A DNA stretch of 64,000 nt. It comes from Olsenella sp. (GTDB lineage: Bacteria; Actinomycetota; Coriobacteriia; Coriobacteriales; Atopobiaceae). The notes under the pieces were generated by a model. It was given only the letters and a program-made list of their open reading frames with translations, ran no database searches and was not told where the DNA came from. The stretch covers positions 186,001 through 250,000 of the forward strand of contig JALCMG010000001.1 of the NCBI GenBank assembly GCA_022648325.1, given 5' to 3'. Below are positions 1 through 64,000 of this stretch, one piece after another. Position 1 is the first letter of the stretch, and each line of letters starts with the position of its first letter. A program made the position numbers and the translations under genes.

Positions 1-919
1 CGAGCTTCTTGGTTGCCCTGGCCTCGGCCTCCATCTGCTCGTAGCGCTCAAGGCGCGCACGGTTCTTGGCCTGGCGCGCCTTGGGGCTCTGGCGCACCCA
101 CTCCAGCTCGGAGCGCATCTTCTTGGCGCGCTTGGCGTTCTCGCGGCCCTCCGCCTCCAGGCGGGCGGCCTTCTTCTCCAGGTACGTGGAGTAGTTGCCC
201 TCGTAGGGGTAGAGCTGGCCGCGGTCCACCTCGCAGATCCAGCCGGCAACGTCGTTCAGGAAGTAGCGGTCGTGCGTGACGGCCATGACGGCGCCGGGAT
301 AGTTGTGCAGGAACTGCTCGAGCCAGAGGACGCTCTCGGCATCTAGGTGGTTGGTGGGCTCGTCGAGAAGGAGCAGGTCAGGGGCATCGAGGAGCAGGCG
401 GCACAGGGCCACGCGGCGTCGCTCGCCGCCGGAGAGCTGGGTCACCGGGGCGTCCGGGTCTGGGCACTGGAGGGCGTCCATCGCCTGCGAGAGCTGGGAG
501 TCCAGGTCCCAGCCGTTGGCTGCGTCTATCTCGTCCTGGAGGCGGCCCATCTCGGCCATGAGCGCATCATAGTCTGCATCGGGGTTCGCCATCTCCTCGC
601 CGATCTGGTTGAAGCGGTTGACCTTGGCGATAACGTCCGAGAAGGCCATCTCGATGTTCTCGCGCACGGTCTTGTCCTCGTCGAGGGGAGGTTCCTGCTG
701 GAGAAGGCCCACCGAGTAGCCGGGCGTGAGGCGCGCCTCGCCGTTGGAGACGTCCTCGAGGCCGGCCATGACCTTGAGGAGCGTGGACTTGCCCATGCCG
801 TTGGGACCTACCACGCCGATTTTGGCGCCAGGATAGACGCCCACGGTGACGTCGTCGAGGATGACCTTCTCGCCCACGACCTTGCGGGCCTTGTACATCT
901 GGTACACGAACTCTGCCAT
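1..919 (-). CDS. ettA: Energy-dependent translational throttle protein EttA (ABC-F ATPase), C-terminus off the window
   Basis: ABC-F ATPase that binds the ribosomal E site and couples translation to the ATP/ADP ratio. The reverse-strand frame from 919 begins MAEFVYQMYKARKVVGEKV, which matches the EttA N-terminus, and is followed by the Walker A motif GPNGMGKST and the EttA-like stretch GLLQQEPPLDEDKTV. About 306 residues are present out of the roughly 555-560 usual for the family, so the second ATPase domain lies mostly left of the window. Start chosen because AAAGGAGCA lies just upstream of the ATG. It is divergent from the methyltransferase pseudogene, with about 135 bp between them. Confidence 0.9.
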   Translation of the reverse strand, partial: MAEFVYQMYKARKVVGEKVILDDVTVGVYPGAKIGVVGPNGMGKSTLLKVMAGLEDVSNGEARLTPGYSVGLLQQEPPLDEDKTVRENIEMAFSDVIAKVNRFNQIGEEMANPDADYDALMAEMGRLQDEIDAANGWDLDSQLSQAMDALQCPDPDAPVTQLSGGERRRVALCRLLLDAPDLLLLDEPTNHLDAESVLWLEQFLHNYPGAVMAVTHDRYFLNDVAGWICEVDRGQLYPYEGNYSTYLEKKAARLEAEGRENAKRAKKMRSELEWVRQSPKARQAKNRARLERYEQMEAEARATKKL

Positions 920-1054
920 TGCTGCTCCTTTCTCAGGGAGCGTCCCGTCAACAAAGTGAAGAGTACCTTTATAACATGAGTGCATCTTGGGATAGACAAT
1001 ATCTGTCTGATGCGGCCTGTATACTAATTGAAGTCTATCAAGCGAGGGAGGCTT

Positions 1055-2176
1055 ATGCGCTCTTCCGAAAACCAGCAGCCGACTGCCGTCTCCCTTTTTT
1101 CGGGCGCGGGCGGTATGGACCTTGGGTTCACTAAGGCTGGCTTTCGCGTGCTTTTCTCGAATGAAATGGACTCAGATGCAGCAGCCACCTACTGCTCAAA
1201 CACCGCTTAACTCAATCCTGACGTGATGCACGTTGGCGATATTCATGATTTCCTCCCCAAGATGGGCAAGTTCCGTGGTACCGACCTTGTCTTCGGGGGA
1301 CCCCCCTGCCAGGGGTTCTCGGTTGCAGGGAAAATGAACCCCTCTGATGCCAGAAGCGAGCTTGTGTTCACTTTCATGAACGTAGTGGAGAGTATCAAGC
1401 CACGCGTGTTTGTCATGGAGAACGTAAGGGCCCTTGCCAAGCTGTCAAAATGGCAGCCTGTACGAGAGAGACTTTTTGAACAGGCAAGAGAGTTTGGCTA
1501 TGGATGCTGCCTTCTCCTGCTTAACGCTGCTGACTATGGAGTTCCCCAAGCACGAGAGCGAATGTTCTTCATTGGTGCGGCTGGGATGTCATCCTCGATG
1601 GTTGAGGAGCTTATCAAAGACAAACTGTCTAGATGCAGACAGGTACCTCAAACAGCCGGAGAGGTTCTCTCCTCCCTACCGGCGTACGGTTCTGATGGCA
1701 ACCCTGTTACCTGCACCGCTGCAATTCATCTAGCGAAGAACCCAATAATCAGAAGAAGTCCGTACTCGGGATCCCTTCTCTTTAACGGCCGAGGAAGACC
1801 AATGAATCTCAATGCAGTCGCAAAAACTCTTCCAGCGGAAATGGGAGGCAACCACACCCCCATTGTCAATCAGAAACTCCTCGAGAATCCATCTGCTGAG
1901 GATTGGCTTGTCGCGTATCACGCGGCCCTTTGCTCTGGAACCATAGCTCCAGAGACAGCTCGCATTCCCGACGATTATCGAAGACTCACCGTCCGCGAAG
2001 CTGCCGCATTGCAGACGTTCCCCAATGACTACCATTTCTGCAGTAGAGTCGCAAAGCAATACCGTCAAATTGGAAACGCGGTCCCCTGCCAGTTGGCAGA
2101 ACTTGTGGCAGGGGCGGTCGCATCCCAGCTACTTCCTTGCACTAGCAATCAGCGCTCTGAGTTCTTCTCTTGTTGA
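1055..2176 (+). pseudogene. DNA (cytosine-5) methyltransferase, interrupted by an in-frame TAA
   Basis: C5-cytosine methyltransferase, presumably the protective half of a type II restriction-modification system. Motif I ([13 protein letters not shown]), motif IV with the catalytic Cys (GGPPCQGFS), motif VI (ENV), motif VIII (QARER) and motif X (GNAV) appear in order in one reading frame. A TAA at 1208-1210 interrupts the frame between motifs I and IV. Reading resumes in the same frame (NPDVMHVGDIHDF), so this is a nonsense mutation and not a frameshift. Start at 1055 follows GAGGGAGG; ATG 1028 is an alternative. A product restarted downstream would lack the AdoMet-binding motif I. Its 3' end overlaps the convergent nuclease gene by 48 bp. 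Confidence 0.85.
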
Positions 2177-3161
2177 TGTGCTGGTACGCGCCTTTATCTT
2201 GGCATCCGAGAGGATCTGGATTGTATGCTGCCTCACGTCATCTAGATCAACCATGCCGATAACCAACAGTAACGAGTCAACCATGGACTCGAAGCCAACA
2301 CAGCCTCCAAAGACCCCGGCACGCTCCTGCTCTTCATAATCTGTGGACGAGAAAGTCTCATATCCCACAGCGCCCGCGCCATAACCAAAAACGAATAGGA
2401 ACCGAGGAAAACCCGCGTCCCAAGCGTCCTTCGCAGTGCCAAGGACTTCAGCTGCCGAGAATGGCTTGTCTTTCAACTCGAGTGCTGCCAGCCTCTTATC
2501 ACCCTGATAAAGCTCTAGGTCCCCCTGATACTGTCCGCCACGACGTGAAACGTTACTCGGGTATAGGTTCACCGAAAAACCGTCCTCTTCCCTATAAAGT
2601 AGCGACAAGAGAACTGCTACCGCTACGTTAAGCCCTTCACCATCGCGGCCTCTTTGGGCTACGCCACACAAGAACCTTCGGAATGCCGAGAGGTTCACGT
2701 TACCCTGAACAGCAACCTCCTCGACAGCGTTCTCAGATCTGACCTCCTCCAAGCGCTGCTTACACACGTACAGGAAGTACTGATTTCTGTGCAGGACTAT
2801 TGTTATACGGCTGCTTAACTCCTCCGAGAATCCCGCAAAGTACATCGGGCTCAAAGCATCCGTCTCACGATATGACATGCTCGCAGAGACTCCTTGCATC
2901 CCAAGCGCCATTGAGAGTGCTGTTCTTATGCATGGCAAGAATGTTAATCCGCTCGTCGGTGGCTTTCCCCAGCAATTGAGTCATGAGGATATATGGCCAG
3001 GTCTTGGTATGTGTTTCCAAGAGCACATAGTCGACAGCACTTTTTATTTTACAGCCGCTATGTCTTTCAGGATGGAGGCAAACGTCATCCCAAATATCGT
3101 TGAGAAGCAGCGCAGCTTTATTGTTGAACTCAGCATCTACGGTGATTTCCAGTCGTGACAT
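2129..3161 (-). pseudogene. Probable type II restriction endonuclease, frameshifted
   Basis: Two overlapping reverse-strand frames make one protein. The first (98 residues from ATG 3161, preceded by GAGGAGTGC) includes KATDERINILAMHKNS and ends SLCEHVIS at a TGA near 2865. The second continues YRETDALSPMYFAGFSEEL to 2129. A 1-nt deletion or 2-nt insertion near 2868-2880 explains the break. The assignment rests on the convergent overlap with a C5 methyltransferase and on resemblance, from memory, to SacI-type restriction enzymes (the DARSLCEHVI region). The stretch LAALELKDKPFSAAEV could hold a PD-(D/E)XK E-x-K. The identity of the nuclease family is uncertain; the frameshift is clear. Confidence 0.6.
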
Positions 3162-3534
3162 TGCACTCCTCTCAACGATGTTTGAGATAATCGCCCTTCG
3201 TAAACAGCCATGAATCAAACTCCCCGAGAACCTATTTTGTCTAGCTGTCTCAGGCAGTCTCACAAGGATACTTCTCAATGCCTACGGTGAGCCCTAGGAC
3301 GGATGCGGTTCGACGGCAGTCAGCCTCAGCATCGGCACCAATCACCGCGCAAGGCGCGGCCCTTCAACGTTTATGCACAATCGGATGCCGTTGCGTGCCC
3401 AAAACCAGCGGTTTCACCCATGTGTGCATCTTTTCTGTCACCAGCGGTGGCACAATCAGGTTGGATGGGATACACCAGTACGACCTCGGCCAACCCAGCG
3501 GCCGGCATGGTGCACGGAGAACATAGGGGGATAC
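3162..3534. other. Intergenic region upstream of ppaC; no gene seen
   Basis: Lies between the divergent nuclease pseudogene and ppaC. Open frames run through it on the plus strand, but they have no ribosome binding site and no recognisable protein. It should hold the ppaC promoter; I could not pick a convincing -35/-10 pair. Confidence 0.5.
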
Positions 3535-5196
3535 ATGCCTGAGGCAATCCGCAAGATCAACGTCATCGGCCACCTGCATCCAGATACGGACAGCATCTGT
3601 GCCGCCATTTCCTACGCATACCTCAAGAACCAGATCGACGAGCCCATCTACGAGGCCAGGCGCGCGGGCGCCCTCAACCGCGAGACGGCCTTCGTGCTCA
3701 AGCACTTTGGGTTCGAGGAGCCGCCGCTCATCACGTCGGTGACCCCGCAGATCAAAGACATCGTGGTGCAGAAGCAGCCCGGCATCGATGCCGAGATGAG
3801 CCTCTTTGCCGCCTGGAACATGATGCAGGACACCAAGGTTGATACGCTCTGCGTCACCGATGAGGACAAGCACCTCACCGGCCTTATCGCCGTGAAGGAC
3901 ATCGCCAACGCGAACATGGACATCTTCGATGCCGCCATGCTCTCCGAGGCCCAGACCTCCTACAGGAACATCATCGAGACCCTCAACGGAACGCTTCTGC
4001 TGGGAGACCCAAACGGCCGCATGACCCAGGGTCACGTGCGCGTGGGCACCACGCCCGAGATGATGGAGGACACCATCAAGGCAGGCGACATCGTGCTGGT
4101 CACCAACCGCTACGAGACGCAGCAGTTTGCCGTCGAGTGCGACGCCGGCTGCCTTGTGATCTGCTGCAGCGCCAACGTGTCCAAGCGCGTCATCTCCTCG
4201 GCCGAGCACCATGGCTGCACCATCATCACCACGCCGTACGACACCTTCGCCGCCGCACGCCTCATCGGCATGTCCATGCCTGTGCGTGCCAAGATGCTTC
4301 GCAAGGGAATCCTGCAGTTCTCGGTCAACACCACGGTGGATGACGCCCGCAAGGTCATGGCAAAGTCGCGTCACCGCTTCTTCCCCGTCATCGACGAGGA
4401 CGGCTCCTACTATGGCCTGGTGAGTTCGCCCAACCTCATCAACATCAAGCGCAAGCACGTCATTCTCGTCGACCACTCCGAGCGCTCGCAGGCTGTCGAC
4501 GGCCTTGACCAGGCCGAGATCATGGAGATCCTCGACCACCACCGCATTGGCACCATCGAGACAAACGCGCCCGTCTACTACCGCGCCGAACCCGTGGGCT
4601 GCACCTGCACGATCATCTACAGCGCCTACACCGAGGCCGGCGTGGAGATCCCACCCAAGATCGCAGGCCTCATGCTCTCGGCCATCCTCTCCGACACGCT
4701 GATGTTCCGCTCCCCCACCTGCACCGCAAGGGACCGTCACGCAGCAGAGGAGCTGGCCAAGATCTGCGGCGAGGACATCGAGGCGTACGCCGACTCTATG
4801 TTCGAGGCCGGCGCGGACCTCACGGGCCGTACCGCCGAGGAGGTCTTCCACCAGGACTTCAAGGTCTTCAGCCGCGGCAATGCCAAGTTTGGCGTTGGCC
4901 AGGGCAGCTACATGACCAAGAACAGCCGCGTGGCCGCCGAGAACCTCGTGCGCCCGTTCATGGCCGAGGCCGCCAAGGCCGAAGAGCTGCCGATGATCTT
5001 CTACATGTTCACCGACGTAAAGTCGCAGAGCACCGACCTCATGATCTTTGGCAACGGCGCGGAGGACGTGGTTGCGCAGGCCTTCGACGTCAAGCCCAAG
5101 GACGGCATGGCGCTGCTCAAGGGCGTCGTGAGCCGCAAGAAGCAGATCATCCCGCCCATCATGGCGACGCTCCAGAAGATCGACGAGGACGCGTAG
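3535..5196 (+). CDS. ppaC: Manganese-dependent (family II) inorganic pyrophosphatase with CBS and DRTGG regulatory domains
   Basis: Hydrolyses pyrophosphate to orthophosphate in the cytosol. The 553-residue protein has the DHH-family motifs: HPDTDS near residue 14 and DHHRIGTIE about 340 residues in. Between them is an insert of about 230 residues that looks like two CBS domains around a DRTGG domain, as in nucleotide-regulated CBS-PPases. Plain family II enzymes are about 310 residues, so the length fits the regulated subclass. Start at 3535 (MPEAIRKINVIGHLH) follows AGGGGG; an upstream in-frame extension has no family similarity. A PPi-type phosphofructokinase is encoded 30 kb away, so PPi supply and removal may matter to this organism (inference). 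Confidence 0.93.
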   Translation: MPEAIRKINVIGHLHPDTDSICAAISYAYLKNQIDEPIYEARRAGALNRETAFVLKHFGFEEPPLITSVTPQIKDIVVQKQPGIDAEMSLFAAWNMMQDTKVDTLCVTDEDKHLTGLIAVKDIANANMDIFDAAMLSEAQTSYRNIIETLNGTLLLGDPNGRMTQGHVRVGTTPEMMEDTIKAGDIVLVTNRYETQQFAVECDAGCLVICCSANVSKRVISSAEHHGCTIITTPYDTFAAARLIGMSMPVRAKMLRKGILQFSVNTTVDDARKVMAKSRHRFFPVIDEDGSYYGLVSSPNLINIKRKHVILVDHSERSQAVDGLDQAEIMEILDHHRIGTIETNAPVYYRAEPVGCTCTIIYSAYTEAGVEIPPKIAGLMLSAILSDTLMFRSPTCTARDRHAAEELAKICGEDIEAYADSMFEAGADLTGRTAEEVFHQDFKVFSRGNAKFGVGQGSYMTKNSRVAAENLVRPFMAEAAKAEELPMIFYMFTDVKSQSTDLMIFGNGAEDVVAQAFDVKPKDGMALLKGVVSRKKQIIPPIMATLQKIDEDA

Positions 5197-5254
5197 GGGC
5201 TTCCTCACGGGAACCTCATGCACCCTGGACGAGTGCCCGAGTCGAGCAAATCGG

Positions 5255-5346
5255 CTGCGAATGTGTATCCAAACGTCACACATTCGCGGCCGAATCTGTT
5301 GCGACCTGGGGCGCGTCACACAATCGGCAACGAATGTGTTGCGGGC
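5255..5346. repeat. Diverged copy of the 39-bp CGAATGTGT repeat family
   Basis: About 2.3 units of a roughly 39-40 bp repeat lie between ppaC and purL. Each unit pairs a GAATGTGT-type block with a GTCACA..TTCG-type block (for example GCGAATGTGTATCC, then GTCACACATTCG; GAATCTGTTGCGACCTG, then GCGTCACACAATCGG). It matches the perfect tandem array at 35721-35865. There are no unique spacers and no coding potential. Function unknown. Confidence 0.7.
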
Positions 5347-5454
5347 GTCGCGGCTTCCTGCGCCGCAGCCGGCTCTGCCGTAGAATGGTGAGCGTTCCTC
5401 CGGCGTCGCGTCCGCGGCGCAATCAGCCCACACCCAATGGGAAAGGTGGCCTCG

Positions 5455-8400
5455 ATGGTCTCGCGCATCTACGTGGAGAAAAGGGACGGATTCGACGGGG
5501 AGGCGCGGGCGCTCAGCCATGAGCTTAGGCACATGCTGGGCATCTCGTCGCTCACCGGCCTGCGCGTCATCAACCGCTACGACGTCGAGGGCATCTCAGA
5601 GGAGCTCTTCGAGCAGTGCATACCGGTGGTCTTCTCCGAGCCGCAGACGGACCGTGCCACGCGCGAGATGCCCGAGGTTGCCGAGGGCGCGCAGGTCTTT
5701 GCGGTGGAGTCTCTGCCGGGCCAGTTTGACATGCGCGACGCGTCGGCCGCCGAGTGCATCCAGCTCGTCTCGCAGGATAAGCGCCCCACGGTGAGAAGCG
5801 CCAAGGTATACGTGCTAGAAGGCACGCTCGCCGACGACGACCTCGAGGCCATCAAGCACTACGTGATCAACCCGGTCGAGGCGCGCGAGGCGTCGCTCAC
5901 CGCACGCGAGACGCTCGCCACCGCCTATCCGGAGCCGGCGGACGTCGAGGTCCTGGACGGTTTTCTCGACCTGGACGAGAAGGGCATCGAGAACTTCGTG
6001 AGCGACCGCGGCCTTGCCATGGACGTCGCCGACGCCAAGTTCTGCCAGGGCTACTTTGCCCGCGAGGGGCGCGCGCCCACCATCACCGAGATTCGCATGA
6101 TCGACACCTACTGGTCCGACCACTGCCGCCACACCACCTTTGGCACCGCCCTCACCGATATCCAGTTTGACAACCCCCAGGTGGCGGCAGCGTTCCGCCG
6201 CTACATGGACATTCGCCACCGGCTTGGGCGAGACGACAAGTCCGTCTGCCTCATGGACATGGGCACCATTGGCGCCAAGTGGCTGAAGCACACAGGCCAG
6301 CTCACCGGTCTTGACGAGTCTGAGGAGATAAACGCCTGCACCGTGAAGGCTAGGGTCGACGTGAACGGCCGCGAAGAGGACTGGCTCTACCTCTTCAAGA
6401 ACGAGACGCACAACCACCCCACCGAGATCGAGCCCTTTGGTGGTGCAGCGACCTGCATTGGCGGCGCCATCCGCGACCCGCTCTCCGGGCGCAGCTATGT
6501 GTACCAGGCCATGCGCGTGACCGGCGCGGCAGATCCCACCGCACCGGTCTCAAGCACGCTTCCCGGCAAGCTCCCGCAGCGCAAGATCTGCCGCACGGCG
6601 GCGGCGGGCTACTCCTCCTATGGCAACCAGATTGGCCTTGCCACCGGACAGGTCTCCGAGCTCTACCACCCCGGCTACATGGCCAAGCGCATGGAGATAG
6701 GCGCCGTGGTGGGTGCCACTCCCGCAAGCCACGTGCGTCGCGAGTGCCCCGCGCCAGGCGACAAGATCGTGCTTCTCGGCGGTCGTACCGGCCGCGACGG
6801 CATCGGTGGCGCCACGGGCAGCTCCAAGGCGCACAACGTAGAGTCTCTCGAGAAGGACGGCGCCGAGGTCCAGAAGGGCAACGCCCCCACCGAGCGCAAG
6901 CTGCAGCGCCTCTTCCGCCGTGGTGACGCATGCCGCCTCATCAAGCGCTGCAACGACTTTGGCGCCGGCGGCGTGTCGGTTGCCATTGGCGAGCTGGCCG
7001 ACGGCCTGCTCATCGACCTCGACCGCGTGCCCAAGAAGTACGACGGGCTTGATGGCACCGAGCTTGCCATCTCCGAGTCGCAGGAGCGCATGGCCGTGGC
7101 GCTTGCGCCCGAAGACGTGGACGAGTTCCTGGGCTATGCGCGCGAGGAGAACCTCGAGGCCACGGTTGTCGCCGAGGTCACCGAGGAGCCCCGTCTGCGC
7201 ATGTCGTGGCGCGGAAAGACCATCGTGGACGTGAGCCGCGAGTTCCTCTCGTCGAACGGTGCACCCAAGTCCACCTCGGTGCGGGTGTGCGAATCCCACG
7301 AGTACCGCCACGAATGGAGCGGCGAGACGTTCAAGGACAAGATGGTCTCGCTGGTGAGTGACCTCAACGTGGCATCCAACAAGGGCCTCTCCGAGCGATT
7401 CGACTCCACCATCGGAGCCGCCACCGTGCTCATGCCGTTTGGCGGCACAACGCAGCTCACGCCCGCGCTTGGCATGGCAGCCAAGCTTCCCGTTGACGGC
7501 GAGACCACCACGTGCTCGGGCATGGCGTGGGGCTACAACCCCTACCTCATGAGCGAGGATGAGTACACCGGTGCCTACCTGGCAGTTGTTGAGTCGGTCT
7601 CCAAGCTCGTGGCCATGGGCTTCGAGCACAGGAACTTCTACCTCACGTTCCAGGAGTACTTCGAGAAGCTCCGCGACGACCCCAAGCGCTGGGGCAGACC
7701 CACAGCCGCACTTCTCGGCGCGCTCATGGCCCAGCTTGACCTGGGCATTGGCTCCATTGGCGGCAAGGACTCGATGTCCGGCTCGTTCGAGGACCTCGAC
7801 GTGCCGCCCACGCTGGTCTCGTTTGCGACCGGCTTGGGCAAAGTGGGCCGTGTGACCTCGCCGGAGTTCAAGCACGCAGGCGACCAGGTCATTGTCGTTG
7901 TGCCCGGGTACGCCGATGACGGCATCACGCCCAAGGCGGCGTCGCTTCTCGCCACGTTTGACTACGTCGAGAGGCTCATTGGCTCCGGTGCTGCGTGCGC
8001 CGTGAGCACTCCGGGCTACGGCTGCATGGCCGAGGCCGTCTTCAAGATGTGCGTAGGCAACTTCATCGGCCTGCGCGTACGCCCGGAGTTCACCGAGGAG
8101 GCTCTGCTCAATCCCGCGTACGGCAGCTTTGTGATTGAGCTTGTGCAGGATGCCAACCTGCCGGACGCCCCGGCGGGCGTCACTGTGGCGTCGTTTGGCG
8201 AGACGCTGGCCGAGTACGCGCTCTATGCCTGCAGCGAGCGCATGTCCATCCTGAACGACCTGCAGAAGTCCTGGGAAAGCGCGCTTTCTAGCGTCTATCC
8301 GTACCTCGGCAAGGCCGAGGGCCCAGCATGTACGCCCCTCTCGTTTGACGCCGAGAAAGCAGGCGTTACGCCTACGCGCCACACGGCCGGCGCAAGCTTC

Positions 8401-9201
8401 GCCAAGCCGCGCGTGGTAATTCCGGTCTTTCCCGGCACCAACTGCGAGTACGATTCCGCACGCGCGTTCGAGCGCGTGGGCGGCATAGCCAAGACGGTCA
8501 TTGTGAACAACCTCACGCCGCAGGCGGTCTCCGAGAGCGTGGATGCCATGGTGCGCGCAATCCGCGAGAGCCAGATCGTCTTTCTCCCCGGAGGATTCTC
8601 CGGCGGCGACGAGCCGGACGGCTCGGCCAAGTTCATCGTGGCCTTCTTCCGCAACCCCACTGTCACCGAGGCGGTGCGCGACCTGCTCCAGGCGCGTGAT
8701 GGCCTCATGCTGGGCGTTTGCAACGGCTTCCAGGCCCTCATCAAGCTGGGGCTCGTTCCCTACGGCGACATCATCGACGCCCGCGAGGACTCCCCCACCC
8801 TCACCTTCAACCCCATCGGACGCCACCAGAGCCGCCTCGTGCGCACGCGCGTGGCCTCGACCATCTCGCCGTGGCTCTCCAAGTGCAAGGTGGGAGACGT
8901 GCACAACATTGCGATTAGCCACGGAGAGGGACGTTTCGTCTGCACTGCCGACGAGCTGGAGCGCCTTGAGGTTGCGGGACAGATTGCCACGCAGTACGTG
9001 AACGCCGACCGTCTGCCGTCCATGAACCTGCGCTCCAACCCCAACGGGTCCTTCATGGCGGTTGAAGGCATCACCTCGCCCGATGGCCGCGTCCTGGGCA
9101 AGATGGGCCACACCGAGCGCAGCGGTGCGGGCCTCTACAAGAATGTGCCCGGCAACGCGTACCAGCCGCTGTTCGAGGGCGGAGTGAGCTACTTCGCGTA
9201 A
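5455..9201 (+). CDS. purL: Phosphoribosylformylglycinamidine synthase, single-chain PurL with fused glutaminase
   Basis: Fourth step of purine synthesis: FGAR + Gln + ATP gives FGAM + Glu. A 1248-residue single chain carries the synthetase halves and a C-terminal class I glutamine amidotransferase domain that starts near PVFPGTNCEYDSARAF and has its nucleophile Cys in MLGVCNGFQ. The synthetase shows DTYWSDHCRHTTF and KNETHNHPTEIEPFGGAATC. It is the long clostridial-type PurL and not the split PurL/PurQ/PurS form. Start at 5455 (MVSRIYVEKRDGF) is preferred because GAAAGGTGG precedes it; ATG 5437 adds six residues and has no good RBS. It stands alone, with no other pur gene beside it. Confidence 0.95.
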   Translation: MVSRIYVEKRDGFDGEARALSHELRHMLGISSLTGLRVINRYDVEGISEELFEQCIPVVFSEPQTDRATREMPEVAEGAQVFAVESLPGQFDMRDASAAECIQLVSQDKRPTVRSAKVYVLEGTLADDDLEAIKHYVINPVEAREASLTARETLATAYPEPADVEVLDGFLDLDEKGIENFVSDRGLAMDVADAKFCQGYFAREGRAPTITEIRMIDTYWSDHCRHTTFGTALTDIQFDNPQVAAAFRRYMDIRHRLGRDDKSVCLMDMGTIGAKWLKHTGQLTGLDESEEINACTVKARVDVNGREEDWLYLFKNETHNHPTEIEPFGGAATCIGGAIRDPLSGRSYVYQAMRVTGAADPTAPVSSTLPGKLPQRKICRTAAAGYSSYGNQIGLATGQVSELYHPGYMAKRMEIGAVVGATPASHVRRECPAPGDKIVLLGGRTGRDGIGGATGSSKAHNVESLEKDGAEVQKGNAPTERKLQRLFRRGDACRLIKRCNDFGAGGVSVAIGELADGLLIDLDRVPKKYDGLDGTELAISESQERMAVALAPEDVDEFLGYAREENLEATVVAEVTEEPRLRMSWRGKTIVDVSREFLSSNGAPKSTSVRVCESHEYRHEWSGETFKDKMVSLVSDLNVASNKGLSERFDSTIGAATVLMPFGGTTQLTPALGMAAKLPVDGETTTCSGMAWGYNPYLMSEDEYTGAYLAVVESVSKLVAMGFEHRNFYLTFQEYFEKLRDDPKRWGRPTAALLGALMAQLDLGIGSIGGKDSMSGSFEDLDVPPTLVSFATGLGKVGRVTSPEFKHAGDQVIVVVPGYADDGITPKAASLLATFDYVERLIGSGAACAVSTPGYGCMAEAVFKMCVGNFIGLRVRPEFTEEALLNPAYGSFVIELVQDANLPDAPAGVTVASFGETLAEYALYACSERMSILNDLQKSWESALSSVYPYLGKAEGPACTPLSFDAEKAGVTPTRHTAGASFAKPRVVIPVFPGTNCEYDSARAFERVGGIAKTVIVNNLTPQAVSESVDAMVRAIRESQIVFLPGGFSGGDEPDGSAKFIVAFFRNPTVTEAVRDLLQARDGLMLGVCNGFQALIKLGLVPYGDIIDAREDSPTLTFNPIGRHQSRLVRTRVASTISPWLSKCKVGDVHNIAISHGEGRFVCTADELERLEVAGQIATQYVNADRLPSMNLRSNPNGSFMAVEGITSPDGRVLGKMGHTERSGAGLYKNVPGNAYQPLFEGGVSYFA

Positions 9202-9220
9202 GCGCAGTCAGAGGGGGGTA

Positions 9221-9292
9221 GCCGCAGTTGGCCTTCCCCCGATGGTCGAAGAACATCAAGAACACGACCCTCGGGGGAAGGCCAACTGCGGC
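9221..9292 (+). terminator. Very long hairpin after purL
   Basis: The arm GCCGCAGTTGGCCTTCCCCC continues to CGATGGTCG and pairs with CGACCCTCGGGGG and then AAGGCCAACTGCGGC. This makes a stem of about 27 bp with one mismatch around a 16-nt loop. No T-tract follows. It probably ends purL transcription, but the length is unusual for an intrinsic terminator. The remainder of 9202-9502 holds only the promoter region of the next gene. Confidence 0.6.
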
Positions 9293-9502
9293 CCCTCCGG
9301 GGGTCGCTTCCTTACCTGCTGAAGTGCCTGGCGGAGTTTCCGGATGCTGTGGGGCTAAATCTGGACGTTTTCTAGGGCTTCTCGGCTCCAGAATGTCCGG
9401 AATTTGCCCCGCAGTGCCTTGCGCCGCACGATGTCTTGTAACTGCCTGCGAACGGCAGCCGTCCCGCGTATACTGGTTCGCCGGCTATACGAGAGGAGCA
9501 GC

Positions 9503-10510
9503 ATGACACGAGAAGACAGCGCAGAGTTCCACATGGGAGAGCGACAGGAGCGCTTCCTTACAAGCACGTGGGGAGCTCTGCTTGCAGCTGCGTTCTGCTG
9601 CCTTCTCTGGGGGTCGGCGTTTCCTTGCATCAAGATTGGCTACGCGCTGTTTGACATCGCAGGCACTGACACCGCGTCCCAGATGCTCTTCGCGGGGACG
9701 CGCTTCCTTCTCGCGGGAGCAATGGTCATCGTCTTTGTGAGCATTGAACGGAGGCGTCCGCTCGTGCCCAAGCGCACCGACGCTGGCGCCATCTGCCTGC
9801 TGGCGCTCTTTCAGACCTTTGGCCAGTACGCCTTCTTCTACCTGGGACTCGCGCACGCCGCGGGAACAACGAGCTCGGTCATCGAGGCAAGCGCCAACTT
9901 CTTTGCCATTCTGCTTTCGGCGCTGGCGTTTCGCCAGGAGCGGCTTACCAGCAGGAAGGTTGTGGGCTGCCTGCTGGGGTTCGCTGGCGTGGTCCTCATC
10001 AACCTTGGTGGCAGCCTGGGCAACTTCTCGTTTTCCTTCTCGCCCGAGGGCGAGGGGATGATACTTCTCAGCGCGCTTTGCTCGGCGACCTCATCGTGCC
10101 TCATCCAGCGGCTCTCCAAACGGCACGAGCCGGTGCTGCTCAGTGGATGGCAGTTTGTGGCGGGGGGGCTCGGGCTCATAACGATGGGCGTGACTGGCGG
10201 TGGGGCTCTTTCGCCAACCGGGCCGAGCGCACTGCTCCTCCTCGCATACATGGCGTTCATCTCGGCTGCGGCGTATAGCGTGTGGTCGCTGCTGCTTACC
10301 GTGAACTCCGTCTCGCGCATCTCGGTCTATGGGTTCATGAACCCCGTGTTTGGCTTCGTGCTTTCTGCGGTGCTTCTCGGCGAGTACCAGCTGGTGGACT
10401 CCGTGCGGTCCATCTGCGCGCTGGTGCTGGTAAGCGCCGGCATCGTTGTGGTGAACCGCATTGGCACGAAGACCGGAGGCAGCTCCGAGGCCAACCGCGC
10501 TAGCAGATAG
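9503..10510 (+). CDS. EamA/DMT-family transporter (RhaT/RarD-like permease)
   Basis: A 335-residue membrane protein with ten predicted hydrophobic segments arranged as two EamA halves. The first half starts near WGALLAAAFCCLLWGSAFP, and the second covers the stretch from GMILLSALCSATSS to SAGIVVVNRI. The GLLWGS-like start and a late VFGFVLSAVLLGE segment are typical of drug/metabolite transporters, whose substrates are amino acids, sugars or metabolites. Start at 9503 follows GAGAGGAGCA; earlier in-frame starts would read through the promoter region. Substrate cannot be told from sequence. The gene is monocistronic, with the purL hairpin upstream and 400 bp without a clear gene after it. Confidence 0.85.
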   Translation: MTREDSAEFHMGERQERFLTSTWGALLAAAFCCLLWGSAFPCIKIGYALFDIAGTDTASQMLFAGTRFLLAGAMVIVFVSIERRRPLVPKRTDAGAICLLALFQTFGQYAFFYLGLAHAAGTTSSVIEASANFFAILLSALAFRQERLTSRKVVGCLLGFAGVVLINLGGSLGNFSFSFSPEGEGMILLSALCSATSSCLIQRLSKRHEPVLLSGWQFVAGGLGLITMGVTGGGALSPTGPSALLLLAYMAFISAAAYSVWSLLLTVNSVSRISVYGFMNPVFGFVLSAVLLGEYQLVDSVRSICALVLVSAGIVVVNRIGTKTGGSSEANRASR

Positions 10511-10916
10511 CCCCGGTTTACGTTCAGAAGTGGACTTCTGTGTAAGTCGGGAGCCACAAGAGGGGCATGGTTGCCCATACTTGCGTGAGCTTCCTCCGTA
10601 TGGCCTTAACTCCAACAGGGCAAACGATAGCGGAGCACTCACCACGTACCCTCGATATGCCGCTCCAGAGCATCCAGCGCTATAGCTCGGCCTCTTTGCA
10701 CAAGAAAGTAACCCACATATGTCAGCTTTTGCACGTAATTTGGGCCATCCGTCTTGCGCAAGAGCGCTGGATACTCCACGAGAAAGGCTCGGATGCGATG
10801 CAAAGAATGCCAATGCAGAGCCATCACACGCGCTGACCGATTTTTCTCTTTTATAGGGAACATCCGACTCTATTGAAGCGTGTAGAAAGTAAACAGCCAC
10901 GAGACGAAGGTTGTAC
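10511..10916. other. 406-bp stretch without a confident gene
   Basis: On the minus strand, 10639-10863 is open for 74 residues (MFPIKEKNRSARVMALHWHS at the start, ALDALERHIEGTW at the end). I recognise no family and see no clear RBS. It could be a gene remnant. The right end must carry the promoter of the ECF sigma gene. Confidence 0.35.
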
Positions 10917-11471
10917 ATGCGAGGTAGCAAGCATCACACCTCGGGCTGCAGAAGCGATAACTTCATGCGTCATGCAATGGATCTCCATGGAGACGCCGTC
11001 TATCTTGTTGCCCTAAGCCAGACTCGTTCTCAAATTGATGCCCAAGATGTCTCTCAAGACGTATTCCTGCGCCTTCTTACGAGCGAAACGGAGTTTGCCG
11101 ATGAAGAGCACCTCCACGCCTGGCTATTGCGCGTAACCATCAATCGATGCCGTGAGCTGTATAGGTCTCCTTGGCACAAGCGTATTGCCCCATCTGATGA
11201 GATGATCGCTGCAATCCCTTCTACAGATCTCGATCCTGCGGAAGCAGCGGTAAGTGCCCTTGAGCAGAATCCCGTCTGGGCGGCACTCAAATCCCTACCC
11301 GAGAAGCTGCGGGTGGTCGCTCTTCTTCACTACGTTGAGGAATACCCAACCGAGATAATCGCCACGATAGTGGGCTGTCCGCCTGCCACTGTGCGCACGC
11401 GACTCCACAGAGCAAGATCGCAGATGAAGAGGTATCTCGAATCCATGGGAATGGAGGGTAATTATGAGTGA
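10917..11471 (+). CDS. ECF-type RNA polymerase sigma factor
   Basis: A 184-residue sigma-70 family protein. Region 2 lies in the first 90 residues (AQDVSQDVFLRLL), and region 4 near the C-terminus contains the HTH (IIATIVGCPPATVRTRLHRARSQM). There is no region 1 or 3, as in extracytoplasmic-function sigma factors. Start at 10917 is preferred over TTG 10911 because GACGAAGG is six bases upstream. The last codons overlap the start of the membrane anti-sigma gene by 8 bp, the usual translational coupling of a sigma/anti-sigma pair. Likely controls itself and envelope-related genes, possibly the serpin downstream. Confidence 0.88.
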   Translation: MRGSKHHTSGCRSDNFMRHAMDLHGDAVYLVALSQTRSQIDAQDVSQDVFLRLLTSETEFADEEHLHAWLLRVTINRCRELYRSPWHKRIAPSDEMIAAIPSTDLDPAEAAVSALEQNPVWAALKSLPEKLRVVALLHYVEEYPTEIIATIVGCPPATVRTRLHRARSQMKRYLESMGMEGNYE

Positions 11472-12530
11472 CGAGCAGCTAGAGAGGGAGCTAAAAGCAC
11501 TGGCCAAGGAGGTACGGCTTTCCAATAAGGTGCGAGAAGGGGTTGAACGCAAGGCTCGGCAAATGGATGACGACGCAATCGTTCGGACCGGAACTGGTCG
11601 CTCCGTCACAAGACGGAATCTCCTGTGGGGTGGCGCCGTGTCAGCAAGTGTTGCCGCTTCTCTATTGGGTTTGGCGATTCTCGGCAGAAATCAGCAGAAC
11701 GACCAGGACTCTCTCTTACAGAGAGTCCGAGTAATCCTTTTGTGCTGCGTGCATACGCCGAGGGCATGCCCCAGGAGGACGGAAGCGTGCTTACCACGAG
11801 ATTCATTAGCACCCTTGGCTCCTCGGGCACCACAGATACCGGAACGTGGTATGCCTCGAGAGATATCGACCTTACCTGCATGGGGGATGGGATCGAGTCA
11901 ATTGAATATTCACTCTCTGGGCCAAATGCAAGTCGTGTGGGAGGTCAAAATGCGACAGGGCAAGCTATCGTAAGGTTCGATGCGCTGTATAACGGGGAGA
12001 CAGGCGAGAATGAGTCTCTTCCAGAGAATAACGGCACCGCCACAAGCTACGTAGTGACTTACGATGGCCAGGCAGCAGATGAGCGGGCATTTAACAGAAC
12101 TCTGTATGCAGAGTTCCCCACGGACGACGCTCTCGATGCGGCAGAGGCGCTTTCTCAGCAAATGTCCGAAATAGGCCTTTCTGAACCAACCTGGGAAGAA
12201 GCTGTTCAACAAGCCGAAGCCTACATCGCGCTGCATAGGCTCCTCGAAAAGCGAAGCGCAGATTTGTTGGCGTCGACCACTCTCACCATGACAGCACACC
12301 TCCAAGGGGGCGGCGTGCAGAGTCACGCGTATTCCATTTCGCTACGCGAGGATTTTGACAGCATTTTGGACGAATGGCTGGATTCTCAGGTCGAGCCCAC
12401 GGCAGCCATCAATTGCTATCGTGATGGCCCAGACCATACGGATGACTATGCCGCTGCACAAGAGCGCCTTCAATACATCTACAGTCAGCCACCCAACCTG
12501 TTCGTTTTAACTGAGCTCGAGCAGAAATAG
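11464..12530 (+). pseudogene. Membrane anti-sigma-type protein, frameshifted at a CT repeat
   Basis: Two plus-strand frames join into one protein of about 355 residues. The first frame gives a charged cytoplasmic segment (MSDEQLERELKALAKEVRLS), a single membrane segment (GGAVSASVAASLLGLAILG) and NQQNDQDS. The second frame continues TESPSNPFVLRAYAEG through an extracytoplasmic domain to 12530. The switch falls in CTCTCTCTT at 11709-11717; removing one CT restores GAC TCT CTT ACA and the frame. As read, the first frame ends at 11973 with unrelated sequence after the CT tract. Topology and overlap with the ECF sigma gene suggest an anti-sigma factor. The ligand-sensing domain is not one I recognise. 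Confidence 0.7.
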
Positions 12531-12715
12531 GCCCCGCCCACTGCACCGTAGCTTTGATCCGCACGGTTCTACCAACACCGTACCAGTACTCACAAGCGCT
12601 AGCTCACTAGCTGGTAACTCCGATATGCGTGCAAAATCGCTCGTTCGCCGGCTCACAATCGATTTCAGGGGCTCTCCCAACTATAGTTGCGTTACGCAAC
12701 GCGAAGGAGGTTCCC

Positions 12716-14059
12716 ATGGAACGCCTCGTTGGACGACGCACTGCCCTTGCGCTCCTCGGTATGCCTGCAGCGCTCTCGCTTGGCACGGCGCTTATGGGCT
12801 GCAGCAGCAATAATACGCAGGATAACGCACCGACCATCTCCGCTACGGAGCTCACTGCAGACGTCGAGGACGCTGCGCTCACGCAAGAGCCCATCGCTAA
12901 CGCCCTCACAGACCAAACGACAACTCATGCGCTGTTTGACTTCACTTCTCGTCTACTTCAGGGTGCCTATCCCACAGGCCAGCAGACAAAGGCGCTTATC
13001 TCTCCCCTCTCGGCACTCTTTGCCCTAGCCCTCGCGGAAACTGGTGCCGCAGGCGATACGCTCTCCCAGCTAGAGACCGCAACGGGCATGGATATCGACT
13101 CGCTTGCGACCTACCTGGATGCTTACGCCCGTCGCATCTCTGGCGAGGACCTCTACGACACGCAGCAGAAGGGCGACGCCCTTGCCCTCAAGTGCGCTAA
13201 CTCCATTTGGCTGAGGTCGTCAGATGACCTCAGCGTCTCGGATGATTACCTCGCCACCTGCAAAGGCACCCTTGATGCGCAGGCATTCTCGGCACCGTTC
13301 GACTCCACTACCGCCGACGATATCAATTCCTGGGTCAGCTCCAAGACTGATGGCATGATTGACCAGCTTGTGGATCGCATCACCGCAGATGAGCAGCTCT
13401 TTCTCATTAACGCCCTGGCCTTTGACGATGCTTGGCAAGAACCGTATGAGGAAGGAGACGTCCAGGGCGACACCTTTACGACCGAGGAAGGAGACGAGCA
13501 GAGCGTCCGCATGATGCACTCGCACGAGACGACCTACCTCGAGAACAACCTTGCAGAGGGCTTCCTGAAGCCCTATAAGAACTACAACTTTGCCTTTGTC
13601 GCGCTGCTCCCCAAGCAGGGCGTGCAGCTCGCAAACCTGGTGGAATCGCTGGACGGCACATCCCTGCATGACGTAATTGCGAACCCAAACTCCAACATTG
13701 AGGTATCCGCCGGACTCCCCAAGTTCTCGCTTGATTATCAGACCACGCTCAACGACCAGCTGGTAGCCATGGGCGTGCGCGATGCCTTCGACCCAAAGCT
13801 CGCCGACTTCTCGCGCATGGCTACCCTCAAGGACGGCAACCTTGCTATAAGCACCGTGCTCCAAAAAACCTTCATTGACGTAAACGAGACAGGCACAAAA
13901 GCGGCAGCGGTCACAGCGATAGGTATGGCTGGCTCAACGGCAACGCCAGACGAGCCCGAGGTCCGGGAGGTCATCCTAGACCGACCCTTCGTTTACTTCA
14001 TCATTGACAACATGACCCTAACGCCACTGTTTGCAGGCGTAATGGCAAGCATGGGGTAG
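12716..14059 (+). CDS. Serpin (serine protease inhibitor), secreted lipoprotein
   Basis: A 447-residue serpin. The N-terminus has a signal peptide ending in a lipobox (GTALMGCSS), so it is probably tethered to the outer face of the membrane. Family marks include NAIW-like NSIW, LINALAFDDAWQEPY, the hinge ETGTKAAAVTAIG and, after a reactive loop near residues 385-405, DRPFVYFIIDNMTLTPLFAG. An Ala-rich hinge usually marks an inhibitory serpin. Start at 12716 has a near-perfect GAAGGAGG. It follows the ECF sigma/anti-sigma pair by 185 bp and may be in its regulon (inference). Gut bifidobacterial serpins inhibit host and pancreatic elastases; a similar role is possible. Confidence 0.92.
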   Translation: MERLVGRRTALALLGMPAALSLGTALMGCSSNNTQDNAPTISATELTADVEDAALTQEPIANALTDQTTTHALFDFTSRLLQGAYPTGQQTKALISPLSALFALALAETGAAGDTLSQLETATGMDIDSLATYLDAYARRISGEDLYDTQQKGDALALKCANSIWLRSSDDLSVSDDYLATCKGTLDAQAFSAPFDSTTADDINSWVSSKTDGMIDQLVDRITADEQLFLINALAFDDAWQEPYEEGDVQGDTFTTEEGDEQSVRMMHSHETTYLENNLAEGFLKPYKNYNFAFVALLPKQGVQLANLVESLDGTSLHDVIANPNSNIEVSAGLPKFSLDYQTTLNDQLVAMGVRDAFDPKLADFSRMATLKDGNLAISTVLQKTFIDVNETGTKAAAVTAIGMAGSTATPDEPEVREVILDRPFVYFIIDNMTLTPLFAGVMASMG

Positions 14060-14074
14060 GCGCCGTGCAAACCC

Positions 14075-15376
14075 TTACGCCAATCCGTCAATCTGTCCAA
14101 TAGCCCAAAGGGGGATATTCACAAGCCACCCCTCATCGCGATACGGCGAGAGGGACGTGCGCACGGCGCGAGACAGACTGAACTTCTCACATGCCACCTT
14201 GAGGCTCTTCGACTTGAGATTTTCGGCTGCCTTCACCTCTATGGGGAGCAGAGCGCCGTCTTTCTCGATGGCGAAGTCTGTCTCGGCAGTGCCCGTCGAC
14301 GATGACCAGTATACGGGCGCGTGCCCATGTGCCAGCAGCTGCTGGTCCACGTATTGCTCTGTAAGCGCACCCTTGAACTCTGTGAAGAGCCTTGATCCAT
14401 CGAGGACGACTTTCTGATCAAGCCCTGCCAAAGCGCCCAGCAGCCCCACATCCACGCAGAAGAGCTTGAAGCTTGACACATCCTCATAGCCCACAAGGGG
14501 ATACCTCAGCGCGTCGACACGGGGAACCTTGCTCGCTACTCCGTAGTCAACCAGCCACTGGATGCACTCCTCAAAGTCGCGTGCGCGCGCTCCGGGCCGT
14601 ACCGCTCCGTATACGAAGCGCTTGTTCTCGCGCGCGAGCTGACCAGGTAGCGACTTCCAGACCAGGCGCATCCTCTCGAGAATGCGTGCCGGAGCATGTT
14701 TTGAGAAGTCCGCCTCATATCCGTCGATAATCTGCCGCTGTAGCCGTCGACACTCGTTGTAATCCCCACTCTGCACAAACGCCTGGGCGACCTCGGGCAT
14801 ACCTCCAACAGCCAGGTAATCCCTCAAGCGAGCGGTAAGCACATCATGCAGGTTCTCAAGTGCTCTAAGGTCCTGCGCCTCAAGCGCGTCTGCGATTGGA
14901 TCTCCATTCGATGCCCTGAGAAACTCTTCGAAAGAAAGCGGCCGCAGCGTGAGCTCGTCGACCTTGCCAACGGGATACGACTCACCAGCTCTTCTGAGTG
15001 CCAATCCCATGTATGACCCCGCAGCAATCACGTGATACTCACGTGCCTGCTCGCAGAAGTACTTGAGCGACGTCAAGGCACGAGGTGCTTCTTGAATCTC
15101 GTCAAAGGCGAGAAGGGTCGTTGAGGGATTAATTGGGCGTCCAGCTCTAAGCTCTACATCTCGAACAATGCGACGCGGATTCAAGTCGCCATCGAAGATG
15201 GTGCGTGCGCCCTCATCCTGCATAAAATCGATGCGCACAACATCCCTGAACTGAGAATGGCCAAATTCATCAATGAGCCAGGTTTTGCCGGTCTGGCGAG
15301 CTCCCTTTAGAACCAGGGGCTTACGGTTCTCGCGGATCTTCCACGCAAGAAGATCGTTCATGAGAGTTCTCTGCAT
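14075..15376 (-). CDS. AAA ATPase with DUF4143 C-terminal domain
   Basis: A 433-residue ATPase with Walker A GARQTGKT near residue 25 and Walker B LLAFDEIQE, then a DUF4143-type C-terminal region (FTEFKGALTEQYVDQQLL; LPIEVKAAENLKSKSL). The C-terminal E-x-K within EVKA resembles a PD-(D/E)XK nuclease-like fold, as noted for this family. Proteins of this class are abundant in gut anaerobes and their role is unknown. Start at 15376 (MQRTLMNDLLAWK) matches the family N-terminus; ATG 15394 is an alternative. It is convergent with the serpin, 15 bp apart. Confidence 0.85.
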   Translation of the reverse strand: MQRTLMNDLLAWKIRENRKPLVLKGARQTGKTWLIDEFGHSQFRDVVRIDFMQDEGARTIFDGDLNPRRIVRDVELRAGRPINPSTTLLAFDEIQEAPRALTSLKYFCEQAREYHVIAAGSYMGLALRRAGESYPVGKVDELTLRPLSFEEFLRASNGDPIADALEAQDLRALENLHDVLTARLRDYLAVGGMPEVAQAFVQSGDYNECRRLQRQIIDGYEADFSKHAPARILERMRLVWKSLPGQLARENKRFVYGAVRPGARARDFEECIQWLVDYGVASKVPRVDALRYPLVGYEDVSSFKLFCVDVGLLGALAGLDQKVVLDGSRLFTEFKGALTEQYVDQQLLAHGHAPVYWSSSTGTAETDFAIEKDGALLPIEVKAAENLKSKSLKVACEKFSLSRAVRTSLSPYRDEGWLVNIPLWAIGQIDGLA

Positions 15377-15438
15377 CAGGCTGCCCCAATCCATCGCTTG
15401 TACGGCCCATGATACACAACTCACACAATTTTCATTGG

Positions 15439-15465
15439 AATAATGTGGACTACTCCCACATTATT
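15439..15465. promoter_or_regulatory. Inverted repeat upstream of the DUF4143 ATPase
   Basis: AATAATGTGG and CCACATTATT form a perfect 10-bp inverted repeat around 7 bp, about 65 bp upstream of the ATPase start. A related half-site (CTCCCACATTTTCGAAGGGAA in part) follows near 15487-15506. This looks like an operator, but no regulator is encoded beside it. Confidence 0.45.
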
Positions 15466-15585
15466 CGTTGGAAAAACGTGCGAGTCTCCCACATTTTCGA
15501 AGGGAATCATACGCAGCTGTTTAGGAGAACGAAAACGACAGCCCAAAAAGGGACACCACCGCCAGAATAACGTACAGCTTCGTCA

Positions 15586-15619
15586 CAAAAAGAGGACGGA
15601 CCAAAGGCCCGCCCTCTTA
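15586..15619 (-). terminator. Rho-independent terminator of the malic enzyme gene
   Basis: Read on the minus strand, AAGAGGGCGGG pairs imperfectly with CCGTCCTCTT and is followed by a short T-tract. It lies 26 bp past the malic enzyme stop codon. Confidence 0.65.
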
Positions 15620-15644
15620 AATATGTTCGGTCGAACGCCCGAAG

Positions 15645-16823
15645 CTAAATCCTCGCAACCCCGCTCTTGCGCGCAGCGTCGGCCACGGCTGCAGCAACGG
15701 CGGGCGCAACACGCTTGTCGAAGGCACCCGGGATGATGTAGTCCGCCGCACGGTGCTCGTCGTCCACCAGACCGGCGATGGCGTAGGCCGCGGCCTCCAT
15801 CATGTCGTCGTTGATGTCGCTCGCGCGCACGTCAAGCGCACCGCGGAAGATGCCGGGGAATGCCAGAACGTTGTTGATCTGGTTGGGGAAGTCCGAGCGG
15901 CCCGTTGCCGCCACGGCAGCGCCGGCGGCCAACGCCTCGTCGGGCATGATCTCGGGCACGGGGTTTGCACAGGAAAAGATGATGGGATCCTTGGCCATCG
16001 AGCGCACCATGTCCTGCGAGACCAGATTGGGCTTGGAGACGCCCACAAAGACGTCCGCACCCTTGAGGGCGTCGGCGAGCGAGCCCTGGACCTTCTCGGC
16101 GTTGGTCCAGGTGGCGACCTCCTGCTTCACCGGGTTCAGGCCGTCACGGCCCTCGTAGATGGCACCCGTGTGGTCGCAGATGATGATATCCTTCACGCCC
16201 ATGCGCTTCATGAGGCGAGCGATGGAAATGCCTGCGGCGCCGGCGCCCGAGAAGACCACCTTGACGTCGCCAAGGTCACGGCCGGTGAGGCGGCACGCGT
16301 TAATCAACGCGGCGCAGGTCACAACCGCAGTGCCGTGCTGATCGTCATGGAAGACGGGAATGTCGCAGGTCTCCTTGAGGCGACGCTCGATCTCGAAGCA
16401 GCGCGGCGCGGAAATGTCCTCGAGGTTCACGCCGCCAAAGCTGCCGGCGAGCAGCTGCACGGTGCGCACGATCTCATCCACGTCGTTGGAGCGGATGCAC
16501 AGGGGGAAGGCGTCCACGTCGGCAAAGGTCTTGAAGAGGGCGCACTTGCCCTCCATGACGGGCATGCCCGCCTCGGGGCCAATGTTGCCCAGGCCGAGAA
16601 CCGCGGAGCCATCGGTCACCACGGCAACCAGGTTCCAGCGACGGGTGTACTCGTACGAGAGGCTCGGGTCCTTTTGGATCTCCAGGCAGGGAACGGCGAC
16701 GCCCGGCGTGTAGGCTACGGCAAGCTCCTCCGGCGTGCTGATTTTTGCCCTGCTCACGACCTCGATCTTGCCGTGCCACTCCTTGTGTGCATCAAGTGCG
16801 TGCTGCTTTGCATCGTCAGCCAT
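15645..16823 (-). CDS. Malate dehydrogenase (oxaloacetate-decarboxylating), malic enzyme
   Basis: Converts malate to pyruvate and CO2 with reduction of NAD(P). The 392-residue protein is the short bacterial form without a phosphotransacetylase domain. The malic signature VAYTPGVAVPCLEI, the catalytic stretch FHDDQHGTA, the dinucleotide fold VVFSGAGAAGISIARL and FSCANPVPEI are all present. Start at 16823 (MADDAKQHALDAHKEW) has AAAGGAGCC upstream; a longer reading would run into the divergent gene. The cofactor (NAD or NADP) cannot be decided from this. Together with isocitrate dehydrogenase at 23 kb, it could supply NADPH. Confidence 0.93.
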   Translation of the reverse strand: MADDAKQHALDAHKEWHGKIEVVSRAKISTPEELAVAYTPGVAVPCLEIQKDPSLSYEYTRRWNLVAVVTDGSAVLGLGNIGPEAGMPVMEGKCALFKTFADVDAFPLCIRSNDVDEIVRTVQLLAGSFGGVNLEDISAPRCFEIERRLKETCDIPVFHDDQHGTAVVTCAALINACRLTGRDLGDVKVVFSGAGAAGISIARLMKRMGVKDIIICDHTGAIYEGRDGLNPVKQEVATWTNAEKVQGSLADALKGADVFVGVSKPNLVSQDMVRSMAKDPIIFSCANPVPEIMPDEALAAGAAVAATGRSDFPNQINNVLAFPGIFRGALDVRASDINDDMMEAAAYAIAGLVDDEHRAADYIIPGAFDKRVAPAVAAAVADAARKSGVARI

Positions 16824-16944
16824 CTTGGCTCCTTTGACAAATGAGGACAACTTACACGACCTGTCTATATTAAGCCTTCGAGCGGCACGCCGTACTCGCC
16901 TGCGGCCTATACTTCCAGAGGAAGAGACTACGGAAAGGGCTGTC

Positions 16945-17256
16945 ATGACACAGAGCGTCCTCATCAAGGACACCACGCGAAAAGAGCGCGAGGAGATTGT
17001 CCGCCGCGGGCTCAGCTTCTGCGGCGACGGGTCCTGCGAACAGTGCAGTGGCTGCTCCATGGGCGTGGGGTCTATCGACGCCATGTACAAGCCCTACATC
17101 GACGGCAAGCTGGAGCTGGCAGAGGTCAACATGCTGCACGCCGCCACCACGTTCATGCTTGGCGGCGGGAGAAGCACGGGTGCGGGTGCCCTGTCGGATA
17201 GCGCGGGCTCCGCTTCGGATAGCACGAGCGCGGCCACGCCCCAAGCGCGGGAATAG
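16945..17256 (+). CDS. Small Cys-rich protein of unknown function
   Basis: A 103-residue protein with four clustered cysteines, FCGDGSCEQCSGC, near residues 26-38 and a low-complexity Ser/Ala/Gly C-terminus. The Cys spacing could bind iron-sulfur or zinc, but I do not recognise the family. Start at 16945 follows GGAAAGGGC. It is divergent from the malic enzyme and ends 10 bp before the TrmB-like gene, so the two are probably cotranscribed. Confidence 0.65.
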   Translation: MTQSVLIKDTTRKEREEIVRRGLSFCGDGSCEQCSGCSMGVGSIDAMYKPYIDGKLELAEVNMLHAATTFMLGGGRSTGAGALSDSAGSASDSTSAATPQARE

Positions 17257-17266
17257 TCGAGGCTCA

Positions 17267-18148
17267 ATGCACGCACGCACGCCCAAGCACTTCGTTCTCG
17301 AGGAGCGCCTCGAGCGCTATGCTGACTACATCGAGCCGGCCCCACAGGACTATGCGGGCCGATGGGCAGAGGCATGCTACCCCCTGGGTGGCACCGCTGC
17401 CCCAGCAAGCGGGGCGGAGCAACCCGGACGCTTCCGCGAGGTACGCCTAGACCTGGGCTGCGGCAAGGGTGCCTTCACAGTGGAGTCAGCGCGCCGAGAG
17501 CCAGACGTTCTCTTCCTCGGCATGGACGGCGAGCCCCTCTGCATGGCGTACGCCGGCGGCCTCGCCGTGAAGAGCGGCCTTGAGAACGTGGTCTTTCTCG
17601 CCTGGGACGGCCATCGCGTAACAGAGGCCTTTGCTCCGGGCGAGCTCTCGCGCATCTACCTCAACTTCCCCACGCCGTTCCCTCGCAAGCGCCAGGCGCG
17701 CCTTCGCCTCACCGATGCAGCCTGCCTCATGGAATACCGTCGCATCCTCGCTCCGGACGGTACGCTGCTCCTTAAGACCGACAGTCGGCCCCTCTACCTC
17801 TTCACGCTCGAGGAGCTTGCCGCTGCCGGCTACAAGGTGCTCTGGACCAGCGAGGACGCCCGCGCTGACTTCCCCGACGACCCCACGAGCGGCTACGAGG
17901 AGCGCCTCGCCGCAAACGGCGCAAAGGTCTTCGCGCTGGAGGCAACGCCGGGGCCCGCACCCGCGAACTTCTCTCCCACGCCCCAGCGTGGCCTGGTTGA
18001 ATACCTCCCCCAGGACCTCACGAAGCTCGACTACATCCCTCTGGGCATGGAGGCTACGGTGTGGAACATGCGCAACCGCGAGGTAAAGATCTGGGCAAAG
18101 GGCCACAAGGACAGCGGATCTGCCAGCGGCGGCGAGAAGGCCTGTTAG
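17267..18148 (+). CDS. trmB: tRNA (guanine-N7-)-methyltransferase-like protein (TrmB family, divergent)
   Basis: AdoMet-dependent methyltransferase of the TrmB family, which makes m7G46 in tRNA. The AdoMet-binding motif DLGCGKGAF is clear. The family block usually written FSDPWPKKRH is here NFPTPFPRKRQARLRLT, so Asp is Thr, Trp is Phe and His is Gln. At 293 residues it is also longer than the usual 210-230, with inserts near residue 40 and a C-terminal extension (TKLDYIPLGMEATVW). It may be a functional Coriobacteriia variant or have another substrate. Start at 17267 lies just after the preceding gene. Confidence 0.75.
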   Translation: MHARTPKHFVLEERLERYADYIEPAPQDYAGRWAEACYPLGGTAAPASGAEQPGRFREVRLDLGCGKGAFTVESARREPDVLFLGMDGEPLCMAYAGGLAVKSGLENVVFLAWDGHRVTEAFAPGELSRIYLNFPTPFPRKRQARLRLTDAACLMEYRRILAPDGTLLLKTDSRPLYLFTLEELAAAGYKVLWTSEDARADFPDDPTSGYEERLAANGAKVFALEATPGPAPANFSPTPQRGLVEYLPQDLTKLDYIPLGMEATVWNMRNREVKIWAKGHKDSGSASGGEKAC

Positions 18149-18161
18149 AGCCGCCTTCCGG

Positions 18162-19094
18162 CTATGCCGTGGCACCTGCCCAGTGCGCAGCGACGCAGGA
18201 CTGCGGCGCGGGCACAAAGCCCTCGAAGATCACCGGCGCACCCTCGGCCTCGGAGGCAAGCATGTCTCGCTCGCTACGTATGGTCCACGTGACGAGCTTG
18301 CCGCCGAGAAGGCCGCACACCAGGCGCACCGCAGGCTGGGTCCGGTCATCAAACTTGTACGCAATGAAGTCCGGCTTGGCGGCCACGTTGCCGAGAAGGG
18401 CCGTGGCACCAACGCGAAGCGGCAGCGGAAGGGCCTTGGCGCTTGCGCCCACATCGCTGGAGAGGAAGTCCATCGAGAGCTGCCCGCGGATGACCTCGGG
18501 GCGGTTGCGGCGAAGCCACACCAGCACCGCCGGGTCGAAGCTCTCGATGCAGTAGCGCACGTCGAAAGTGTCCAGGCACTCCATGACGCGGCTGGTGAGA
18601 AGGTCGGCATTCTCGCAGTAGGTCTTGATCTCGATGATGAGAGGTGCGGGCATGGTGCCCCTGCCGTCCCACTCGAAGATGCGCAGAACCTCGGCAAGCG
18701 TGGGAATGCCCTGGTTGGTCCCATTAAGGCGATACTCCTCGAGCTGCGGGCGCGTGAGCTCCTCGACGATGCCCTCCTTGCCCGTCATGCGCTTGAGGTC
18801 TGAGTCGTGGATGACCACGAGGCGGTCGTCAGCCGTGAGGTGCACGTCCAGCTCCACGCCAAAGTCGTACTCGCGGGCGCGCCTAAAGGCCGCGAGCGAG
18901 TTCTCGGGGGCGCCAAGGGAGTCATCGTGAAGTCCGCGATGCGCATAGCGGTAGCGCACGAACTCGTTCCAGCGCTCGTCGACCGTCTTGTTGCCCGTGC
19001 GAGGCGCCATGCCATACACGACAGCCGCCCCAACGCCTGCGGCGATGCCGGCAGCGAAGAGCGCCGGATGCCTGCGAATCATGCAGTTTGCCAT
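18162..19094 (-). CDS. Glycerophosphodiester phosphodiesterase, membrane-anchored
   Basis: Hydrolyses glycerophosphodiesters to sn-glycerol 3-phosphate and an alcohol. A 310-residue GDPD with an N-terminal hydrophobic anchor (ALFAAGIAAGVGAAVVYGM), then the catalytic block YRYAHRGLHDDS..APENSLAAF, the acidic block GVELDVHLTADDRLVVIHD and PLIIEIKTY. His/Glu/Asp residues of the active site are intact. Start at 19094 has a G-rich upstream run. It is transcribed from near the MFS gene on the same strand, but with its own gap. It could recycle glycerophosphate, relevant to the glycerophosphate-polymer genes at 25-34 kb (inference). Confidence 0.9.
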   Translation of the reverse strand: MANCMIRRHPALFAAGIAAGVGAAVVYGMAPRTGNKTVDERWNEFVRYRYAHRGLHDDSLGAPENSLAAFRRAREYDFGVELDVHLTADDRLVVIHDSDLKRMTGKEGIVEELTRPQLEEYRLNGTNQGIPTLAEVLRIFEWDGRGTMPAPLIIEIKTYCENADLLTSRVMECLDTFDVRYCIESFDPAVLVWLRRNRPEVIRGQLSMDFLSSDVGASAKALPLPLRVGATALLGNVAAKPDFIAYKFDDRTQPAVRLVCGLLGGKLVTWTIRSERDMLASEAEGAPVIFEGFVPAPQSCVAAHWAGATA

Positions 19095-19141
19095 CGACAA
19101 CCCCCCAATACCAGAGGAAAAACAATGTCCCTAGGATACCG

Positions 19142-20473
19142 CTAGTCCGTGTCAAACGCCTCGAGACCGCGCTTCTCGACCAGCTTCGAGTCGCCATGGT
19201 GCACAAAGAGCATGGTCACGAAGCTCGCGGCGACAAACACCGTTGCATAGATGAAGAGGGAACGGTAGCTCACGTTGTGCATGAGCCAGCCCGCGGCGAT
19301 GGGTGTCACCGTCTGCGCAGCCATCGAGAAGGTGTAGTAGAGGCCGGTGAACTTTCCGGTGTCGGAACCCTTGCACATCTCGACCACCATGGGCAGCGAG
19401 TTCACGTTGATGCCTGCCCAGCCCATGCCCAGGACAACCATGACCACGTAGAGCGCGGGCGAGAAGCCCATGCCGGCAAAGGTCCAGGCAGCGCAGAACG
19501 CAAAGCCGCCGCCAAGCAGCACGATGCCGCCCAGGATGGTGCGCTTGCGACCAACGTGGCTGGCGATGGCGCCCACGGGGATGTACGAGACGATGGCTCC
19601 CACGTTGGCCACGATGAGGCAACGGCTGGCCTCGCCAAGCGCCATCCCCCACTCTGCCTGCGCGTACGTGGTGAACCAGGTCTCCATGGCGTTGTAGCCA
19701 ATGAACCAAAGCGCGATTGAGGCGAGAAGGAACCCCAGCGAGCGCTTGACCGGCGTGGGGAGCACCTCCTTGCCCGTGGAGGCATCCTTCTCGACGAGGT
19801 TCTCCTCGGGGTGCTTCGCCTCGTAGGCCGCGACCTCGGCCTCGAGCTTGGGCTCCTTCACGGTGAGGAACACGATCGCCACCGAGACCGCCATGATGGC
19901 GGCGACGATCACGAAGAGCGGCAGGTAGTCAACGTGGTCGAGCCCGGCGATGCGCCCCTTGTTGTAGAGAACAGAGGCAATGACCAGGTAGATGATGCCG
20001 CCCACGGCACCCATGAGGTTGATGATCGCATTCGCGGGCGAGCGCAGCGGCTTGGGAGTGCAGTCCGGCATGAGCGCGACGGCGGGGCTGCGGTAGGTCC
20101 CCATGGCAACGAGGACAAACAGCAGGACGCCAATGAAGGCGGCGAGAAGGGCGCCGGAGCCATCCGCGTAGTACGCGTTATCAATGATGGGCAGGAAGAT
20201 CATCCCCACTACGGCAAGGGAGGTGCCCACGAGTATGAAGGGCATGCGACGGCCAAGGCGGCTGTGGCAGCGGTCGGAGAGCAAACCAAAGAACGGCAGG
20301 AGGAAGAGGGCAAGGACGTTGTCGGCGGCCATGATCATGCCCGAGAAGGTCTCGTCCAGATGGAACGTATTCGTGAGCATGAGAGGAATCACGTTGTTGT
20401 ACATCTGCCAGAACGCGCAGATGGAGAAGAACGCAAAGCCGATGAGGACAGTCCTACGGACGTTGAGCTTCAC
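19142..20473 (-). CDS. MFS transporter, SLC45/GPH-like
   Basis: A 443-residue polytopic protein with 12 likely membrane segments. The first-half loop DRCHSRLGRRMPFILVG and the segment RSPAVALMPDCTPKPLRSPA are typical of the sugar-cation symporter-like (GPH/SLC45) branch, so a sugar or glycoside is the likely substrate. Start is GTG 20473 (MKLNVRRTVLIGF), chosen because AAGGAGG lies seven bases upstream; the longer frame continues into repetitive intergenic DNA. It lies 47 bp upstream of the glycerophosphodiesterase and is probably cotranscribed with it. Confidence 0.87.
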   Translation of the reverse strand: MKLNVRRTVLIGFAFFSICAFWQMYNNVIPLMLTNTFHLDETFSGMIMAADNVLALFLLPFFGLLSDRCHSRLGRRMPFILVGTSLAVVGMIFLPIIDNAYYADGSGALLAAFIGVLLFVLVAMGTYRSPAVALMPDCTPKPLRSPANAIINLMGAVGGIIYLVIASVLYNKGRIAGLDHVDYLPLFVIVAAIMAVSVAIVFLTVKEPKLEAEVAAYEAKHPEENLVEKDASTGKEVLPTPVKRSLGFLLASIALWFIGYNAMETWFTTYAQAEWGMALGEASRCLIVANVGAIVSYIPVGAIASHVGRKRTILGGIVLLGGGFAFCAAWTFAGMGFSPALYVVMVVLGMGWAGINVNSLPMVVEMCKGSDTGKFTGLYYTFSMAAQTVTPIAAGWLMHNVSYRSLFIYATVFVAASFVTMLFVHHGDSKLVEKRGLEAFDTD

Positions 20474-20923
20474 GGGTTTCCTCCTTGCATCGAGGCTGCC
20501 GATCAACCTTGATGCTAGCCGGGCACGAGAGCGTGATGGCGCTTGGCCGCCGGCGGTCTGGCAGGCGGCGCGGAGCGGACAGCGGCGACCTTCTCGCCCG
20601 GCGACGTCCTTCTCGCCTCGCGGCGCCCTTCTCGTCCGGCGACGCCCTTCCCAGCCACTTTGCTGTCCTTGTCGCCGTCGCCTGAAGGGCTTTATTGTCT
20701 CCATTTGCAACATAACTCCCGCTCCGGCGACAAAATGTCGCCGGAAGCGGCCAAATGATGCACAGTGCATCAAATCGCAAGCCCCGGCGACAAGCGACCG
20801 CCCTCGTCGGCACAAGCCCCATCCGCGCCGAATCCGCTGTGCGCCAACACCCGCGGGTGATACTGTAGAAGCTTGCAAACTCAGCCCCCGCTCCCGGGAG
20901 CCCTTGAAGGAAGGCCGCAAACG
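20474..20923. other. 450-bp intergenic region with short G+C-rich repeats and a hairpin
   Basis: Near 20578-20655 there are several near-copies of a CGGCGACGYCCTTCTCG-like block. At 20723-20745, TCCGGCGACA and TGTCGCCGGA form a perfect 10-bp stem around AAA, and CCGGCGACAAGCGACCG follows near 20783. No gene with an RBS is seen. It must hold the promoters of the MFS gene and the DUF3825-type gene. Confidence 0.5.
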
Positions 20924-23020
20924 ATGCCCAGAATCACACCAGGAAACAGGCTTTACCTGTACAAGCTTCTCTCGTCCACCCTTGGAACCAACCGCCAGGC
21001 ACTTCTCTCACGCGTCGAGGAGGTGCTTCTGAAGGACGGCATTGCACCGCAGGACCTTGGGAAAAATGACATTCAATCTCTTATGGAGGCTCTTCCAGAA
21101 TTTGTGCGACTGACCGTCTTCAAGAAGGGACGCGTCTACGCGACAATCGTGCCTAACGAGGAATACGACGGCTACCTTGAGCGCGCGGAACAGTCTGGTT
21201 CCGCAAACGCGGGCGAGAAGGGCGGCAAGAGCAAGCCATGGAAGCGTCGCAAGGGCTCGCACGACCCCAAGCCGACAAAGCCGCGCCACGTTGAGAAGCC
21301 CGAGGCCAAGCTTGAGCCCACGCCGGAACCGGAAGCTGCGGCCGAGCCAGAGCCGGCATCCGCGCCGGAGCCGGAGCCTGAAACCGTAACCGTGCCGGAG
21401 CCCGAACCGGCACCTGAGCCTGAGCCGGAGCCGGCACCACAGCCCTCCCCCGCCGACAAGCCAGACGAACCGCAGGCAGAGGCAACTGCAAACGAGGACC
21501 AGGGCGAGACGGACGCTCCGGTGCCAGAGGCCACTCCGAATGCCGGAATCAGCCTCACCATCACCTAGGATCCCTACGAAGACATGGAGGCCGATCTTAC
21601 GACTGCGGAGCAGTCGCAACAGGAGGCAGCCCCCATCGCACCGCCGGCACCGGAGCCGACACCGATTCCGACCCCCGCGCCAACCCCGCAGCCCCTCCCC
21701 CACCAGAACCTCCCTGAGCATTTCTCGGCAGAGGTCCACTGCAAGGACGAGCTTCTCCGCATTCTCTACCAGAAGCTCCCCATCGATGCCGACGTCAACC
21801 GCACGCTTGACGAGGACTGGCGCGTAGCCCGCTCGACGGGAACGCTCTCGGGCACGAGGAGCCGCGTGACGTTCCCGCTCCGCTACCTCCACGAGAACGG
21901 ATCCGGCCCGGTCGAGATTACAATCCGTCGCACGTCACGGCCATCATCAGGCAAGCAGTGGAGCCTCGCGCTGGTAGATGGTGACGACGGCACCGGCGCG
22001 GTTCACGAACAGGTGGGCCTTGAGGGCCTACCCGCGGCAGACGAGGGTGCGTGGAGCGATCTCTCGGGTGGCTCCCGTCAGGCAACAGGCGGCTCGCCCG
22101 TAAGCCCGCTCCGTGAGTTCGCGCAGTTTGCTGTCATCGGCTCCTGGGAGCGCATGCTGGGCACACTTGCCACCATGGCGGCCCCCGAGCACTGGAACTT
22201 CCCCGGCGAGGGCGTTGGCGGCCCCTCTCGCTACGGCATCCTGCGCGAGTACCTCACCGTGACCTTCCATCGTGCCGTTGCCCAGGGCCGCGTTGTCACG
22301 GCTGCCAATGGCTCTCTCGCTGCATTCGACACGGGACTTCTCACCCCCTTTGCCGAGGACGTCTACGCGGTCTTCTCTCCCAACGCAGGCGACATTCCAT
22401 GGAAGCTCGACGGTTTTACCACCGCGGGCTCAGGAGAGCTTGGCACCCGCCTTGTGGCGATGCTCCCCGAGCTTCCGCAGCCGGCAAGCTACCTCGAGCG
22501 CGTTGAGGACGTGGTCTGCCAGCCGGGGCGCATGCTTATCCTAGACACGGAGGCGCTTCTCGGCGAGCAGGTCGGGCACCTGCCGCGGGCATTCCTCGCC
22601 GACCAGCTTGCTGACAACAGCGAGGCCTCGCGCCAGCTGCGCGACGGCATGGGCGCCGGCGAGGTCCGCCTTGGGCGCAGCGCGTGCAGAGAGCTTGCGC
22701 GCGCCATTGAGGCAGACCCTGGCCTCTACCGACGTATGGCCAGAGCGCTGCAGGACGCCACGGTCCTCTCGCTCCGTCTTGCGCAGGCAAGCTACCGCGC
22801 TGCCGCGCCCGCATACGATCCCGCCACCAACACCATGCGCCTTCTCCTCCCACTCTGTCTCGTGGATGACGGCGTAACAGACTGCGCGGTCTCTCTCGAA
22901 CTCATGCCGTCGGGCGCATACCGGGGAGCCGCGATTCTCTCGCTGCCCCGCGCGTACGCCTGCGGACGCGTCGTAAGTCGTGACCAGCCCGCATGGCTAG
23001 CGCCGGAAATAGTCCTGTAG
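20924..23020 (+). pseudogene. DUF3825-type protein with N-terminal OST-HTH-like domain, split by an in-frame amber codon
   Basis: One plus-strand frame runs 20924-23020 except for a TAG at 21566-21568. Before it, 214 residues hold an OST-HTH/LOTUS-like region (LGKNDIQSLMEALPEFVRL) and a long Glu-Pro-rich linker. After it, DPYEDMEADLTTAEQ continues through another Pro-rich stretch into a C-terminal domain (WNFPGEGVGGPSRYGILREY; DIPWKLDGF) of DUF3825 type. The junction TIT-stop-DPYED suggests TAC to TAG. ATG 21584 could restart the second part, but its upstream sequence is a poor RBS. OST-HTH and DUF3825 domains are associated with RNA binding; the role here is unknown. Start at 20924 follows GAAGGAAGG. 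Confidence 0.75.
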
Positions 23021-23088
23021 CCTTGCTCGGGTAGACTGGAACCACAAGGGCAACGAAGAGCCGCAACTAGACCGCGCTGGAGGCATGC

Positions 23089-24297
23089 ATGTCGAAGATC
23101 GAAATGAAGACCCCGCTCGTCGAGATGGACGGCGACGAGATGACCCGCATCATCTGGCAGATCATCAAGGACGAGCTCATCTGCCCGTACGTCGACCTCA
23201 AGACCGAGTACTATGACCTGGGCCTTAAGCACCGAGACGAGACGGGCGACCAGGTGACCATCGACTCCGCCGAGGCCACCAAGCGCCTGGGCGTGGCCGT
23301 CAAGTGCGCGACCATCACCCCCAACGCGCAGCGCGTGGAGGAGTACCACCTGCACCAGATGTGGAAGAGCCCCAACGGCACCATCCGCTCTATGCTCGAC
23401 GGCACCATCTTCCGCGCGCCCATCGTGGTCAATGGCATCGAGCCCGTGGTGAAGTGCTGGAAGCGACCCATCACCATTGCCCGTCACGGGTATGGCGACG
23501 TGTACAAGAACGTCGAGTACCGCGTGCCTGGCGCCGGCAAGGCCGAGCTGGTCTTCACCGACGCGGAGGGCCACGAGGAGCGTCGCCTGATTCACGACTT
23601 TGACCAGCCGGGCGTAATCCAGGGCATGCACAACGTGGACTCCTCCATCGAAGGGTTCGCGCGCAGCTGCTTCGAGTACGCGCTCTCCACCCATCAGGAC
23701 CTGTGGTTTGCCTCGAAGGACACCATCTCGAAGATCTACGACCACCGCTTCAAGGACATCTTCGCGGACATGTACGAGAACGAGTACCGCGAGCGCTTCG
23801 AGGCAGCGGGCATCACGTACTTCTACACCCTCATCGATGACGCAGTGGCGCGCATCATGAAGAGCGAGGGCGGCTTCATCTGGGCATGCAAGAACTACGA
23901 CGGCGACGTGATGAGCGACATGCTCTCCTCGGCGTTTGGGTCGCTTGCCATGATGACCTCGGTGCTGGTGTCGCCCCATGGCCAGTACGAGTACGAGGCG
24001 GCGCACGGCACCGTGCAGCGTCACTACTACAAGTACCTGCGCGGGGAGGAGACCTCTACCAACTCGGTGGCCACGATCTTCGCCTGGACGGGGGCGCTCG
24101 CCAAGCGCGGCGAGCTGGATGGCACGCCCGAGCTTGTGGACTTCGCGAAGCGCCTTGAGCGCGCGACCGTCAAGACCATCGAGGATGGGCGCATGACGGG
24201 TGACCTCGCACGCATCACCACGCTGGAGAACCCCACCAAGCTCAACACGCGTGACTTCATCCTTGCCATTCGAGACGAGCTTGAGGCCGGCGCATAG
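23089..24297 (+). CDS. icd: Isocitrate dehydrogenase (NADP), eukaryotic-like homodimeric type
   Basis: Oxidative decarboxylation of isocitrate to 2-oxoglutarate. The 402-residue protein has the type II IDH start [17 protein letters not shown], the substrate block [23 protein letters not shown], the metal-binding [10 protein letters not shown] and the cofactor loop [21 protein letters not shown] is usual for NADP-dependent enzymes (compare HGTVTRHY). It differs from the E. coli-type enzyme. Start at 23089 is the ATG after a GGAGGCATGC run. It is monocistronic with its own terminator. In an anaerobe it probably serves 2-oxoglutarate and NADPH supply. Confidence 0.95.
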
Positions 24298-24322
24298 AGT
24301 CGTTGCATCGAAGTAAGACAGG

Positions 24323-24349
24323 AGGGGGCGAGGCCTCGCCCCTTGTTTT
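24323..24349 (+). terminator. Rho-independent terminator of icd
   Basis: AGGGGGCGAGG is followed directly by CCTCGCCCCTT, a strong stem, and then GTTTTG. It begins 26 bp after the icd stop codon. Confidence 0.8.
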
Positions 24350-24387
24350 GCTCTTTGGGAACTCCCCAAGCCCCGCACGCATACCTT

Positions 24388-24723
24388 GCGCGCAATTTGA
24401 CGGTTGGATACGGTTTTTCGGGTGTACCCCAAGTACAAAACGGTTTGAAGCCTGATGAACCGCAGGTCAGAGAATTGCCACTGTATCTCAGTCATATAAG
24501 AAGTCTCACCAAAACTGCTGCCAACCGGAAGCTGCCGAGCCGAGCCTCCTCGGGCCCCTTTGAACAGTCCGATTTCGTGATTCCGGTTGGCAGCAGTTTA
24601 AGTTAAATCTCTTATATGATATCAAGATGGAGGCACTTCTCTGACCAGCAAATCATCAACTTTACAACTGCATTGTACTTGGGGTACCCCCGAAAAACCG
24701 TATCCCAACCGTGAATTCGCGCC
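24388..24723. mobile_element. 336-bp nested inverted-repeat element (MITE-like or structured RNA)
   Basis: The outer arms, 24388-24438 and 24673-24723, are inverted copies of about 50 bp with few differences; both contain ATACGGTTTTTCGGG and TACCCCAAGTACAA. Inside, 24492-24530 and 24581-24619 are a second inverted pair sharing TCATATAAGA and AAACTGCTGCCAACCGGAA. A 50-bp centre remains, with its own small stem (CCGAG..CTCGG). There is no open reading frame of note and no target duplication I could confirm. It could be a miniature transposable element that has lost its transposase, or a long fold-back RNA. Confidence 0.6.
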
Positions 24724-24768
24724 AGGACCAGGGGCAGAAACGGCTAAGCCATTGACCCTTGAGGCCAC

Positions 24769-25761
24769 CTATCGCAGCTCAAGATCCGCAAGGGCTCCGA
24801 CAACATCGTCCACCAGCACATCGGCGCACTCGCGCACCACCTCGGGCGCACGGTTAAAAGTGTAGGCAACATCTGCCTCGTCAAGAAGCGGCACATCGTT
24901 GAAGGAATCACCAATACCGCCAACCAAACCTAGCCCCAAACGCCCTCGTGCAACGGAAAGCCCAGCACCCTTGGAGCACCCTGCGGGCACTACGTCCACA
25001 GAGTCGAGATTCTGGAAAGCAGAAACCCTGCCCCCAAGCAGCTCACCCACTCCGGCCACAAAACGTGCGGCACACTCCTGGGTGCCAAAACCAAGCGAGA
25101 CAACCTGCACTCCCGTGCCAGCGCCACTATGCGCCATCGCCAAGGCGTCATCGACGGAGCTCACAACCCTAAGCCGTTTGAGAAACGCCTTCGGAAGCCC
25201 ATGGATGCCAGCCCCACCAAGCACCAGGTATCCAGACCCCAATGCTATAAACGGCGGCCGCGATGTCTGTCCACGCGTTGCATCCAGAAGGGCGCGTACA
25301 TCGTCATCGGGAATCTCGCGTGAGAACAGCGTGTTCCCTACTCCATCGCTCACGCATGCCCCACTGCTCGTGATGGCAAAGTCGAAGCTCAGGCTGCTAC
25401 CCGCATCCGCAAGAACAGTGCCGAGCGGACGGCCAGTACACACGCCAAAGAGTCCGCCCCCGGCACGGAACGCCTCAATGGCTTCAAGGTCGCGCGAGAG
25501 GAACCGACGCAACGGATGCGCTCTCCCGCCAATGCCGAAGAAGAGCGTCCCATCAAAGTCGCTCGCCATCGCTCTTCCCACAAAGCCAGCACCCGCCATC
25601 AACAGCCCCCTCAATAACGCAGCCACGTCATCATACCGCGACCAGCCCAAGCTCCATTGAGAAGCAAAGGCGCCACCGCTCGAGACGAGCGACGGCACCT
25701 CGCTGTCGTACAGCAAGCATTCAGCGGCTCCGGCTACTCGCCTGCACCACGTTCCTTCCAT
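24769..25761 (-). CDS. HAD-superfamily phosphatase (Cof-like)
   Basis: Haloacid dehalogenase-type hydrolase of the Cof/IIB class. Motif I is MASDFDGTLFF near residue 65, motif II is in FAITSSGA, and motif IV is GGIGDSFNDVPLLDEADVAY. The 330-residue frame has about 60 residues before motif I, more than usual; ATG 25599 (MAGAGFVGRAMASDFDGT) would give a standard length. The longer frame overlaps the preceding sulfatase-fold gene by 28 bp. It is the last gene of the minus-strand run from 34153. It could dephosphorylate a sugar or polyol phosphate for the envelope genes, but the substrate is not determined. Confidence 0.82.
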   Translation of the reverse strand: MEGTWCRRVAGAAECLLYDSEVPSLVSSGGAFASQWSLGWSRYDDVAALLRGLLMAGAGFVGRAMASDFDGTLFFGIGGRAHPLRRFLSRDLEAIEAFRAGGGLFGVCTGRPLGTVLADAGSSLSFDFAITSSGACVSDGVGNTLFSREIPDDDVRALLDATRGQTSRPPFIALGSGYLVLGGAGIHGLPKAFLKRLRVVSSVDDALAMAHSGAGTGVQVVSLGFGTQECAARFVAGVGELLGGRVSAFQNLDSVDVVPAGCSKGAGLSVARGRLGLGLVGGIGDSFNDVPLLDEADVAYTFNRAPEVVRECADVLVDDVVGALADLELR

Positions 25762-27839
25762 GCCTCTTCGTTACGCCAATCGTTGCCGTCGAGATGCCAG
25801 TTATTGAAATCGGCGACATCGCCAACTATCTGATACTCAATCAAGTCGTAGTCGCGCTTGCCATCGTGAGTAAGCATGCAGTACGTGCGAAGACGATCCG
25901 CAGGATCGTGCCGATCCTCAAGTGCAACGTTGAACTCTCCGTAGTGATCGAGAACTTCCTGCGAGGCACCCATCCCCTTGAGCATTGTGGCTTGGAGATC
26001 TTTGTGGCTCGCCGGCTCTTGGGAGATGACACAGGGAGCCGCGTCTGTCCCAGAGTCCTGTGCTGGCTTCACGAAGATAATGGGCGAGGTAGGCTTGGTA
26101 AGGGGCTCTTCCGTGAGGTACCACTCGCCGTGATCCGCAGTCACGATAATCGTGGACTGATCGTAGACCCTAAGCTCTTTGAGCTGTCTCAAATACTCGG
26201 AAAGGATGCGGAACGTTCCGAGCGTCTGGTCCTCCAGGCTTGTGCCCTCCTCGTTGAGGTTGCCTTGCGCATCCATCGTATAGGGTGTATGCGTTCCCAC
26301 AAGGTGAATAAAGCGGAACGAGGCGTCCTCGCTGTTGATGGAAAGACCTCGCTCCTTGAGCTTTTGGTAGTACGCCGGGTCATTCATAACACAGGGCGTG
26401 CTTGAGGGGTCATCATCAGCGTCACTCGAGAGCATGGCATTGTTGATTTGGTCTGTGTAGTACCAGAAGAACGGCTTAAGCACCCATGGCATGTCGCGAT
26501 AGAGCGAGCACTGGTAGAGAATCGCGAGCGTGCCCCGCTTGTCGAGCGCCTTCGACGCGTCAAGGGGATGCACGTTTATAGTACGAGTCTTTGCATATTC
26601 CGGACTAAAGGAATCGGAGTAGATGCCCGTTGTGTAGCCTTGGGCCGCCACATCATCTAGGAATGTACTTCCAGAATAGAAGCGATCAAAGAAATCATCC
26701 CAGCTCTCCTCGGCCTTGGGATAAGAACCCGTGAGCAGAAATGGAATCCCGTATCGCGTGGGAATCATCGAGCCGGTGCTGTTCTGGTACCACGTGAAGC
26801 CCGTGAACTCGTTGAGCATCTCAGGATGGTTTGCATAGACCGCCTCGGTCTGAAGCGAGTCAACAGTATCAACCACCAACACAATTACATTGCTCTTTCC
26901 CGACACGTCAAACATGCCCTGCTCAGTGGTATAGACGCGCTGACTCTGGACGCTCGAGCCATCCGGCGGAGAAACCCATAGACTCACGACTCCAACAAGC
27001 TGAACAAGCACGAGCACAACGCTGGAGGCCGCCGCAACTGCTCTTCCTGCCCGCCCTCGCTTCACCGTTAGCGTGACAAGGGCAGCCGCTATGCCTCCCC
27101 AGACAAGTGCACTGATCGCAGTAATGGTGTTGTACTGGGTCCAATCAACCAAATTACCGTCAGCAACGGTTAGATCATTGTTGAGGAAAAGAGTCTGGAC
27201 ATATGCTCCAATACCGAAAGCCACAGCAAGGGCGAGGAGCACGTCAAATGCACGCCCGCGAAATGCCGAGAGAATGAAGCCGCAAACAACACCGATGAGC
27301 AGACCCGCCACGAGGATGAGCTTCCATACGCTATCTAGCCCAAAGATGAGAGACGAGGAGTTAGCAGCAACCAGCTCGTAAGGAGCAACTATCAGAACAG
27401 TAAAGGCATCAAAAATGCAAACGAGAAGCGCGAGCACGAGGCGACGGCGCCAGGGAAGGCCGGGCGCGCGATGCTTGGAACCCCCGCGCGCGGCCCCGCC
27501 GCCGGCGGCCAGCGCCTCGCGGCAGGCGGCGTCGGCCGCGGGCTTCGAGGAGGGGTCGATGCGGGAGACCGCGGGCTCCGCCACGCGGCCCGCCCCCTCG
27601 TCTATGTGCAGGATCCTCATGAGGGCCTTGCGCGTGCGCCTGAAGGCCACGCCCAGCACCGCCGAGAGCGCCAACGCCACGGCGGCCAGCGCCTGGATCG
27701 TGTAGGTCATGACCGAGGGGTCCACGTACGCGAGGGCCGGGGTGGCGGGAACCAGCACCCACACGGCCGCGAGGGCAAGCGCGTAGAGCGCGTCGTGCAG
27801 TGCGAGCGCCGGAGCGAGCGTATTTCTCGTGCTTCTCAA
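25734..27839 (-). CDS. LtaS/sulfatase-fold membrane enzyme, paralogue 1 (putative phosphoglycerol or phospho-transferase)
   Basis: A 701-residue membrane protein of the alkaline phosphatase/sulfatase superfamily. The N-terminus has several membrane segments, including AYVDPSVMTYTIQAL, then a charged linker and more membrane segments to about residue 300. The extracellular domain shows the metal-binding Asp324 (VIVLVVDTVDS), a likely Thr nucleophile at 361 (IPTRYGIPFLLTG), HLVGTHTPY, and the metal ligands Asp569-His570 (TADHGEW). Thr rather than Cys fits LtaS or phosphoethanolamine-transferase chemistry and not sulfatases. The start is TTG 27839, since GGAGGA is eight bases upstream and the nearby ATG runs into a stop after three codons. 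Third of three paralogues in the operon. Confidence 0.82.
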   Translation of the reverse strand: MRSTRNTLAPALALHDALYALALAAVWVLVPATPALAYVDPSVMTYTIQALAAVALALSAVLGVAFRRTRKALMRILHIDEGAGRVAEPAVSRIDPSSKPAADAACREALAAGGGAARGGSKHRAPGLPWRRRLVLALLVCIFDAFTVLIVAPYELVAANSSSLIFGLDSVWKLILVAGLLIGVVCGFILSAFRGRAFDVLLALAVAFGIGAYVQTLFLNNDLTVADGNLVDWTQYNTITAISALVWGGIAAALVTLTVKRGRAGRAVAAASSVVLVLVQLVGVVSLWVSPPDGSSVQSQRVYTTEQGMFDVSGKSNVIVLVVDTVDSLQTEAVYANHPEMLNEFTGFTWYQNSTGSMIPTRYGIPFLLTGSYPKAEESWDDFFDRFYSGSTFLDDVAAQGYTTGIYSDSFSPEYAKTRTINVHPLDASKALDKRGTLAILYQCSLYRDMPWVLKPFFWYYTDQINNAMLSSDADDDPSSTPCVMNDPAYYQKLKERGLSINSEDASFRFIHLVGTHTPYTMDAQGNLNEEGTSLEDQTLGTFRILSEYLRQLKELRVYDQSTIIVTADHGEWYLTEEPLTKPTSPIIFVKPAQDSGTDAAPCVISQEPASHKDLQATMLKGMGASQEVLDHYGEFNVALEDRHDPADRLRTYCMLTHDGKRDYDLIEYQIVGDVADFNNWHLDGNDWRNEEAWKERGAGE
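27512..27746. repeat. Copy A of the 235-bp block shared by the three LtaS-like genes
   Basis: Lies inside paralogue 1 and encodes the second membrane segment and the linker (VLGVAFRRTRKALMRILHID). By eye it is about 95 percent identical to copy C; the ~150 bp toward 27746 differ from it at one position. Sequence on both sides diverges quickly. Local G+C is higher than in the rest of the gene. Confidence 0.8.
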
Positions 27840-27942
27840 GTTCTCATTCCTCCTACGTTCCCACCGGCGTCAGCGCCAGATGCGCTCGGCGCAAGACGCC
27901 GAGAAGCGAACGGCATCGGCTGGCATCTCTCGCGCATCCTGT

Positions 27943-30054
27943 CTAGCGCTCGTTCGTCTCCCAGGTGACACCCGTGAGCTGCCAAGAGCTCCAGTCCTCC
28001 ACAGGGCCGATAACGCTGAACTGGTACATATGCGGAGTGTAGTTCCCGTCCCACGTCGGAGCGTCAAAGGCGCGCTCACGCTTGTCGTCAAAAGTAGCCG
28101 CAACGTTGTATGCGGGCGTCCCATACTTCGCCACCAAGGTCTGATTACCGTTGGATGCCTGGTCAATAACAGTCGCAAGCACGTCAGGAGCCCAGACCGG
28201 AGTCGTCTCGTCGATGGAAAGGCCTGTGTGCGCAGCGCCAGCAGGCTTCACGAACAGAATCGGAGATGCGGGCCGCTCAATCGGAGTATCCGACATAAAG
28301 TCAATCCGACCGTGGTCAGCAGTAATGATTACGGTCGTGTTGTCGTAAACGCCAAGCTCCTTGAGGTCATCGAGATAGGTCGAGACTATCTTGAAGGCAC
28401 CAAGTAGCTGCTGATCGTACGTGGTCTCGCCATCCACTCGCTCTCCCTCTGCGTCCATCGTGTATGGGAAGTGCGCACCCAGCAGGTGGATGAACCGGAA
28501 CGAGCCAGTCTCTCCGTCATCGTTGACAGACAGCCCTCGCGCCTTCAGCTGCGAGTAGAACGAAGGGTCATCAAAGTTGTAGGGGATGTCACCAAGGTCC
28601 TCCTGCTGTTCCTTGGGGGTGGACATTCTCTGATTAAGCTCGTCGGTGTAGTACCAGAGGAAGGGCTTAATCATCCACGGAAGGTCACGGTAGAGGGCAG
28701 CCTTGTACATAATCCTTACCGTGCCCTTCTCATCGAGACCGCTCTCGCCACCATCATCAAGGGGGTGGACGTTCTTGGCAAGCCCGGCGAAGGCATTCGG
28801 GTCGCCATGGGTTGTCGAGCCTGAATCCGAATAGACCCCAATGTCATACCCCAAGTCGCTGAGGTCCTTGAGGTAGGTGCTCTTGCCAACAGAAGACTTC
28901 ACGTACTCTTGGAAGTCCTCGCCCTCCTGCGGGAGCTGACCGGTGAGAAGGTAAGAGCAGCCATACCTCGTAGGAGCAAGAGAACCCACAGAGTTCTGGT
29001 ACCAGGTGAACCCGTCGAGGGCATCGAACATCGAGGGATTGTCCGAGTACACCTCTTCCAGGTACTGTGTGTCGGTCATGTCAAGAACAATGACTACCAC
29101 GTTCTTCTTGTCGGAGACATCGAACATGCCCTGCTCTGTGTAAACGTTATCCTGGTCGTTGGGAACGGGGGCAGTAGCGGGGTTGAGCCAGATCGACGCA
29201 ATGGCAACCGCCTGAATGATGATGAGAACTCCCGCAAGCGAAGCGTTCGCAAGGCGTGAGACAGAGGGCTTCCGTACCGCCGCCACAATTGCAACGGCAA
29301 TCAAGGCGGCCCAAATCGCAGCGCTCACGACCATCGGCTGTTTGTAGAGGCTCCAATCAACGAGATCACCGTTGGTGATAGGAAGCGACCCATTAAGAAA
29401 CATCGCCTGCAGATACCCGCAAAGCGTCACCGCCGCAGCAAGCGAAAGAACGACATCAAAGGCGCGCCCGCGAAACACCGAGACGATAAGCGCCAAGACA
29501 ACAGCAACGAGAAGCCCCGCGCGGACGATGGCGGGCCACACAGAGTTAAGGCCATACGTCAGGTCTGCGGTATTCGCCGCCAGCAATTCAAACGGAGCAA
29601 CGACAAAATAGGTAATTGTCAGCGAGACAGAGACCACGAGGGCGAGAAGCAGCCGCTTTGGCCACTTGACGGCCTCCCTGGGGGCACACCTCCCCTCACC
29701 GCGCGCGCTGCCGCCCGCAGCGGCCAGCGCCTCGCGGGCGGCCGCGTCGGCCGCGGCCTTGCCGGAGGGGTCGATGCGGGAGACCGCGGGCTCCGCCACG
29801 CGGCCCGCCCCCTCGTCTATGTGCAGGAGCCTCATGAGCGCCCTGCGCGTGCGCCTGAACGCCACGCCCAGCACCGCCGAGAGCGCCACCGCCACGGCGG
29901 CCAGGGCCTGGATGGTGTAGGTCATGACAGAGGGGTCCACGTAGGCGAGGGCCGGGGTCGCTGGGACCAATACCCATACGGCCGTGAGCGCGACCGCATA
30001 GAGCCCGTCGTGCAGTGCGAGCGCTGGCACCAGCTTTCTGTTCGTGTTTCTCAA
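27943..30054 (-). CDS. LtaS/sulfatase-fold membrane enzyme, paralogue 2
   Basis: A 703-residue protein with the same plan as its neighbours: N-terminal membrane region with AYVDPSVMTYTIQAL, linker, further membrane segments, then the catalytic domain. Key blocks are VVVIVLDMTDT (metal Asp), APTRYGCSYLLTG (candidate nucleophile Thr), HLLGAHFPYTMD and VIITADHGRID. The catalytic domain is clearly more distant from paralogues 1 and 3 than those are from each other, which suggests a different acceptor. The start is again TTG (30054), with GGAG nine bases upstream. Spacing to paralogue 3 is 30 bp and to paralogue 1 about 100 bp, consistent with one transcript. Confidence 0.82.
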   Translation of the reverse strand: MRNTNRKLVPALALHDGLYAVALTAVWVLVPATPALAYVDPSVMTYTIQALAAVAVALSAVLGVAFRRTRRALMRLLHIDEGAGRVAEPAVSRIDPSGKAAADAAAREALAAAGGSARGEGRCAPREAVKWPKRLLLALVVSVSLTITYFVVAPFELLAANTADLTYGLNSVWPAIVRAGLLVAVVLALIVSVFRGRAFDVVLSLAAAVTLCGYLQAMFLNGSLPITNGDLVDWSLYKQPMVVSAAIWAALIAVAIVAAVRKPSVSRLANASLAGVLIIIQAVAIASIWLNPATAPVPNDQDNVYTEQGMFDVSDKKNVVVIVLDMTDTQYLEEVYSDNPSMFDALDGFTWYQNSVGSLAPTRYGCSYLLTGQLPQEGEDFQEYVKSSVGKSTYLKDLSDLGYDIGVYSDSGSTTHGDPNAFAGLAKNVHPLDDGGESGLDEKGTVRIMYKAALYRDLPWMIKPFLWYYTDELNQRMSTPKEQQEDLGDIPYNFDDPSFYSQLKARGLSVNDDGETGSFRFIHLLGAHFPYTMDAEGERVDGETTYDQQLLGAFKIVSTYLDDLKELGVYDNTTVIITADHGRIDFMSDTPIERPASPILFVKPAGAAHTGLSIDETTPVWAPDVLATVIDQASNGNQTLVAKYGTPAYNVAATFDDKRERAFDAPTWDGNYTPHMYQFSVIGPVEDWSSWQLTGVTWETNER
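29727..29961. repeat. Copy B of the 235-bp block shared by the LtaS-like genes
   Basis: Lies inside paralogue 2. Same length and position as copies A and C, with scattered substitutions (for example CTGCGCGTGCGCCTGAACG in place of TTGCGCGTGCGCCTGAAGG), so it is the most diverged copy. Flanking gene sequence is much less similar. Confidence 0.8.
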
Positions 30055-30084
30055 GGTCGAATCTCCTTCATATCCCTGCCGGCG

Positions 30085-32217
30085 TCAGTGCCAGATGCGA
30101 TCCGCATCCTCGTCGGTAATTGTCCAGTCGTTTCCATCAAGGCGCCAGTTCGCGAAGTCCTGGGAATCACCCGAGATCTCATACTCGCGCCAGCTGGTGT
30201 CCAGCTTGCCGTTGCTCGTCGTCATGAGGTAGTAGCGCAGGCGGTCTGCGGGATCATTGCGGTCCTCGATGGCCTGGTTGAACTCACCGTAGTGGTCAAG
30301 GACCTCCTGCGAGGCACCCATTCCCTTGAGCATCGTGGCCTGAAGGTCGTAGTGGCTCACGGGCTGCTGAGAAATCTGGCACGGCACCGAGTCCGCCTCG
30401 GCAGACTGCGCCGGTTTCACAAAGATAATGGGCGTCGAGACGCCGTCCAGAACGTCGGGCGTGAGGTACCACACACCGTGGTCGGCGGTGATGACCACGG
30501 TGGTACTGTCATAGAGGCCCAGCCGCTTGAGCTCGTCGAGGTAGGTGCGCACAATCTTGAATGCGCCAACCATCTGCGACTCCCAGTCGCTAGACTCTGC
30601 AACCTTGTTGCCATCGGCATCCATGGTGTATGGCCAATGCGTACCATCAAGGTGGATGAAGCGGAACGAGGCGTCCTCGTTATCGATGGAGAGACCGTTC
30701 TCCTTGAGCTTCGCAAAGTAAGCCGGGTCATCCATGGCATAAGGGGTGAGGTCCGGAGACGTCCCACTCGTGCTGCTTACCATCCCCTGGTTGATCTGGT
30801 CCGTATAGAACCAGAAGAATGGCTTGGCAATCCACGGCATGTCGCGATAAAACGCGCACTGGTACAGAATGCGGAGCGTACCCTGCCAATCAAGGGCGCT
30901 CTTCGCAACGTCCGAGGTGCTCTCGAAGTTCTCGGCGTGCTGCCCCAGGTATTCGCTCCAGCCATCTATCCAGTCCGCAGAGTCGGAGTAGATGTCCGTG
31001 GTGTAGCCCTGAGCTGCTACATCATCCAAGAAATGGCTGCCCGTGTACATCGAAGCGAGAAAGTCGGCCGCGTCCTCCCCTGCTTGTGGCCGCGCGCCCG
31101 TAAGCAGAGAGGGGATGCCATAGCGCGTCGGGATCATAGACCCCGTACTGTTCTGGTACCAGGTAAAGCCATCAAGTCCATCGAGCATGCCGGGGTTATC
31201 GGCATAGGCCTTCTTGGCATCGGCGGTATCGGTCATATCCAGAACAAAGCACACAACGTTCTTCTTGCCCGAAACGTCAAAAAGGCCCTTCTCGGTGATA
31301 GTAAAGGCCTCGGGCTCGGTGGATGCTTTGGAAACGATACCGACAACGCCAGCAACCTGCACGAGGATGAGTGCGGCACTAGTCACGGCGACAACAATCC
31401 TGCCAGTGCGAGGTCGCTTTGCGACCAGCGACACCAGAACGACGACAATGGCGGCCCACACGAGCAGGCTTACAGCCGTGACGCCACCGTATTGTGTCCA
31501 GTCGACCAGATTGCCATCCGCCACCGGAAGGCTCGAGTTCATGAACAAAACCTCGACGTACGCACCAACGCCAAGGGCAACCACAACCGCAATGATCACG
31601 TCGAACACGCGGCCGCGAAACGCCGTAAGCGCAAATCCGCTCACAAGGGCAGCGGCAAGCCCGGCGAGAACCACGAGCTGCCAAATCTGGCGCACGCCAA
31701 AGAGCAAGCTGCTAGAGCTGCCCGCCACAAGTTCAAGCGGAGCCACCACAAGAACCGTAAGGGCGAGAAACGCGCATGTGAGAAGCGAGGGCGCGAGCCG
31801 GCGCCCCCAGGGCAGGCCGGGAGACCGGCGCTCCCTGCCCCCGGCCGGGGCGCCGCCCGCAGCGGAGAGCGCCTCGCGGCAGGCGGCGTCGGCCGCGGGC
31901 TTCGAGGAGGGGTCGATGCGGGAGACTGCGGGCTCGACCGCGCGCCCGGCCCCCTCGTCTATGTGCAGGATCCTCATGAGGGCCTTGCGCGTGCGCCTGA
32001 AGGCCACGCCCAGCACCGCCGAGAGCGCCACCGCCACGGCGGCCAGCGCCTGGATCGTGTAGGTCATGACCGAGGGGTCCACGTACGCGAGGGCCGGGGT
32101 GGCCATCGCCGTGAGCAGGCAGGCACTTATCGCAGCGAGGCCAAGGACGTCCCACACAAGGACCAGTAGCCGCCCAGCAATGCGGTGCGCACCCGTTAGG
32201 GAGCGGCTACTCATCAT
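30085..32217 (-). CDS. LtaS/sulfatase-fold membrane enzyme, paralogue 3
   Basis: A 710-residue membrane protein of the same family. A hydrophobic start (LLVLVWDVLGLAAISACLL) precedes AYVDPSVMTYTIQAL. The catalytic blocks are NVVCFVLDMTDT, IPTRYGIPSLLTG, HLDGTHWPYTMD and VVITADHGVWY. Its catalytic domain resembles paralogue 1 most, including a similar Cys-containing C-terminal region (PCQISQQPVSHYDLQATML). Start at ATG 32217 or 32214: ATGATGAGTAG overlaps the stop of the preceding YidC-glycerophosphotransferase gene, so translation is coupled and the two proteins probably work together. A longer open frame upstream of 32217 lies inside that gene and is not used. Confidence 0.84.
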   Translation of the reverse strand: MMSSRSLTGAHRIAGRLLVLVWDVLGLAAISACLLTAMATPALAYVDPSVMTYTIQALAAVAVALSAVLGVAFRRTRKALMRILHIDEGAGRAVEPAVSRIDPSSKPAADAACREALSAAGGAPAGGRERRSPGLPWGRRLAPSLLTCAFLALTVLVVAPLELVAGSSSSLLFGVRQIWQLVVLAGLAAALVSGFALTAFRGRVFDVIIAVVVALGVGAYVEVLFMNSSLPVADGNLVDWTQYGGVTAVSLLVWAAIVVVLVSLVAKRPRTGRIVVAVTSAALILVQVAGVVGIVSKASTEPEAFTITEKGLFDVSGKKNVVCFVLDMTDTADAKKAYADNPGMLDGLDGFTWYQNSTGSMIPTRYGIPSLLTGARPQAGEDAADFLASMYTGSHFLDDVAAQGYTTDIYSDSADWIDGWSEYLGQHAENFESTSDVAKSALDWQGTLRILYQCAFYRDMPWIAKPFFWFYTDQINQGMVSSTSGTSPDLTPYAMDDPAYFAKLKENGLSIDNEDASFRFIHLDGTHWPYTMDADGNKVAESSDWESQMVGAFKIVRTYLDELKRLGLYDSTTVVITADHGVWYLTPDVLDGVSTPIIFVKPAQSAEADSVPCQISQQPVSHYDLQATMLKGMGASQEVLDHYGEFNQAIEDRNDPADRLRYYLMTTSNGKLDTSWREYEISGDSQDFANWRLDGNDWTITDEDADRIWH
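31869..32104. repeat. Copy C of the 235-bp block shared by the LtaS-like genes
   Basis: Lies inside paralogue 3. The last 150 bp (toward 32104) match copy A with one difference by eye. The remainder has roughly ten differences clustered around 31925-31950. Confidence 0.8.
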
Positions 32218-34153
32218 TGTCGCCCTGATTCCCCGTCCCAAACGCGCCAGCCGCGGTAATGTCTTTGCCCTCCTGCTTTGCGAGAATCTCGCCGAGGATG
32301 TACTTGCCGGCCGCCTCGCCGCCGTGGCCGAGGTTGTAGATGAAGCCGTCGCGAATCTGGCGGATCCTGTCGTTCCAGGCAGAGGAGTTCGTGACCATGT
32401 CGTCGATGACATCCTCTAGCTCCGAGAGGTCCTTGGGGTCGAGCGAGCGGCCAATCTGGTTACGCAGCGTGATGTCGGTGGGCGTAATGCCAACCTGCTC
32501 GTAGTCCGGGTTGATGACCTTCATGGGGGTGTCGATGAAGAGCGACGGCTTGAGCGTGGTGAACGAGAACTCCTCGGCGATTGTCGACCAGTCGGTAATC
32601 AGCACATCGGACTCGAGGATTGAGGAATGGCCGGAGAAATCACCCTCAAAGACCAGCTCGTCCTTGGGCACCTTGGCATAGCGCTCGACCAGTGCCTCCC
32701 AGCGCGGGCGGTAGCGCTTCACATACTCCGGGTGCGGGCGGACAATAACGCGATACCCGTAGCCGAGGAGCCTCCCCAGCATGTCGTCGATGCACACGTC
32801 CAGGATGTTGTCCTGGTTCCAGGAGGGGGCAATGAGAATGACGGGTTTCTCGTGCGCCACCTTTGGCATGGCCTCGTAATCGGCAATCTCGCGGTCGAGG
32901 AGGTCGTAGCCAATCTTGGGGAGCTTCTTTCTGAGCGTGTGGTAGACCTCCTCCATGCGACGAAGTTCGCGACGCTGGTGCGGCCCCACACACATGATGG
33001 TGTCGTAGTTGTCGTACTCCTGCTTGGTGCCCGTCATGTGCATCGAGGTCATGTGGTGGCACATGTAGATGTACTCGATGTCTTTGCGGATGTACGAGCG
33101 CTTGATGTAGTACACGTCAAGCGCGCCGAGCGAAGTCACCACAACGTCCGCGTCCATCTTCATCATCAGGGTGATGAGGCGCTTCTGGTCGAGGAAGTAC
33201 GGGATGAGGCGCGGCTCGCGCTTGGCGATGTCAAAGACCTGGTCGTTGGGATCGCTCGTGAGGTAGTGGATGCGCACGTCGGAGTTGTTGAGCAGCCACT
33301 CGATGGCACCCTGGAAGTACTTGTAGAAGCCCGAGCTCTCCGAGTAGAACACCAGGTGCTTGCCGTCCACCTTGAAGAAGCGCTTGTAGTCCGCCTTGGC
33401 GCGGCGGGCCAGCGGGTCTGGCTGGTACCACTTGCGGTCGCCCTTGGTGGCCTCCTCGATGGCGTTGAACTCGTCGCGCGCGGCGTTGAGGTCCTCGTAG
33501 TCGATGTAGCCGCGCGGCTTCATGATTACGTTGCACAGCGCCTGCACCGCAATTGAGAGCAGGTTGGAGCACACCCAGTAAAACGCCATGCCGCACACCA
33601 CGTAGAAGCCCAGGAAGAGCGAGAGCGCAATGGAGAGGCCGTTGGTCATGTTCTTCTCGGCACGGGACTGCTCGCGCTGGAGGGGGTTGATGTGGTTGGA
33701 CGCCCAGCCCATGATCACGGCCGAGAGGCCTGCGAGCAGCGGCATGATGAGCGACGCCCCGCCGTTCTCGATGGGTACGAGGCCGAGGAACTCGGTGCCA
33801 GGGGCTCCGGAATCCGTGATGGAGTGGATGACGTCAACCAGGCCAAAGAGGATGACCACCTGGATGGCCAGGGGAATAAGCGAGAGAAGCGCATGGTAGT
33901 GCTTCTCGTGGTAGAGCTCGTTCTGCTTCTCTTCGATGGTCTCCCTATCACCGTAGTAGCGGCACTTGATGCGGAACAGCTCGGGCATGAGCTGCACCAT
34001 CACGATGCTGTTCTTCTGGCACCACACCGAGAGGGGCATGAGAATCACCTTGGAGAACAGGGTGAAGAGAAAGATTGCCACCCACCAGCTGCCGGTGAGG
34101 TCGTAGGCCGGCTGCACAATGAGTGAGAAGAAATTCGCTAGCGCCTCAAACAT
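32207..34153 (-). CDS. YidC/Oxa1-type membrane domain fused to CDP-glycerol glycerophosphotransferase
   Basis: A 648-residue two-part protein. Residues 1 to about 225 look like a YidC/Oxa1 insertase: five hydrophobic segments, an early FTLFSKVILMPLSVWCQKNS and LLSLIPLAIQVVILFGLVD. Residues from about 270 look like a TagB/TagF glycerophosphotransferase: YIYMCHHMTSMHMTG, KPVILIAPSWNQDN, VIVRPHPEYVKRY and VLITDWSTIAEEFSF, near the order seen in teichoic acid polymerases. The usual TagF membrane attachment appears to be replaced by a polytopic domain. The 3' end overlaps paralogue 3. Start at 34153 follows GGGAG. It likely transfers glycerol phosphate from CDP-glycerol to an envelope acceptor; whether the YidC part still inserts proteins is unknown. 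Confidence 0.85.
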   Translation of the reverse strand: MFEALANFFSLIVQPAYDLTGSWWVAIFLFTLFSKVILMPLSVWCQKNSIVMVQLMPELFRIKCRYYGDRETIEEKQNELYHEKHYHALLSLIPLAIQVVILFGLVDVIHSITDSGAPGTEFLGLVPIENGGASLIMPLLAGLSAVIMGWASNHINPLQREQSRAEKNMTNGLSIALSLFLGFYVVCGMAFYWVCSNLLSIAVQALCNVIMKPRGYIDYEDLNAARDEFNAIEEATKGDRKWYQPDPLARRAKADYKRFFKVDGKHLVFYSESSGFYKYFQGAIEWLLNNSDVRIHYLTSDPNDQVFDIAKREPRLIPYFLDQKRLITLMMKMDADVVVTSLGALDVYYIKRSYIRKDIEYIYMCHHMTSMHMTGTKQEYDNYDTIMCVGPHQRRELRRMEEVYHTLRKKLPKIGYDLLDREIADYEAMPKVAHEKPVILIAPSWNQDNILDVCIDDMLGRLLGYGYRVIVRPHPEYVKRYRPRWEALVERYAKVPKDELVFEGDFSGHSSILESDVLITDWSTIAEEFSFTTLKPSLFIDTPMKVINPDYEQVGITPTDITLRNQIGRSLDPKDLSELEDVIDDMVTNSSAWNDRIRQIRDGFIYNLGHGGEAAGKYILGEILAKQEGKDITAAGAFGTGNQGDNDE

Positions 34154-34325
34154 TATCTGTTACTCCCAGAGTTTTTAAGCTGATATTGGGACCGTGCTAC
34201 CTTACCACGAGAGAACAGTTAGATTACCTTTTTTTAACGCACTCATGAACCTGCTATGCCACACGTCAGGACGCATGAGCTGCGTTATCCTCATGGCAAG
34301 TGGAGGTACTGCGAGAGGGGCAAAC

Positions 34326-35558
34326 ATGGTTTTAGGCAATACCGTGCTGGTGGGACAGTCCGGCGGACCCACAGCAGCGATTAACGCAAGCCTCGCGGGG
34401 GTCGTGGATGCCGCACGCGCCGCTGGCCTTCACGCCGTGGGCATGCGCTACGGAATCCAGGGGCTTCTCGACGGCCGTACCGTTGACCTGGACGAGCGGC
34501 TTGCCAGCCCCGCCCAGCTGGAGCTTCTCTCGCACACGCCCTCCAGCTACCTGGGGAGCTGTCGCTACAAGCTGCCGGACCCCTCCACGGACGAGACGCC
34601 CTACCGCACGCTCTTCAAGCGCTTCTCCGAGCTTGACGCCTGCGCGGTGCTCTACATTGGCGGCAACGACTCCATGGACACCATCGCCAAGCTCTCCCGC
34701 TACGGCAAGGCCACGGGCTCAAAGATCCGCTTTGTGGGCGTGCCCAAGACCATCGACAACGACCTCATCCTCACCGACCACACGCCTGGCTACGGCAGCG
34801 CGGCCAAGTTCATTGCTGCCACCGTGGACGAGCTGGCCTGTGACGCCGACGTCTACGACCTCAAGAGCGTCACCTTTGTCGAGATCATGGGCCGCGACGC
34901 CGGCTGGCTCGCGGCGTCTGCCGCGCTTGCCGGCGAGGCAGGCGGCCACGCGCCAGACCTGGTGCTTCTTCCCGAGGTGTCCCTTGACGAGCAGAACCTT
35001 CTCCAGAGGATCGCGGATCTTCTCGATAAGAAGAACACCGTGGTTGTAGCCGTAAGCGAGGGCGTGAGAACTGCCGACGGAACGCTCATCTGCGAGCGCG
35101 CGGACTCCACGGCACGCCTCGACGCCTTTGGGCATGCCGCGGCGCTTTCGGGAACGAGCCGCTATCTGGCAGACCTTGCCAAGCGCGAGCTTGGATGCAA
35201 GACGCGTGCAGTCGAGCTGTGCACCACGCAGCGCTGCGCAGCCCACCTCGCAAGCCAGACCGACCTCACCGAGGCGGCTGGCCTTGGCGCCCGCGGAGTG
35301 AACGCCGCGCTCGAGGGCGCCTCCGGAGTGATGAGTGTACTCGTACGCACGTCCAACACGCCTTACGAGGTTCGCTACGAGCTGGTCGACGTGAACCGTG
35401 TGGCAAACGCCGTGAAGGCCGTACCAGAAGAGATGATCAGCGAGGACGGTATGGGCGTGGCCGAGGCGTACCTGCGCTACGCCCGGCCGCTCATTGCCGG
35501 CGAGCCGTCGCTCTCGTTTGTGGGCGGCGTGCCGGCGCACGTGGCACCGCTGGCGTAA
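34326..35558 (+). CDS. 6-phosphofructokinase, pyrophosphate-dependent type by active-site residues
   Basis: Phosphorylates fructose 6-phosphate in glycolysis. The 410-residue protein has GQSGGPTAAINASL at the start, GGNDSMDTI at 112-120 and PKTIDNDL from 140. In PFKs the phosphoryl donor follows two positions: ATP enzymes have Gly in GGDGS and Gly in PGTIDND, while PPi enzymes have Asp and Lys. Here they are Asp115 and Lys141, so PPi is the predicted donor. Start at 34326 (MVLGNTVLVGQSGG) has GAGAGGGG upstream; a longer frame to 34194 lacks homology. It is divergent from the glycerophosphotransferase operon across 172 bp. Confidence 0.9.
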   Translation: MVLGNTVLVGQSGGPTAAINASLAGVVDAARAAGLHAVGMRYGIQGLLDGRTVDLDERLASPAQLELLSHTPSSYLGSCRYKLPDPSTDETPYRTLFKRFSELDACAVLYIGGNDSMDTIAKLSRYGKATGSKIRFVGVPKTIDNDLILTDHTPGYGSAAKFIAATVDELACDADVYDLKSVTFVEIMGRDAGWLAASAALAGEAGGHAPDLVLLPEVSLDEQNLLQRIADLLDKKNTVVVAVSEGVRTADGTLICERADSTARLDAFGHAAALSGTSRYLADLAKRELGCKTRAVELCTTQRCAAHLASQTDLTEAAGLGARGVNAALEGASGVMSVLVRTSNTPYEVRYELVDVNRVANAVKAVPEEMISEDGMGVAEAYLRYARPLIAGEPSLSFVGGVPAHVAPLA

Positions 35559-35720
35559 CCAACGCGGGTGGGACGTCCCCCTTCCCGACCCTTCCGTGGT
35601 GCTGTTGAGAAGAAACTGGACGGAATGCCCCACCTGCGGGCCAATTTTCGTCGAAATTGTTCTCAACAGCGCCGGGCGAGACGAGTCTCGCCGTCGGAGC
35701 TGACGGCCGGCCCTGCGGTC

Positions 35721-35865
35721 CGATACACATTCGCCGTACGAATGTGTATCGACCTGCGCGGGTCACAGATTCGGGTGCGAATGTGTATCGACCTGCGCGG
35801 GTCACAGATTCGGGTGCGAATGTGTATCGACCTGCGCGGGTCACAGATTCGGGTGCGAATGTGTG
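35721..35865. repeat. Perfect 39-bp tandem repeat array with leading palindrome
   Basis: Three identical 39-bp units start at 35740, 35779 and 35818 (GAATGTGTATCGACCTGCGC, then GGGTCACAGATTCGGGTGC), with a partial fourth. The array is preceded by the palindrome CGATACACATTCG / CGAATGTGTATCG at 35721-35751 with a 5-bp loop. There are no spacers, so it is not a CRISPR. The rest of 35559-36141 holds no supported gene. A diverged array lies at 5255-5346. Confidence 0.85.
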
Positions 35866-36141
35866 GTGGGGGAAGCTTCCAGAGGTATCTGCTGCAGGCG
35901 GGCGGGCGGCAGCAGACACCACCTAGGAGCAACATCGATACGCTGGACTTGTCGCTGCCTAATTGCCACGCTTGCCGAACAATTCGTTCATCCCACCGGC
36001 GAAGGGGGCACAATGGTGCAAAGTGCGGAAGTTGGGAACGTCCGCAATCGTGGGTGGAAGGGGCCGCTCACCTACGGAGGGGGTACACGGCAGCATACAG
36101 GCACCTTGTGGAAAGCGACCGTCTTGGGGGAGGTTTGTGCA

Positions 36142-36915
36142 ATGCTCAGGAGCGTTTGCGGTGGCGGCCACCAGCCCAAAGAGATTAGTGCCGACAGGTG
36201 GGTATCCATGGTGGGCAAGGGGGCTCTCCAGGACTTCCAGGATTGCTTTGTACAAGACTATCGCATTCCGCTTCTCCTCATAGACACGCAGGGCAAGCCT
36301 CTGCTTGTCCCCTCGCTCAAGCTTGGCTTTTGCAACTTTGTCCAGTCTAGCATGGCACACGACTGCTCGGGCATCGCAGCGCACGACGTCACTGCAGTTG
36401 CCAGCTACTTCCAGAGCAGGAGGGTCTTTGACCCGCTCATGCACACCTGCAACTTTGGCATTACCTCATTTGCGATACCAGTCTTTTTCAACACACGGCT
36501 TGTTGCCCTGTGGCGCTGCGACGGCTTTGTCTTTGATGACGCGCCCCACGCCGAGCAGCTCCAGGCAAAGTTCGACCTTCCCGTCATCACGCACGAGGAG
36601 CTGAACGACGCCACCTCGTGGCTTGAGTGCACGTGCCGGCTCCTCGACGTCCACCTTAATCCCTCGGCAGACTCCAGAGGGGCCACTCGCATACTCTCGC
36701 CCGTTCTCACCCCGCGCGAGAACGAGATTGCCGTCCTGGTGTGCGATGGCCTGAGCAACTCTCAGATTGCCGACCGCCTCTTCCTCAGCGAGAAGACCGT
36801 CAAGACGCACATGAGCAGCATCCTTGCCAAGCTTGGCGTGAAGAACCGTGTCCAGCTTATCTGCGAGTACGCAGACACGCTTGATGAGGACAACCGCCAG
36901 ACTATGGTGGTGTAG
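36142..36915 (+). CDS. PocR-domain LuxR-type transcriptional regulator
   Basis: A 257-residue regulator. The N-terminal half matches the PocR sensory domain, with paired cysteines (KLGFCNFVQSSMAHDCSG; MHTCNFGITSFAIPV) as seen in that family, whose known members sense small hydrocarbon-like compounds such as 1,2-propanediol. The C-terminal LuxR HTH reads LTPRENEIAVLVCDGLSNSQ and ends KTVKTHMSSILAKLG. Start at 36142 (MLRSVCGGGHQ) has GGGGGAGG eight bases upstream; the frame is open upstream to 35863 but enters the repeat array. It is 4 bp from the next gene and beside the arylacetate decarboxylase locus, which it probably controls (inference). Confidence 0.82.
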   Translation: MLRSVCGGGHQPKEISADRWVSMVGKGALQDFQDCFVQDYRIPLLLIDTQGKPLLVPSLKLGFCNFVQSSMAHDCSGIAAHDVTAVASYFQSRRVFDPLMHTCNFGITSFAIPVFFNTRLVALWRCDGFVFDDAPHAEQLQAKFDLPVITHEELNDATSWLECTCRLLDVHLNPSADSRGATRILSPVLTPRENEIAVLVCDGLSNSQIADRLFLSEKTVKTHMSSILAKLGVKNRVQLICEYADTLDEDNRQTMVV

Positions 36916-36919
36916 CAGC

Positions 36920-37822
36920 ATGAGACCTCCCAAGCTGCTCTTTGTATGCTCAGACGGCAAGGCACGCGAGCGCTTCAAGCACGGTCTCGCCGCCTACAGC
37001 TGCGACGTGGTCCTGTGCTACCGTGCCGAGGAGGCCTTCCGCATCATCCGCACGTATCGCATCGATGTGGTTATCTTCTCGGTTGAGCTTCAGGACATGA
37101 GCGGCTACGAGGCATGTCGGCGACTCCGCGAGCGCTACAACATTGTGGAGCAGCCCGCAGTCATCTACTCGACGCACGACTCCCCCGAGGAGCGGCTGGC
37201 AGCCTTCCGCTCCGGGGCCAATATCTTCACCTTCGAGCCCATTCTCTTCGACCGGCTCTACTACGTGGTGATGCTCCTCGTGCGCGGCAAGCGCATGATG
37301 CAGCGCTCCATGTCACTCGACCAGGTGCTTCGCGTTGCCGACAAGCAGATTGTTGGCAACGTCGAGCCCCCCACAAAAATCGAGGGCCCGCACGGCACGC
37401 TTGCAAAATCAGACGCCCTGCGCTGGACAGACGTCCTCACGCAGAGCGTCGACCTCGAGCAGCAGTCCCAGGCTATTGTCCACGAGATGGTCAACCTCAC
37501 GCTTGACCTGGTGCCGCGTTATGGCTCCATTGAGGGTGTCCTTGCGTACCTCGGCGACCTCTGGGAGGGCACCACCGCTCGCACGGAGCTTGACCGCGTC
37601 TTTGGCAACGAGGGGAAGCGCTTCTCGCTTGACGTTGACCACGCCACAACCGATGGCGCCTGCGCCCTCATGCTCATGTTCTGCGAGGAGATTCTTGACG
37701 GCTACACCCCCTCGGAGGCCTTGAGCCGCATTTCCGCCGATGGCTCCGTGAACCACGACGAGGTAGAAGCCCTGCGTCGCGTCCTTATCGCAGACGACTT
37801 CATGTTCAACATCTTTGGCTAA
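36920..37822 (+). CDS. Receiver-like protein without phospho-acceptor Asp, unknown output domain
   Basis: A 300-residue protein. Residues 1-125 fold like a response-regulator receiver (KLLFVCSDGKARERF; VVIFSVELQDMSGYEACRRL), but the phospho-acceptor Asp is Ser54 and the conserved Lys before the last strand is Glu (FTFEP). The C-terminal 140 residues (VHEMVNLTLDLVPRYGSIEG; EALSRISADGSVNHDEVEAL) are helical and I do not recognise them as DNA binding. It is cotranscribed with the PocR-LuxR gene. It may act by protein contact or ligand binding and not by phosphorylation. Start at 36920 is the only ATG near the stop of the previous gene. Confidence 0.72.
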   Translation: MRPPKLLFVCSDGKARERFKHGLAAYSCDVVLCYRAEEAFRIIRTYRIDVVIFSVELQDMSGYEACRRLRERYNIVEQPAVIYSTHDSPEERLAAFRSGANIFTFEPILFDRLYYVVMLLVRGKRMMQRSMSLDQVLRVADKQIVGNVEPPTKIEGPHGTLAKSDALRWTDVLTQSVDLEQQSQAIVHEMVNLTLDLVPRYGSIEGVLAYLGDLWEGTTARTELDRVFGNEGKRFSLDVDHATTDGACALMLMFCEEILDGYTPSEALSRISADGSVNHDEVEALRRVLIADDFMFNIFG

Positions 37823-37829
37823 GCGCACT

Positions 37830-37863
37830 GCGGGATGCGGCCGAGAGAAACGCCGCATCCCGC
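37830..37863. terminator. Bidirectional hairpin terminator
   Basis: GCGGGATGCGGC and GCCGCATCCCGC form a perfect 12-bp stem around 10 nt, between two convergent genes. Confidence 0.75.
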
Positions 37864-37873
37864 GTCCCATGCA

Positions 37874-38866
37874 TTAGAACGGCGTCTCGCTTCCCAGATA
37901 GCACTTCACCCCGTGCCCCTGAACCACCTTGCGGAGGCTCTCGAGCTTCTCGGGCGGCGTGGGCTTGTCGTCTGCGAATGCGTACGTCATCGAGAGCTCT
38001 TCCCACTTGCTCACGCCAAGCCTGTGGAACGGCAGAATGTTGAGCTCGTTCAAGCCCACCTCCCTCATGAACGCACCAATCTTGTCGAAGTCCTCTTCGG
38101 TGTCGTTGAAGCCCCGGATAACCGGCGTGCGCAGGATGAGGCGAGCAGTGCAGTTTGAGCTGGTAAAGGCCCGGATGTCCTGCAGCACCTGCTCGTTGCC
38201 TAGACCTGTGTACTCACGGTGCTTCTCGCTATCCATGCTCTTGAGGTCATTGAAGGCAAAGTCCATGTGGCGCATCACGCTGAGGTAGACGTCAGTCGAG
38301 GCAGAGGCCTCCGTCTCTATGGCCTTGTGGATGTAGGCCTCGTCGCAGCGCTCCAGAACGGCGAGAAGAAACTCGGGCTGGAACATGGGGTCGCCGCCCG
38401 AGAAGGTCACGCCGCCATTGCCGGACCAGTAGTGGCGGTCGCGCTCGAGGATGTGCATAATCTGCTCGACCGTGTACTCCTCGGATATCGTGACCAGGGC
38501 ATCGTCAAAGCAGGCCTTCACGCACTCAAACGTGGTGCAGACGTGACACTTCTCCCAGTCAAACTTCATGGGGTGGTCCGGGTCTTGCGAGTTGTCGCTC
38601 ACCGCACCGTAGGGGCAGGCCTCAAGGCAGCGCGTGCAGCGCTTATCGGCACGGTTCACGCACTTTGAAGCTCGATAGAGCTTGCCCTGCCAGTTGTAGA
38701 AGCTCTCGGGGTTGCAGCACCACTTGCAGCGAAAGGGGCAGCCGGACATGAAGATAAGCGTCCTGCACCCAGGGCCATCATGGACGCTATACGACTGAAT
38801 GTCGAAGATCCTTCCTTTGAGCTCTCTGTCCCTGTCGCTCAATGGTGCGGAAAGACTCCTCCTCAT
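37874..38866 (-). CDS. hpdA: Glycyl-radical enzyme activating enzyme (4-hydroxyphenylacetate decarboxylase activase type)
   Basis: Radical SAM enzyme that installs the glycyl radical on the decarboxylase. The 330-residue protein has the activase start SYSVHDGPGCRTLIFMSGC, the cluster motif CPFRCKWC (Cys43, 47, 50), an inserted ferredoxin-like region with two Cys groups (KRCTRCLEACPYG; CHVCTTFECVKAC) for extra [4Fe-4S] clusters, and GGVTFSGGDP. The extra clusters are known in HpdA-like activases. Start at 38866 has GAGGAGAC. It is divergent from the decarboxylase subunits over 298 bp and not downstream of them as in Clostridioides difficile hpdBCA. Confidence 0.9.
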   Translation of the reverse strand: MRRSLSAPLSDRDRELKGRIFDIQSYSVHDGPGCRTLIFMSGCPFRCKWCCNPESFYNWQGKLYRASKCVNRADKRCTRCLEACPYGAVSDNSQDPDHPMKFDWEKCHVCTTFECVKACFDDALVTISEEYTVEQIMHILERDRHYWSGNGGVTFSGGDPMFQPEFLLAVLERCDEAYIHKAIETEASASTDVYLSVMRHMDFAFNDLKSMDSEKHREYTGLGNEQVLQDIRAFTSSNCTARLILRTPVIRGFNDTEEDFDKIGAFMREVGLNELNILPFHRLGVSKWEELSMTYAFADDKPTPPEKLESLRKVVQGHGVKCYLGSETPF

Positions 38867-39164
38867 TGTCTGTCTCCTCTCGTGATGCCAAGCATCGCAG
38901 CTTGTGAAAACTGCCCGTTTAGCTCTTGATTATTGGCGAAGGTCACATTTTTGCCGTAGTGCCAAGGTCGCGCCGGAGGACGGATTTCGGGGGACGGGCC
39001 TACTACTTTGGTCCCATATACGACCTTTAGTTCTAGTTGACGGCGAGAAGATACAACCGCCAAACACGAGCCAAGACCCATCTCAAATTGCTACCCCTCA
39101 CACACAATGACGGTTGGCAAGAGGCGGCACAGAGCCGTCACGGTTTTCTATCGAGGAGGTCAGA
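38867..39164. promoter_or_regulatory. Divergent promoter region between the activase and decarboxylase genes
   Basis: This 298-bp gap holds no gene. It contains an A/T-richer stretch (TTGATTATTGGCGAAGG near 38925) and a loose TTGGC..GCCAA pair near 38932-38968. It must carry the start signals for both transcripts and is the natural target for the PocR-LuxR regulator. Confidence 0.5.
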
Positions 39165-41894
39165 ATGGCACAACTCCATCCGATGAAGCTGACCGAGGTC
39201 CTGGCAGAGAGAGGACTCTCACTCGAGAGCCAGGCAAACGGAGAGGCCCCGAAGGAAATCCAGGACCGCGAGGTCAAGAAGGAGCCCACGCCGCGCGCCA
39301 ACTACCTGCGCAACATTTACTTCGACACGCTGTCATCGCTCGACGTGCAGGAGTCCTACTGGTACACGCGCGCCGCAACCGAGCACGAGGGCGAAGTCCC
39401 CATCATGCGCCGCGCCTATGGTCTGAAGAGCGTGTTCCAGCACCTCGACACCCCCATCTGGCCGCATGAGCTGCTCGTTGGCGCCAAGGCCGGCTTCTAT
39501 CGTGGCTCTGCCCCGCTGCCCTGGCTCACCGAGAGCTTCTTCATGGACAAGGACTCCGACCTCTACAAGGCCGCCCTTGCCACTGGTGCCGAGTCCAGCG
39601 CCGAGGTCTCCCACTTTGGCGCCGGCGGCGGCAACGTCACCAAGAGCTTTGGCAACGTAGTCTCCGTGGGCGGCAAGTACGGCGTCCGCCGCGAGATCGT
39701 CCCCGCGATGCACCGCCTGGCCTACGCATGGGCCAGCAAGTCCGTCGAGGACGTGGGCCGCAAGTACGAGCAGATGGTGCCCGAGTACAAGATCAAGGAA
39801 AACATCATGAAGTCGGTCGTGTCGAACTTCGACTCCGGCTTCACGATCCCGCAGGGCCGCGAGGTCATGAACTACTACTACGTCCTCGAGTACGGCTTTG
39901 ATGGCCTTATCGACTTCTGCGAGAAGCGCGCGGGCGAGGTTGCCGGCGAGGCCGGCGGCGACGGCATCTCCGGCATGGACCGCCTGTACTACTACAAGGC
40001 AATGGCCGAGCTTTGCCGCGGCCTGTCTGCCTGGTTCGACAACTACGGCCGCGAGGCGGACCGCCTGCTCGCCTGCACCGAGGACGAGACCTCCCACGCC
40101 GAGCTCTCCGAGATCTCCGAGCGCATGCACCGCATCTCTCACGAGAAGCCCATGACCTTCAAGGATGCCCTCCAGGCCATCTACCTGCTGCACCTTGCCG
40201 AGCTCAACGAGGACGCCATGTCTGGCCTGTCCCCCGGCCGCATCGGTCAGGTCCTCTACCCCTACTTCGAGCAGGACATCGAGGCCGGCCGCCTCACCGA
40301 GGCCGAGGCCGAGGAGTGGAACGAGCTCTACCGCGTCAAGATGACCTGCATCGACGCCTTCGCGTGCACCGGCGTCGTGGGCGGCGTCCTCTCTGGCAAC
40401 ACCTTCAACAACGTGTGCATCGGCGGTCTCGACCGCGAGGGCAAGTCTGCCGCCAACCGTCTTGAGATGCTCATCCTCGAGGCCGGCATCAAGTGCCAGA
40501 CTACCCAGCCCACGCTCTCGCTGCTCTACGACGAGGCCACGCCTGAGGAGTTCCTCCTCAAGTGCATGGAGTGCATCAAGACCGGCGCCGGCTACCCCGC
40601 CGTTATGAACAACCGCATCGGCATGGAGTTCATCCAGAACCAGTACCAGCACGAGGGCATGACCGTCCGCGAGTCCCGCGCTTGGTCCGTGGGCGGCTGC
40701 CTCGAGACCTCTCCCGGCACCTGGATGCCTCTGCACCACGGCGGCAAGCTCTATTGGATCCCCGGTGGCTCCGGCCAGCCCACCTCCGTTGGCGTCCACT
40801 TCCTGAACAACCCGAAGATCCTCGAGCTTACGCTCAACAACGGCTTCGACAAGCGCACCGGCCTTCAGGTCTTCGAGCCGCACAACCGCAGCTTTGACAC
40901 GTTCGACGACCTTGTCGACCAGTACAAGAAGTACTACGAGAAGTCCGTCGAGGTTCTCAACAAGTGCATGAACATCCAGCACGACGTCTGGCGCAAGTTC
41001 ACGCCGTCGATGGTCAACTCGCTGCTCAAGCCCAACTGCCTCGAGCGCGGCCTCGGCATCGCCCAGAAGGGCTATCGCTACAACGCCACGTTCAACATCG
41101 AGTGCTGTGGCATGTGCAACCAGATCAACTCCTTCGCGGCCATCAAGAAGCTCGTCTACGATGACCACAAGTACACGCTTGACCAGCTCAAGGACGCGTT
41201 CGACCACAACTTTGGCTACAAGACGTCCAAGGAGGTTGGCTCCGAGTCCCTGAAGGACCAGGAAAAGCGCGACGACGATGACGGCCGTTACGACGAGATC
41301 CACGCGGACTGCCTGCGTGCGCCCAAGTACGGCAACGACGAGCCCTACGTCGACGACATGCTCTACGACTGGGAGCAGTGGTTCTGCGAGGACATGCCGC
41401 ACAAGTTCGAGTCCCTCTACGCCGAGCCTCTCTACGTGTGCCAGATGTCCGTCTCCACGCACGGCCCCGAGGGCGCCGTCACCGGTGCCACCGCTGATGG
41501 CCGCCTTGAGGGCACGACGTTCGCCGACGCCTCGATGTCCGCTTACCCTGGCACCGACACCCACGGCCAGTACGCCCTCTTCGAGTCCGCGACAGGCTGG
41601 GATCACTCCATGTCGCAGAACTCCCAGATGAACCTCAAGATTCACCCCAGCGCCACCAAGGGCGTCGAGGGCTCCCGCAAGCTCCTGGACCTCACCCGCG
41701 CCTACATGCGCAAGGGCGGCTTCCACATCCAGTACAACATCGTGGACTCCCGCGTGCTCAAGAAGGCACAGGCTCACCCCGAGAACTACCGCACCCTGCT
41801 CATCCGCGTTGCTGGCTTCACTCAGTACTGGGTCGAGATTGGCAAGCCCATCCAGGACGAGGTCATCGCCCGTACCGAGTACGAGTCCATCTAG
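39165..41894 (+). CDS. hpdB: Glycyl-radical arylacetate decarboxylase, large subunit (4-hydroxyphenylacetate decarboxylase type)
   Basis: Decarboxylates 4-hydroxyphenylacetate to p-cresol. In the 909-residue protein the catalytic pair is Cys512 and Glu514 in VGGCLETS, and the radical Gly884 is in RVAGFTQYW. Counting from the C. difficile enzyme as I recall it (Cys503, Glu505, His536, Glu637, Gly873), His545 and Glu646 (FNIECCG) fall at the positions expected for the residues near the substrate hydroxyl. Presence of the small Fe-S subunit gene next door favours this over indoleacetate decarboxylase. Start at 39165 (MAQLHPMKLTEVL) has GAGGAGG; the upstream frame is longer but has no RBS. Substrate is inferred; 3,4-dihydroxyphenylacetate or indoleacetate are alternatives. 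Confidence 0.9.
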   Translation: MAQLHPMKLTEVLAERGLSLESQANGEAPKEIQDREVKKEPTPRANYLRNIYFDTLSSLDVQESYWYTRAATEHEGEVPIMRRAYGLKSVFQHLDTPIWPHELLVGAKAGFYRGSAPLPWLTESFFMDKDSDLYKAALATGAESSAEVSHFGAGGGNVTKSFGNVVSVGGKYGVRREIVPAMHRLAYAWASKSVEDVGRKYEQMVPEYKIKENIMKSVVSNFDSGFTIPQGREVMNYYYVLEYGFDGLIDFCEKRAGEVAGEAGGDGISGMDRLYYYKAMAELCRGLSAWFDNYGREADRLLACTEDETSHAELSEISERMHRISHEKPMTFKDALQAIYLLHLAELNEDAMSGLSPGRIGQVLYPYFEQDIEAGRLTEAEAEEWNELYRVKMTCIDAFACTGVVGGVLSGNTFNNVCIGGLDREGKSAANRLEMLILEAGIKCQTTQPTLSLLYDEATPEEFLLKCMECIKTGAGYPAVMNNRIGMEFIQNQYQHEGMTVRESRAWSVGGCLETSPGTWMPLHHGGKLYWIPGGSGQPTSVGVHFLNNPKILELTLNNGFDKRTGLQVFEPHNRSFDTFDDLVDQYKKYYEKSVEVLNKCMNIQHDVWRKFTPSMVNSLLKPNCLERGLGIAQKGYRYNATFNIECCGMCNQINSFAAIKKLVYDDHKYTLDQLKDAFDHNFGYKTSKEVGSESLKDQEKRDDDDGRYDEIHADCLRAPKYGNDEPYVDDMLYDWEQWFCEDMPHKFESLYAEPLYVCQMSVSTHGPEGAVTGATADGRLEGTTFADASMSAYPGTDTHGQYALFESATGWDHSMSQNSQMNLKIHPSATKGVEGSRKLLDLTRAYMRKGGFHIQYNIVDSRVLKKAQAHPENYRTLLIRVAGFTQYWVEIGKPIQDEVIARTEYESI

Positions 41895-41940
41895 TCCCAG
41901 CCACGCATTCCCACGACCTTCTCGAGAAAGGATTCCCACG

Positions 41941-42216
41941 ATGTGCAAGCACTCTGATTGCGCGAACTACATCCCCATCGACGTGGCCAAGGGCATCTGC
42001 CACGCCAACGGTGACATCACCGTCCAGATCGACACGCCCACCTGCCCCAAGTTCACCCCCGGCTTCAAGTGCAAGTTCTGCAGCCACTACCAGGCGGGCG
42101 AGCAGAACATGGGAACCTGCACCGGCTTTGAGGACAAGTTCTGGGCCTTTGGTGACAACGGTACCAAGAACTGCGAGAAGTTCGAGCGTGGGGCGGCCGA
42201 GAAGGTCGAGGCATAG
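41941..42216 (+). CDS. hpdC: 4-hydroxyphenylacetate decarboxylase small (iron-sulfur) subunit
   Basis: A 91-residue subunit binding two [4Fe-4S] clusters and needed for activity and oligomerisation of the decarboxylase. The N-terminus KHSDC, then KGIC, CPKF, FKCKFCSHY, GTCTG and NCEKF give the His/Cys ligand series of HpdC. A His near residue 4 with three Cys binds one cluster in the known structure, and four Cys bind the other. It begins 46 bp after the large subunit with AAAGGA upstream. It is diagnostic for the HPAD-type enzyme. Confidence 0.9.
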   Translation: MCKHSDCANYIPIDVAKGICHANGDITVQIDTPTCPKFTPGFKCKFCSHYQAGEQNMGTCTGFEDKFWAFGDNGTKNCEKFERGAAEKVEA

Positions 42217-42335
42217 CCTCTCTCGCGCCACCAATATGCTCCAACCCTAGGGATTGGGCAGTGCCCCGGGGGATCATGGTTCCCCGGGACAGTTTTATAC
42301 GGAATCTACTCCATTCGCAAAGATAGGTGGTTTCC

Positions 42336-43691
42336 ATGTCTGTTGAACAAGCAACAGTACAGAAGCAGGCGCCAGAGCCCCTCACCACCGAGCAAATCAC
42401 CAAGGAGACGGCAAAGAAATACGGGATCTGCACCGTAATCGCCGCCTGGCTCGCGGTCTTCTGCCTCTTTGGCTACCGCTCCTCGTTCTCGATCATGCAG
42501 TCGTCCCTCATGGAGGGCATGAGCTGGACCTCCACCCAGGCCTCGCTCGGCTACTGCTTCATGATGACCTTCTACGCCATCACCGCGTACTTCTCAGGCG
42601 GCCTCATTGACAAGAGGGGCACCCGCCCCTCCTACACGATAGGCGCCATCTGCTGCTTCCTCGGCTTCTTCCTCACGTCCTTCATCCCCGAGGGCGCGAG
42701 CTGGTCCTTCCCCGTCTACCTCGTGACCTACGGCATCTTCGCCGGCGTGGGCACGGGCATGCTCTGGGTCTCCTCCACGATCTCGTGCCGCAAGTGGTAC
42801 GTGGGCACCGAGTACGGCACCAAGTGGGGTCTCGCCTTCATGGGCGCCCCCATGGCGCAGCTCCTTCTCACCATCGTGGTCTCCCCTATCCTCAAGAGCG
42901 CTGGCTGGTCCGCCGGCATGAAGGTCCTCTCGGTGATCATGGCCGTCATGCTCCTCATCGCAGCCGCCGTGGCCAAGCCCATGCCCGACAAGGTGGGCGC
43001 TCAGCCCTTTGGCTTGGACTCCCTACCAAAGAAGAAGGACGCTACGGCGAAGCCGGCACACGTTTGGACCGTGGCCGAGGCCTTCAAGACGCGCGCCCTC
43101 TGGTGCGACATCTTCGCCTTCATGTTCGCCGTGATGGGCGAGTTCCTCATCTGGTCGCAGATCGTGCGCTACTTCACCGTGGACCTCGGCTGGACGCAGC
43201 CGTCGCTTCTGGGGATGCCTCTCGCCAACGTGATCTACATGGTCATCGGCCTCGCGGGCATCTTCACCATGCCGCTCACCGGCAAGGCATCGGATGCCCT
43301 GGTCAAGCGCATGGGCGTCGAGCGCCCGGCCCGCCGCATCATGCTCGTGGTGTCCCCGCTCTTTGGCATCGCGGGCGTGCTTCTCGCCCTCTCCGGCAGC
43401 CTTCCCGTTGTCATTGTGGGCATGATCCTGCTCGCCGTGTACTGGGGCATCGAGCCGGGCGGTGCCGCGGGCTATGCGGGCACCGTCTTTGGCGGCGCGT
43501 CCCTCGGCAAGATCTGGGGCCTCGCCACGCTCATCATCATGGGCATCGGGCCGTCGTTCGGCACCTTCATGGGCGCCTTCCTCTTCGACACCTTCCAGTC
43601 CTACGTGCCCGCGCTCTACTTTGGCATCGGCGCATACGTGGTATCGACCATCTCGGCACTGCTGCTCCCGGGCAAGGTCGAGGGCGAGTAG
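42336..43691 (+). CDS. MFS transporter, OFA-like, of the arylacetate locus
   Basis: A 451-residue polytopic protein with 12 likely membrane segments. The layout (FSIMQSSLMEGMSWTSTQAS; SGGLIDKRGTRPS; EPGGAAGYAGTVFGGASLGK) resembles the oxalate:formate antiporter-like group. It is the third gene after the two decarboxylase subunits, 120 bp downstream, and a strong terminator follows. It probably imports 4-hydroxyphenylacetate, possibly in exchange for the product; p-cresol itself may leave by diffusion. Start at 42336 (MSVEQATVQ) has AGGTGG; an ATG three codons earlier is weaker. Confidence 0.85.
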   Translation: MSVEQATVQKQAPEPLTTEQITKETAKKYGICTVIAAWLAVFCLFGYRSSFSIMQSSLMEGMSWTSTQASLGYCFMMTFYAITAYFSGGLIDKRGTRPSYTIGAICCFLGFFLTSFIPEGASWSFPVYLVTYGIFAGVGTGMLWVSSTISCRKWYVGTEYGTKWGLAFMGAPMAQLLLTIVVSPILKSAGWSAGMKVLSVIMAVMLLIAAAVAKPMPDKVGAQPFGLDSLPKKKDATAKPAHVWTVAEAFKTRALWCDIFAFMFAVMGEFLIWSQIVRYFTVDLGWTQPSLLGMPLANVIYMVIGLAGIFTMPLTGKASDALVKRMGVERPARRIMLVVSPLFGIAGVLLALSGSLPVVIVGMILLAVYWGIEPGGAAGYAGTVFGGASLGKIWGLATLIIMGIGPSFGTFMGAFLFDTFQSYVPALYFGIGAYVVSTISALLLPGKVEGE

Positions 43692-43723
43692 AGTCCGTCG
43701 CGCGCAAAGGGCAACACTCCCCC

Positions 43724-43752
43724 AGGGGGTGCCGGCTGAGCCGGCACCCCCT
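43724..43752 (+). terminator. Terminator after the arylacetate operon
   Basis: AGGGGGTGCCGGC and GCCGGCACCCCCT make a perfect 13-bp stem with loop TGA, 32 bp after the MFS stop codon. There is no clear T-tract. Confidence 0.75.
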
Positions 43753-43773
43753 GTATGCAACAATACGAAAAGA

Positions 43774-44409
43774 ATGCCAACTCAAGGGGTGAGACGCATA
43801 TCTGTTTCCGAGCTTGTCGAAACCGTTCTTGGTCGCGAGGACGAGGACTTTGAGCGGGCCCTCCAGGAGCCAAACCCGCCCTGCGACGCAGCGTCGTTTG
43901 GGCTGGTGCTCAACCGCTTCCGGGCGGCGCAGCTTGCCCTGTGGCCCGAGCCGCTCCTCGAGGCCTACCTGCAGGACCTTGAGAACGCCCGAACATGCGA
44001 GAAGTCCATCGTCCTTGAGCGCGCGGCCTACCTCTTTGGCACCTCATACCGCCCCGACGCCCACCTCATGCTGCCGCCCAAGTCTTACGAGTTCTGCGAG
44101 CGGGTCGACCTCATCTCCAAGCTCTCGCTCATCTGGGAGGTTCGTGCCCGCGAGGTAGTTCCCCGCTTTACTTCTCGCCTGGGCGCGCTTATCTCCGAGG
44201 AGGACCGGCCTGGTGCGCCATCGTACGAGTCTTGCCTGCGGGCGGAACTCATGTCCTACTCGCAGCGCACCATAGACGAGTACGGCACATGGGTCTTTGG
44301 CTGCTGGGGTGCAGGGAGAAACCCCAACTTGCAGACCTACGATGGCGCGGCCATGGAGCTGGGTTTCTCTGGTGCCTACGAGGCAAACTACAAGGGCGCT
44401 GTGCTCTAG
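43774..44409 (+). CDS. DUF4125-like protein
   Basis: A 211-residue soluble protein, mostly helical. The stretch LLEAYLQDLENARTCEKSIV, VDLISKLSLIWEV and LRAELMSYSQRTIDEYGTWV resemble, from memory, DUF4125 proteins of Coriobacteriia, of unknown function; I cannot confirm this. Start at 43774 follows a weak A/G-rich stretch. It lies after the operon terminator and before the GntR gene, so it is probably its own unit. Confidence 0.6.
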   Translation: MPTQGVRRISVSELVETVLGREDEDFERALQEPNPPCDAASFGLVLNRFRAAQLALWPEPLLEAYLQDLENARTCEKSIVLERAAYLFGTSYRPDAHLMLPPKSYEFCERVDLISKLSLIWEVRAREVVPRFTSRLGALISEEDRPGAPSYESCLRAELMSYSQRTIDEYGTWVFGCWGAGRNPNLQTYDGAAMELGFSGAYEANYKGAVL

Positions 44410-44415
44410 GACATG

Positions 44416-44431
44416 TTAGATTACAATCTAA
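44416..44431. promoter_or_regulatory. Palindrome upstream of the GntR gene, likely operator
   Basis: TTAGATTACAATCTAA is a perfect palindrome (7-bp arms, AC centre) 73 bp before the GntR start. Size and symmetry fit an autoregulatory operator of a HutC-type regulator. I did not find the same sequence in front of the GH35/PTS genes. Confidence 0.5.
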
Positions 44432-44503
44432 TACAAAAGCGTGAGGGAGCTTAGAGGCCGCCACGCTTCCCAATGTCATGCCACTTCATTCTGGAGAAGC
44501 TCC

Positions 44504-45229
44504 ATGCGCATCCCAAAGTACCAGCTCATCGAAGACGAGCTTCGTCACGAGATCCAAAACGGCAAGTTTGGCACGGGAGACCGTTTCTACAGCGAGGCAG
44601 AGCTAGTCGCTCGTTACAACGTGAGCTCCATCACTGTTATCCACGCCATACGCGACCTTGTCTCCATGGGTTACCTTGTGCGCTATCAGGGCCGTGGGAC
44701 CTTTGTCTCGCGCTCGCGCAAGCACAAGCTCGTGGAGTTCACCGATATCGAGATTTTTGCAAACCATTGGGACGACGAGAGGGTCGAGGTGCTTTCCATG
44801 GAGGAGAGCTTCAACCCTGTGATGCGCGCAAGGCTTGGCCTTTCCGAGGAAGAGAGCTACTACACGTTCGAACGAGTGCGGCGAATCAACGACGAGGCCT
44901 TTCTCGTTATAGAGTCCCACATTCCCTCGCGCTTTGTCATCCCCAGCCGCGGCAAGGACTACTACACCTCTATCTACAGGCGCTTTCGCGAGGACTTTGG
45001 GTTGCACCTCGACGACGAGCATTTTATCGAGCAGGACAGCATTGTCTTTCCAGCTCCCGACCACGCCACCAAACTTCTTGGGCTCCAAGGGAATGTCCCC
45101 TGCGTGCGTCAGGAGAAGCTCACAACGCTCTCGGACGGCCAGGTGGCAGAGCACGCCTTGAGCTACAAGCGTTGGGATTACTTCAAGATAGAGTTTGAGA
45201 CCCGAGATGGCGTGTTTACCCAAAGCTAG
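44504..45229 (+). CDS. GntR-family transcriptional regulator (HutC/UTRA subfamily)
   Basis: A 241-residue regulator. The winged HTH is at residues 5-70 (IEDELRHEIQNGKFGTGDRF; SEAELVARYNVSSITVIHAI), followed by a UTRA ligand-binding domain (YTFERVRRINDEAFLVIES). UTRA regulators sense sugar phosphates or similar ligands. In pneumococci a GntR/UTRA protein (BgaR) controls the bgaC GH35/PTS operon; the nearby GH35/PTS genes make that role likely here (inference). Its stop overlaps the convergent gene by 4 bp. Start at 44504 has CTGGAG upstream. Confidence 0.88.
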   Translation: MRIPKYQLIEDELRHEIQNGKFGTGDRFYSEAELVARYNVSSITVIHAIRDLVSMGYLVRYQGRGTFVSRSRKHKLVEFTDIEIFANHWDDERVEVLSMEESFNPVMRARLGLSEEESYYTFERVRRINDEAFLVIESHIPSRFVIPSRGKDYYTSIYRRFREDFGLHLDDEHFIEQDSIVFPAPDHATKLLGLQGNVPCVRQEKLTTLSDGQVAEHALSYKRWDYFKIEFETRDGVFTQS

Positions 45230-45825
45230 TAGGCAAGCTCCTTTTCGGCGCCCTCCGCAAGGCGACGGTACTCTCGGGCCTTCTCACGATCTCCCGCATT
45301 GGCGTATTGCTTGGAGAGCAAGAAGCACAGCTTTGCCTTTTGCTCGGGAACTGCCTTCTCAAGCAAGGACTCCATCTGCGCAATGTAGCCATGCTCACCC
45401 GAAAAGACGATCGCGTAGGTTAGGCGGCAGTCTGCCACAAGCTCACGGTTGCCACAAGCTGCTATCTCATCGAGCATCTCCTTGCTCTTGGCGCCTTTCC
45501 CCTGTCGAACGTAATAATTAAACGCCCTTGTCACAACCATGAGCCGATGGCGCTTTGAAAGCCTCAAGCCCAGCAGCGTGTCAAGCGTGAACAAGGCTGC
45601 CTTGTCGTCCCTTTTGGCCTCGTACACGGTAAAGCGCTGAAGATACTGCTGGTAGGTTGGCTGAAGAATGCGCGAGACGGGCTTGTTGAGCAGCTCTATG
45701 CATTCGTCGTAGCGATTTGTGGCATACAGCGCCTGAAGCTTGGCATCGATAACGCGCTTGGCGATTTCACGAGCCAGTATGTAGAGCACAACCACTACGA
45801 TGGTTACAGCGCCTAAAGGATGCAT
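45226..45825 (-). CDS. Membrane-anchored helical-repeat (TPR-like) protein
   Basis: A 199-residue protein with an N-terminal membrane anchor (VTIVVVVLYILAREI) and a helical body with TPR-like pattern (ALYATNRYDECIELL; KEMLDEIAACGNRELVAD; SLLEKAVPEQKAKLCFLLS). No enzyme motif. Start at 45825 has AGGAGG. It lies downstream of the PTS operon on the same strand, but two strong hairpins intervene. Function unknown. Confidence 0.65.
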   Translation of the reverse strand: MHPLGAVTIVVVVLYILAREIAKRVIDAKLQALYATNRYDECIELLNKPVSRILQPTYQQYLQRFTVYEAKRDDKAALFTLDTLLGLRLSKRHRLMVVTRAFNYYVRQGKGAKSKEMLDEIAACGNRELVADCRLTYAIVFSGEHGYIAQMESLLEKAVPEQKAKLCFLLSKQYANAGDREKAREYRRLAEGAEKELAY

Positions 45826-45872
45826 GTGTTTGCCTCCTGGATGAGTGTCGTGCTTCCAAAAGCAGACGGCGC

Positions 45873-45951
45873 GGCCCCGACAGGCGTTAGGGACCTGTCG
45901 GGGCCAAAGCCCGGGGACGCAGATTTGCGTGAGGGAGACACGTCCCCGGGC
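45873..45951 (-). terminator. Double hairpin after the PTS operon
   Basis: GGCCCCGACAGG / CCTGTCGGGGCC (45873-45905) and GCCCGGGGACG / CGTCCCCGGGC (45909-45951) are two perfect stems of 12 and 11 bp, just past the IID stop codon. They separate the PTS operon from the TPR-like gene. Confidence 0.75.
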
Positions 45952-45977
45952 ATCCCCTAGGAAGGGGATAGCTCTAC

Positions 45978-46823
45978 CTAACCCTTGGCGATAATCCCAA
46001 GAGCGCCGAGCGCGATGGAGAGGAACAGGACGATAAAGATTGCCTTGGTCGAGGTCATGCCCTTCTTGCCAAGCAGCCAGTACACAAAGCCAACGAGGCA
46101 GGCGGGAACGAGCCTAGGCATGATCATGTTAAAGATGTTCTGGAAGTTGACGGTTACGCCACCGATGTCAGGCACCCAGGCAAACGTGATGTTCACGTTG
46201 GTTGCCACAAGCGCACCAACCATGAAGACGCCCATGACGGCAGCGGCGTCGGTGATGGCGTTGAGCTTGTCGCTCATCGTGGTGACGAGCTTCATGCCCT
46301 GCTCATAGGCGATGTGGGTCTGCTTGCAGCGGAACCAGTCAACCACGATGTTGGCAATAACCCAGATCAGGATGCCAAGGGGGTTGCCCTGAATGGCCAT
46401 GTTGGCCGCAAGCGCACCAAAGATGGTGGGAAGAAGCGAGCCAAAGATGGAGTCGCCAATGGAGGCGAAGGGACCCATGAGGCCCGTCTTGAGGCTTGCC
46501 ACAGCCTCGGAGCTCTCGACACCATCTTGCTCCTCGATAGCGAGGTCGATACCAGTGATGATGGTGTTCAGGAAGTTGGAGGTGTTGAAGAACGGACCGC
46601 AGTGGAGCTTGGCCATCTGCTTGAGCTCGGGAGTGCCGTCCCCATAGATCTTGCGCAGCTGGGGCAGGATAATCCAGAGGTAGCCGGTGTGCTGCATGCG
46701 CTCGTAGTTCCAGCCCACCTGGAAGGCAGCGAGGTTTCTCCTGTTGATCTGGGCAAAGTCCTCAGGCTGAAGCTTGTAGCCGGTGGTGCCGTTGGGCAGC
46801 TTCTTAGAGCTCGTCATCGTCAT
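45978..46823 (-). CDS. PTS mannose/fructose/sorbose-family IID component
   Basis: A 281-residue membrane subunit of a mannose-class phosphotransferase permease. It has the IID start RNLAAFQVGWNYERMQHTGY, FNTSNFLNTIITGID, GLMGPFASIGDSIFG and C-terminal membrane segments. It forms the translocation unit with IIC. ATGs at 46829, 46823 and 46817 are possible; 46823 is chosen since AGG lies six bases upstream. All overlap the end of the IIC gene, so translation is coupled. Confidence 0.92.
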   Translation of the reverse strand: MTMTSSKKLPNGTTGYKLQPEDFAQINRRNLAAFQVGWNYERMQHTGYLWIILPQLRKIYGDGTPELKQMAKLHCGPFFNTSNFLNTIITGIDLAIEEQDGVESSEAVASLKTGLMGPFASIGDSIFGSLLPTIFGALAANMAIQGNPLGILIWVIANIVVDWFRCKQTHIAYEQGMKLVTTMSDKLNAITDAAAVMGVFMVGALVATNVNITFAWVPDIGGVTVNFQNIFNMIMPRLVPACLVGFVYWLLGKKGMTSTKAIFIVLFLSIALGALGIIAKG

Positions 46824-47691
46824 CACCATCCTGAGCGGTAGCGGCAACGGCCGGGCGTGCCTGATTGTTGTTGTAGTAAAGAATCGAAACGGCAAGGCCG
46901 ATGACGGCAATCGTCAGCATGGAAAGCGAGTTGTACATGCCGCTGGGCACGCCCTCGAGACCGGCTGCGATGCCAAGGGCGGCAACGTCGCCACCGAGCG
47001 TACCAATGTTGGCAAACGCGGTTCCAAACAGGGCGGTGATGGCAAAGCCGAGGAGCAGGAAGGCGGTATGCTTCTTGACCGGCAGGTAACGCAGAAGAAT
47101 AGCAAAGCCCACTGCAGGAAGAGCGCCGCCAGCAACGGTGAGGCCCCTACCAATCCAAGCAAGGTCGCCATTGAGGGCCGAGGTGATGGAGGCCACGAGC
47201 TCGCCGCCAAAGGCAAGGGCGAGAAAAACGGGCAGCGCGCGCGAGAGCGACCAAGAAAGGCCACCGAGCAGATAGTGACGGTTGTAGGCGCTCCAGTCCA
47301 TCTTCTCAACGTCGGCGTCGCAACGGTGACCCCAGAAGGTGTTGGCAAAGCGGCCAAGGATGTCGGTGTAGACCATCAGCGCGGCCACGGGTACGGCGAT
47401 AAGGCCAATGGCCTGCTCGGGATCCATGCCCTGCGACACGGCAAACGCCGTGGCAAGGACGGTGCCGGAGTTTGCGTCAATACGAGAGGCGCCGCCAAAG
47501 GTTCCAACTCCCAAAACGGTGAGCTGCATCATGCCACCAATATGGAGGCCGGTCTTTAGGTCGCCCATGACCAGACCGGCAATGAGGCCGGCGAAGACCG
47601 CCTGGCCCGCAGAGGTGTACGGGCCGAGCTCGTCAAGAATTTGGTATGCAGCATAAAGCGTGAGCAGCAAGATCTGCCACCATTGAATCAT
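46804..47691 (-). CDS. PTS mannose/fructose/sorbose-family IIC component
   Basis: A 295-residue integral membrane subunit. It has the family blocks LDELGPYTSAGQAVFAGLIA, MGDLKTGLHIGGMMQL and GTFGGASRIDANSGT, and ends in an acidic tail (DGDDDDEL) that overlaps the IID start. Start at 47691 (MIQWWQILLLTLYAAYQ) has GGAGG. The substrate is probably a galactoside released or hydrolysed by the GH35 enzyme upstream, by analogy with pneumococcal bgaC loci. Confidence 0.92.
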   Translation of the reverse strand: MIQWWQILLLTLYAAYQILDELGPYTSAGQAVFAGLIAGLVMGDLKTGLHIGGMMQLTVLGVGTFGGASRIDANSGTVLATAFAVSQGMDPEQAIGLIAVPVAALMVYTDILGRFANTFWGHRCDADVEKMDWSAYNRHYLLGGLSWSLSRALPVFLALAFGGELVASITSALNGDLAWIGRGLTVAGGALPAVGFAILLRYLPVKKHTAFLLLGFAITALFGTAFANIGTLGGDVAALGIAAGLEGVPSGMYNSLSMLTIAVIGLAVSILYYNNNQARPAVAATAQDGDDDDEL

Positions 47692-47792
47692 GGTTACATC
47701 CTCCGTTCTTTTACAAAGCGTGTTTCTACGTTGTTCCACATTCCATCAAGCAACCTCGGTCTCCCGCTCGAGGTGTAGCTTAGAGCTAGGCG

Positions 47793-48260
47793 TTAGACCT
47801 CAAAGTCCTCCGCCGGGTTGGAAGGCGCCATCTGCATGAAGAGGTGCACGGTGCCGAGCGACTCGATCTCTTGGAACGCGGCGATGTCGCCCGCATCCAT
47901 GCCGATGTTGCGCCCAATGCGCTTGACCTCGTCGGTTGCGGTCATGTTGCCAACGTTGATCTCGGTGAGCTCGACGCCGGCGCGAATGAGGCGAAGCAGG
48001 GTCTCCGGCTTCTTGGCCACGATGAAGAGACGCTGCGCATCGTACTTGCCAGCCTTGATGTTTTCTGCCGCCTTCTCGACAGACAGCACCGAGAGCTTGC
48101 AGCTTGCGGGGGTTGCCATGCGAAGCACCTGCTTTTGCGTGGCGTCCTGGCTTACTTCGTCATCGACAACCATGAAGCGGGTAACCTGCTTGGTGTTGGC
48201 CCAGAGGTTTGCCACCTGCCCGTGGATGAGACGAAAGTCAATACGAACTCCAACAATCAT
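47793..48260 (-). CDS. PTS mannose/fructose/sorbose-family IIB component
   Basis: A 155-residue cytosolic phosphotransfer subunit. The phosphorylated His is predicted at 13 in RIDFRLIHGQV. Other family blocks are MVVDDEVSQDATQKQVL and MATPASCKLSV. Its ATG overlaps the stop of the GH35 gene (ATGA at 48257-48260), so the two are coupled. No IIA gene follows anywhere in the operon; IIB must be phosphorylated by a IIA from another locus. Confidence 0.92.
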   Translation of the reverse strand: MIVGVRIDFRLIHGQVANLWANTKQVTRFMVVDDEVSQDATQKQVLRMATPASCKLSVLSVEKAAENIKAGKYDAQRLFIVAKKPETLLRLIRAGVELTEINVGNMTATDEVKRIGRNIGMDAGDIAAFQEIESLGTVHLFMQMAPSNPAEDFEV

Positions 48261-50065
48261 GCTCCCTCATCTTCCTTTCTCTCTAAAGGACATATCACTT
48301 TCGGACGTATCGCTGGGTCGGAACGCAGGGAGATACGGTCCTCGAGGTGCCCCTCGGTTTCGAACACAACAATGCTGTTCTCGCCCGCACGCAGGAGTCC
48401 CTCGGGAACGTAGAGGGACATGATTGGCCCCTCATCCCAAAAGCGCCCGACACTAGTGCCGTTCACAAAGACGACCCCCTTGCCAAAGCCCGTGAGGTCC
48501 ACATAGGTGGGGGCGGGTGTCGTCATGGAGAAGTCATAGCGCGAGAAGGTCGGGGCGTCGTCATGGACCCCCGCCTCCCAGTCAATGGCGGAGATGTCAT
48601 CGAACGACAGGCAATACTGGTCCCAACCAGTTACAAAGTGGAGGTCAACGCATACGCCAGTGCGGATGCCCTTGCGCTGGGTGTCAGCGAGAAGCTTGTG
48701 ACCGTAGTTCACGCGACCCATGTTCTCCACCAGGACGTCGAGACGCGCCACAGATGCGGGGAGTTCGGCGCGAATGTCCTGCCCAATCTCCTCCTGGTAC
48801 TGCGTCCCCACCAGATGCTCGTCGACGAACACCTGCGCGCGGTCGCGCGCGTCGATGACGCGCAGACGCTCGGGCTCACTGGCATCACGCTCGATTGAGG
48901 TACGGTAGAGGGTGTATCCATACGATTGGCCGAGGTCCTCCATCGTCTTGGGGAACTGCGAGCTCTGCGGCGTCGCAAGGGCATTGAGCGTCTCGAAGAG
49001 CCCCACGCGCGCGGCAAGCGGAATGTTGGAGAGGCTTATCGCCGCCTGGGTTATGGGCACGCCCTGCTCGATATCCGGAAAGAGGCGGTGCACCATGTCG
49101 CGGAGGGCGAAGTACTTCTCAGTTGGGTTGCCGGCCTCGTCGAGAGGGGCGTCGTAGTCGTACGAGCTCACCTGGTGCAGATCGTGGGTGTGCCGTGCCG
49201 AGCAGCCATTCATGAAGCCAAAGTTGGTGCCGCCGCGAAACATATAGAGACAGACGCTGCCCTTCTGGAGGGCCTCCCCCACGCTCTCGGCGAGCTCGCG
49301 CGGGTCGCGGCGCACCGGCTCCTCGCCCCAGTGCGCAAACCAGCCGTCCCAGAACTCCATGCACATGAGGGGCCACGTCTTGCCGTGCTCCTGGTGGAAT
49401 GCGTGAAGCTGCGCAAAGTTCTCGCCAGCCTTCGAACCAAAGTTGCCCGTTGCCAGGATATCGTCGTCGATAAGCGAGCCTGCGCGCAGGCAGGCGCGCC
49501 ACGGTCCGTCCGAGGTACACAGGGGCACGTCCACCCCGCGCTCGACCATGAGGTCGCGGAGCGCGCGCAAGTAGTCCTTGTCCTCGCAGTAGGAACCGTA
49601 CTCGTTCTCCACCTGCATCATGATGATGTTGCCGCCGTGGGTCACCTGGCGCTCGACAAGGATGGGCATGAGCTTGTCGTAGTACGAGGCCACGCGCTCG
49701 AGGAAGCGTGGGTCTGCCGAGCGCGGGCGCATCTTCCGGTCGCGCAGCAACCATGACGGCATGCCGCCAAACTCCCACTCGGCGCAGATAAAGGGAGAAG
49801 GACGCACGATTGCCCAGAGGCCCAGCTCGGCAGCCGTGTCGAGGAACCGCGCCACGTCGAGGCCACCCGTGAAGTCAAACGTTTGCGGGATGGGCTCGTG
49901 AGCATTCCAGGGGACGTAGGTCTCGACCGTGTTGAAGCCCAAGGCCTTGAGGTTATGGAGGGTGCGATGCCAGTCATCGGGATGAATCCGGAAGTAATGG
50001 ATGGCGCCGCCCATAATCTTGAAGGGTGCCCCGTCGAGAAGGAACTCCTCCCTCACTTCGAACAT
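48257..50065 (-). CDS. bgaC: GH35 beta-galactosidase (BgaC-like)
   Basis: A 602-residue glycoside hydrolase of family 35, retaining. The acid/base is Glu155 in QVENEYGSY and the nucleophile Glu237 in MCMEFWDGWF. The N-terminal block FKIMGGAIHYFRIHPDDW is typical. There is no signal peptide, so it acts in the cytosol, probably on phosphorylated or intact disaccharides imported by the PTS. The pneumococcal homologue prefers Gal-beta-1,3-GlcNAc, which suggests mucin or milk-glycan sugars. Start at 50065 (MFEVREEFLLDG) fits the family start and has GAGGGAG; ATG 50086 is possible. First gene of the operon. Confidence 0.92.
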   Translation of the reverse strand: MFEVREEFLLDGAPFKIMGGAIHYFRIHPDDWHRTLHNLKALGFNTVETYVPWNAHEPIPQTFDFTGGLDVARFLDTAAELGLWAIVRPSPFICAEWEFGGMPSWLLRDRKMRPRSADPRFLERVASYYDKLMPILVERQVTHGGNIIMMQVENEYGSYCEDKDYLRALRDLMVERGVDVPLCTSDGPWRACLRAGSLIDDDILATGNFGSKAGENFAQLHAFHQEHGKTWPLMCMEFWDGWFAHWGEEPVRRDPRELAESVGEALQKGSVCLYMFRGGTNFGFMNGCSARHTHDLHQVSSYDYDAPLDEAGNPTEKYFALRDMVHRLFPDIEQGVPITQAAISLSNIPLAARVGLFETLNALATPQSSQFPKTMEDLGQSYGYTLYRTSIERDASEPERLRVIDARDRAQVFVDEHLVGTQYQEEIGQDIRAELPASVARLDVLVENMGRVNYGHKLLADTQRKGIRTGVCVDLHFVTGWDQYCLSFDDISAIDWEAGVHDDAPTFSRYDFSMTTPAPTYVDLTGFGKGVVFVNGTSVGRFWDEGPIMSLYVPEGLLRAGENSIVVFETEGHLEDRISLRSDPAIRPKVICPLERKEDEGA

Positions 50066-50202
50066 GTGCTCCCTCTGACTCACCATCCACCATCCCTTTG
50101 GCCTTTATCATGCCTACCTGCGGCTTTTTCGCACGCAAGCCGTTCTGGGGACCATTGGCCTGCCCGTGGCGCCCCACGTCACGCATGACTTCAGCTACTC
50201 TG

Positions 50203-50246
50203 ACCGCAACTCTTAATCGCTTAAACCGCAACTCTTAATCGCTTAA
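50203..50246. repeat. Two perfect 22-bp direct repeats in the GH35 promoter region
   Basis: ACCGCAACTCTTAATCGCTTAA occurs twice with no gap (50203-50224, 50225-50246), about 140 bp upstream of the GH35 start and next to an A/T-rich stretch (TATATTGAGTATATATTTAT). The position suggests regulator binding. The rest of 50066-50446 holds no supported gene. Confidence 0.75.
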
Positions 50247-50378
50247 TATATTGAGTATATATTTATTGGATGGAATATGGAAGGAGCATGCAGGATGTTT
50301 GTACCTATGGGTGAACGGTCTATATTCTCCCATGAACGGTATCTGAAGGGTACAGACAGCGTTTCTCGCACACGTGCA

Positions 50379-50405
50379 CCCCTCTCGGGTACGTGCCGAG
50401 AGGGG
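50379..50405 (-). terminator. Hairpin terminator after the alcohol dehydrogenase gene
   Basis: CCCCTCTCGG and CCGAGAGGGG form a perfect 10-bp stem with a 7-nt loop, 41 bp past the adh stop. Confidence 0.7.
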
Positions 50406-50446
50406 CGTTGTGACGCAAGGTTGTGATGCGTACCGCGCGAAGGGCG

Positions 50447-51607
50447 CTAGAGCGCCGCGCGGTAAATCTCAACGATGTCGTCGGCCGTGAGGGGCACGAA
50501 GCTGCCCTTGCTGCCAGCAGCGGCCTTCTCGGCCATCACGCGGAAGTTCTTCTCGTCATCGATGCCAACGGCACGCAGGTTGGCCGGCATGCCCATGGTC
50601 ACAAAGAAGAACTCGCGCGTCTTTGCGATGGCGTCGCGCGCGAGGGACATGTCGTCGGTGCCCTGGAGGCCCCACACGTTGCGGCCGTACGTTGCGAACA
50701 TGGGCGCGGTCTTGACGGATAGCACGTGCTCCATCCACGCGGGCGTGAGGATGGCCAGGCCCTCACCGTGGGTGATGTCGTAGAACGCCGAGAGCTCGTG
50801 TTCCATGGGGTGCACGCACCAGGCGTTGGCGGCACCGGCCTCGACCAGGCCGTTGATCGCATGGGAGGCTGCCCACATGAGGTTGGCGCGGGCCTCGTAG
50901 TTGTCCGGCTCCTCGAGCGCAATGGGCCCGTAGTGGATCATCGTACGGAGAAGCCCCTCGGCCATGCGCTGCTGGACATAGGCACCCGGCTCCATGGTGA
51001 AGTAGTTCTCGAAGGTATGGCTCATCATGTCTGCCGTACCCGCAGCCGTCTGGCGACACGAGACGGTGAAGGTGTACGTGGGGTCGAGCACGGACATCGT
51101 GGGCTTCATGCATTCCGCGCCAGTGCCCCACTTCTCGTTCTTGTCCATGTCCGAGATCACGGCGAACGGATCCATCTCGGAGCCGGTCGCGGAGAGCGTG
51201 AGCACCGAGAAGATGGGGAGCGCGGCGGTGATCTTCTCGGGATGAATCACCAGGTTCCAAGAATCGCCGTCATAGCGGGCACCGGCTGCGACCACCTTGG
51301 CGCAGTCGATTGTGGAGCCGCCGCCAATGGCGAGAACCATGTCGACGCCCGTGGCCTTACACGTCTCGACGCCGCGGCGAACGGTCTGGATGCGGGGGTT
51401 GGGCTCTACGCCCGAGAGCTCCTCTACCTTGACACCGACCTGGCCAAGGATGCGAAGCGCCTCGTCGTAGATGCCGTTGCGCTTGATGGAGCCGCTACCA
51501 TAGCAGAGCAGGGCCTTCTTGCCATACTGGGCAAGCTCGGCAAGGTGCGAGATCTGGCCCTTGCCAAAGTGGATGGTGGTGGGAACGTGGAACGTGAAGT
51601 TGTACAT
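50447..51607 (-). CDS. Iron-containing alcohol dehydrogenase (YqhD/BdhA-like)
   Basis: A 386-residue group III alcohol dehydrogenase that reduces aldehydes with NAD(P)H. The start MYNFTFHVPTTIHFGKGQI, the dinucleotide block GGGSTIDCAKVVA and the metal-binding residues in GTADMMSHTFENYF and HPMEHELSAFYDITHGEGL are typical. Closest in pattern to YqhD/butanol dehydrogenases, which have broad substrates. Start at 51607 has AAGGGAAG. Monocistronic. Physiological substrate not evident. Confidence 0.92.
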   Translation of the reverse strand: MYNFTFHVPTTIHFGKGQISHLAELAQYGKKALLCYGSGSIKRNGIYDEALRILGQVGVKVEELSGVEPNPRIQTVRRGVETCKATGVDMVLAIGGGSTIDCAKVVAAGARYDGDSWNLVIHPEKITAALPIFSVLTLSATGSEMDPFAVISDMDKNEKWGTGAECMKPTMSVLDPTYTFTVSCRQTAAGTADMMSHTFENYFTMEPGAYVQQRMAEGLLRTMIHYGPIALEEPDNYEARANLMWAASHAINGLVEAGAANAWCVHPMEHELSAFYDITHGEGLAILTPAWMEHVLSVKTAPMFATYGRNVWGLQGTDDMSLARDAIAKTREFFFVTMGMPANLRAVGIDDEKNFRVMAEKAAAGSKGSFVPLTADDIVEIYRAAL

Positions 51608-51725
51608 GCTGCTTCCCTTCTCGTACAGACAGGCACTAACCCCATTGATACCCAGGGCGACCACTTGATAGCGCGAACGGAACAGCGGCTGCAGCCTTTG
51701 CTTCTCGCACGACTCGCCCCGTCCC

Positions 51726-51780
51726 CTTGTCCCCGGTGCGCTTGACCCCGGTGAGCTTGTCCCTGGTGAGCTTGTCCCTG
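51726..51780. repeat. 15-bp tandem repeat (3.7 units)
   Basis: Units CTTGTCCCCGGTGCG, CTTGACCCCGGTGAG, CTTGTCCCTGGTGAG and a partial CTTGTCCCTG follow each other. They lie upstream of adh and beside the inverted repeats that flank the next gene. Unit-number variation is possible. Confidence 0.75.
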
Positions 51781-51790
51781 CCAAAGGGCC

Positions 51791-51869
51791 AATTATTGCG
51801 CGAAATAGTTTGATATTCGGATTTCAACTGGGATAACATCACCTTGGCAAGAAATAACGCGCAATAATT
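51791..51869. repeat. Inverted AATTATTGCGCG repeats, left side
   Basis: AATTATTGCGCG at 51791-51802 faces CGCGCAATAATT at 51858-51869. The longer form AATAACGCGCAATAATT (51853-51869) is the exact reverse complement of the 17-mer at 53179-53195 on the far side of the next gene. They may be operators of that gene or ends of a mobile cassette. Confidence 0.65.
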
Positions 51870-51898
51870 TCCGCCCCCAAGAGAGGTTGGAGGGGTCC

Positions 51899-53116
51899 AT
51901 GAACCTCACACTCGATCGCCTTAGCGCACTCGCGGCCATCAGGTCCATCCGTTGTGGCATGGCACCCAGTGTGCAAAGAGGCCTCGCGTCGCTGAGAAGA
52001 ACCGGCATCGCCACCCCGGAGCTCCCAGAGGGCAGGCAGCGGTGGAGCGCAAGCTGCATCGACCTATCCAAGCTGGGGATAACCCGCGACACGTGGAGCA
52101 AGCACCCTCTTGAAGTTGCCGTGCCAAGCGAGCGTGACCGCATCCGCTCGAAGGCCTTCTCGTCAATCATCCACTCTGCCTCGCTCCCCAAAGACGCATA
52201 CATAGACGCAGGGAACGGCTTTCGCATTGCCTCCCCCGAGCTTGTCTTTGTCGAGATGGGCGCCGTGATGCAGCCGGAAGTCCAGGCGCTTCTCGGCTAC
52301 GAGCTAACGGGAAGTTTCTCGAGAAGCCCCATTGACCCTCGCAGCGGCACCATTGCCTATGGCATCCCTCCCGCAACAAGCGTCGAGAAGATCGAGCAGT
52401 TTCTCTCACGATGCGAGGGCAATGCGGGTGTCGCCCAATCCAGGCAAATCATTAGGTACGTTGCCAACAACGCTTGGTCGCCCGCGGAAGCTGTTGTCGC
52501 AGCCCTCATGGCACTGCCACTGGAGTACCTGGGATACGGCATGGGGAGGCTCGTGCTCAACGATCGTCAGACCGCTGCAGACGAGCTGACGCGCTCCGGA
52601 GCCCGCGAATCCCGTGTGCCGGATATCCTCATCCCTGGAACATGCGTGGGAATCAATTACGACAGCCTCTATCACCTTGACCTGGACAGCATTGTCGAGG
52701 CCGCACAAGCATGCGCTCTGGCTCCCAAGGACGCAGCGGCGGCGGTGACTCTCGAGAATGCGCGCAGGTCGGTGCGCGAGAAGGTCCTTGATGACCTGTG
52801 TCGCAACAGGGAGCTGGCTGCCCAAGGGCTTGTGGTTCTGCCGGCCACGAGCGAGGACATTTACCGGAAGGGCGGACTCGACGCGCTGATGCTCGAGGTC
52901 TTTCGAACAATCGAGCTCCTGTCTGGCAAGGATATGGCAGAAAACCGGCGCGCGCTTGCATCGCGTACCGTATGCAAGCGCAGGCAAACGCTCATCTGGT
53001 CGCTGCTTGCCTGGGAAAGGGGGCGCGGCTATGCTCGCGAACTGCTTGAGCGTGAGCAGAAAGAGCTCCAAAGGCTCAAAGATCCCCGGGTTATCGAAGT
53101 GAGCCTGACCATTTAG
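51899..53116 (+). CDS. Hypothetical protein of Coriobacteriia type (AbiEi/nuclease-like features, unproven)
   Basis: A 405-residue protein without membrane segments. The stretch FRIASPELVFVEMGAVM, then LLGYELTGSFSRSP, SPAEAVVAALMALPLEYLGY and VPDILIPGTCVGINYDSLYH, is the layout I associate with a large Coriobacteriia family of uncertain function. Some members are likened to AbiEi-type proteins or PD-(D/E)XK nucleases because of the PD...YD block. That comparison is from memory. A basic coiled segment ends the protein (RTVCKRRQTLIWSLLAWERG). Start at 51899 has GGAGGGG; no partner gene of the toxin-antitoxin type is adjacent. Confidence 0.65.
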   Translation: MNLTLDRLSALAAIRSIRCGMAPSVQRGLASLRRTGIATPELPEGRQRWSASCIDLSKLGITRDTWSKHPLEVAVPSERDRIRSKAFSSIIHSASLPKDAYIDAGNGFRIASPELVFVEMGAVMQPEVQALLGYELTGSFSRSPIDPRSGTIAYGIPPATSVEKIEQFLSRCEGNAGVAQSRQIIRYVANNAWSPAEAVVAALMALPLEYLGYGMGRLVLNDRQTAADELTRSGARESRVPDILIPGTCVGINYDSLYHLDLDSIVEAAQACALAPKDAAAAVTLENARRSVREKVLDDLCRNRELAAQGLVVLPATSEDIYRKGGLDALMLEVFRTIELLSGKDMAENRRALASRTVCKRRQTLIWSLLAWERGRGYARELLEREQKELQRLKDPRVIEVSLTI

Positions 53117-53439
53117 ACAACTGGTTGCCGAGAAACCCCGGTCACCTGATGGCCAGGGGCGCTGCTTTTATTCGCTGCAATTATTGCGCGTTATTCCAAG
53201 GGTTATTATTGCTCATCTGGGCAGATGTGTTTCTCGTCTGGATTTGCGTTCAATAATCGGGAGAGGAGAAACTCCCTAGCATACCCATTTGCGGCACAGC
53301 CATGGCTTATCCCCCCACCACGACCCCACTGTGCGCGTTACGCTCGCGGGGTCATTCGGGCAAGCGGGCATGAACGGCACGCACGTTGCGTAGACTGTTC
53401 TCATGTGCACAGGTAACGACCCAGCGAGCGGGAGGCAGC
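53117..53439. other. Intergenic region with right-hand inverted repeat
   Basis: Carries the 17-mer AATTATTGCGCGTTATT at 53179-53195 and a shorter relative (GTTATTATTGCTCAT) at 53202-53216. No gene with support. It should hold the promoter of the SIS-domain gene. Confidence 0.5.
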
Positions 53440-54054
53440 ATGAGCGAGATTGGCTTCCACATCAAGGAGGCGGGGGAGCTCTCCGACGATGAGTTCAACG
53501 CCCTGCGCCGTCACTACCTTGTCTATGCCTGGGCCGAGAGGGACGAGCACCGCAACCTGCACCGGGACCTTGACGCCATATACACCGAGATAGACGGGCT
53601 TGTCGCCAGGGGCGGGCTGCTGCCAATCGTGAACTCGCTCAACACGTGCGGGCGCATTGTGATTTTCTCGACGGAGTCCTCGACGCTGGCGCTGCGCGAG
53701 TTTCAGCAGGCCATGCTGGTGGAGGACAAGACCGTCCACCTGGTGCCCGAGGACTCGCCCAGCACCGCGATGCTTGACACCCTTGCCCCAAACGACCTGC
53801 TGATTGTTGTGACAACATCGAACGGGTTCGCTCGCAGGCAGCGAGCGGTCATCGAGCGGTGCCGTGCCTACAAAGCAATTGTGACGGCAAGCGAGGACCC
53901 AGCGCTGCACGCCATCTTCGACGACGTGCTGGCTTTTGGCAAAGACGCGGGCGAGGGGTCGTCGCTTCACCGGATCTATGCGACGTTTGGGGTCACGTAC
54001 TTCTTCGACCGGCTGTTTGCCCAGTACGCACGGGCGTTTGATCCGTTGCTTTAG
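53440..54054 (+). CDS. SIS-domain protein (RpiR-like without the HTH domain)
   Basis: A 204-residue protein. From about residue 50 it resembles the sugar-isomerase (SIS) domain of RpiR regulators (GRIVIFSTESSTLALREFQQ; PNDLLIVVTTSNGFARRQRA; IYATFGVTYFFDRLF), with a small N-terminal helix region in place of the usual 75-residue HTH. No HTH is encoded upstream in the same frame. It could be a truncated regulator or a sugar-phosphate-binding protein in its own right. Start at 53440 has GGGAGG. Confidence 0.68.
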   Translation: MSEIGFHIKEAGELSDDEFNALRRHYLVYAWAERDEHRNLHRDLDAIYTEIDGLVARGGLLPIVNSLNTCGRIVIFSTESSTLALREFQQAMLVEDKTVHLVPEDSPSTAMLDTLAPNDLLIVVTTSNGFARRQRAVIERCRAYKAIVTASEDPALHAIFDDVLAFGKDAGEGSSLHRIYATFGVTYFFDRLFAQYARAFDPLL

Positions 54055-54097
54055 GGAGTAACAGGGCTGGAGAAAATCAAGCTTTCGGCGAAAAAAC

Positions 54098-54153
54098 GGC
54101 GTCGGAGGGCTCATCTCGTACGGAATCCCGTCGGAAACGAACCCTCCGGCGCC
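54098..54153. terminator. Hairpin between convergent genes
   Basis: GGCGTCGGAGGG and CCCTCCGGCGCC pair with one mismatch around about 32 nt. An A-run (AAAAAAC) lies left and GGTTTTTG lies right, so it can end transcription in both directions. Confidence 0.6.
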
Positions 54154-54204
54154 AGATTCTCGCCGGAGCAAAGGTTTTTGCAGTGCAGCCTGCGGTGCAG
54201 CCGC

Positions 54205-55623
54205 CTAGTGCGTGGCGCTCTGGCCGCCGGTTGCCTTGCGCGTGCGAGAAGAGCGCTTGGCGCCGGTTGCGGGCTTCTTTGATGCCGTGGGTGCCTTCTT
54301 GGCCGTAGCCGGCTTCTTTCTCGCCGCAGGCTTCTTCGCGGATGCCGCAGGCTTCTTGGCCGCAGGCGCCGCCGGCTTAGAAGCTGCTGCCTCTTCGAGC
54401 ACTGCCTGCAGCCGCGACTTTGCCTCGACCTCACGCGCACGGGCGGCATCGACGGCCTCCTCCGCACGCGTGACCTCGTCTTCCGCTGCGGCCTGCTCGG
54501 ACTTCGCGCTGGCAACCGCTGCCTCTGCTTCCCCGGCAATCCACTCAGCCGAGGAGAGCTCGGCCGCAGCCTTGTCGGCCTCCACCTGGGCATCGTTGCC
54601 CTTGCGGATAGCTTCGTCGAGAAGTGCGGAGATACGGTCCTTCTCGGCCCATGCGTCATGCGCAAGCACAGCCAGGCGCTCTGCCTCCTTGGCGTGCTCA
54701 GCGACGGACTTCTGCTCGGCCTTGCTGCGCTCCTCCGCTGCAGTCAGCATGTCATGCGTCTGGGCCAGGTGCTGCTTTGCCTGCTCGAGCCGCTCCCCGG
54801 CCCCCGCGAGGTCCACACCAGCCACCTTCGCGGCGGCTCGGGCATCCCCCACGATTGATGCCGCGTGTCTACGCTGAAGGCCATTCTCGTCGAGGAGGCA
54901 CGGAACAAGCTGCCTTGCCTCTTCCTGCCACCATCCCCAGCTGTGATCCACGTCGGCACCCCAGTATTCGAAGGTCGCCCCAACGCCGGCAGACTCGAGC
55001 TCGCCCTGGAGCGTACGCTGGGTCTCTCCGGCCTCCTCGCCAGCTCCTGTGCCGCACACAAATGCCAGCTGACGCCCAGACAGGGCCTCTACCAGCAGCG
55101 GGTTCTCGTCAAGCCCACGCGCCAAATCCACCGGCGAGAAGGCGCGCCAGCCATCCGACATAGCATCGCCAACAACCCACGCGGCATCATACGTGCCCGA
55201 GAGCGCGAGAAGCCCACTGTAGAGGTTCGGGCGCCGCAGCATGGCAATCGTTGCGTTGAGGGCACCTATTCCTGCCCCGACAACGATTGGCGCCCCACCG
55301 TCACCGGCTTCCTCGCGCACCAGTTGCGAAAGCTCGTTCTCAACAAGGTCGAAGTACCCGCCCAGACTCGCCAGGCGATAGTCCGTGGGAGCAAAGCCCG
55401 CATACCAGCTGGCTCCGTCAGCAGAATCAACGCAGAAGAGACGTATGCGACCAGCGTCGATGAGCCCTGCCAGGGCATCGACCATGCCGCCCTCCTCCCA
55501 GCTCGCGCAAGAGGAGTCACCCTCGGGAAACACGATAACCGGCCGTCCGGCGGTGCCGTAGAGCATAACGTCGAAGTCCCCGTCGACACCGTCGCGGTGC
55601 AGGGTGAAGTCCTTGGTCTCCAT
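54205..55623 (-). CDS. Esterase-fold protein lacking its Ser nucleophile, with coiled coil and histone-H1-like tail
   Basis: A 472-residue three-part protein. Residues 1 to about 260 look like the esterase D/antigen 85-type alpha/beta hydrolase (VIVFPEGDSSCASWEEGGM; LYSGLLALSGTYDA; WGADVDHSWGWW). The nucleophile elbow, normally G-x-S-x-G, is GAGIG at 116-120, so the Ser is Gly118 and hydrolysis is unlikely. Residues 270-410 are an Ala/Glu/Lys-rich coiled coil. The last 60 residues are a Lys/Ala/Pro tail (KKPAASAKKPAARKKPA) like bacterial H1 proteins, suited to bind nucleic acid or polyphosphate. Start at 55623 has GGAGGC. No signal peptide. Confidence 0.72.
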   Translation of the reverse strand: METKDFTLHRDGVDGDFDVMLYGTAGRPVIVFPEGDSSCASWEEGGMVDALAGLIDAGRIRLFCVDSADGASWYAGFAPTDYRLASLGGYFDLVENELSQLVREEAGDGGAPIVVGAGIGALNATIAMLRRPNLYSGLLALSGTYDAAWVVGDAMSDGWRAFSPVDLARGLDENPLLVEALSGRQLAFVCGTGAGEEAGETQRTLQGELESAGVGATFEYWGADVDHSWGWWQEEARQLVPCLLDENGLQRRHAASIVGDARAAAKVAGVDLAGAGERLEQAKQHLAQTHDMLTAAEERSKAEQKSVAEHAKEAERLAVLAHDAWAEKDRISALLDEAIRKGNDAQVEADKAAAELSSAEWIAGEAEAAVASAKSEQAAAEDEVTRAEEAVDAARAREVEAKSRLQAVLEEAAASKPAAPAAKKPAASAKKPAARKKPATAKKAPTASKKPATGAKRSSRTRKATGGQSATH

Positions 55624-55745
55624 GTTGCCTCCGTCTCGCGTTCCCAGTGCCTCTATTGTGCGCCAACATGTTCTCTTCTGCACCAAACGAGAGAAGAGAG
55701 TGCCGGAAGACCTCGCGAACGGAATGGCTACCGGCAATCTGCACC

Positions 55746-56336
55746 TTAGCTCACCGGCAGATCCGCAAGCCCCCTGCCCGTCGAACGCACGAAATCGCTC
55801 AGGTACTTGTTGACTTCCTCAATCTCCACGCCTGGGTAATCGCCCACGAGCCAGGACCGGTAGGTCTGGAGAACACCTCCGGCAACGTAGTCCGTAAGGA
55901 TGGCAACGGCACGCTTCTCCACCGGCGTGTTAGCAGGAATCCGCTGCTGCACCCACTCACGGAACCTGTTCTCAAGCGCAAAGACAAAGGGCTCCACGCT
56001 CCTCGACTCAACGAGCTTGCGTGTGAGCTCCCTGTTCTGGTCGAGGTATGCACCAACCTGGGTTAGGACTGGCAGCGGGTCCTCGAGAAAGCCGCTCTCC
56101 ACGGCCTTAGAGAGAAACACCGAGATGGTGTCTGCAGTGTCGGACATCACAGACCTCATGAGGTCGTCCACGTTGTCGAAGTGCGCATAGAACGTACCGC
56201 GATTGAGATCTGCCTTCCGAGCAACATCAGAAACCGTAATGCTCTCATAGGGCTTCTCGGCGAGCAGCTCCATGAACGCCTCCTTGAGAAGGCGTATAGA
56301 GCGTTGCGCGTTCCTGTTCATGCCTCGCTCTGCCAT
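55746..56336 (-). CDS. TetR-family transcriptional regulator
   Basis: A 196-residue TetR regulator. The HTH is at residues 10-55 (LLKEAFMELLAEKPYESITV; ARKADLNRGTFYAHFDN). It is divergent from the MMPL transporter over 180 bp and most likely represses it. A GAAGTGC/GCACTTC pair at 56389-56430 in the gap is a weak operator candidate. Start at 56336 (MAERGMNRNAQRS) has GGAGGGAG; a frame to 56357 adds seven residues. Confidence 0.9.
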   Translation of the reverse strand: MAERGMNRNAQRSIRLLKEAFMELLAEKPYESITVSDVARKADLNRGTFYAHFDNVDDLMRSVMSDTADTISVFLSKAVESGFLEDPLPVLTQVGAYLDQNRELTRKLVESRSVEPFVFALENRFREWVQQRIPANTPVEKRAVAILTDYVAGGVLQTYRSWLVGDYPGVEIEEVNKYLSDFVRSTGRGLADLPVS

Positions 56337-56515
56337 ATGCGCTCCCTCCAGACGCAACAGATGACGACGTAAGTGTACAAGTCCAAACGAAGTGCGTGCC
56401 GCGATGGTCCGAAGTTACTCGGTGCACTTCATGATAATTGAATTCGGGTAGAAAACCATCATGTGTTCGACAACAAACAGATGAGTGATTCTTACCCGGA
56501 GGGAGCAGCAAGCAG

Positions 56516-58639
56516 ATGGAACGCCTTTTTCGCGGGGTGCTCCGCCACAGGAAGCTGGTCATCACGCTCTTCGTGATTCTCGCCTGCATCTGTGTGGCGT
56601 ACATACCGCAGGTGAAGATTGATGCCAACATGAGCGATTACCTGCCACCCAGCGCAAAGTCCTCGCAGGACCTCAACGCAATGAAGGAAATCTACGGTAA
56701 TGACATCACTAACGCCCGAATCTATGTGACAGGCATCTCGCAGGTGGATGCAGCGTCATTTGACGAGCAGCTCAAGTCCCAGCCTGGCGTCACCTCAGTC
56801 ACCTGGCTGGGTGATGAGGTCGACCTCGACAAGCCCATGGAGGTCGCCGACGAGGACACCGTCAAGGAATGGTATGACGGCAAGGGTTATCTCTACCAGT
56901 GCGTATTCACGAGCAACGTGAACCAGGCCGAGATAGACTCCATCCGCTCGCAAGCGCAGGCGCTCCCCGGCGCACAGACCGTGGCCATCGACGGCTCGGC
57001 GGTCTCCGATGCCGCCAACCTCGCAACCATCGATACCGACATGGCCAAGATCATGACCATCGCCGTCATCGTGGTGTTTGCGATGGTTCTTCTCAACACC
57101 ACGAGCTACCTGCATCCCATTGTGATGCTGCTCACCATTGGCGTGGCAATTGCGCTCAACATGGGCACCAACATATTTCGCGGCACCATTTCCTCAATCA
57201 CCCAGCTCGTGGCGAGCGTGCTGCAGCTGGCAGTCTCGATGGACTACTCAATCGTGCTTCTCACCAACTTTGGCCGCTATCGTCAGAAGACAGACGACCA
57301 GTTCGAGGCCATGGTCAAGGCAATGACCAAGTCCTTCCCCGTCATCATCTCCTCTGCGGCCGTCACGTTCTTTGGCTTCCTCTCGCTGGCGGCCATGCAG
57401 TTCCTCATCGGCGCCGACATGGGCATTGCCCTGGCCAAGGGCATCGTATGCTCGTTCTTCTCGATTACGCTCTTCATGCCTTGCCTGCTGTACAACATGC
57501 GCAACGCCGTCGAGAAGACCTCGCACGAACCGTTCTTCAAGTCCTTCAACCGCATGGCAAAGGTGTGCCGCACCGGTGCGGTGCCTGCGCTCATCATCGC
57601 GCTGGTGCTTGCCGTTCCCGCCCTCAAGGCATCTGGCGCCGTGAGCTTCACGTATGGCTCTGCAGCCAACATCGCGCAGGACTCGCAGGTCAAGATTGAC
57701 GGCGACATCATCAACCAGGCGTTTGGCGAGTCTCAGACTTGGGCCATCATGGTTCCCGAGGGCAACTGGGCGGAGGAGAACGCCCTGGTGGACGAGCTCA
57801 AGGCCCTCCCCACCACCAAGAGCGTGCTCTCGTACTCCACGGTTGCCGGCTCGGCCCTTCCGCACGAGCTTGCGGACGAGAGCCAGGTAAAGCAGCTGCT
57901 CAACGGCGGCTGGAGCCGCATAGTGCTCACCTCGAACATCCCCGACGAGTCCAAGGGCGCCTTTGACCTCGTGACCACTGTGCGCAACATCTGCCAGGAG
58001 CACTACGGCGACAACTACAAGCTCGCCGGCAACGCCGTGAGCTACGCGGACATCAAGGCGGTCACCACGACGGACAACACCACCGTCAAGATGGCCTCGA
58101 TCCTCGCGATTGGCACCGTGCTTCTCGTGATGTTCAAGAGCATCTCGATCCCCATCATCCTGGTGAGCGCCATCGAGGTCTCGATCTGGATTAACGAGGC
58201 CGTGCCGTACTTCACCGGCGACACGATCAACTTTGTGGCCTTCCTCGTAATCGATGCCGTACAGCTCGGTGCGGCCGTAGACTATGCCATCATCTTCACC
58301 GAGGAGTACCTGGCGCGCCGCAAGCGCATGGGCAAGAGGGATGCGGCGTTCCAGTCGGTCGAGAAGACCGCCCAACCAATCATCACCTCGAGCTCGATTC
58401 TGATCCTTGCCTGCGTTGGCATCACCATTGCCGTTTCGAGCCCCATGATCCAGCAGGTCGGCGAGCTCATCGCCCGTGGCGCTCTCATCTCTGTCATCGA
58501 GATCTTCTTCGTGCTGCCGCTGCTCTTCGAGCTGCTTGACGGCTTTGTGCGCCACACCAGCTACAAGATCGGCTTCTACCAGGAGGGCAAGGGGAAGAAC
58601 TCCCTGCCGGACTCCCCTGAGGCTAATCCCACGGCTTAG
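56516..58639 (+). CDS. MMPL/RND-superfamily transporter
   Basis: A 707-residue protein with 12 membrane segments in two halves and two large extracellular loops. The transmembrane Asp-Tyr pairs of proton-coupled MMPL proteins are in VSMDYSIVLLTNF and AAVDYAIIFTEEY. Gram-positive MMPL proteins move lipids, antimicrobial compounds or envelope precursors; the substrate here is unknown. It is followed 66 bp later by the YhgE-type gene, probably the same transcript. Start at 56516 has GGAGGGAG. Confidence 0.92.
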   Translation: MERLFRGVLRHRKLVITLFVILACICVAYIPQVKIDANMSDYLPPSAKSSQDLNAMKEIYGNDITNARIYVTGISQVDAASFDEQLKSQPGVTSVTWLGDEVDLDKPMEVADEDTVKEWYDGKGYLYQCVFTSNVNQAEIDSIRSQAQALPGAQTVAIDGSAVSDAANLATIDTDMAKIMTIAVIVVFAMVLLNTTSYLHPIVMLLTIGVAIALNMGTNIFRGTISSITQLVASVLQLAVSMDYSIVLLTNFGRYRQKTDDQFEAMVKAMTKSFPVIISSAAVTFFGFLSLAAMQFLIGADMGIALAKGIVCSFFSITLFMPCLLYNMRNAVEKTSHEPFFKSFNRMAKVCRTGAVPALIIALVLAVPALKASGAVSFTYGSAANIAQDSQVKIDGDIINQAFGESQTWAIMVPEGNWAEENALVDELKALPTTKSVLSYSTVAGSALPHELADESQVKQLLNGGWSRIVLTSNIPDESKGAFDLVTTVRNICQEHYGDNYKLAGNAVSYADIKAVTTTDNTTVKMASILAIGTVLLVMFKSISIPIILVSAIEVSIWINEAVPYFTGDTINFVAFLVIDAVQLGAAVDYAIIFTEEYLARRKRMGKRDAAFQSVEKTAQPIITSSSILILACVGITIAVSSPMIQQVGELIARGALISVIEIFFVLPLLFELLDGFVRHTSYKIGFYQEGKGKNSLPDSPEANPTA

Positions 58640-58705
58640 AGCCGGGGACCACCGTATCGACCACGCGACGGGCACAACCCGCCCCAGACGTTTGGAGTGA
58701 CAGCA

Positions 58706-61270
58706 ATGACCACCAAGAACAAGAAGCGCGTTGCCGAGAAGAGTATCCCCTCGCTTGGGCGCAAAGCCCTCGTGGGGACCATGGGAACGCTCATGGGCTT
58801 CACGATGTGTGTGCCGTTCGGCACCACGCAGGCTCTCGCCGACGAGGTTAACGGACAGTCGACCGAGCCGGATTCCAACGCACAGACCAGCGAATCCCAG
58901 AGCGCAAAGACCGAGGTCGTCTACGCGAGGACCGATGCCACGGGCAAGAAGAGCGGCATCTACGTTGTGAACGACTTCGATACCCCCACGGCCCAGACGG
59001 TGACCGACCCGGGTACTTACACCAAGGTTCAGAACCTCTCGACTTCCGAGGAGCTCACCAACGTAGACGGCGGAGTCACCCTCACCACAACCGCCAACGA
59101 GCCGCTCTACTACCAGGGCGACCTTGACGCCTCGACGCAGCTCCCCTGGGACATCCAGGTGACCTATCGCCTGGATGGCAAGGTCGTCTCGCCTGACGAG
59201 CTCTCTGGAAAGAGCGGAAAGCTCGACATCGAGCTCAAGGTGACCGGAGTCGATGACGACTCCGCCACCTCGGACTTTGCCAAGAGCTTCATGGTTCAGG
59301 CGCAGGGCACCTTCCCCAACGACAACTTCCACCTGGATGACTCCGACGACGGCACCGTAGCCGTGGTTGGCGACAACACCCTTGTCACCTACCTGCTAAT
59401 CCCCGGCACCAACGGTGACTGGCACATCACCGGTGACGCAACCAACTTCACCTACTCTGGCTGGCAGATAAGCGCCATGCCGCTCTCGATGAATCTCAAT
59501 GTGCGTGACGCCGACACCTCCAAGCTCACGGACGCCACGTCCAAGCTTACCGATGGCGTAGATCAGCTCGCCTCCGGCGGGCACGACCTCGCGAGCGCGC
59601 TCGACCTCATCAACGCCGGCGCGGGCAGCGCTCAGGATGGCTCTGGCGAGCTAGCGAGCGGTGCGGACCAGCTCGCCACGGGCACCGGCGAGGCCGTGAG
59701 CGGAGCGACGCAGCTCTCCTCGGGTGCCGCGCAGCTGTCCGGTGGCCTGGACTCCCTCGACGCCGGCGCGCAAAGCGCGAAGGCGGGCTCCGCTCGGCTT
59801 GCAGGTGGTGCCGCCCAGCTCAAGGCTGCCCTAGAGGAGAAGGACGGTTCCCTTGACGCCCTGAAGTCAGGCGCCTCGCAGGTAGCCGATGGCACGCAGC
59901 AGCTCTACGATACGCTCTCGACCACGCTGCCGCAGCAGCTTGCCGGCATGAACTCCCAGCTCAACACTGCAAAGCAATCCGTCGACGGCATCCAGCAGGA
60001 GCTTGCCGCAATCCAGTCCTCCACGCAGAGCATGGGCGAGCAGGGCAAGACGGCCGTCTCGCAGGCCGAGACCGTGAAGGCAGACCTTGAGGCGCTCTCG
60101 CAGGCCACCTCGGGCATGGGAACCGCGCTTGGCTCTGCGGGCACGAGCGCCGGCACGGCAGCGGCCAAGGCGACGGCGGCACAGGGACAGGCCTCCCAGG
60201 CAGCAGCCGATGCGACCACCGCCTATAACACGCTTGCCCAGCTTGACAAGGACACAACACTCACTGCAGACCAGAAGCAGGCTGTCGAGAACGCCATGGC
60301 ATCCGCTAAGAGCGCTGCCGACAACAGCTCCGCTGCCGCAGGGACTGCCGGAAGCGCGGCTAGCGATGCGTCCACCGCAGCCAGCACGATCCAGACGCTG
60401 GCAACGGGAATGGAGGGTATGAGCTCGACAGCGCAGCAGCTCCAGAGCGACGCGCGGGCTCTGAGCAGCACACTCTCCTCACTCGAGGGAAACGCGGCCG
60501 AAGGAACCGGGATTCAGAGGGTGCTCGCACAGTCCAAGACCGTGCTCGAGCAGTCGAATGAACTTGTGCAGAGCTCGAAAGACATGGTGAGCGACGCACA
60601 GCAGCAGCTTGCGGGCGTTGACCTCACAGGCCTCAAGACGCTCAACGACGGCGCGCACCAGGTGTCCGCCGGCGTCGACACGCTTGCCGGCTCGCTCCAG
60701 ACGGGCGGCGAGCTCACGGGCGGCGTCGATGCGCTTGCGTCTGGCGCGTCGAGCCTCGACAGCGGACTTGGCGCGCTCACGGCTGGTACCGCCTCCGCGA
60801 AGGACGGCGCAAAGCGCCTCTCGGCAGGCATCGACACGCTGAGCAGCGGCTCCACCAAGCTCGACGCCGGCACCAAGGCCCTCGCGGCAGGTGCCCATAG
60901 CCTGGATAGCGGTCTTGGCACGCTCGCCGATGGTACCTCGCAGGCAGCCGACGGCAGCCATACCCTCTCCGACGGCCTGGACGAGCTCCAGCAGTCCGTC
61001 GACGGGATGGACGAGAAGGTTCTGGATGAGCTGCAGAACACTATCGACGAAAAGCTTGGCTGCGGTTATCAGCTGCACTCCTTCGTTGAGCCAAGCAACA
61101 CCAATGTGCACGAGGTGCAGTTTGTCTACGTCGTCAGCGGCGTGAAGAGCGCCGATGACAACAGCAGCTCCGACGACCAGTCGCAGCAGGCATCCGATGA
61201 CGAGCAGCAGAACCCGTCGTTCTTTGACCGCCTCGCCGCTCTCTTCAACGGCGGCAACAGGGACGAGTGA
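58706..61270 (+). CDS. Secreted YhgE/Pip-like repeat protein
   Basis: An 854-residue protein with a signal peptide (residues 1 to about 45) and an N-terminal domain of about 200 residues. A long region follows of 7-residue-type repeats (LASGADQLATGTGEAVSG; LDSGLGALTAGTASAKDG) split into two blocks by an Ala/Gln-rich coiled coil. Such repeats (X-LA/LS-X-G) occur in YhgE/Pip phage-infection-type proteins. The C-terminus is acidic and Gln-rich (DDQSQQASDDEQQ) and I see no membrane anchor or sorting signal, unlike YhgE. It probably works outside the membrane with the MMPL transporter. GTG 58697 is an alternative start. Confidence 0.8.
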   Translation: MTTKNKKRVAEKSIPSLGRKALVGTMGTLMGFTMCVPFGTTQALADEVNGQSTEPDSNAQTSESQSAKTEVVYARTDATGKKSGIYVVNDFDTPTAQTVTDPGTYTKVQNLSTSEELTNVDGGVTLTTTANEPLYYQGDLDASTQLPWDIQVTYRLDGKVVSPDELSGKSGKLDIELKVTGVDDDSATSDFAKSFMVQAQGTFPNDNFHLDDSDDGTVAVVGDNTLVTYLLIPGTNGDWHITGDATNFTYSGWQISAMPLSMNLNVRDADTSKLTDATSKLTDGVDQLASGGHDLASALDLINAGAGSAQDGSGELASGADQLATGTGEAVSGATQLSSGAAQLSGGLDSLDAGAQSAKAGSARLAGGAAQLKAALEEKDGSLDALKSGASQVADGTQQLYDTLSTTLPQQLAGMNSQLNTAKQSVDGIQQELAAIQSSTQSMGEQGKTAVSQAETVKADLEALSQATSGMGTALGSAGTSAGTAAAKATAAQGQASQAAADATTAYNTLAQLDKDTTLTADQKQAVENAMASAKSAADNSSAAAGTAGSAASDASTAASTIQTLATGMEGMSSTAQQLQSDARALSSTLSSLEGNAAEGTGIQRVLAQSKTVLEQSNELVQSSKDMVSDAQQQLAGVDLTGLKTLNDGAHQVSAGVDTLAGSLQTGGELTGGVDALASGASSLDSGLGALTAGTASAKDGAKRLSAGIDTLSSGSTKLDAGTKALAAGAHSLDSGLGTLADGTSQAADGSHTLSDGLDELQQSVDGMDEKVLDELQNTIDEKLGCGYQLHSFVEPSNTNVHEVQFVYVVSGVKSADDNSSSDDQSQQASDDEQQNPSFFDRLAALFNGGNRDE

Positions 61271-61334
61271 GACAAAGGGACTGTCCCTTTGTCTCAAAAC
61301 GATGCCGGGAGGTCTCGCGCGAGGCCTCCCGGCA
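61269..61334. terminator. Two hairpins after the YhgE-like gene
   Basis: GAGACAAAGGGA / TCCCTTTGTCTC (loop CTG) overlaps the stop codon. Next, ATGCCGGGAGGTCTC pairs with GAGGCCTCCCGGCAT around GCGC with a small mismatch. Together they end both convergent transcripts. Confidence 0.8.
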
Positions 61335-61343
61335 TCTGTTATC

Positions 61344-61724
61344 TCATTTGGGGAGCTTGCCTTCATCCTGCGCACGTCGGATGGCCATCTCCATGTGGGC
61401 CAACATGGGGCCCGAGGAGGACGTCTCCGGCAGAGGCTCACCATGGAACGAGTTGTCGAAGAGCACGCTCACCACATCATCTAGTGGGCTCTTGTAGCCA
61501 TCGTCCGAGGCCTTGAGGCCCTGCACGTCGTAGCCAGATGCCTCAAGAGCAAACGCAATCACACTTGTCTCGACGCCCAGGTCTGCGGCCACCTCGGGCA
61601 AGGTCTTCTCGGCGTCAACGTCCTCGATGCCCATCTCGGAGAGGAGGCTAGGAAGATCCGGGTACTTCGCAAAAAGCGTTCCCGCCGGCAGGTTGAGGTC
61701 GATAACGTTCTTCTCGTCCACCAC
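61344..61724 (-). CDS. DUF1858-type small protein
   Basis: A 126-residue protein. The N-terminal NVIDLNLPAGTLFAKYPDLP, then LLSEMGIEDVD, resembles DUF1858 domains, often found near redox or Fe-S enzymes and of unknown function. Start is GTG 61724, ten bases after the deformylase-like stop, with GGGAGG upstream; an open frame further upstream overlaps that gene. Probably cotranscribed with it. Confidence 0.65.
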   Translation of the reverse strand: MVDEKNVIDLNLPAGTLFAKYPDLPSLLSEMGIEDVDAEKTLPEVAADLGVETSVIAFALEASGYDVQGLKASDDGYKSPLDDVVSVLFDNSFHGEPLPETSSSGPMLAHMEMAIRRAQDEGKLPK

Positions 61725-61734
61725 CGCTGCCTCC

Positions 61735-62154
61735 CTAGACCAGCTTGCCATTGCAGTGGTCGACCATATGCTGCACCATCTGGGCCTCCCAGCCGGTAAG
61801 GTCACGACGGCGCGGCACAAACTTGCCGTCGACCAGCTCGTCATAGGAGACCTTCACCTTGCCGTAGCGGGTAACCTTGGAGGGCTCGTCATGCGAGAGG
61901 CAGCCCTCGACGGTACGCGTGGCGTTAAGGCCCATCATGATGCGAGGGTTGTAGAGCACGTGGGCATCACCGTTGTCGTCGAGGTAGACAACGACCGCCT
62001 TGGTCTCGCCAATCTGGTTGGCCGCCAGGCAGGCTCCGTCCTCGACGGAACGGAGGGTATCAATGAGGTCCTGCGCCAGGGGTGCGTCCTCGGGCGTGGC
62101 ACGCTGGCACTTCTTAGAGAGGATGGCGTCGTCCTTGCAGAGCTCGCGAATCAT
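61735..62154 (-). CDS. Peptide deformylase homologue lacking the catalytic Glu
   Basis: A 139-residue protein of the short clostridial (type III) deformylase group, which removes formyl from nascent proteins. Motif 1 is GACLAANQIG, motif 2 EGCLS with the metal ligand Cys85, and motif 3, normally HEIDH, is QHMVDH: ligands His129 and His133 are kept but the general base Glu is Met130. It probably binds metal without deformylating, unless a nearby residue substitutes. A true deformylase would be needed elsewhere. Start at 62154 (MIRELCKDDA) is set by AAAGGA; ATG 62160 is too close to it. Confidence 0.85.
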   Translation of the reverse strand: MIRELCKDDAILSKKCQRATPEDAPLAQDLIDTLRSVEDGACLAANQIGETKAVVVYLDDNGDAHVLYNPRIMMGLNATRTVEGCLSHDEPSKVTRYGKVKVSYDELVDGKFVPRRRDLTGWEAQMVQHMVDHCNGKLV

Positions 62155-62282
62155 GCTCATTCCTTTCGGGAGGGATATTGGGCCGGATTGGGTCCCACTA
62201 GCCATTTTCAAGCAGGACATATCTTACCGCCCATGCGGCGTGGCGAGAAGTTCTCAGCGAGTGATTGGGGTAAGCCGCGCAT

Positions 62283-62320
62283 TCCGATCGTTTAGCAACG
62301 GCTAACCGATCGGAAAATGC
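62283..62320. other. Hairpin with CCGATCG stem
   Basis: TTCCGATCG and CGATCGGAA flank a short inner stem (TTTAG/CTAA). It is similar in stem and following sequence to the terminator at 62339-62375. Confidence 0.45.
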
Positions 62321-62338
62321 GGGGATGCTCTCCAAATG

Positions 62339-62375
62339 AAAAAACCGAGCGGTTAGGCCCACCCCAACCGCTCGG
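62339..62375 (-). terminator. Rho-independent terminator of the radical SAM gene
   Basis: On the minus strand, CCGAGCGGTT (62375-62366) and AACCGCTCGG (62354-62345) form a perfect 10-bp stem around 11 nt, followed by a run of six T. Confidence 0.85.
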
Positions 62376-62433
62376 AAATTGCAGATAACCACCGGACGCA
62401 CAGCCCGCACTAAGCGTCTGGCAAGAGAACCAC

Positions 62434-63870
62434 CTAGTACTTGACCCATGCGTTGGGGTCGCCGGTCTCCTTGGCGAGACGATCGGACAGCCTGCCCTTG
62501 GGGCTGGCAGACCAGATGGGCGCGGACTTCTCGGCCCACGCCGCAGCCGCTGCCTGCGTCTTGCTCTCGAGCTCATCTATGTCCTCGGGATGCACGTAGT
62601 CCGTGGACTTGGCACCCGTCTCGTGCACCATCTCGGAGAGCTTGCCGGGGTTATCCAGCAGCGGGCACGGACGCAGCATGTTGGAGTTAAAAGGCTGGTG
62701 CGCCTGGTAGCTCTTGAAGAGCGGGCTCTTGTAGCACTCGAGCAGGGTCTTCTCGCGAATGTTGGAATCGGAGTAGTGAATGAACGCGCACGGCTCCACG
62801 TCGCCCGCTGCATTGATATGCATATAGCGACGAGCGCCGGCGATGCAGCCGCCCGTGTACTCGCCGTCGTTCCAGAAGTCCGCGAAGAAGATGGGCACGT
62901 TGTTTCGCCAGTTCTTGCGGACCTTGTCGTACATGCCGGCGCGCTGCTCGGCAGTGGCAAGAAGCTCCACGGGAGCACCAAGGCCAACGGGCATGTAGGT
63001 GAAGATCCAGGCAAAGAGAACACCCTTGTCAACGAGGAACTGGATGTACTCGTCGCTAGTAATGGAGTCGTAGTTTGCGCTGGTATAGCACATGGACGCG
63101 CCAAACGGCAGCTTGCGCTCGCGCAGGATATCCATGGCGTGCGTCACGCGCTCGAAGGTGCCCTTGCCGCGGCGGGAATCCGTGGCCTCCTCAAAGCCCT
63201 CAATGGAGAAGGCCGGCATGAAGTTCTTCACGCGAAGCATGTCATCGGCGAAGGCCTCATCTACCAGCGTACCGTTGGTAAAGGCCGAGAAGAAGCAGTC
63301 TGGGTGCTTCTCGCATAGGCGGATAAGGTCGTGCTTGCGAACCATGGGCTCTCCACCGGTGAAGAGGTAGATGTAGGTGCCCAAGTCCTTGCCCTGAGTG
63401 ATGATGGAGTCGAGCTCCTCGAAGGTGAGGTCCTTGTGGTTGGCATTGGTGTAGTTGGCAGCCCAGCAGCCGTTGCAGTGCAGGTTGCAGCGAGTGGTCG
63501 GGTCCATGAGGATAGCCCAGGGGCAGTTGCAGCCCTCGGTGTCGTTGACCTCGCGCTGACGGGCGCCGCCAATGGTCACGGAGTTCACGAAGAAGTTGTG
63601 CACGAAAGTCTTGACGACGTCCTTATCGACGTTATTGATGATGTTGTCGACCAGGCGACGCCAGTTGTTGGTTGGATCCTTCATGTAGCCCATAACCATG
63701 TTGAAGAGCCTGAGCTGGGCTTCGTTGATAGAGTCACCGGATCCAGCAAACTTGTTGATGAGAGACTCAACCTTTGGTAGGTTGCCATCGAAGTCGTCGT
63801 ACAACATGTTGACGCCCTGGTCGACAGCGATGCCAATGGCCTTGGCCTTGATGGACGTAAACGCGGGCAT
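62434..63870 (-). CDS. Radical SAM protein of unknown function
   Basis: A 478-residue radical SAM enzyme. The cluster motif is C-x3-C-x2-C at Cys128, 132 and 135 (TRCNLHCNGCW), followed by YLFTGGEPMVRKHDL. A C-terminal region with further cysteines (GGCIAGARRYMHINAAGDVE; PCAFIHY; RPCPLLDNP) resembles the SPASM-type extra-cluster domain, but I cannot be sure of all ligands. It has a 110-residue N-terminal helical region. Similar proteins are common in gut anaerobes without known substrate. No precursor peptide or partner is visible beside it. Start at 63870 (MPAFTSIKAKAIGI) has GGAGAGG. Confidence 0.82.
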   Translation of the reverse strand: MPAFTSIKAKAIGIAVDQGVNMLYDDFDGNLPKVESLINKFAGSGDSINEAQLRLFNMVMGYMKDPTNNWRRLVDNIINNVDKDVVKTFVHNFFVNSVTIGGARQREVNDTEGCNCPWAILMDPTTRCNLHCNGCWAANYTNANHKDLTFEELDSIITQGKDLGTYIYLFTGGEPMVRKHDLIRLCEKHPDCFFSAFTNGTLVDEAFADDMLRVKNFMPAFSIEGFEEATDSRRGKGTFERVTHAMDILRERKLPFGASMCYTSANYDSITSDEYIQFLVDKGVLFAWIFTYMPVGLGAPVELLATAEQRAGMYDKVRKNWRNNVPIFFADFWNDGEYTGGCIAGARRYMHINAAGDVEPCAFIHYSDSNIREKTLLECYKSPLFKSYQAHQPFNSNMLRPCPLLDNPGKLSEMVHETGAKSTDYVHPEDIDELESKTQAAAAAWAEKSAPIWSASPKGRLSDRLAKETGDPNAWVKY

Positions 63871-64000
63871 GGGCCTCTCCTTCTCCTGCGGGCTTCCGCT
63901 CTCATTTGCCCCTCTTCCCTTCACAGCTATTGGATACGAGGAGCTTGATATGAACAAAGAGCATCATCCCCCTAAGGCGGCGGAGTTATTTCCTGAATAT
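63871..64000. other. Right edge; upstream region of the radical SAM gene
   Basis: Nothing recognised in the last 130 bp apart from the presumed promoter of the minus-strand gene. Confidence 0.4.

Follow-up and report, generated by a model that had tools for sequence, protein, structure and literature searches.

What does a YidC/Oxa1-type membrane domain do when it is joined in one protein to a TagF-like transferase and followed by genes of LtaS-like proteins? This question is raised by a locus of Olsenella sp. (assembly GCA_022648325.1), located in a window of 64,000 nucleotides (contig JALCMG010000001.1, positions 186,001 to 250,000), which is the whole stretch of DNA analysed here and to which all coordinates refer. 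An earlier note on this DNA considered the fused membrane part as an anchor, an acceptor channel or an insertase dedicated to the LtaS-like proteins. In this study, the gene, its neighbours and its relatives were analysed computationally, and the readings of its function were compared.

The fusion gene and its neighbours

The minus strand carries an unbroken frame of 648 codons at 32207-34153, where the plus strand has stops; the strand was unstated in the earlier note. The features of the locus are as follows.

32207..34153, minus strand: fusion gene (YidC half and TagF-like half), 648 aa; both halves matched in Pfam and the YidC half in NCBIfam
33518..34108, minus strand: YidC/Oxa1-type membrane half, residues 16-212; five membrane helices in the model, cytosolic hairpin kept
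32270..33367, minus strand: TagF/TarL-like GT-B transferase half, residues 263-628
30085..32217, minus strand: LtaS-like protein 1; Pfam Sulfatase 25.6 bits (cut-off 25); seven hydrophobic segments
27943..30054, minus strand: LtaS-like protein 2, 703 aa; Pfam Sulfatase 21.7 bits, under the cut-off of 25
25734..27839, minus strand: LtaS-like protein 3, 701 aa; Pfam Sulfatase 14.5 bits, under the cut-off
24769..25761, minus strand: last gene of the run, HAD-type phosphatase; Hydrolase_3 52.7 bits; membership of the system uncertain

The domain-architecture search placed both halves above their Pfam cut-offs in one frame. Residues 23-208 scored 97.5 bits against the 60KD_IMP (YidC/Oxa1) profile (cut-off 35), and residues 374-537 scored 28.7 bits against Glyphos_transf (PF04464; cut-off 22.1), spanning positions 126-289 of the 367 in the latter profile. 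The NCBIfam profile TIGR03592 (yidC_oxa1_cterm) scored 84.4 bits, barely above its cut-off of 84.3, and the PF04464 score is below the cut-off in some relatives of the fusion (16.7 bits in L036, no match in L062). Together with the predicted fold and the nearest structures described below, these matches bear out the earlier assignment of a YidC-like N-terminal part and a TagF-like C-terminal part.

An artefact or frameshift as the origin of the fusion is ruled out by the open frame and the full-length relatives: among the best 120 relatives listed, 119 align over 96% or more of the fusion with identities of 62% and above; the remaining one, P0058, covers 68%. At E ≤ 1e-3, 7574 of the 8000 scored candidates matched, which is not a count of fusions because either half suffices for a match. 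The YidC–TagF-like fusion is real, far beyond chance, and a rare architecture is ruled out; what the earlier note had regarded as unusual is instead a large family. Promoter-like sites at the locus were no commoner than in shuffles (2 against a mean of 2.7), and terminator-like sites numbered 12 against 7.4 in shuffles.

Three LtaS-like genes come after the fusion on the same strand, as the earlier note had implied. The first starts at ATG 32217-32215 or 32214-32212, as read from the sequence, and overlaps the fusion stop codon (TAG, 32209-32207); its 775-aa frame reaching 32412 represents an over-long start. LtaS proper is ruled out for these neighbours, which are named no more than LtaS-like because they missed the cut-off of the NCBIfam LtaS equivalog (scores of 14.7, 20.3 and no match against 970). 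A profile of 34 family members of LtaS-like protein 2 matched LtaS best in the PDB (2w5q, 6.5e-13; 2w5r, 9.6e-13), in keeping with LtaS and other alkaline-phosphatase-superfamily transferases; compared with LtaS, however, the partner proteins have an extra two-segment N-terminal module and are sometimes fused behind the YidC–TagF protein. Across the 34 aligned sequences D325, H528, D580 and H581 are invariant and T362 is nearly so, a putative alkaline-phosphatase-superfamily catalytic set in which the threonine would be the nucleophile. LtaS-like protein 3 is 49% identical to LtaS-like protein 2 as aligned. The HAD-type phosphatase accompanies the fusion in 5 of the 59 loci, which all belong to close relatives.

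Pairing with LtaS-like proteins and donor genes across genomes

Among the 296 surveyed genomes of the class, fusion genomes and LtaS-like genomes are the identical 56, the fusion genomes having been hand-picked after the list was viewed, with a match of at least 41% identity to the fusion-specific part as the criterion. The two genes lie within 700 bp of each other in 50 of the 56, and at least eight genomes hold the YidC, TagF-like and LtaS-like parts in one open frame of 1373-1430 aa. The pairing is thereby shown in the surveyed class, and the tie to the LtaS-like proteins is far stronger than the earlier note could know. The fusion survey covered places listed down to E 3e-13, with stand-alone TagF-like matches (23-27% identity) not counted as fusion; the fusion gene is split over contigs in two genomes (G200 and G279). 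Up to three LtaS-like candidates were scored per genome, down to E 1e-30; beyond these limits, the 240 other genomes may have LtaS relatives of lower score, and G114 may have nearer copies. Equal match values were obtained for G035 and G047, which may be near-identical copies. The Fisher values for co-occurrence ignore shared ancestry, and family- and genus-level tables were therefore compiled.

Outside the class, an LtaS-like neighbour within 700 bp was found in only 9 of 20 loci, and a clostridial LtaS-like query gave no match in 4 of 16 genomes. The genes adjoining the fusion in loci L060 and L082 were considered as alkaline-phosphatase-superfamily replacements, which was unsupported by Pfam and PDB searches. 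The genomes of these two loci gave no LtaS-like match.

Neighbourhood tables comprised 59 of the 80 kept loci (153 found); 21 were left out as short contigs, fragments or near-duplicates, some by hand choice. The activation genes linked to the fusion are LicA-LicC (choline-kinase-like/cytidylyltransferase-like) or PEP mutase, phosphonopyruvate decarboxylase and a nucleotidyltransferase. LicA-LicC was detected in 53 of the 56 fusion genomes and in 63 of the 240 others. Lic genes lie near the fusion in at least 16 of the 56, and the 2% chance rate for such proximity presumes two lic places per 2.3-Mb genome. Nine of the 59 loci have genes of phosphonate synthesis close to the fusion (PEP mutase within 10 kb, detected by tblastn only in L058 and L069), and two phosphonate cassettes extend from the fusion to the LtaS-like gene. 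Within the class, PEP mutase occurs in 6 of the 56 fusion genomes and also in 4 genomes without the fusion. Since LicA-LicC and PEP mutase are present in fusion-less genomes, those donors have other users.

The genome under study encodes two LicA-LicC frames and two LicD-like proteins, with choline as the predicted substrate, and its lic genes sit on contigs other than that of the fusion. LicD proteins are the usual phosphocholine transferases. PEP mutase was not found in this genome, which rules out its fusion as a phosphonate enzyme. No obvious TagD was found there either, the three cytidylyltransferase-like matches being NadD-, CoaD- and RibF-like by length and context only. Because the genomic links run to LicA-LicC and phosphonate activation, many family members probably use a donor other than CDP-glycerol; of the earlier description as a CDP-glycerol glycerophosphotransferase, the TagF-like domain stands and the donor is in doubt.

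CTP activation for surface tailoring is common to the fusion-linked genes and the lic (phosphocholine) and pnt (phosphonyl tailoring) pathways. A study of PntC (PMC6697681) describes how phosphocholine or 2-aminoethylphosphonate is activated with CTP for this purpose, with A. rimae and O. uli, of the same class as the source, among its examples; the neighbouring machinery there, however, consists of LicD-like phosphotransferases or glycosyltransferases, and yidc, tagf and glycerophosphotransferase have no occurrence in its main text. In the accessible parts of PMC6381275, YidC appears only as the insertase of LcpA, and those of PMC10234575 give tag/tar genes as strain-variable in E. lenta and lack the word yidc. 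The earlier note had allowed for a well-characterised family; no description of a YidC–TagF-like fusion was found in the titles and abstract openings searched. The co-distribution of the fusion and the LtaS-like protein, the three-part frames and the LicA-LicC association are new here.

Fold and conserved residues of the two halves

Conservation was analysed in 56 aligned sequences, namely the 59 loci plus the window minus L042, L060, L069 and L070, which were dropped because the matched stretch had in-frame stops. Both halves carry invariant residues; the codons of three conserved residues are as follows.

34049..34051, minus strand: K35, at the site of the groove arginine in ordinary YidC; K in 55/56 aligned
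33056..33058, minus strand: H366, candidate catalytic base; H in 56/56 aligned
32732..32734, minus strand: H474 in the RPHP motif, candidate donor-phosphate-binding residue; H in 56/56 aligned

Structure prediction, which the earlier note had proposed, recovered a YidC fold with the cytosolic hairpin retained in the N-terminal half; hydropathy alone gives four membrane segments, against five in the model. K35 aligns with R35 of the ordinary YidC of the same genome and stands at the position of the positively charged residue in the hydrophilic groove of YidC. The predicted fold, the hairpin and the charged groove residue are common to the fusion and the YidC/Oxa1/Alb3 insertases, whereas the fusion adds a C-terminal transferase domain and an ordinary YidC (254 aa) is separately encoded. 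The mean distance is smaller in the YidC half than in the TagF half (0.406 vs 0.465), but judged from the alignment this extra conservation is modest, since near-invariant positions (≥97%) make up an equal share of both (30/212 and 51/366).

Among transferase structures, TagF and TarL come out nearest to the C-terminal half, with a Z score for TagF that GT-B epimerases equal; the PDB sequence search with the fusion did not reach TagF. The fusion shares with TagF/TarL, the wall teichoic acid CDP-alditol phosphotransferases of PF04464, a probable GT-B fold, the PF04464 match, the RPHP motif and a candidate histidine in a WHG-like position (motif residues R472, P473, H474 and P475, each in 56/56 aligned). 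It differs in having a YidC domain in place of the TagF N-terminal domain, in its links to LicA-LicC or phosphonate genes and an LtaS-like partner, and in being about 16% identical over the aligned structure. H366 presumably corresponds to the histidine of the TagF WHG motif, and H366 and H474 are tentatively paired with TagF H444 and H612 by motif only; when stand-alone relatives are aligned as well, the histidine stands opposite H367, one place off H366.

A possible trans-membrane relay and its alternatives

The fusion and the LtaS-like protein likely load small phosphate-bearing groups, such as phosphocholine, on a membrane lipid for passing to the surface. Of the readings compared, the most probable is that the two form a trans-membrane relay for CDP-/CMP-activated small groups via a membrane lipid, a tentative reading to which we give somewhat less than an even chance. 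The TagF half, which would lie in the cytosol, would move the activated group to the membrane lipid; in this organism the donor would be CDP-choline and the group phosphocholine, whereas others would transfer aminoethyl- or hydroxyethylphosphonate from CMP-phosphonate. Least certain are the further steps. The YidC half might use its hydrophilic groove to offer the acceptor lipid to the TagF half and to carry the loaded head group across the membrane, by analogy with E. coli YidC, which scrambles lipids in vitro, and the LtaS-like enzyme outside might transfer the group to a surface polymer. Several points weigh against the relay: a groove function suggested by one conserved lysine, a fold and this analogy; the two LicD proteins, the remote lic contigs and the lack of PEP mutase in this genome; the 63 genomes with LicA-LicC and the 4 with PEP mutase that have no fusion; the loose LtaS-like pairing outside the class (9/20 loci; 4/16 genomes without a match); and the equal near-invariant shares, the four hydropathy segments and the epimerase tie.

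The YidC half may instead be a mere membrane anchor or docking platform for the transferase, moving nothing and replacing the short N-terminal YIDPGTG membrane segment that six stand-alone TagF-like proteins of the class bear in its stead. TagF itself is membrane-bound and the near-invariant shares are alike, yet an anchor would require neither the lower mean distance nor K35 in 55/56 sequences, the hairpin and the whole YidC fold, and we consider this explanation possible but rather unlikely. An insertase or chaperone dedicated to the LtaS-like proteins, with the transferase half as a passenger, would fit the co-distribution and the mostly adjoining genes; however, it leaves the invariant residues of the transferase half and the link to LicA-LicC and phosphonate genes unexplained, the LtaS-like part lies within the same polypeptide in the 1373-1430 aa frames, and an ordinary YidC is already present, which makes this role improbable. 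Scarcely more probable is that the fusion acts as a conventional polymerase of glycerol-phosphate or ribitol-phosphate chains, drawing on CDP-glycerol or CDP-ribitol and feeding an LTA pathway. The PF04464 match, the TagF/TarL structures and the LtaS-like neighbours favour such a polymerase, and ten NTP_transf_3 matches in the genome, most without identification, leave room for a further cytidylyltransferase, but TagD is not obvious and the linked donor genes are those of the lic and phosphonate routes.

Named database copies of this large family mostly bear the label YidC insertase; its members are probably surface-decoration enzymes. A bolder form of the relay, which we regard as doubtful, holds that a protein-insertase fold was recruited to provide the membrane passage in a machine for decorating the surface: one polypeptide, in at least eight genomes with the LtaS-like part included, would load phosphocholine or phosphonate lipid inside, flip it via the groove and deposit the group outside; this would give the YidC fold a dedicated scramblase/flippase role and supply the missing transferase step of phosphonyl tailoring. 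If the relay is true, the fusion would be a candidate for the step that phosphonyl-tailoring work leaves open, the user of CMP-AEP, and a natural single-protein construct for testing the scramblase role of the YidC fold. It would also open a way to study the surface polymers of Coriobacteriia from gut and mouth, polymers that bear on host immunity.

LtaS-like partners of the fusion

The features of the window considered here are as follows.

32207-34153, minus strand: 648-aa fusion with a YidC half (residues 16-212) and a TagF-like half (residues 263-628)
30085-32217, minus strand: LtaS-like 1
27943-30054, minus strand: LtaS-like 2
25734-27839, minus strand: LtaS-like 3
34194-35558: frame that we take to be a phosphofructokinase
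35739-35864: 39-base unit repeated perfectly in tandem (3.2 copies), shortly downstream of the preceding frame

The fusion stop codon TAG (32209-32207) overlaps the ATGATG start of LtaS-like 1, the first of three tandem genes. This ATGATG (32217-32212) is most likely the true start; the listed 775-aa frame (30085-32412) starts too far upstream, inside the fusion gene. The best PDB match of the profile built from 34 members of the LtaS-like family was LtaS (6.5e-13), and D325, H528, D580 and H581 were invariant and T362 nearly so among the 34 aligned sequences. The proteins were named LtaS-like because only the first passed the Pfam Sulfatase cut-off (25.6 bits; the other two scored 21.7 and 14.5) and none of the three reached the NCBIfam LtaS equivalog cut-off. 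Hydropathy gave seven hydrophobic segments in LtaS-like 1 and 3, six in LtaS-like 2 and five in one clostridial LtaS-like protein.

The approximately 150 bases coding the AYVDPSVMTYTIQALA module were 92-95% identical among the three tandem copies (25734-32217), and the remaining 150-base blocks 36-81% identical, as if this stretch were being homogenised or were specially constrained. The N-terminal sequence YIDPGTGSMLFT... of six stand-alone TagF-like proteins from Coriobacteriia is similar to the AYVDPSVMTY... module at LtaS-like N-termini; one membrane module is possibly common to both kinds of enzyme.

The fusion query matched 286 of 296 Coriobacteriia-class genomes at E ≤ 1e-3, and its fusion-specific part occurred in only 56; the places listed in the other genomes were mostly ordinary YidC, with a few stand-alone TagF-like proteins. 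The LtaS-like query at E ≤ 1e-30 marked exactly the same 56 genomes, presence being scored at this threshold only, so that the other 240 may hold weaker relatives. Both genes shared a contig in 53 of the 56 genomes and lay less than 700 bp apart in 50; wider spacing was found in G291 (762 bp), G237 (3.4 kb) and G114 (570 kb, nearest scored copy), and no contig carried both in G245, G249 and G259. Among the 59 named loci, an LtaS-like gene lay within 700 bp of the fusion, always on the same strand, in 32/39 Coriobacteriia loci (including one MAG labelled Actinomycetes) and 9/20 others. Outside Coriobacteriia, the clostridial LtaS-like query matched somewhere in 12 of the 16 genomes searched; one of the remaining four (L058) showed a weak match (72 bits) adjoining the fusion and ended by the contig edge. 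The fusion also occurred on MAG contigs labelled Victivallales, Planctomycetia and Lentisphaerae (L054, L058 and L082), which may reflect gene transfer or binning error.

In at least eight cases (genomes G035, G047, G130, G154, G209 and G240, from two families and five genera, and loci L036 and L068) one open frame of 1373-1430 aa encodes both the fusion and the LtaS-like protein, and each query matched over nearly its full length. Such a chain would have one catalytic domain on either side of a membrane groove, the first inside and the second outside, and is the strongest hint of a trans-membrane hand-over.

Lic and phosphonate genes as probable donor links

Neighbouring genes were clustered and then searched with named queries, which revealed two recurring partners, LicA-LicC and phosphonate synthesis. 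LicA-LicC, in which a choline/ethanolamine-kinase-like domain is joined to an NTP-transferase and which at several loci is accompanied by an EamA (LicB-like) transporter, was present in 53/56 fusion genomes (absent from G083, G089 and G231) versus 63/240 others. The association persisted within the organism's own family, where the counts were 26/28 versus 17/61 for genomes and 11/11 versus 6/14 for genera. At least 16 of the 56 genomes had LicA-LicC no more than 10 kb from the fusion.

LicC-like proteins with an N-terminal winged-helix (MarR/HTH) domain over the cut-off were found at L097:3192-4079 (own genome), L035:14161-16737 and L075:12276-13172, and just under it at L097:7684-9495; judged from this domain content, the activating enzyme may act as a regulator of the locus that encodes it. 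Next to the lic genes of the own genome, L097:4100-7538 (C4) encodes an ABC uptake system with an SBP_bac_6-type binding protein, an ATPase and a two-domain permease; its substrate could be choline or a phosphonate.

PEP mutase lay within 10 kb of the fusion at 9/59 loci (8/20 outside Coriobacteriia, plus L062). The NCBIfam cut-off was passed at all seven of these loci tested, and that of phosphonopyruvate decarboxylase at all five tested; the Fe-ADH of L065 and L070 fell under every NCBIfam equivalog cut-off tried. PEP mutase was present in 10/296 Coriobacteriia genomes, six of them with the fusion (Fisher 0.004).

Gene order in phosphonate cassettes
L065 and L080: fusion, nucleotidyltransferase, PEP mutase, Fe-ADH, phosphonopyruvate decarboxylase, LtaS-like; some genes overlap
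L054: LtaS-like, fusion, PEP mutase, decarboxylase, NTP-transferase/AEP aminotransferase

In L080, PEP mutase and nucleotidyltransferase form one protein, and the last gene passed the Sulfatase cut-off (48.2 bits); that of L065 had no Pfam match and was LtaS-like by tblastn alone (210 bits). The fusion is the sole cytosolic protein in these cassettes resembling a CMP-phosphonate user, which by elimination makes it a candidate for that role.

Closest to this organism among named relatives were Tractidigestivibacter and Olsenella (92-94% identity). CDP-choline is the likeliest donor in this organism, and CDP-glycerol less likely, because its genome holds two LicA-LicC frames and two LicD proteins, a search for PEP mutase found none, and its three cytidylyltransferase-like matches resemble NadD, CoaD and RibF (names inferred) rather than TagD. 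Ten NTP_transf_3 matches were also present, few of them assigned.

Apparent use of both halves and a possible trans-membrane relay

Among 56 aligned sequences (the window protein and 55 relatives), H366, R472-P473-H474-P475, D521, W522 and S523 were invariant, and K35, which matches the groove arginine of the own genome's ordinary YidC, was lysine in 55. Distances of the two halves correlated (r 0.84, 1540 pairs); 28 and 35 splits were supported in the two halves, 22 of them common to both, with four conflicting pairs. Because of these invariant residues, K35 and the matching distances, both halves look to be in use. The lower mean distance of the YidC half (0.406 versus 0.465) points the same way; an argument against is that near-invariant positions took an equal share of each half (30/212 and 51/366). 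Besides the fusion, the own genome encodes one ordinary YidC, and a domain search found no second Glyphos_transf protein.

The helices of the predicted structure can be read as the five helices of YidC, whereas plain hydropathy gave four segments in this half. The N-terminus of YidC lies on the outer side of the membrane; five helices would therefore leave the transferase half in the cytosol, on the same side as the CDP- and CMP-donors.

Our preferred mechanism, held tentatively and with less than even confidence, is a trans-membrane relay in which the transferase half would load a lipid inside, the YidC groove would carry it across and the LtaS-like enzyme would use the group outside. What the analysis shows is the genome distribution held in common, the single-chain forms, the links to donor genes and the predicted folds; the donor, the lipid acceptor and the direction are inferred. 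That the YidC half is an anchor only is a serious rival, which we consider somewhat less likely than the relay. The groove step of the relay is suggested by analogy, since a preprint reports that Oxa1-family proteins, E. coli YidC among them, scramble lipids in liposomes and that the lipids take the insertion channel (PMC10491306).

No YidC-TagF fusion was described in the open-access literature as searched by title and abstract start, a scope that largely leaves out subscription papers. Among the best relatives listed, the few fusion proteins with a named source mostly bore the names 'YidC/Oxa1 insertase' or 'membrane protein'; some were annotated as 'hypothetical'. Within this literature, the nearest work concerns PntC of Atopobium rimae, which makes CMP-AEP and has lic genes relatively close by (PMC6697681).

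In the window's organism, LicD would compete with the fusion for the same donor, and there may be a division of labour in which the fusion loads lipid and LicD decorates glycan.
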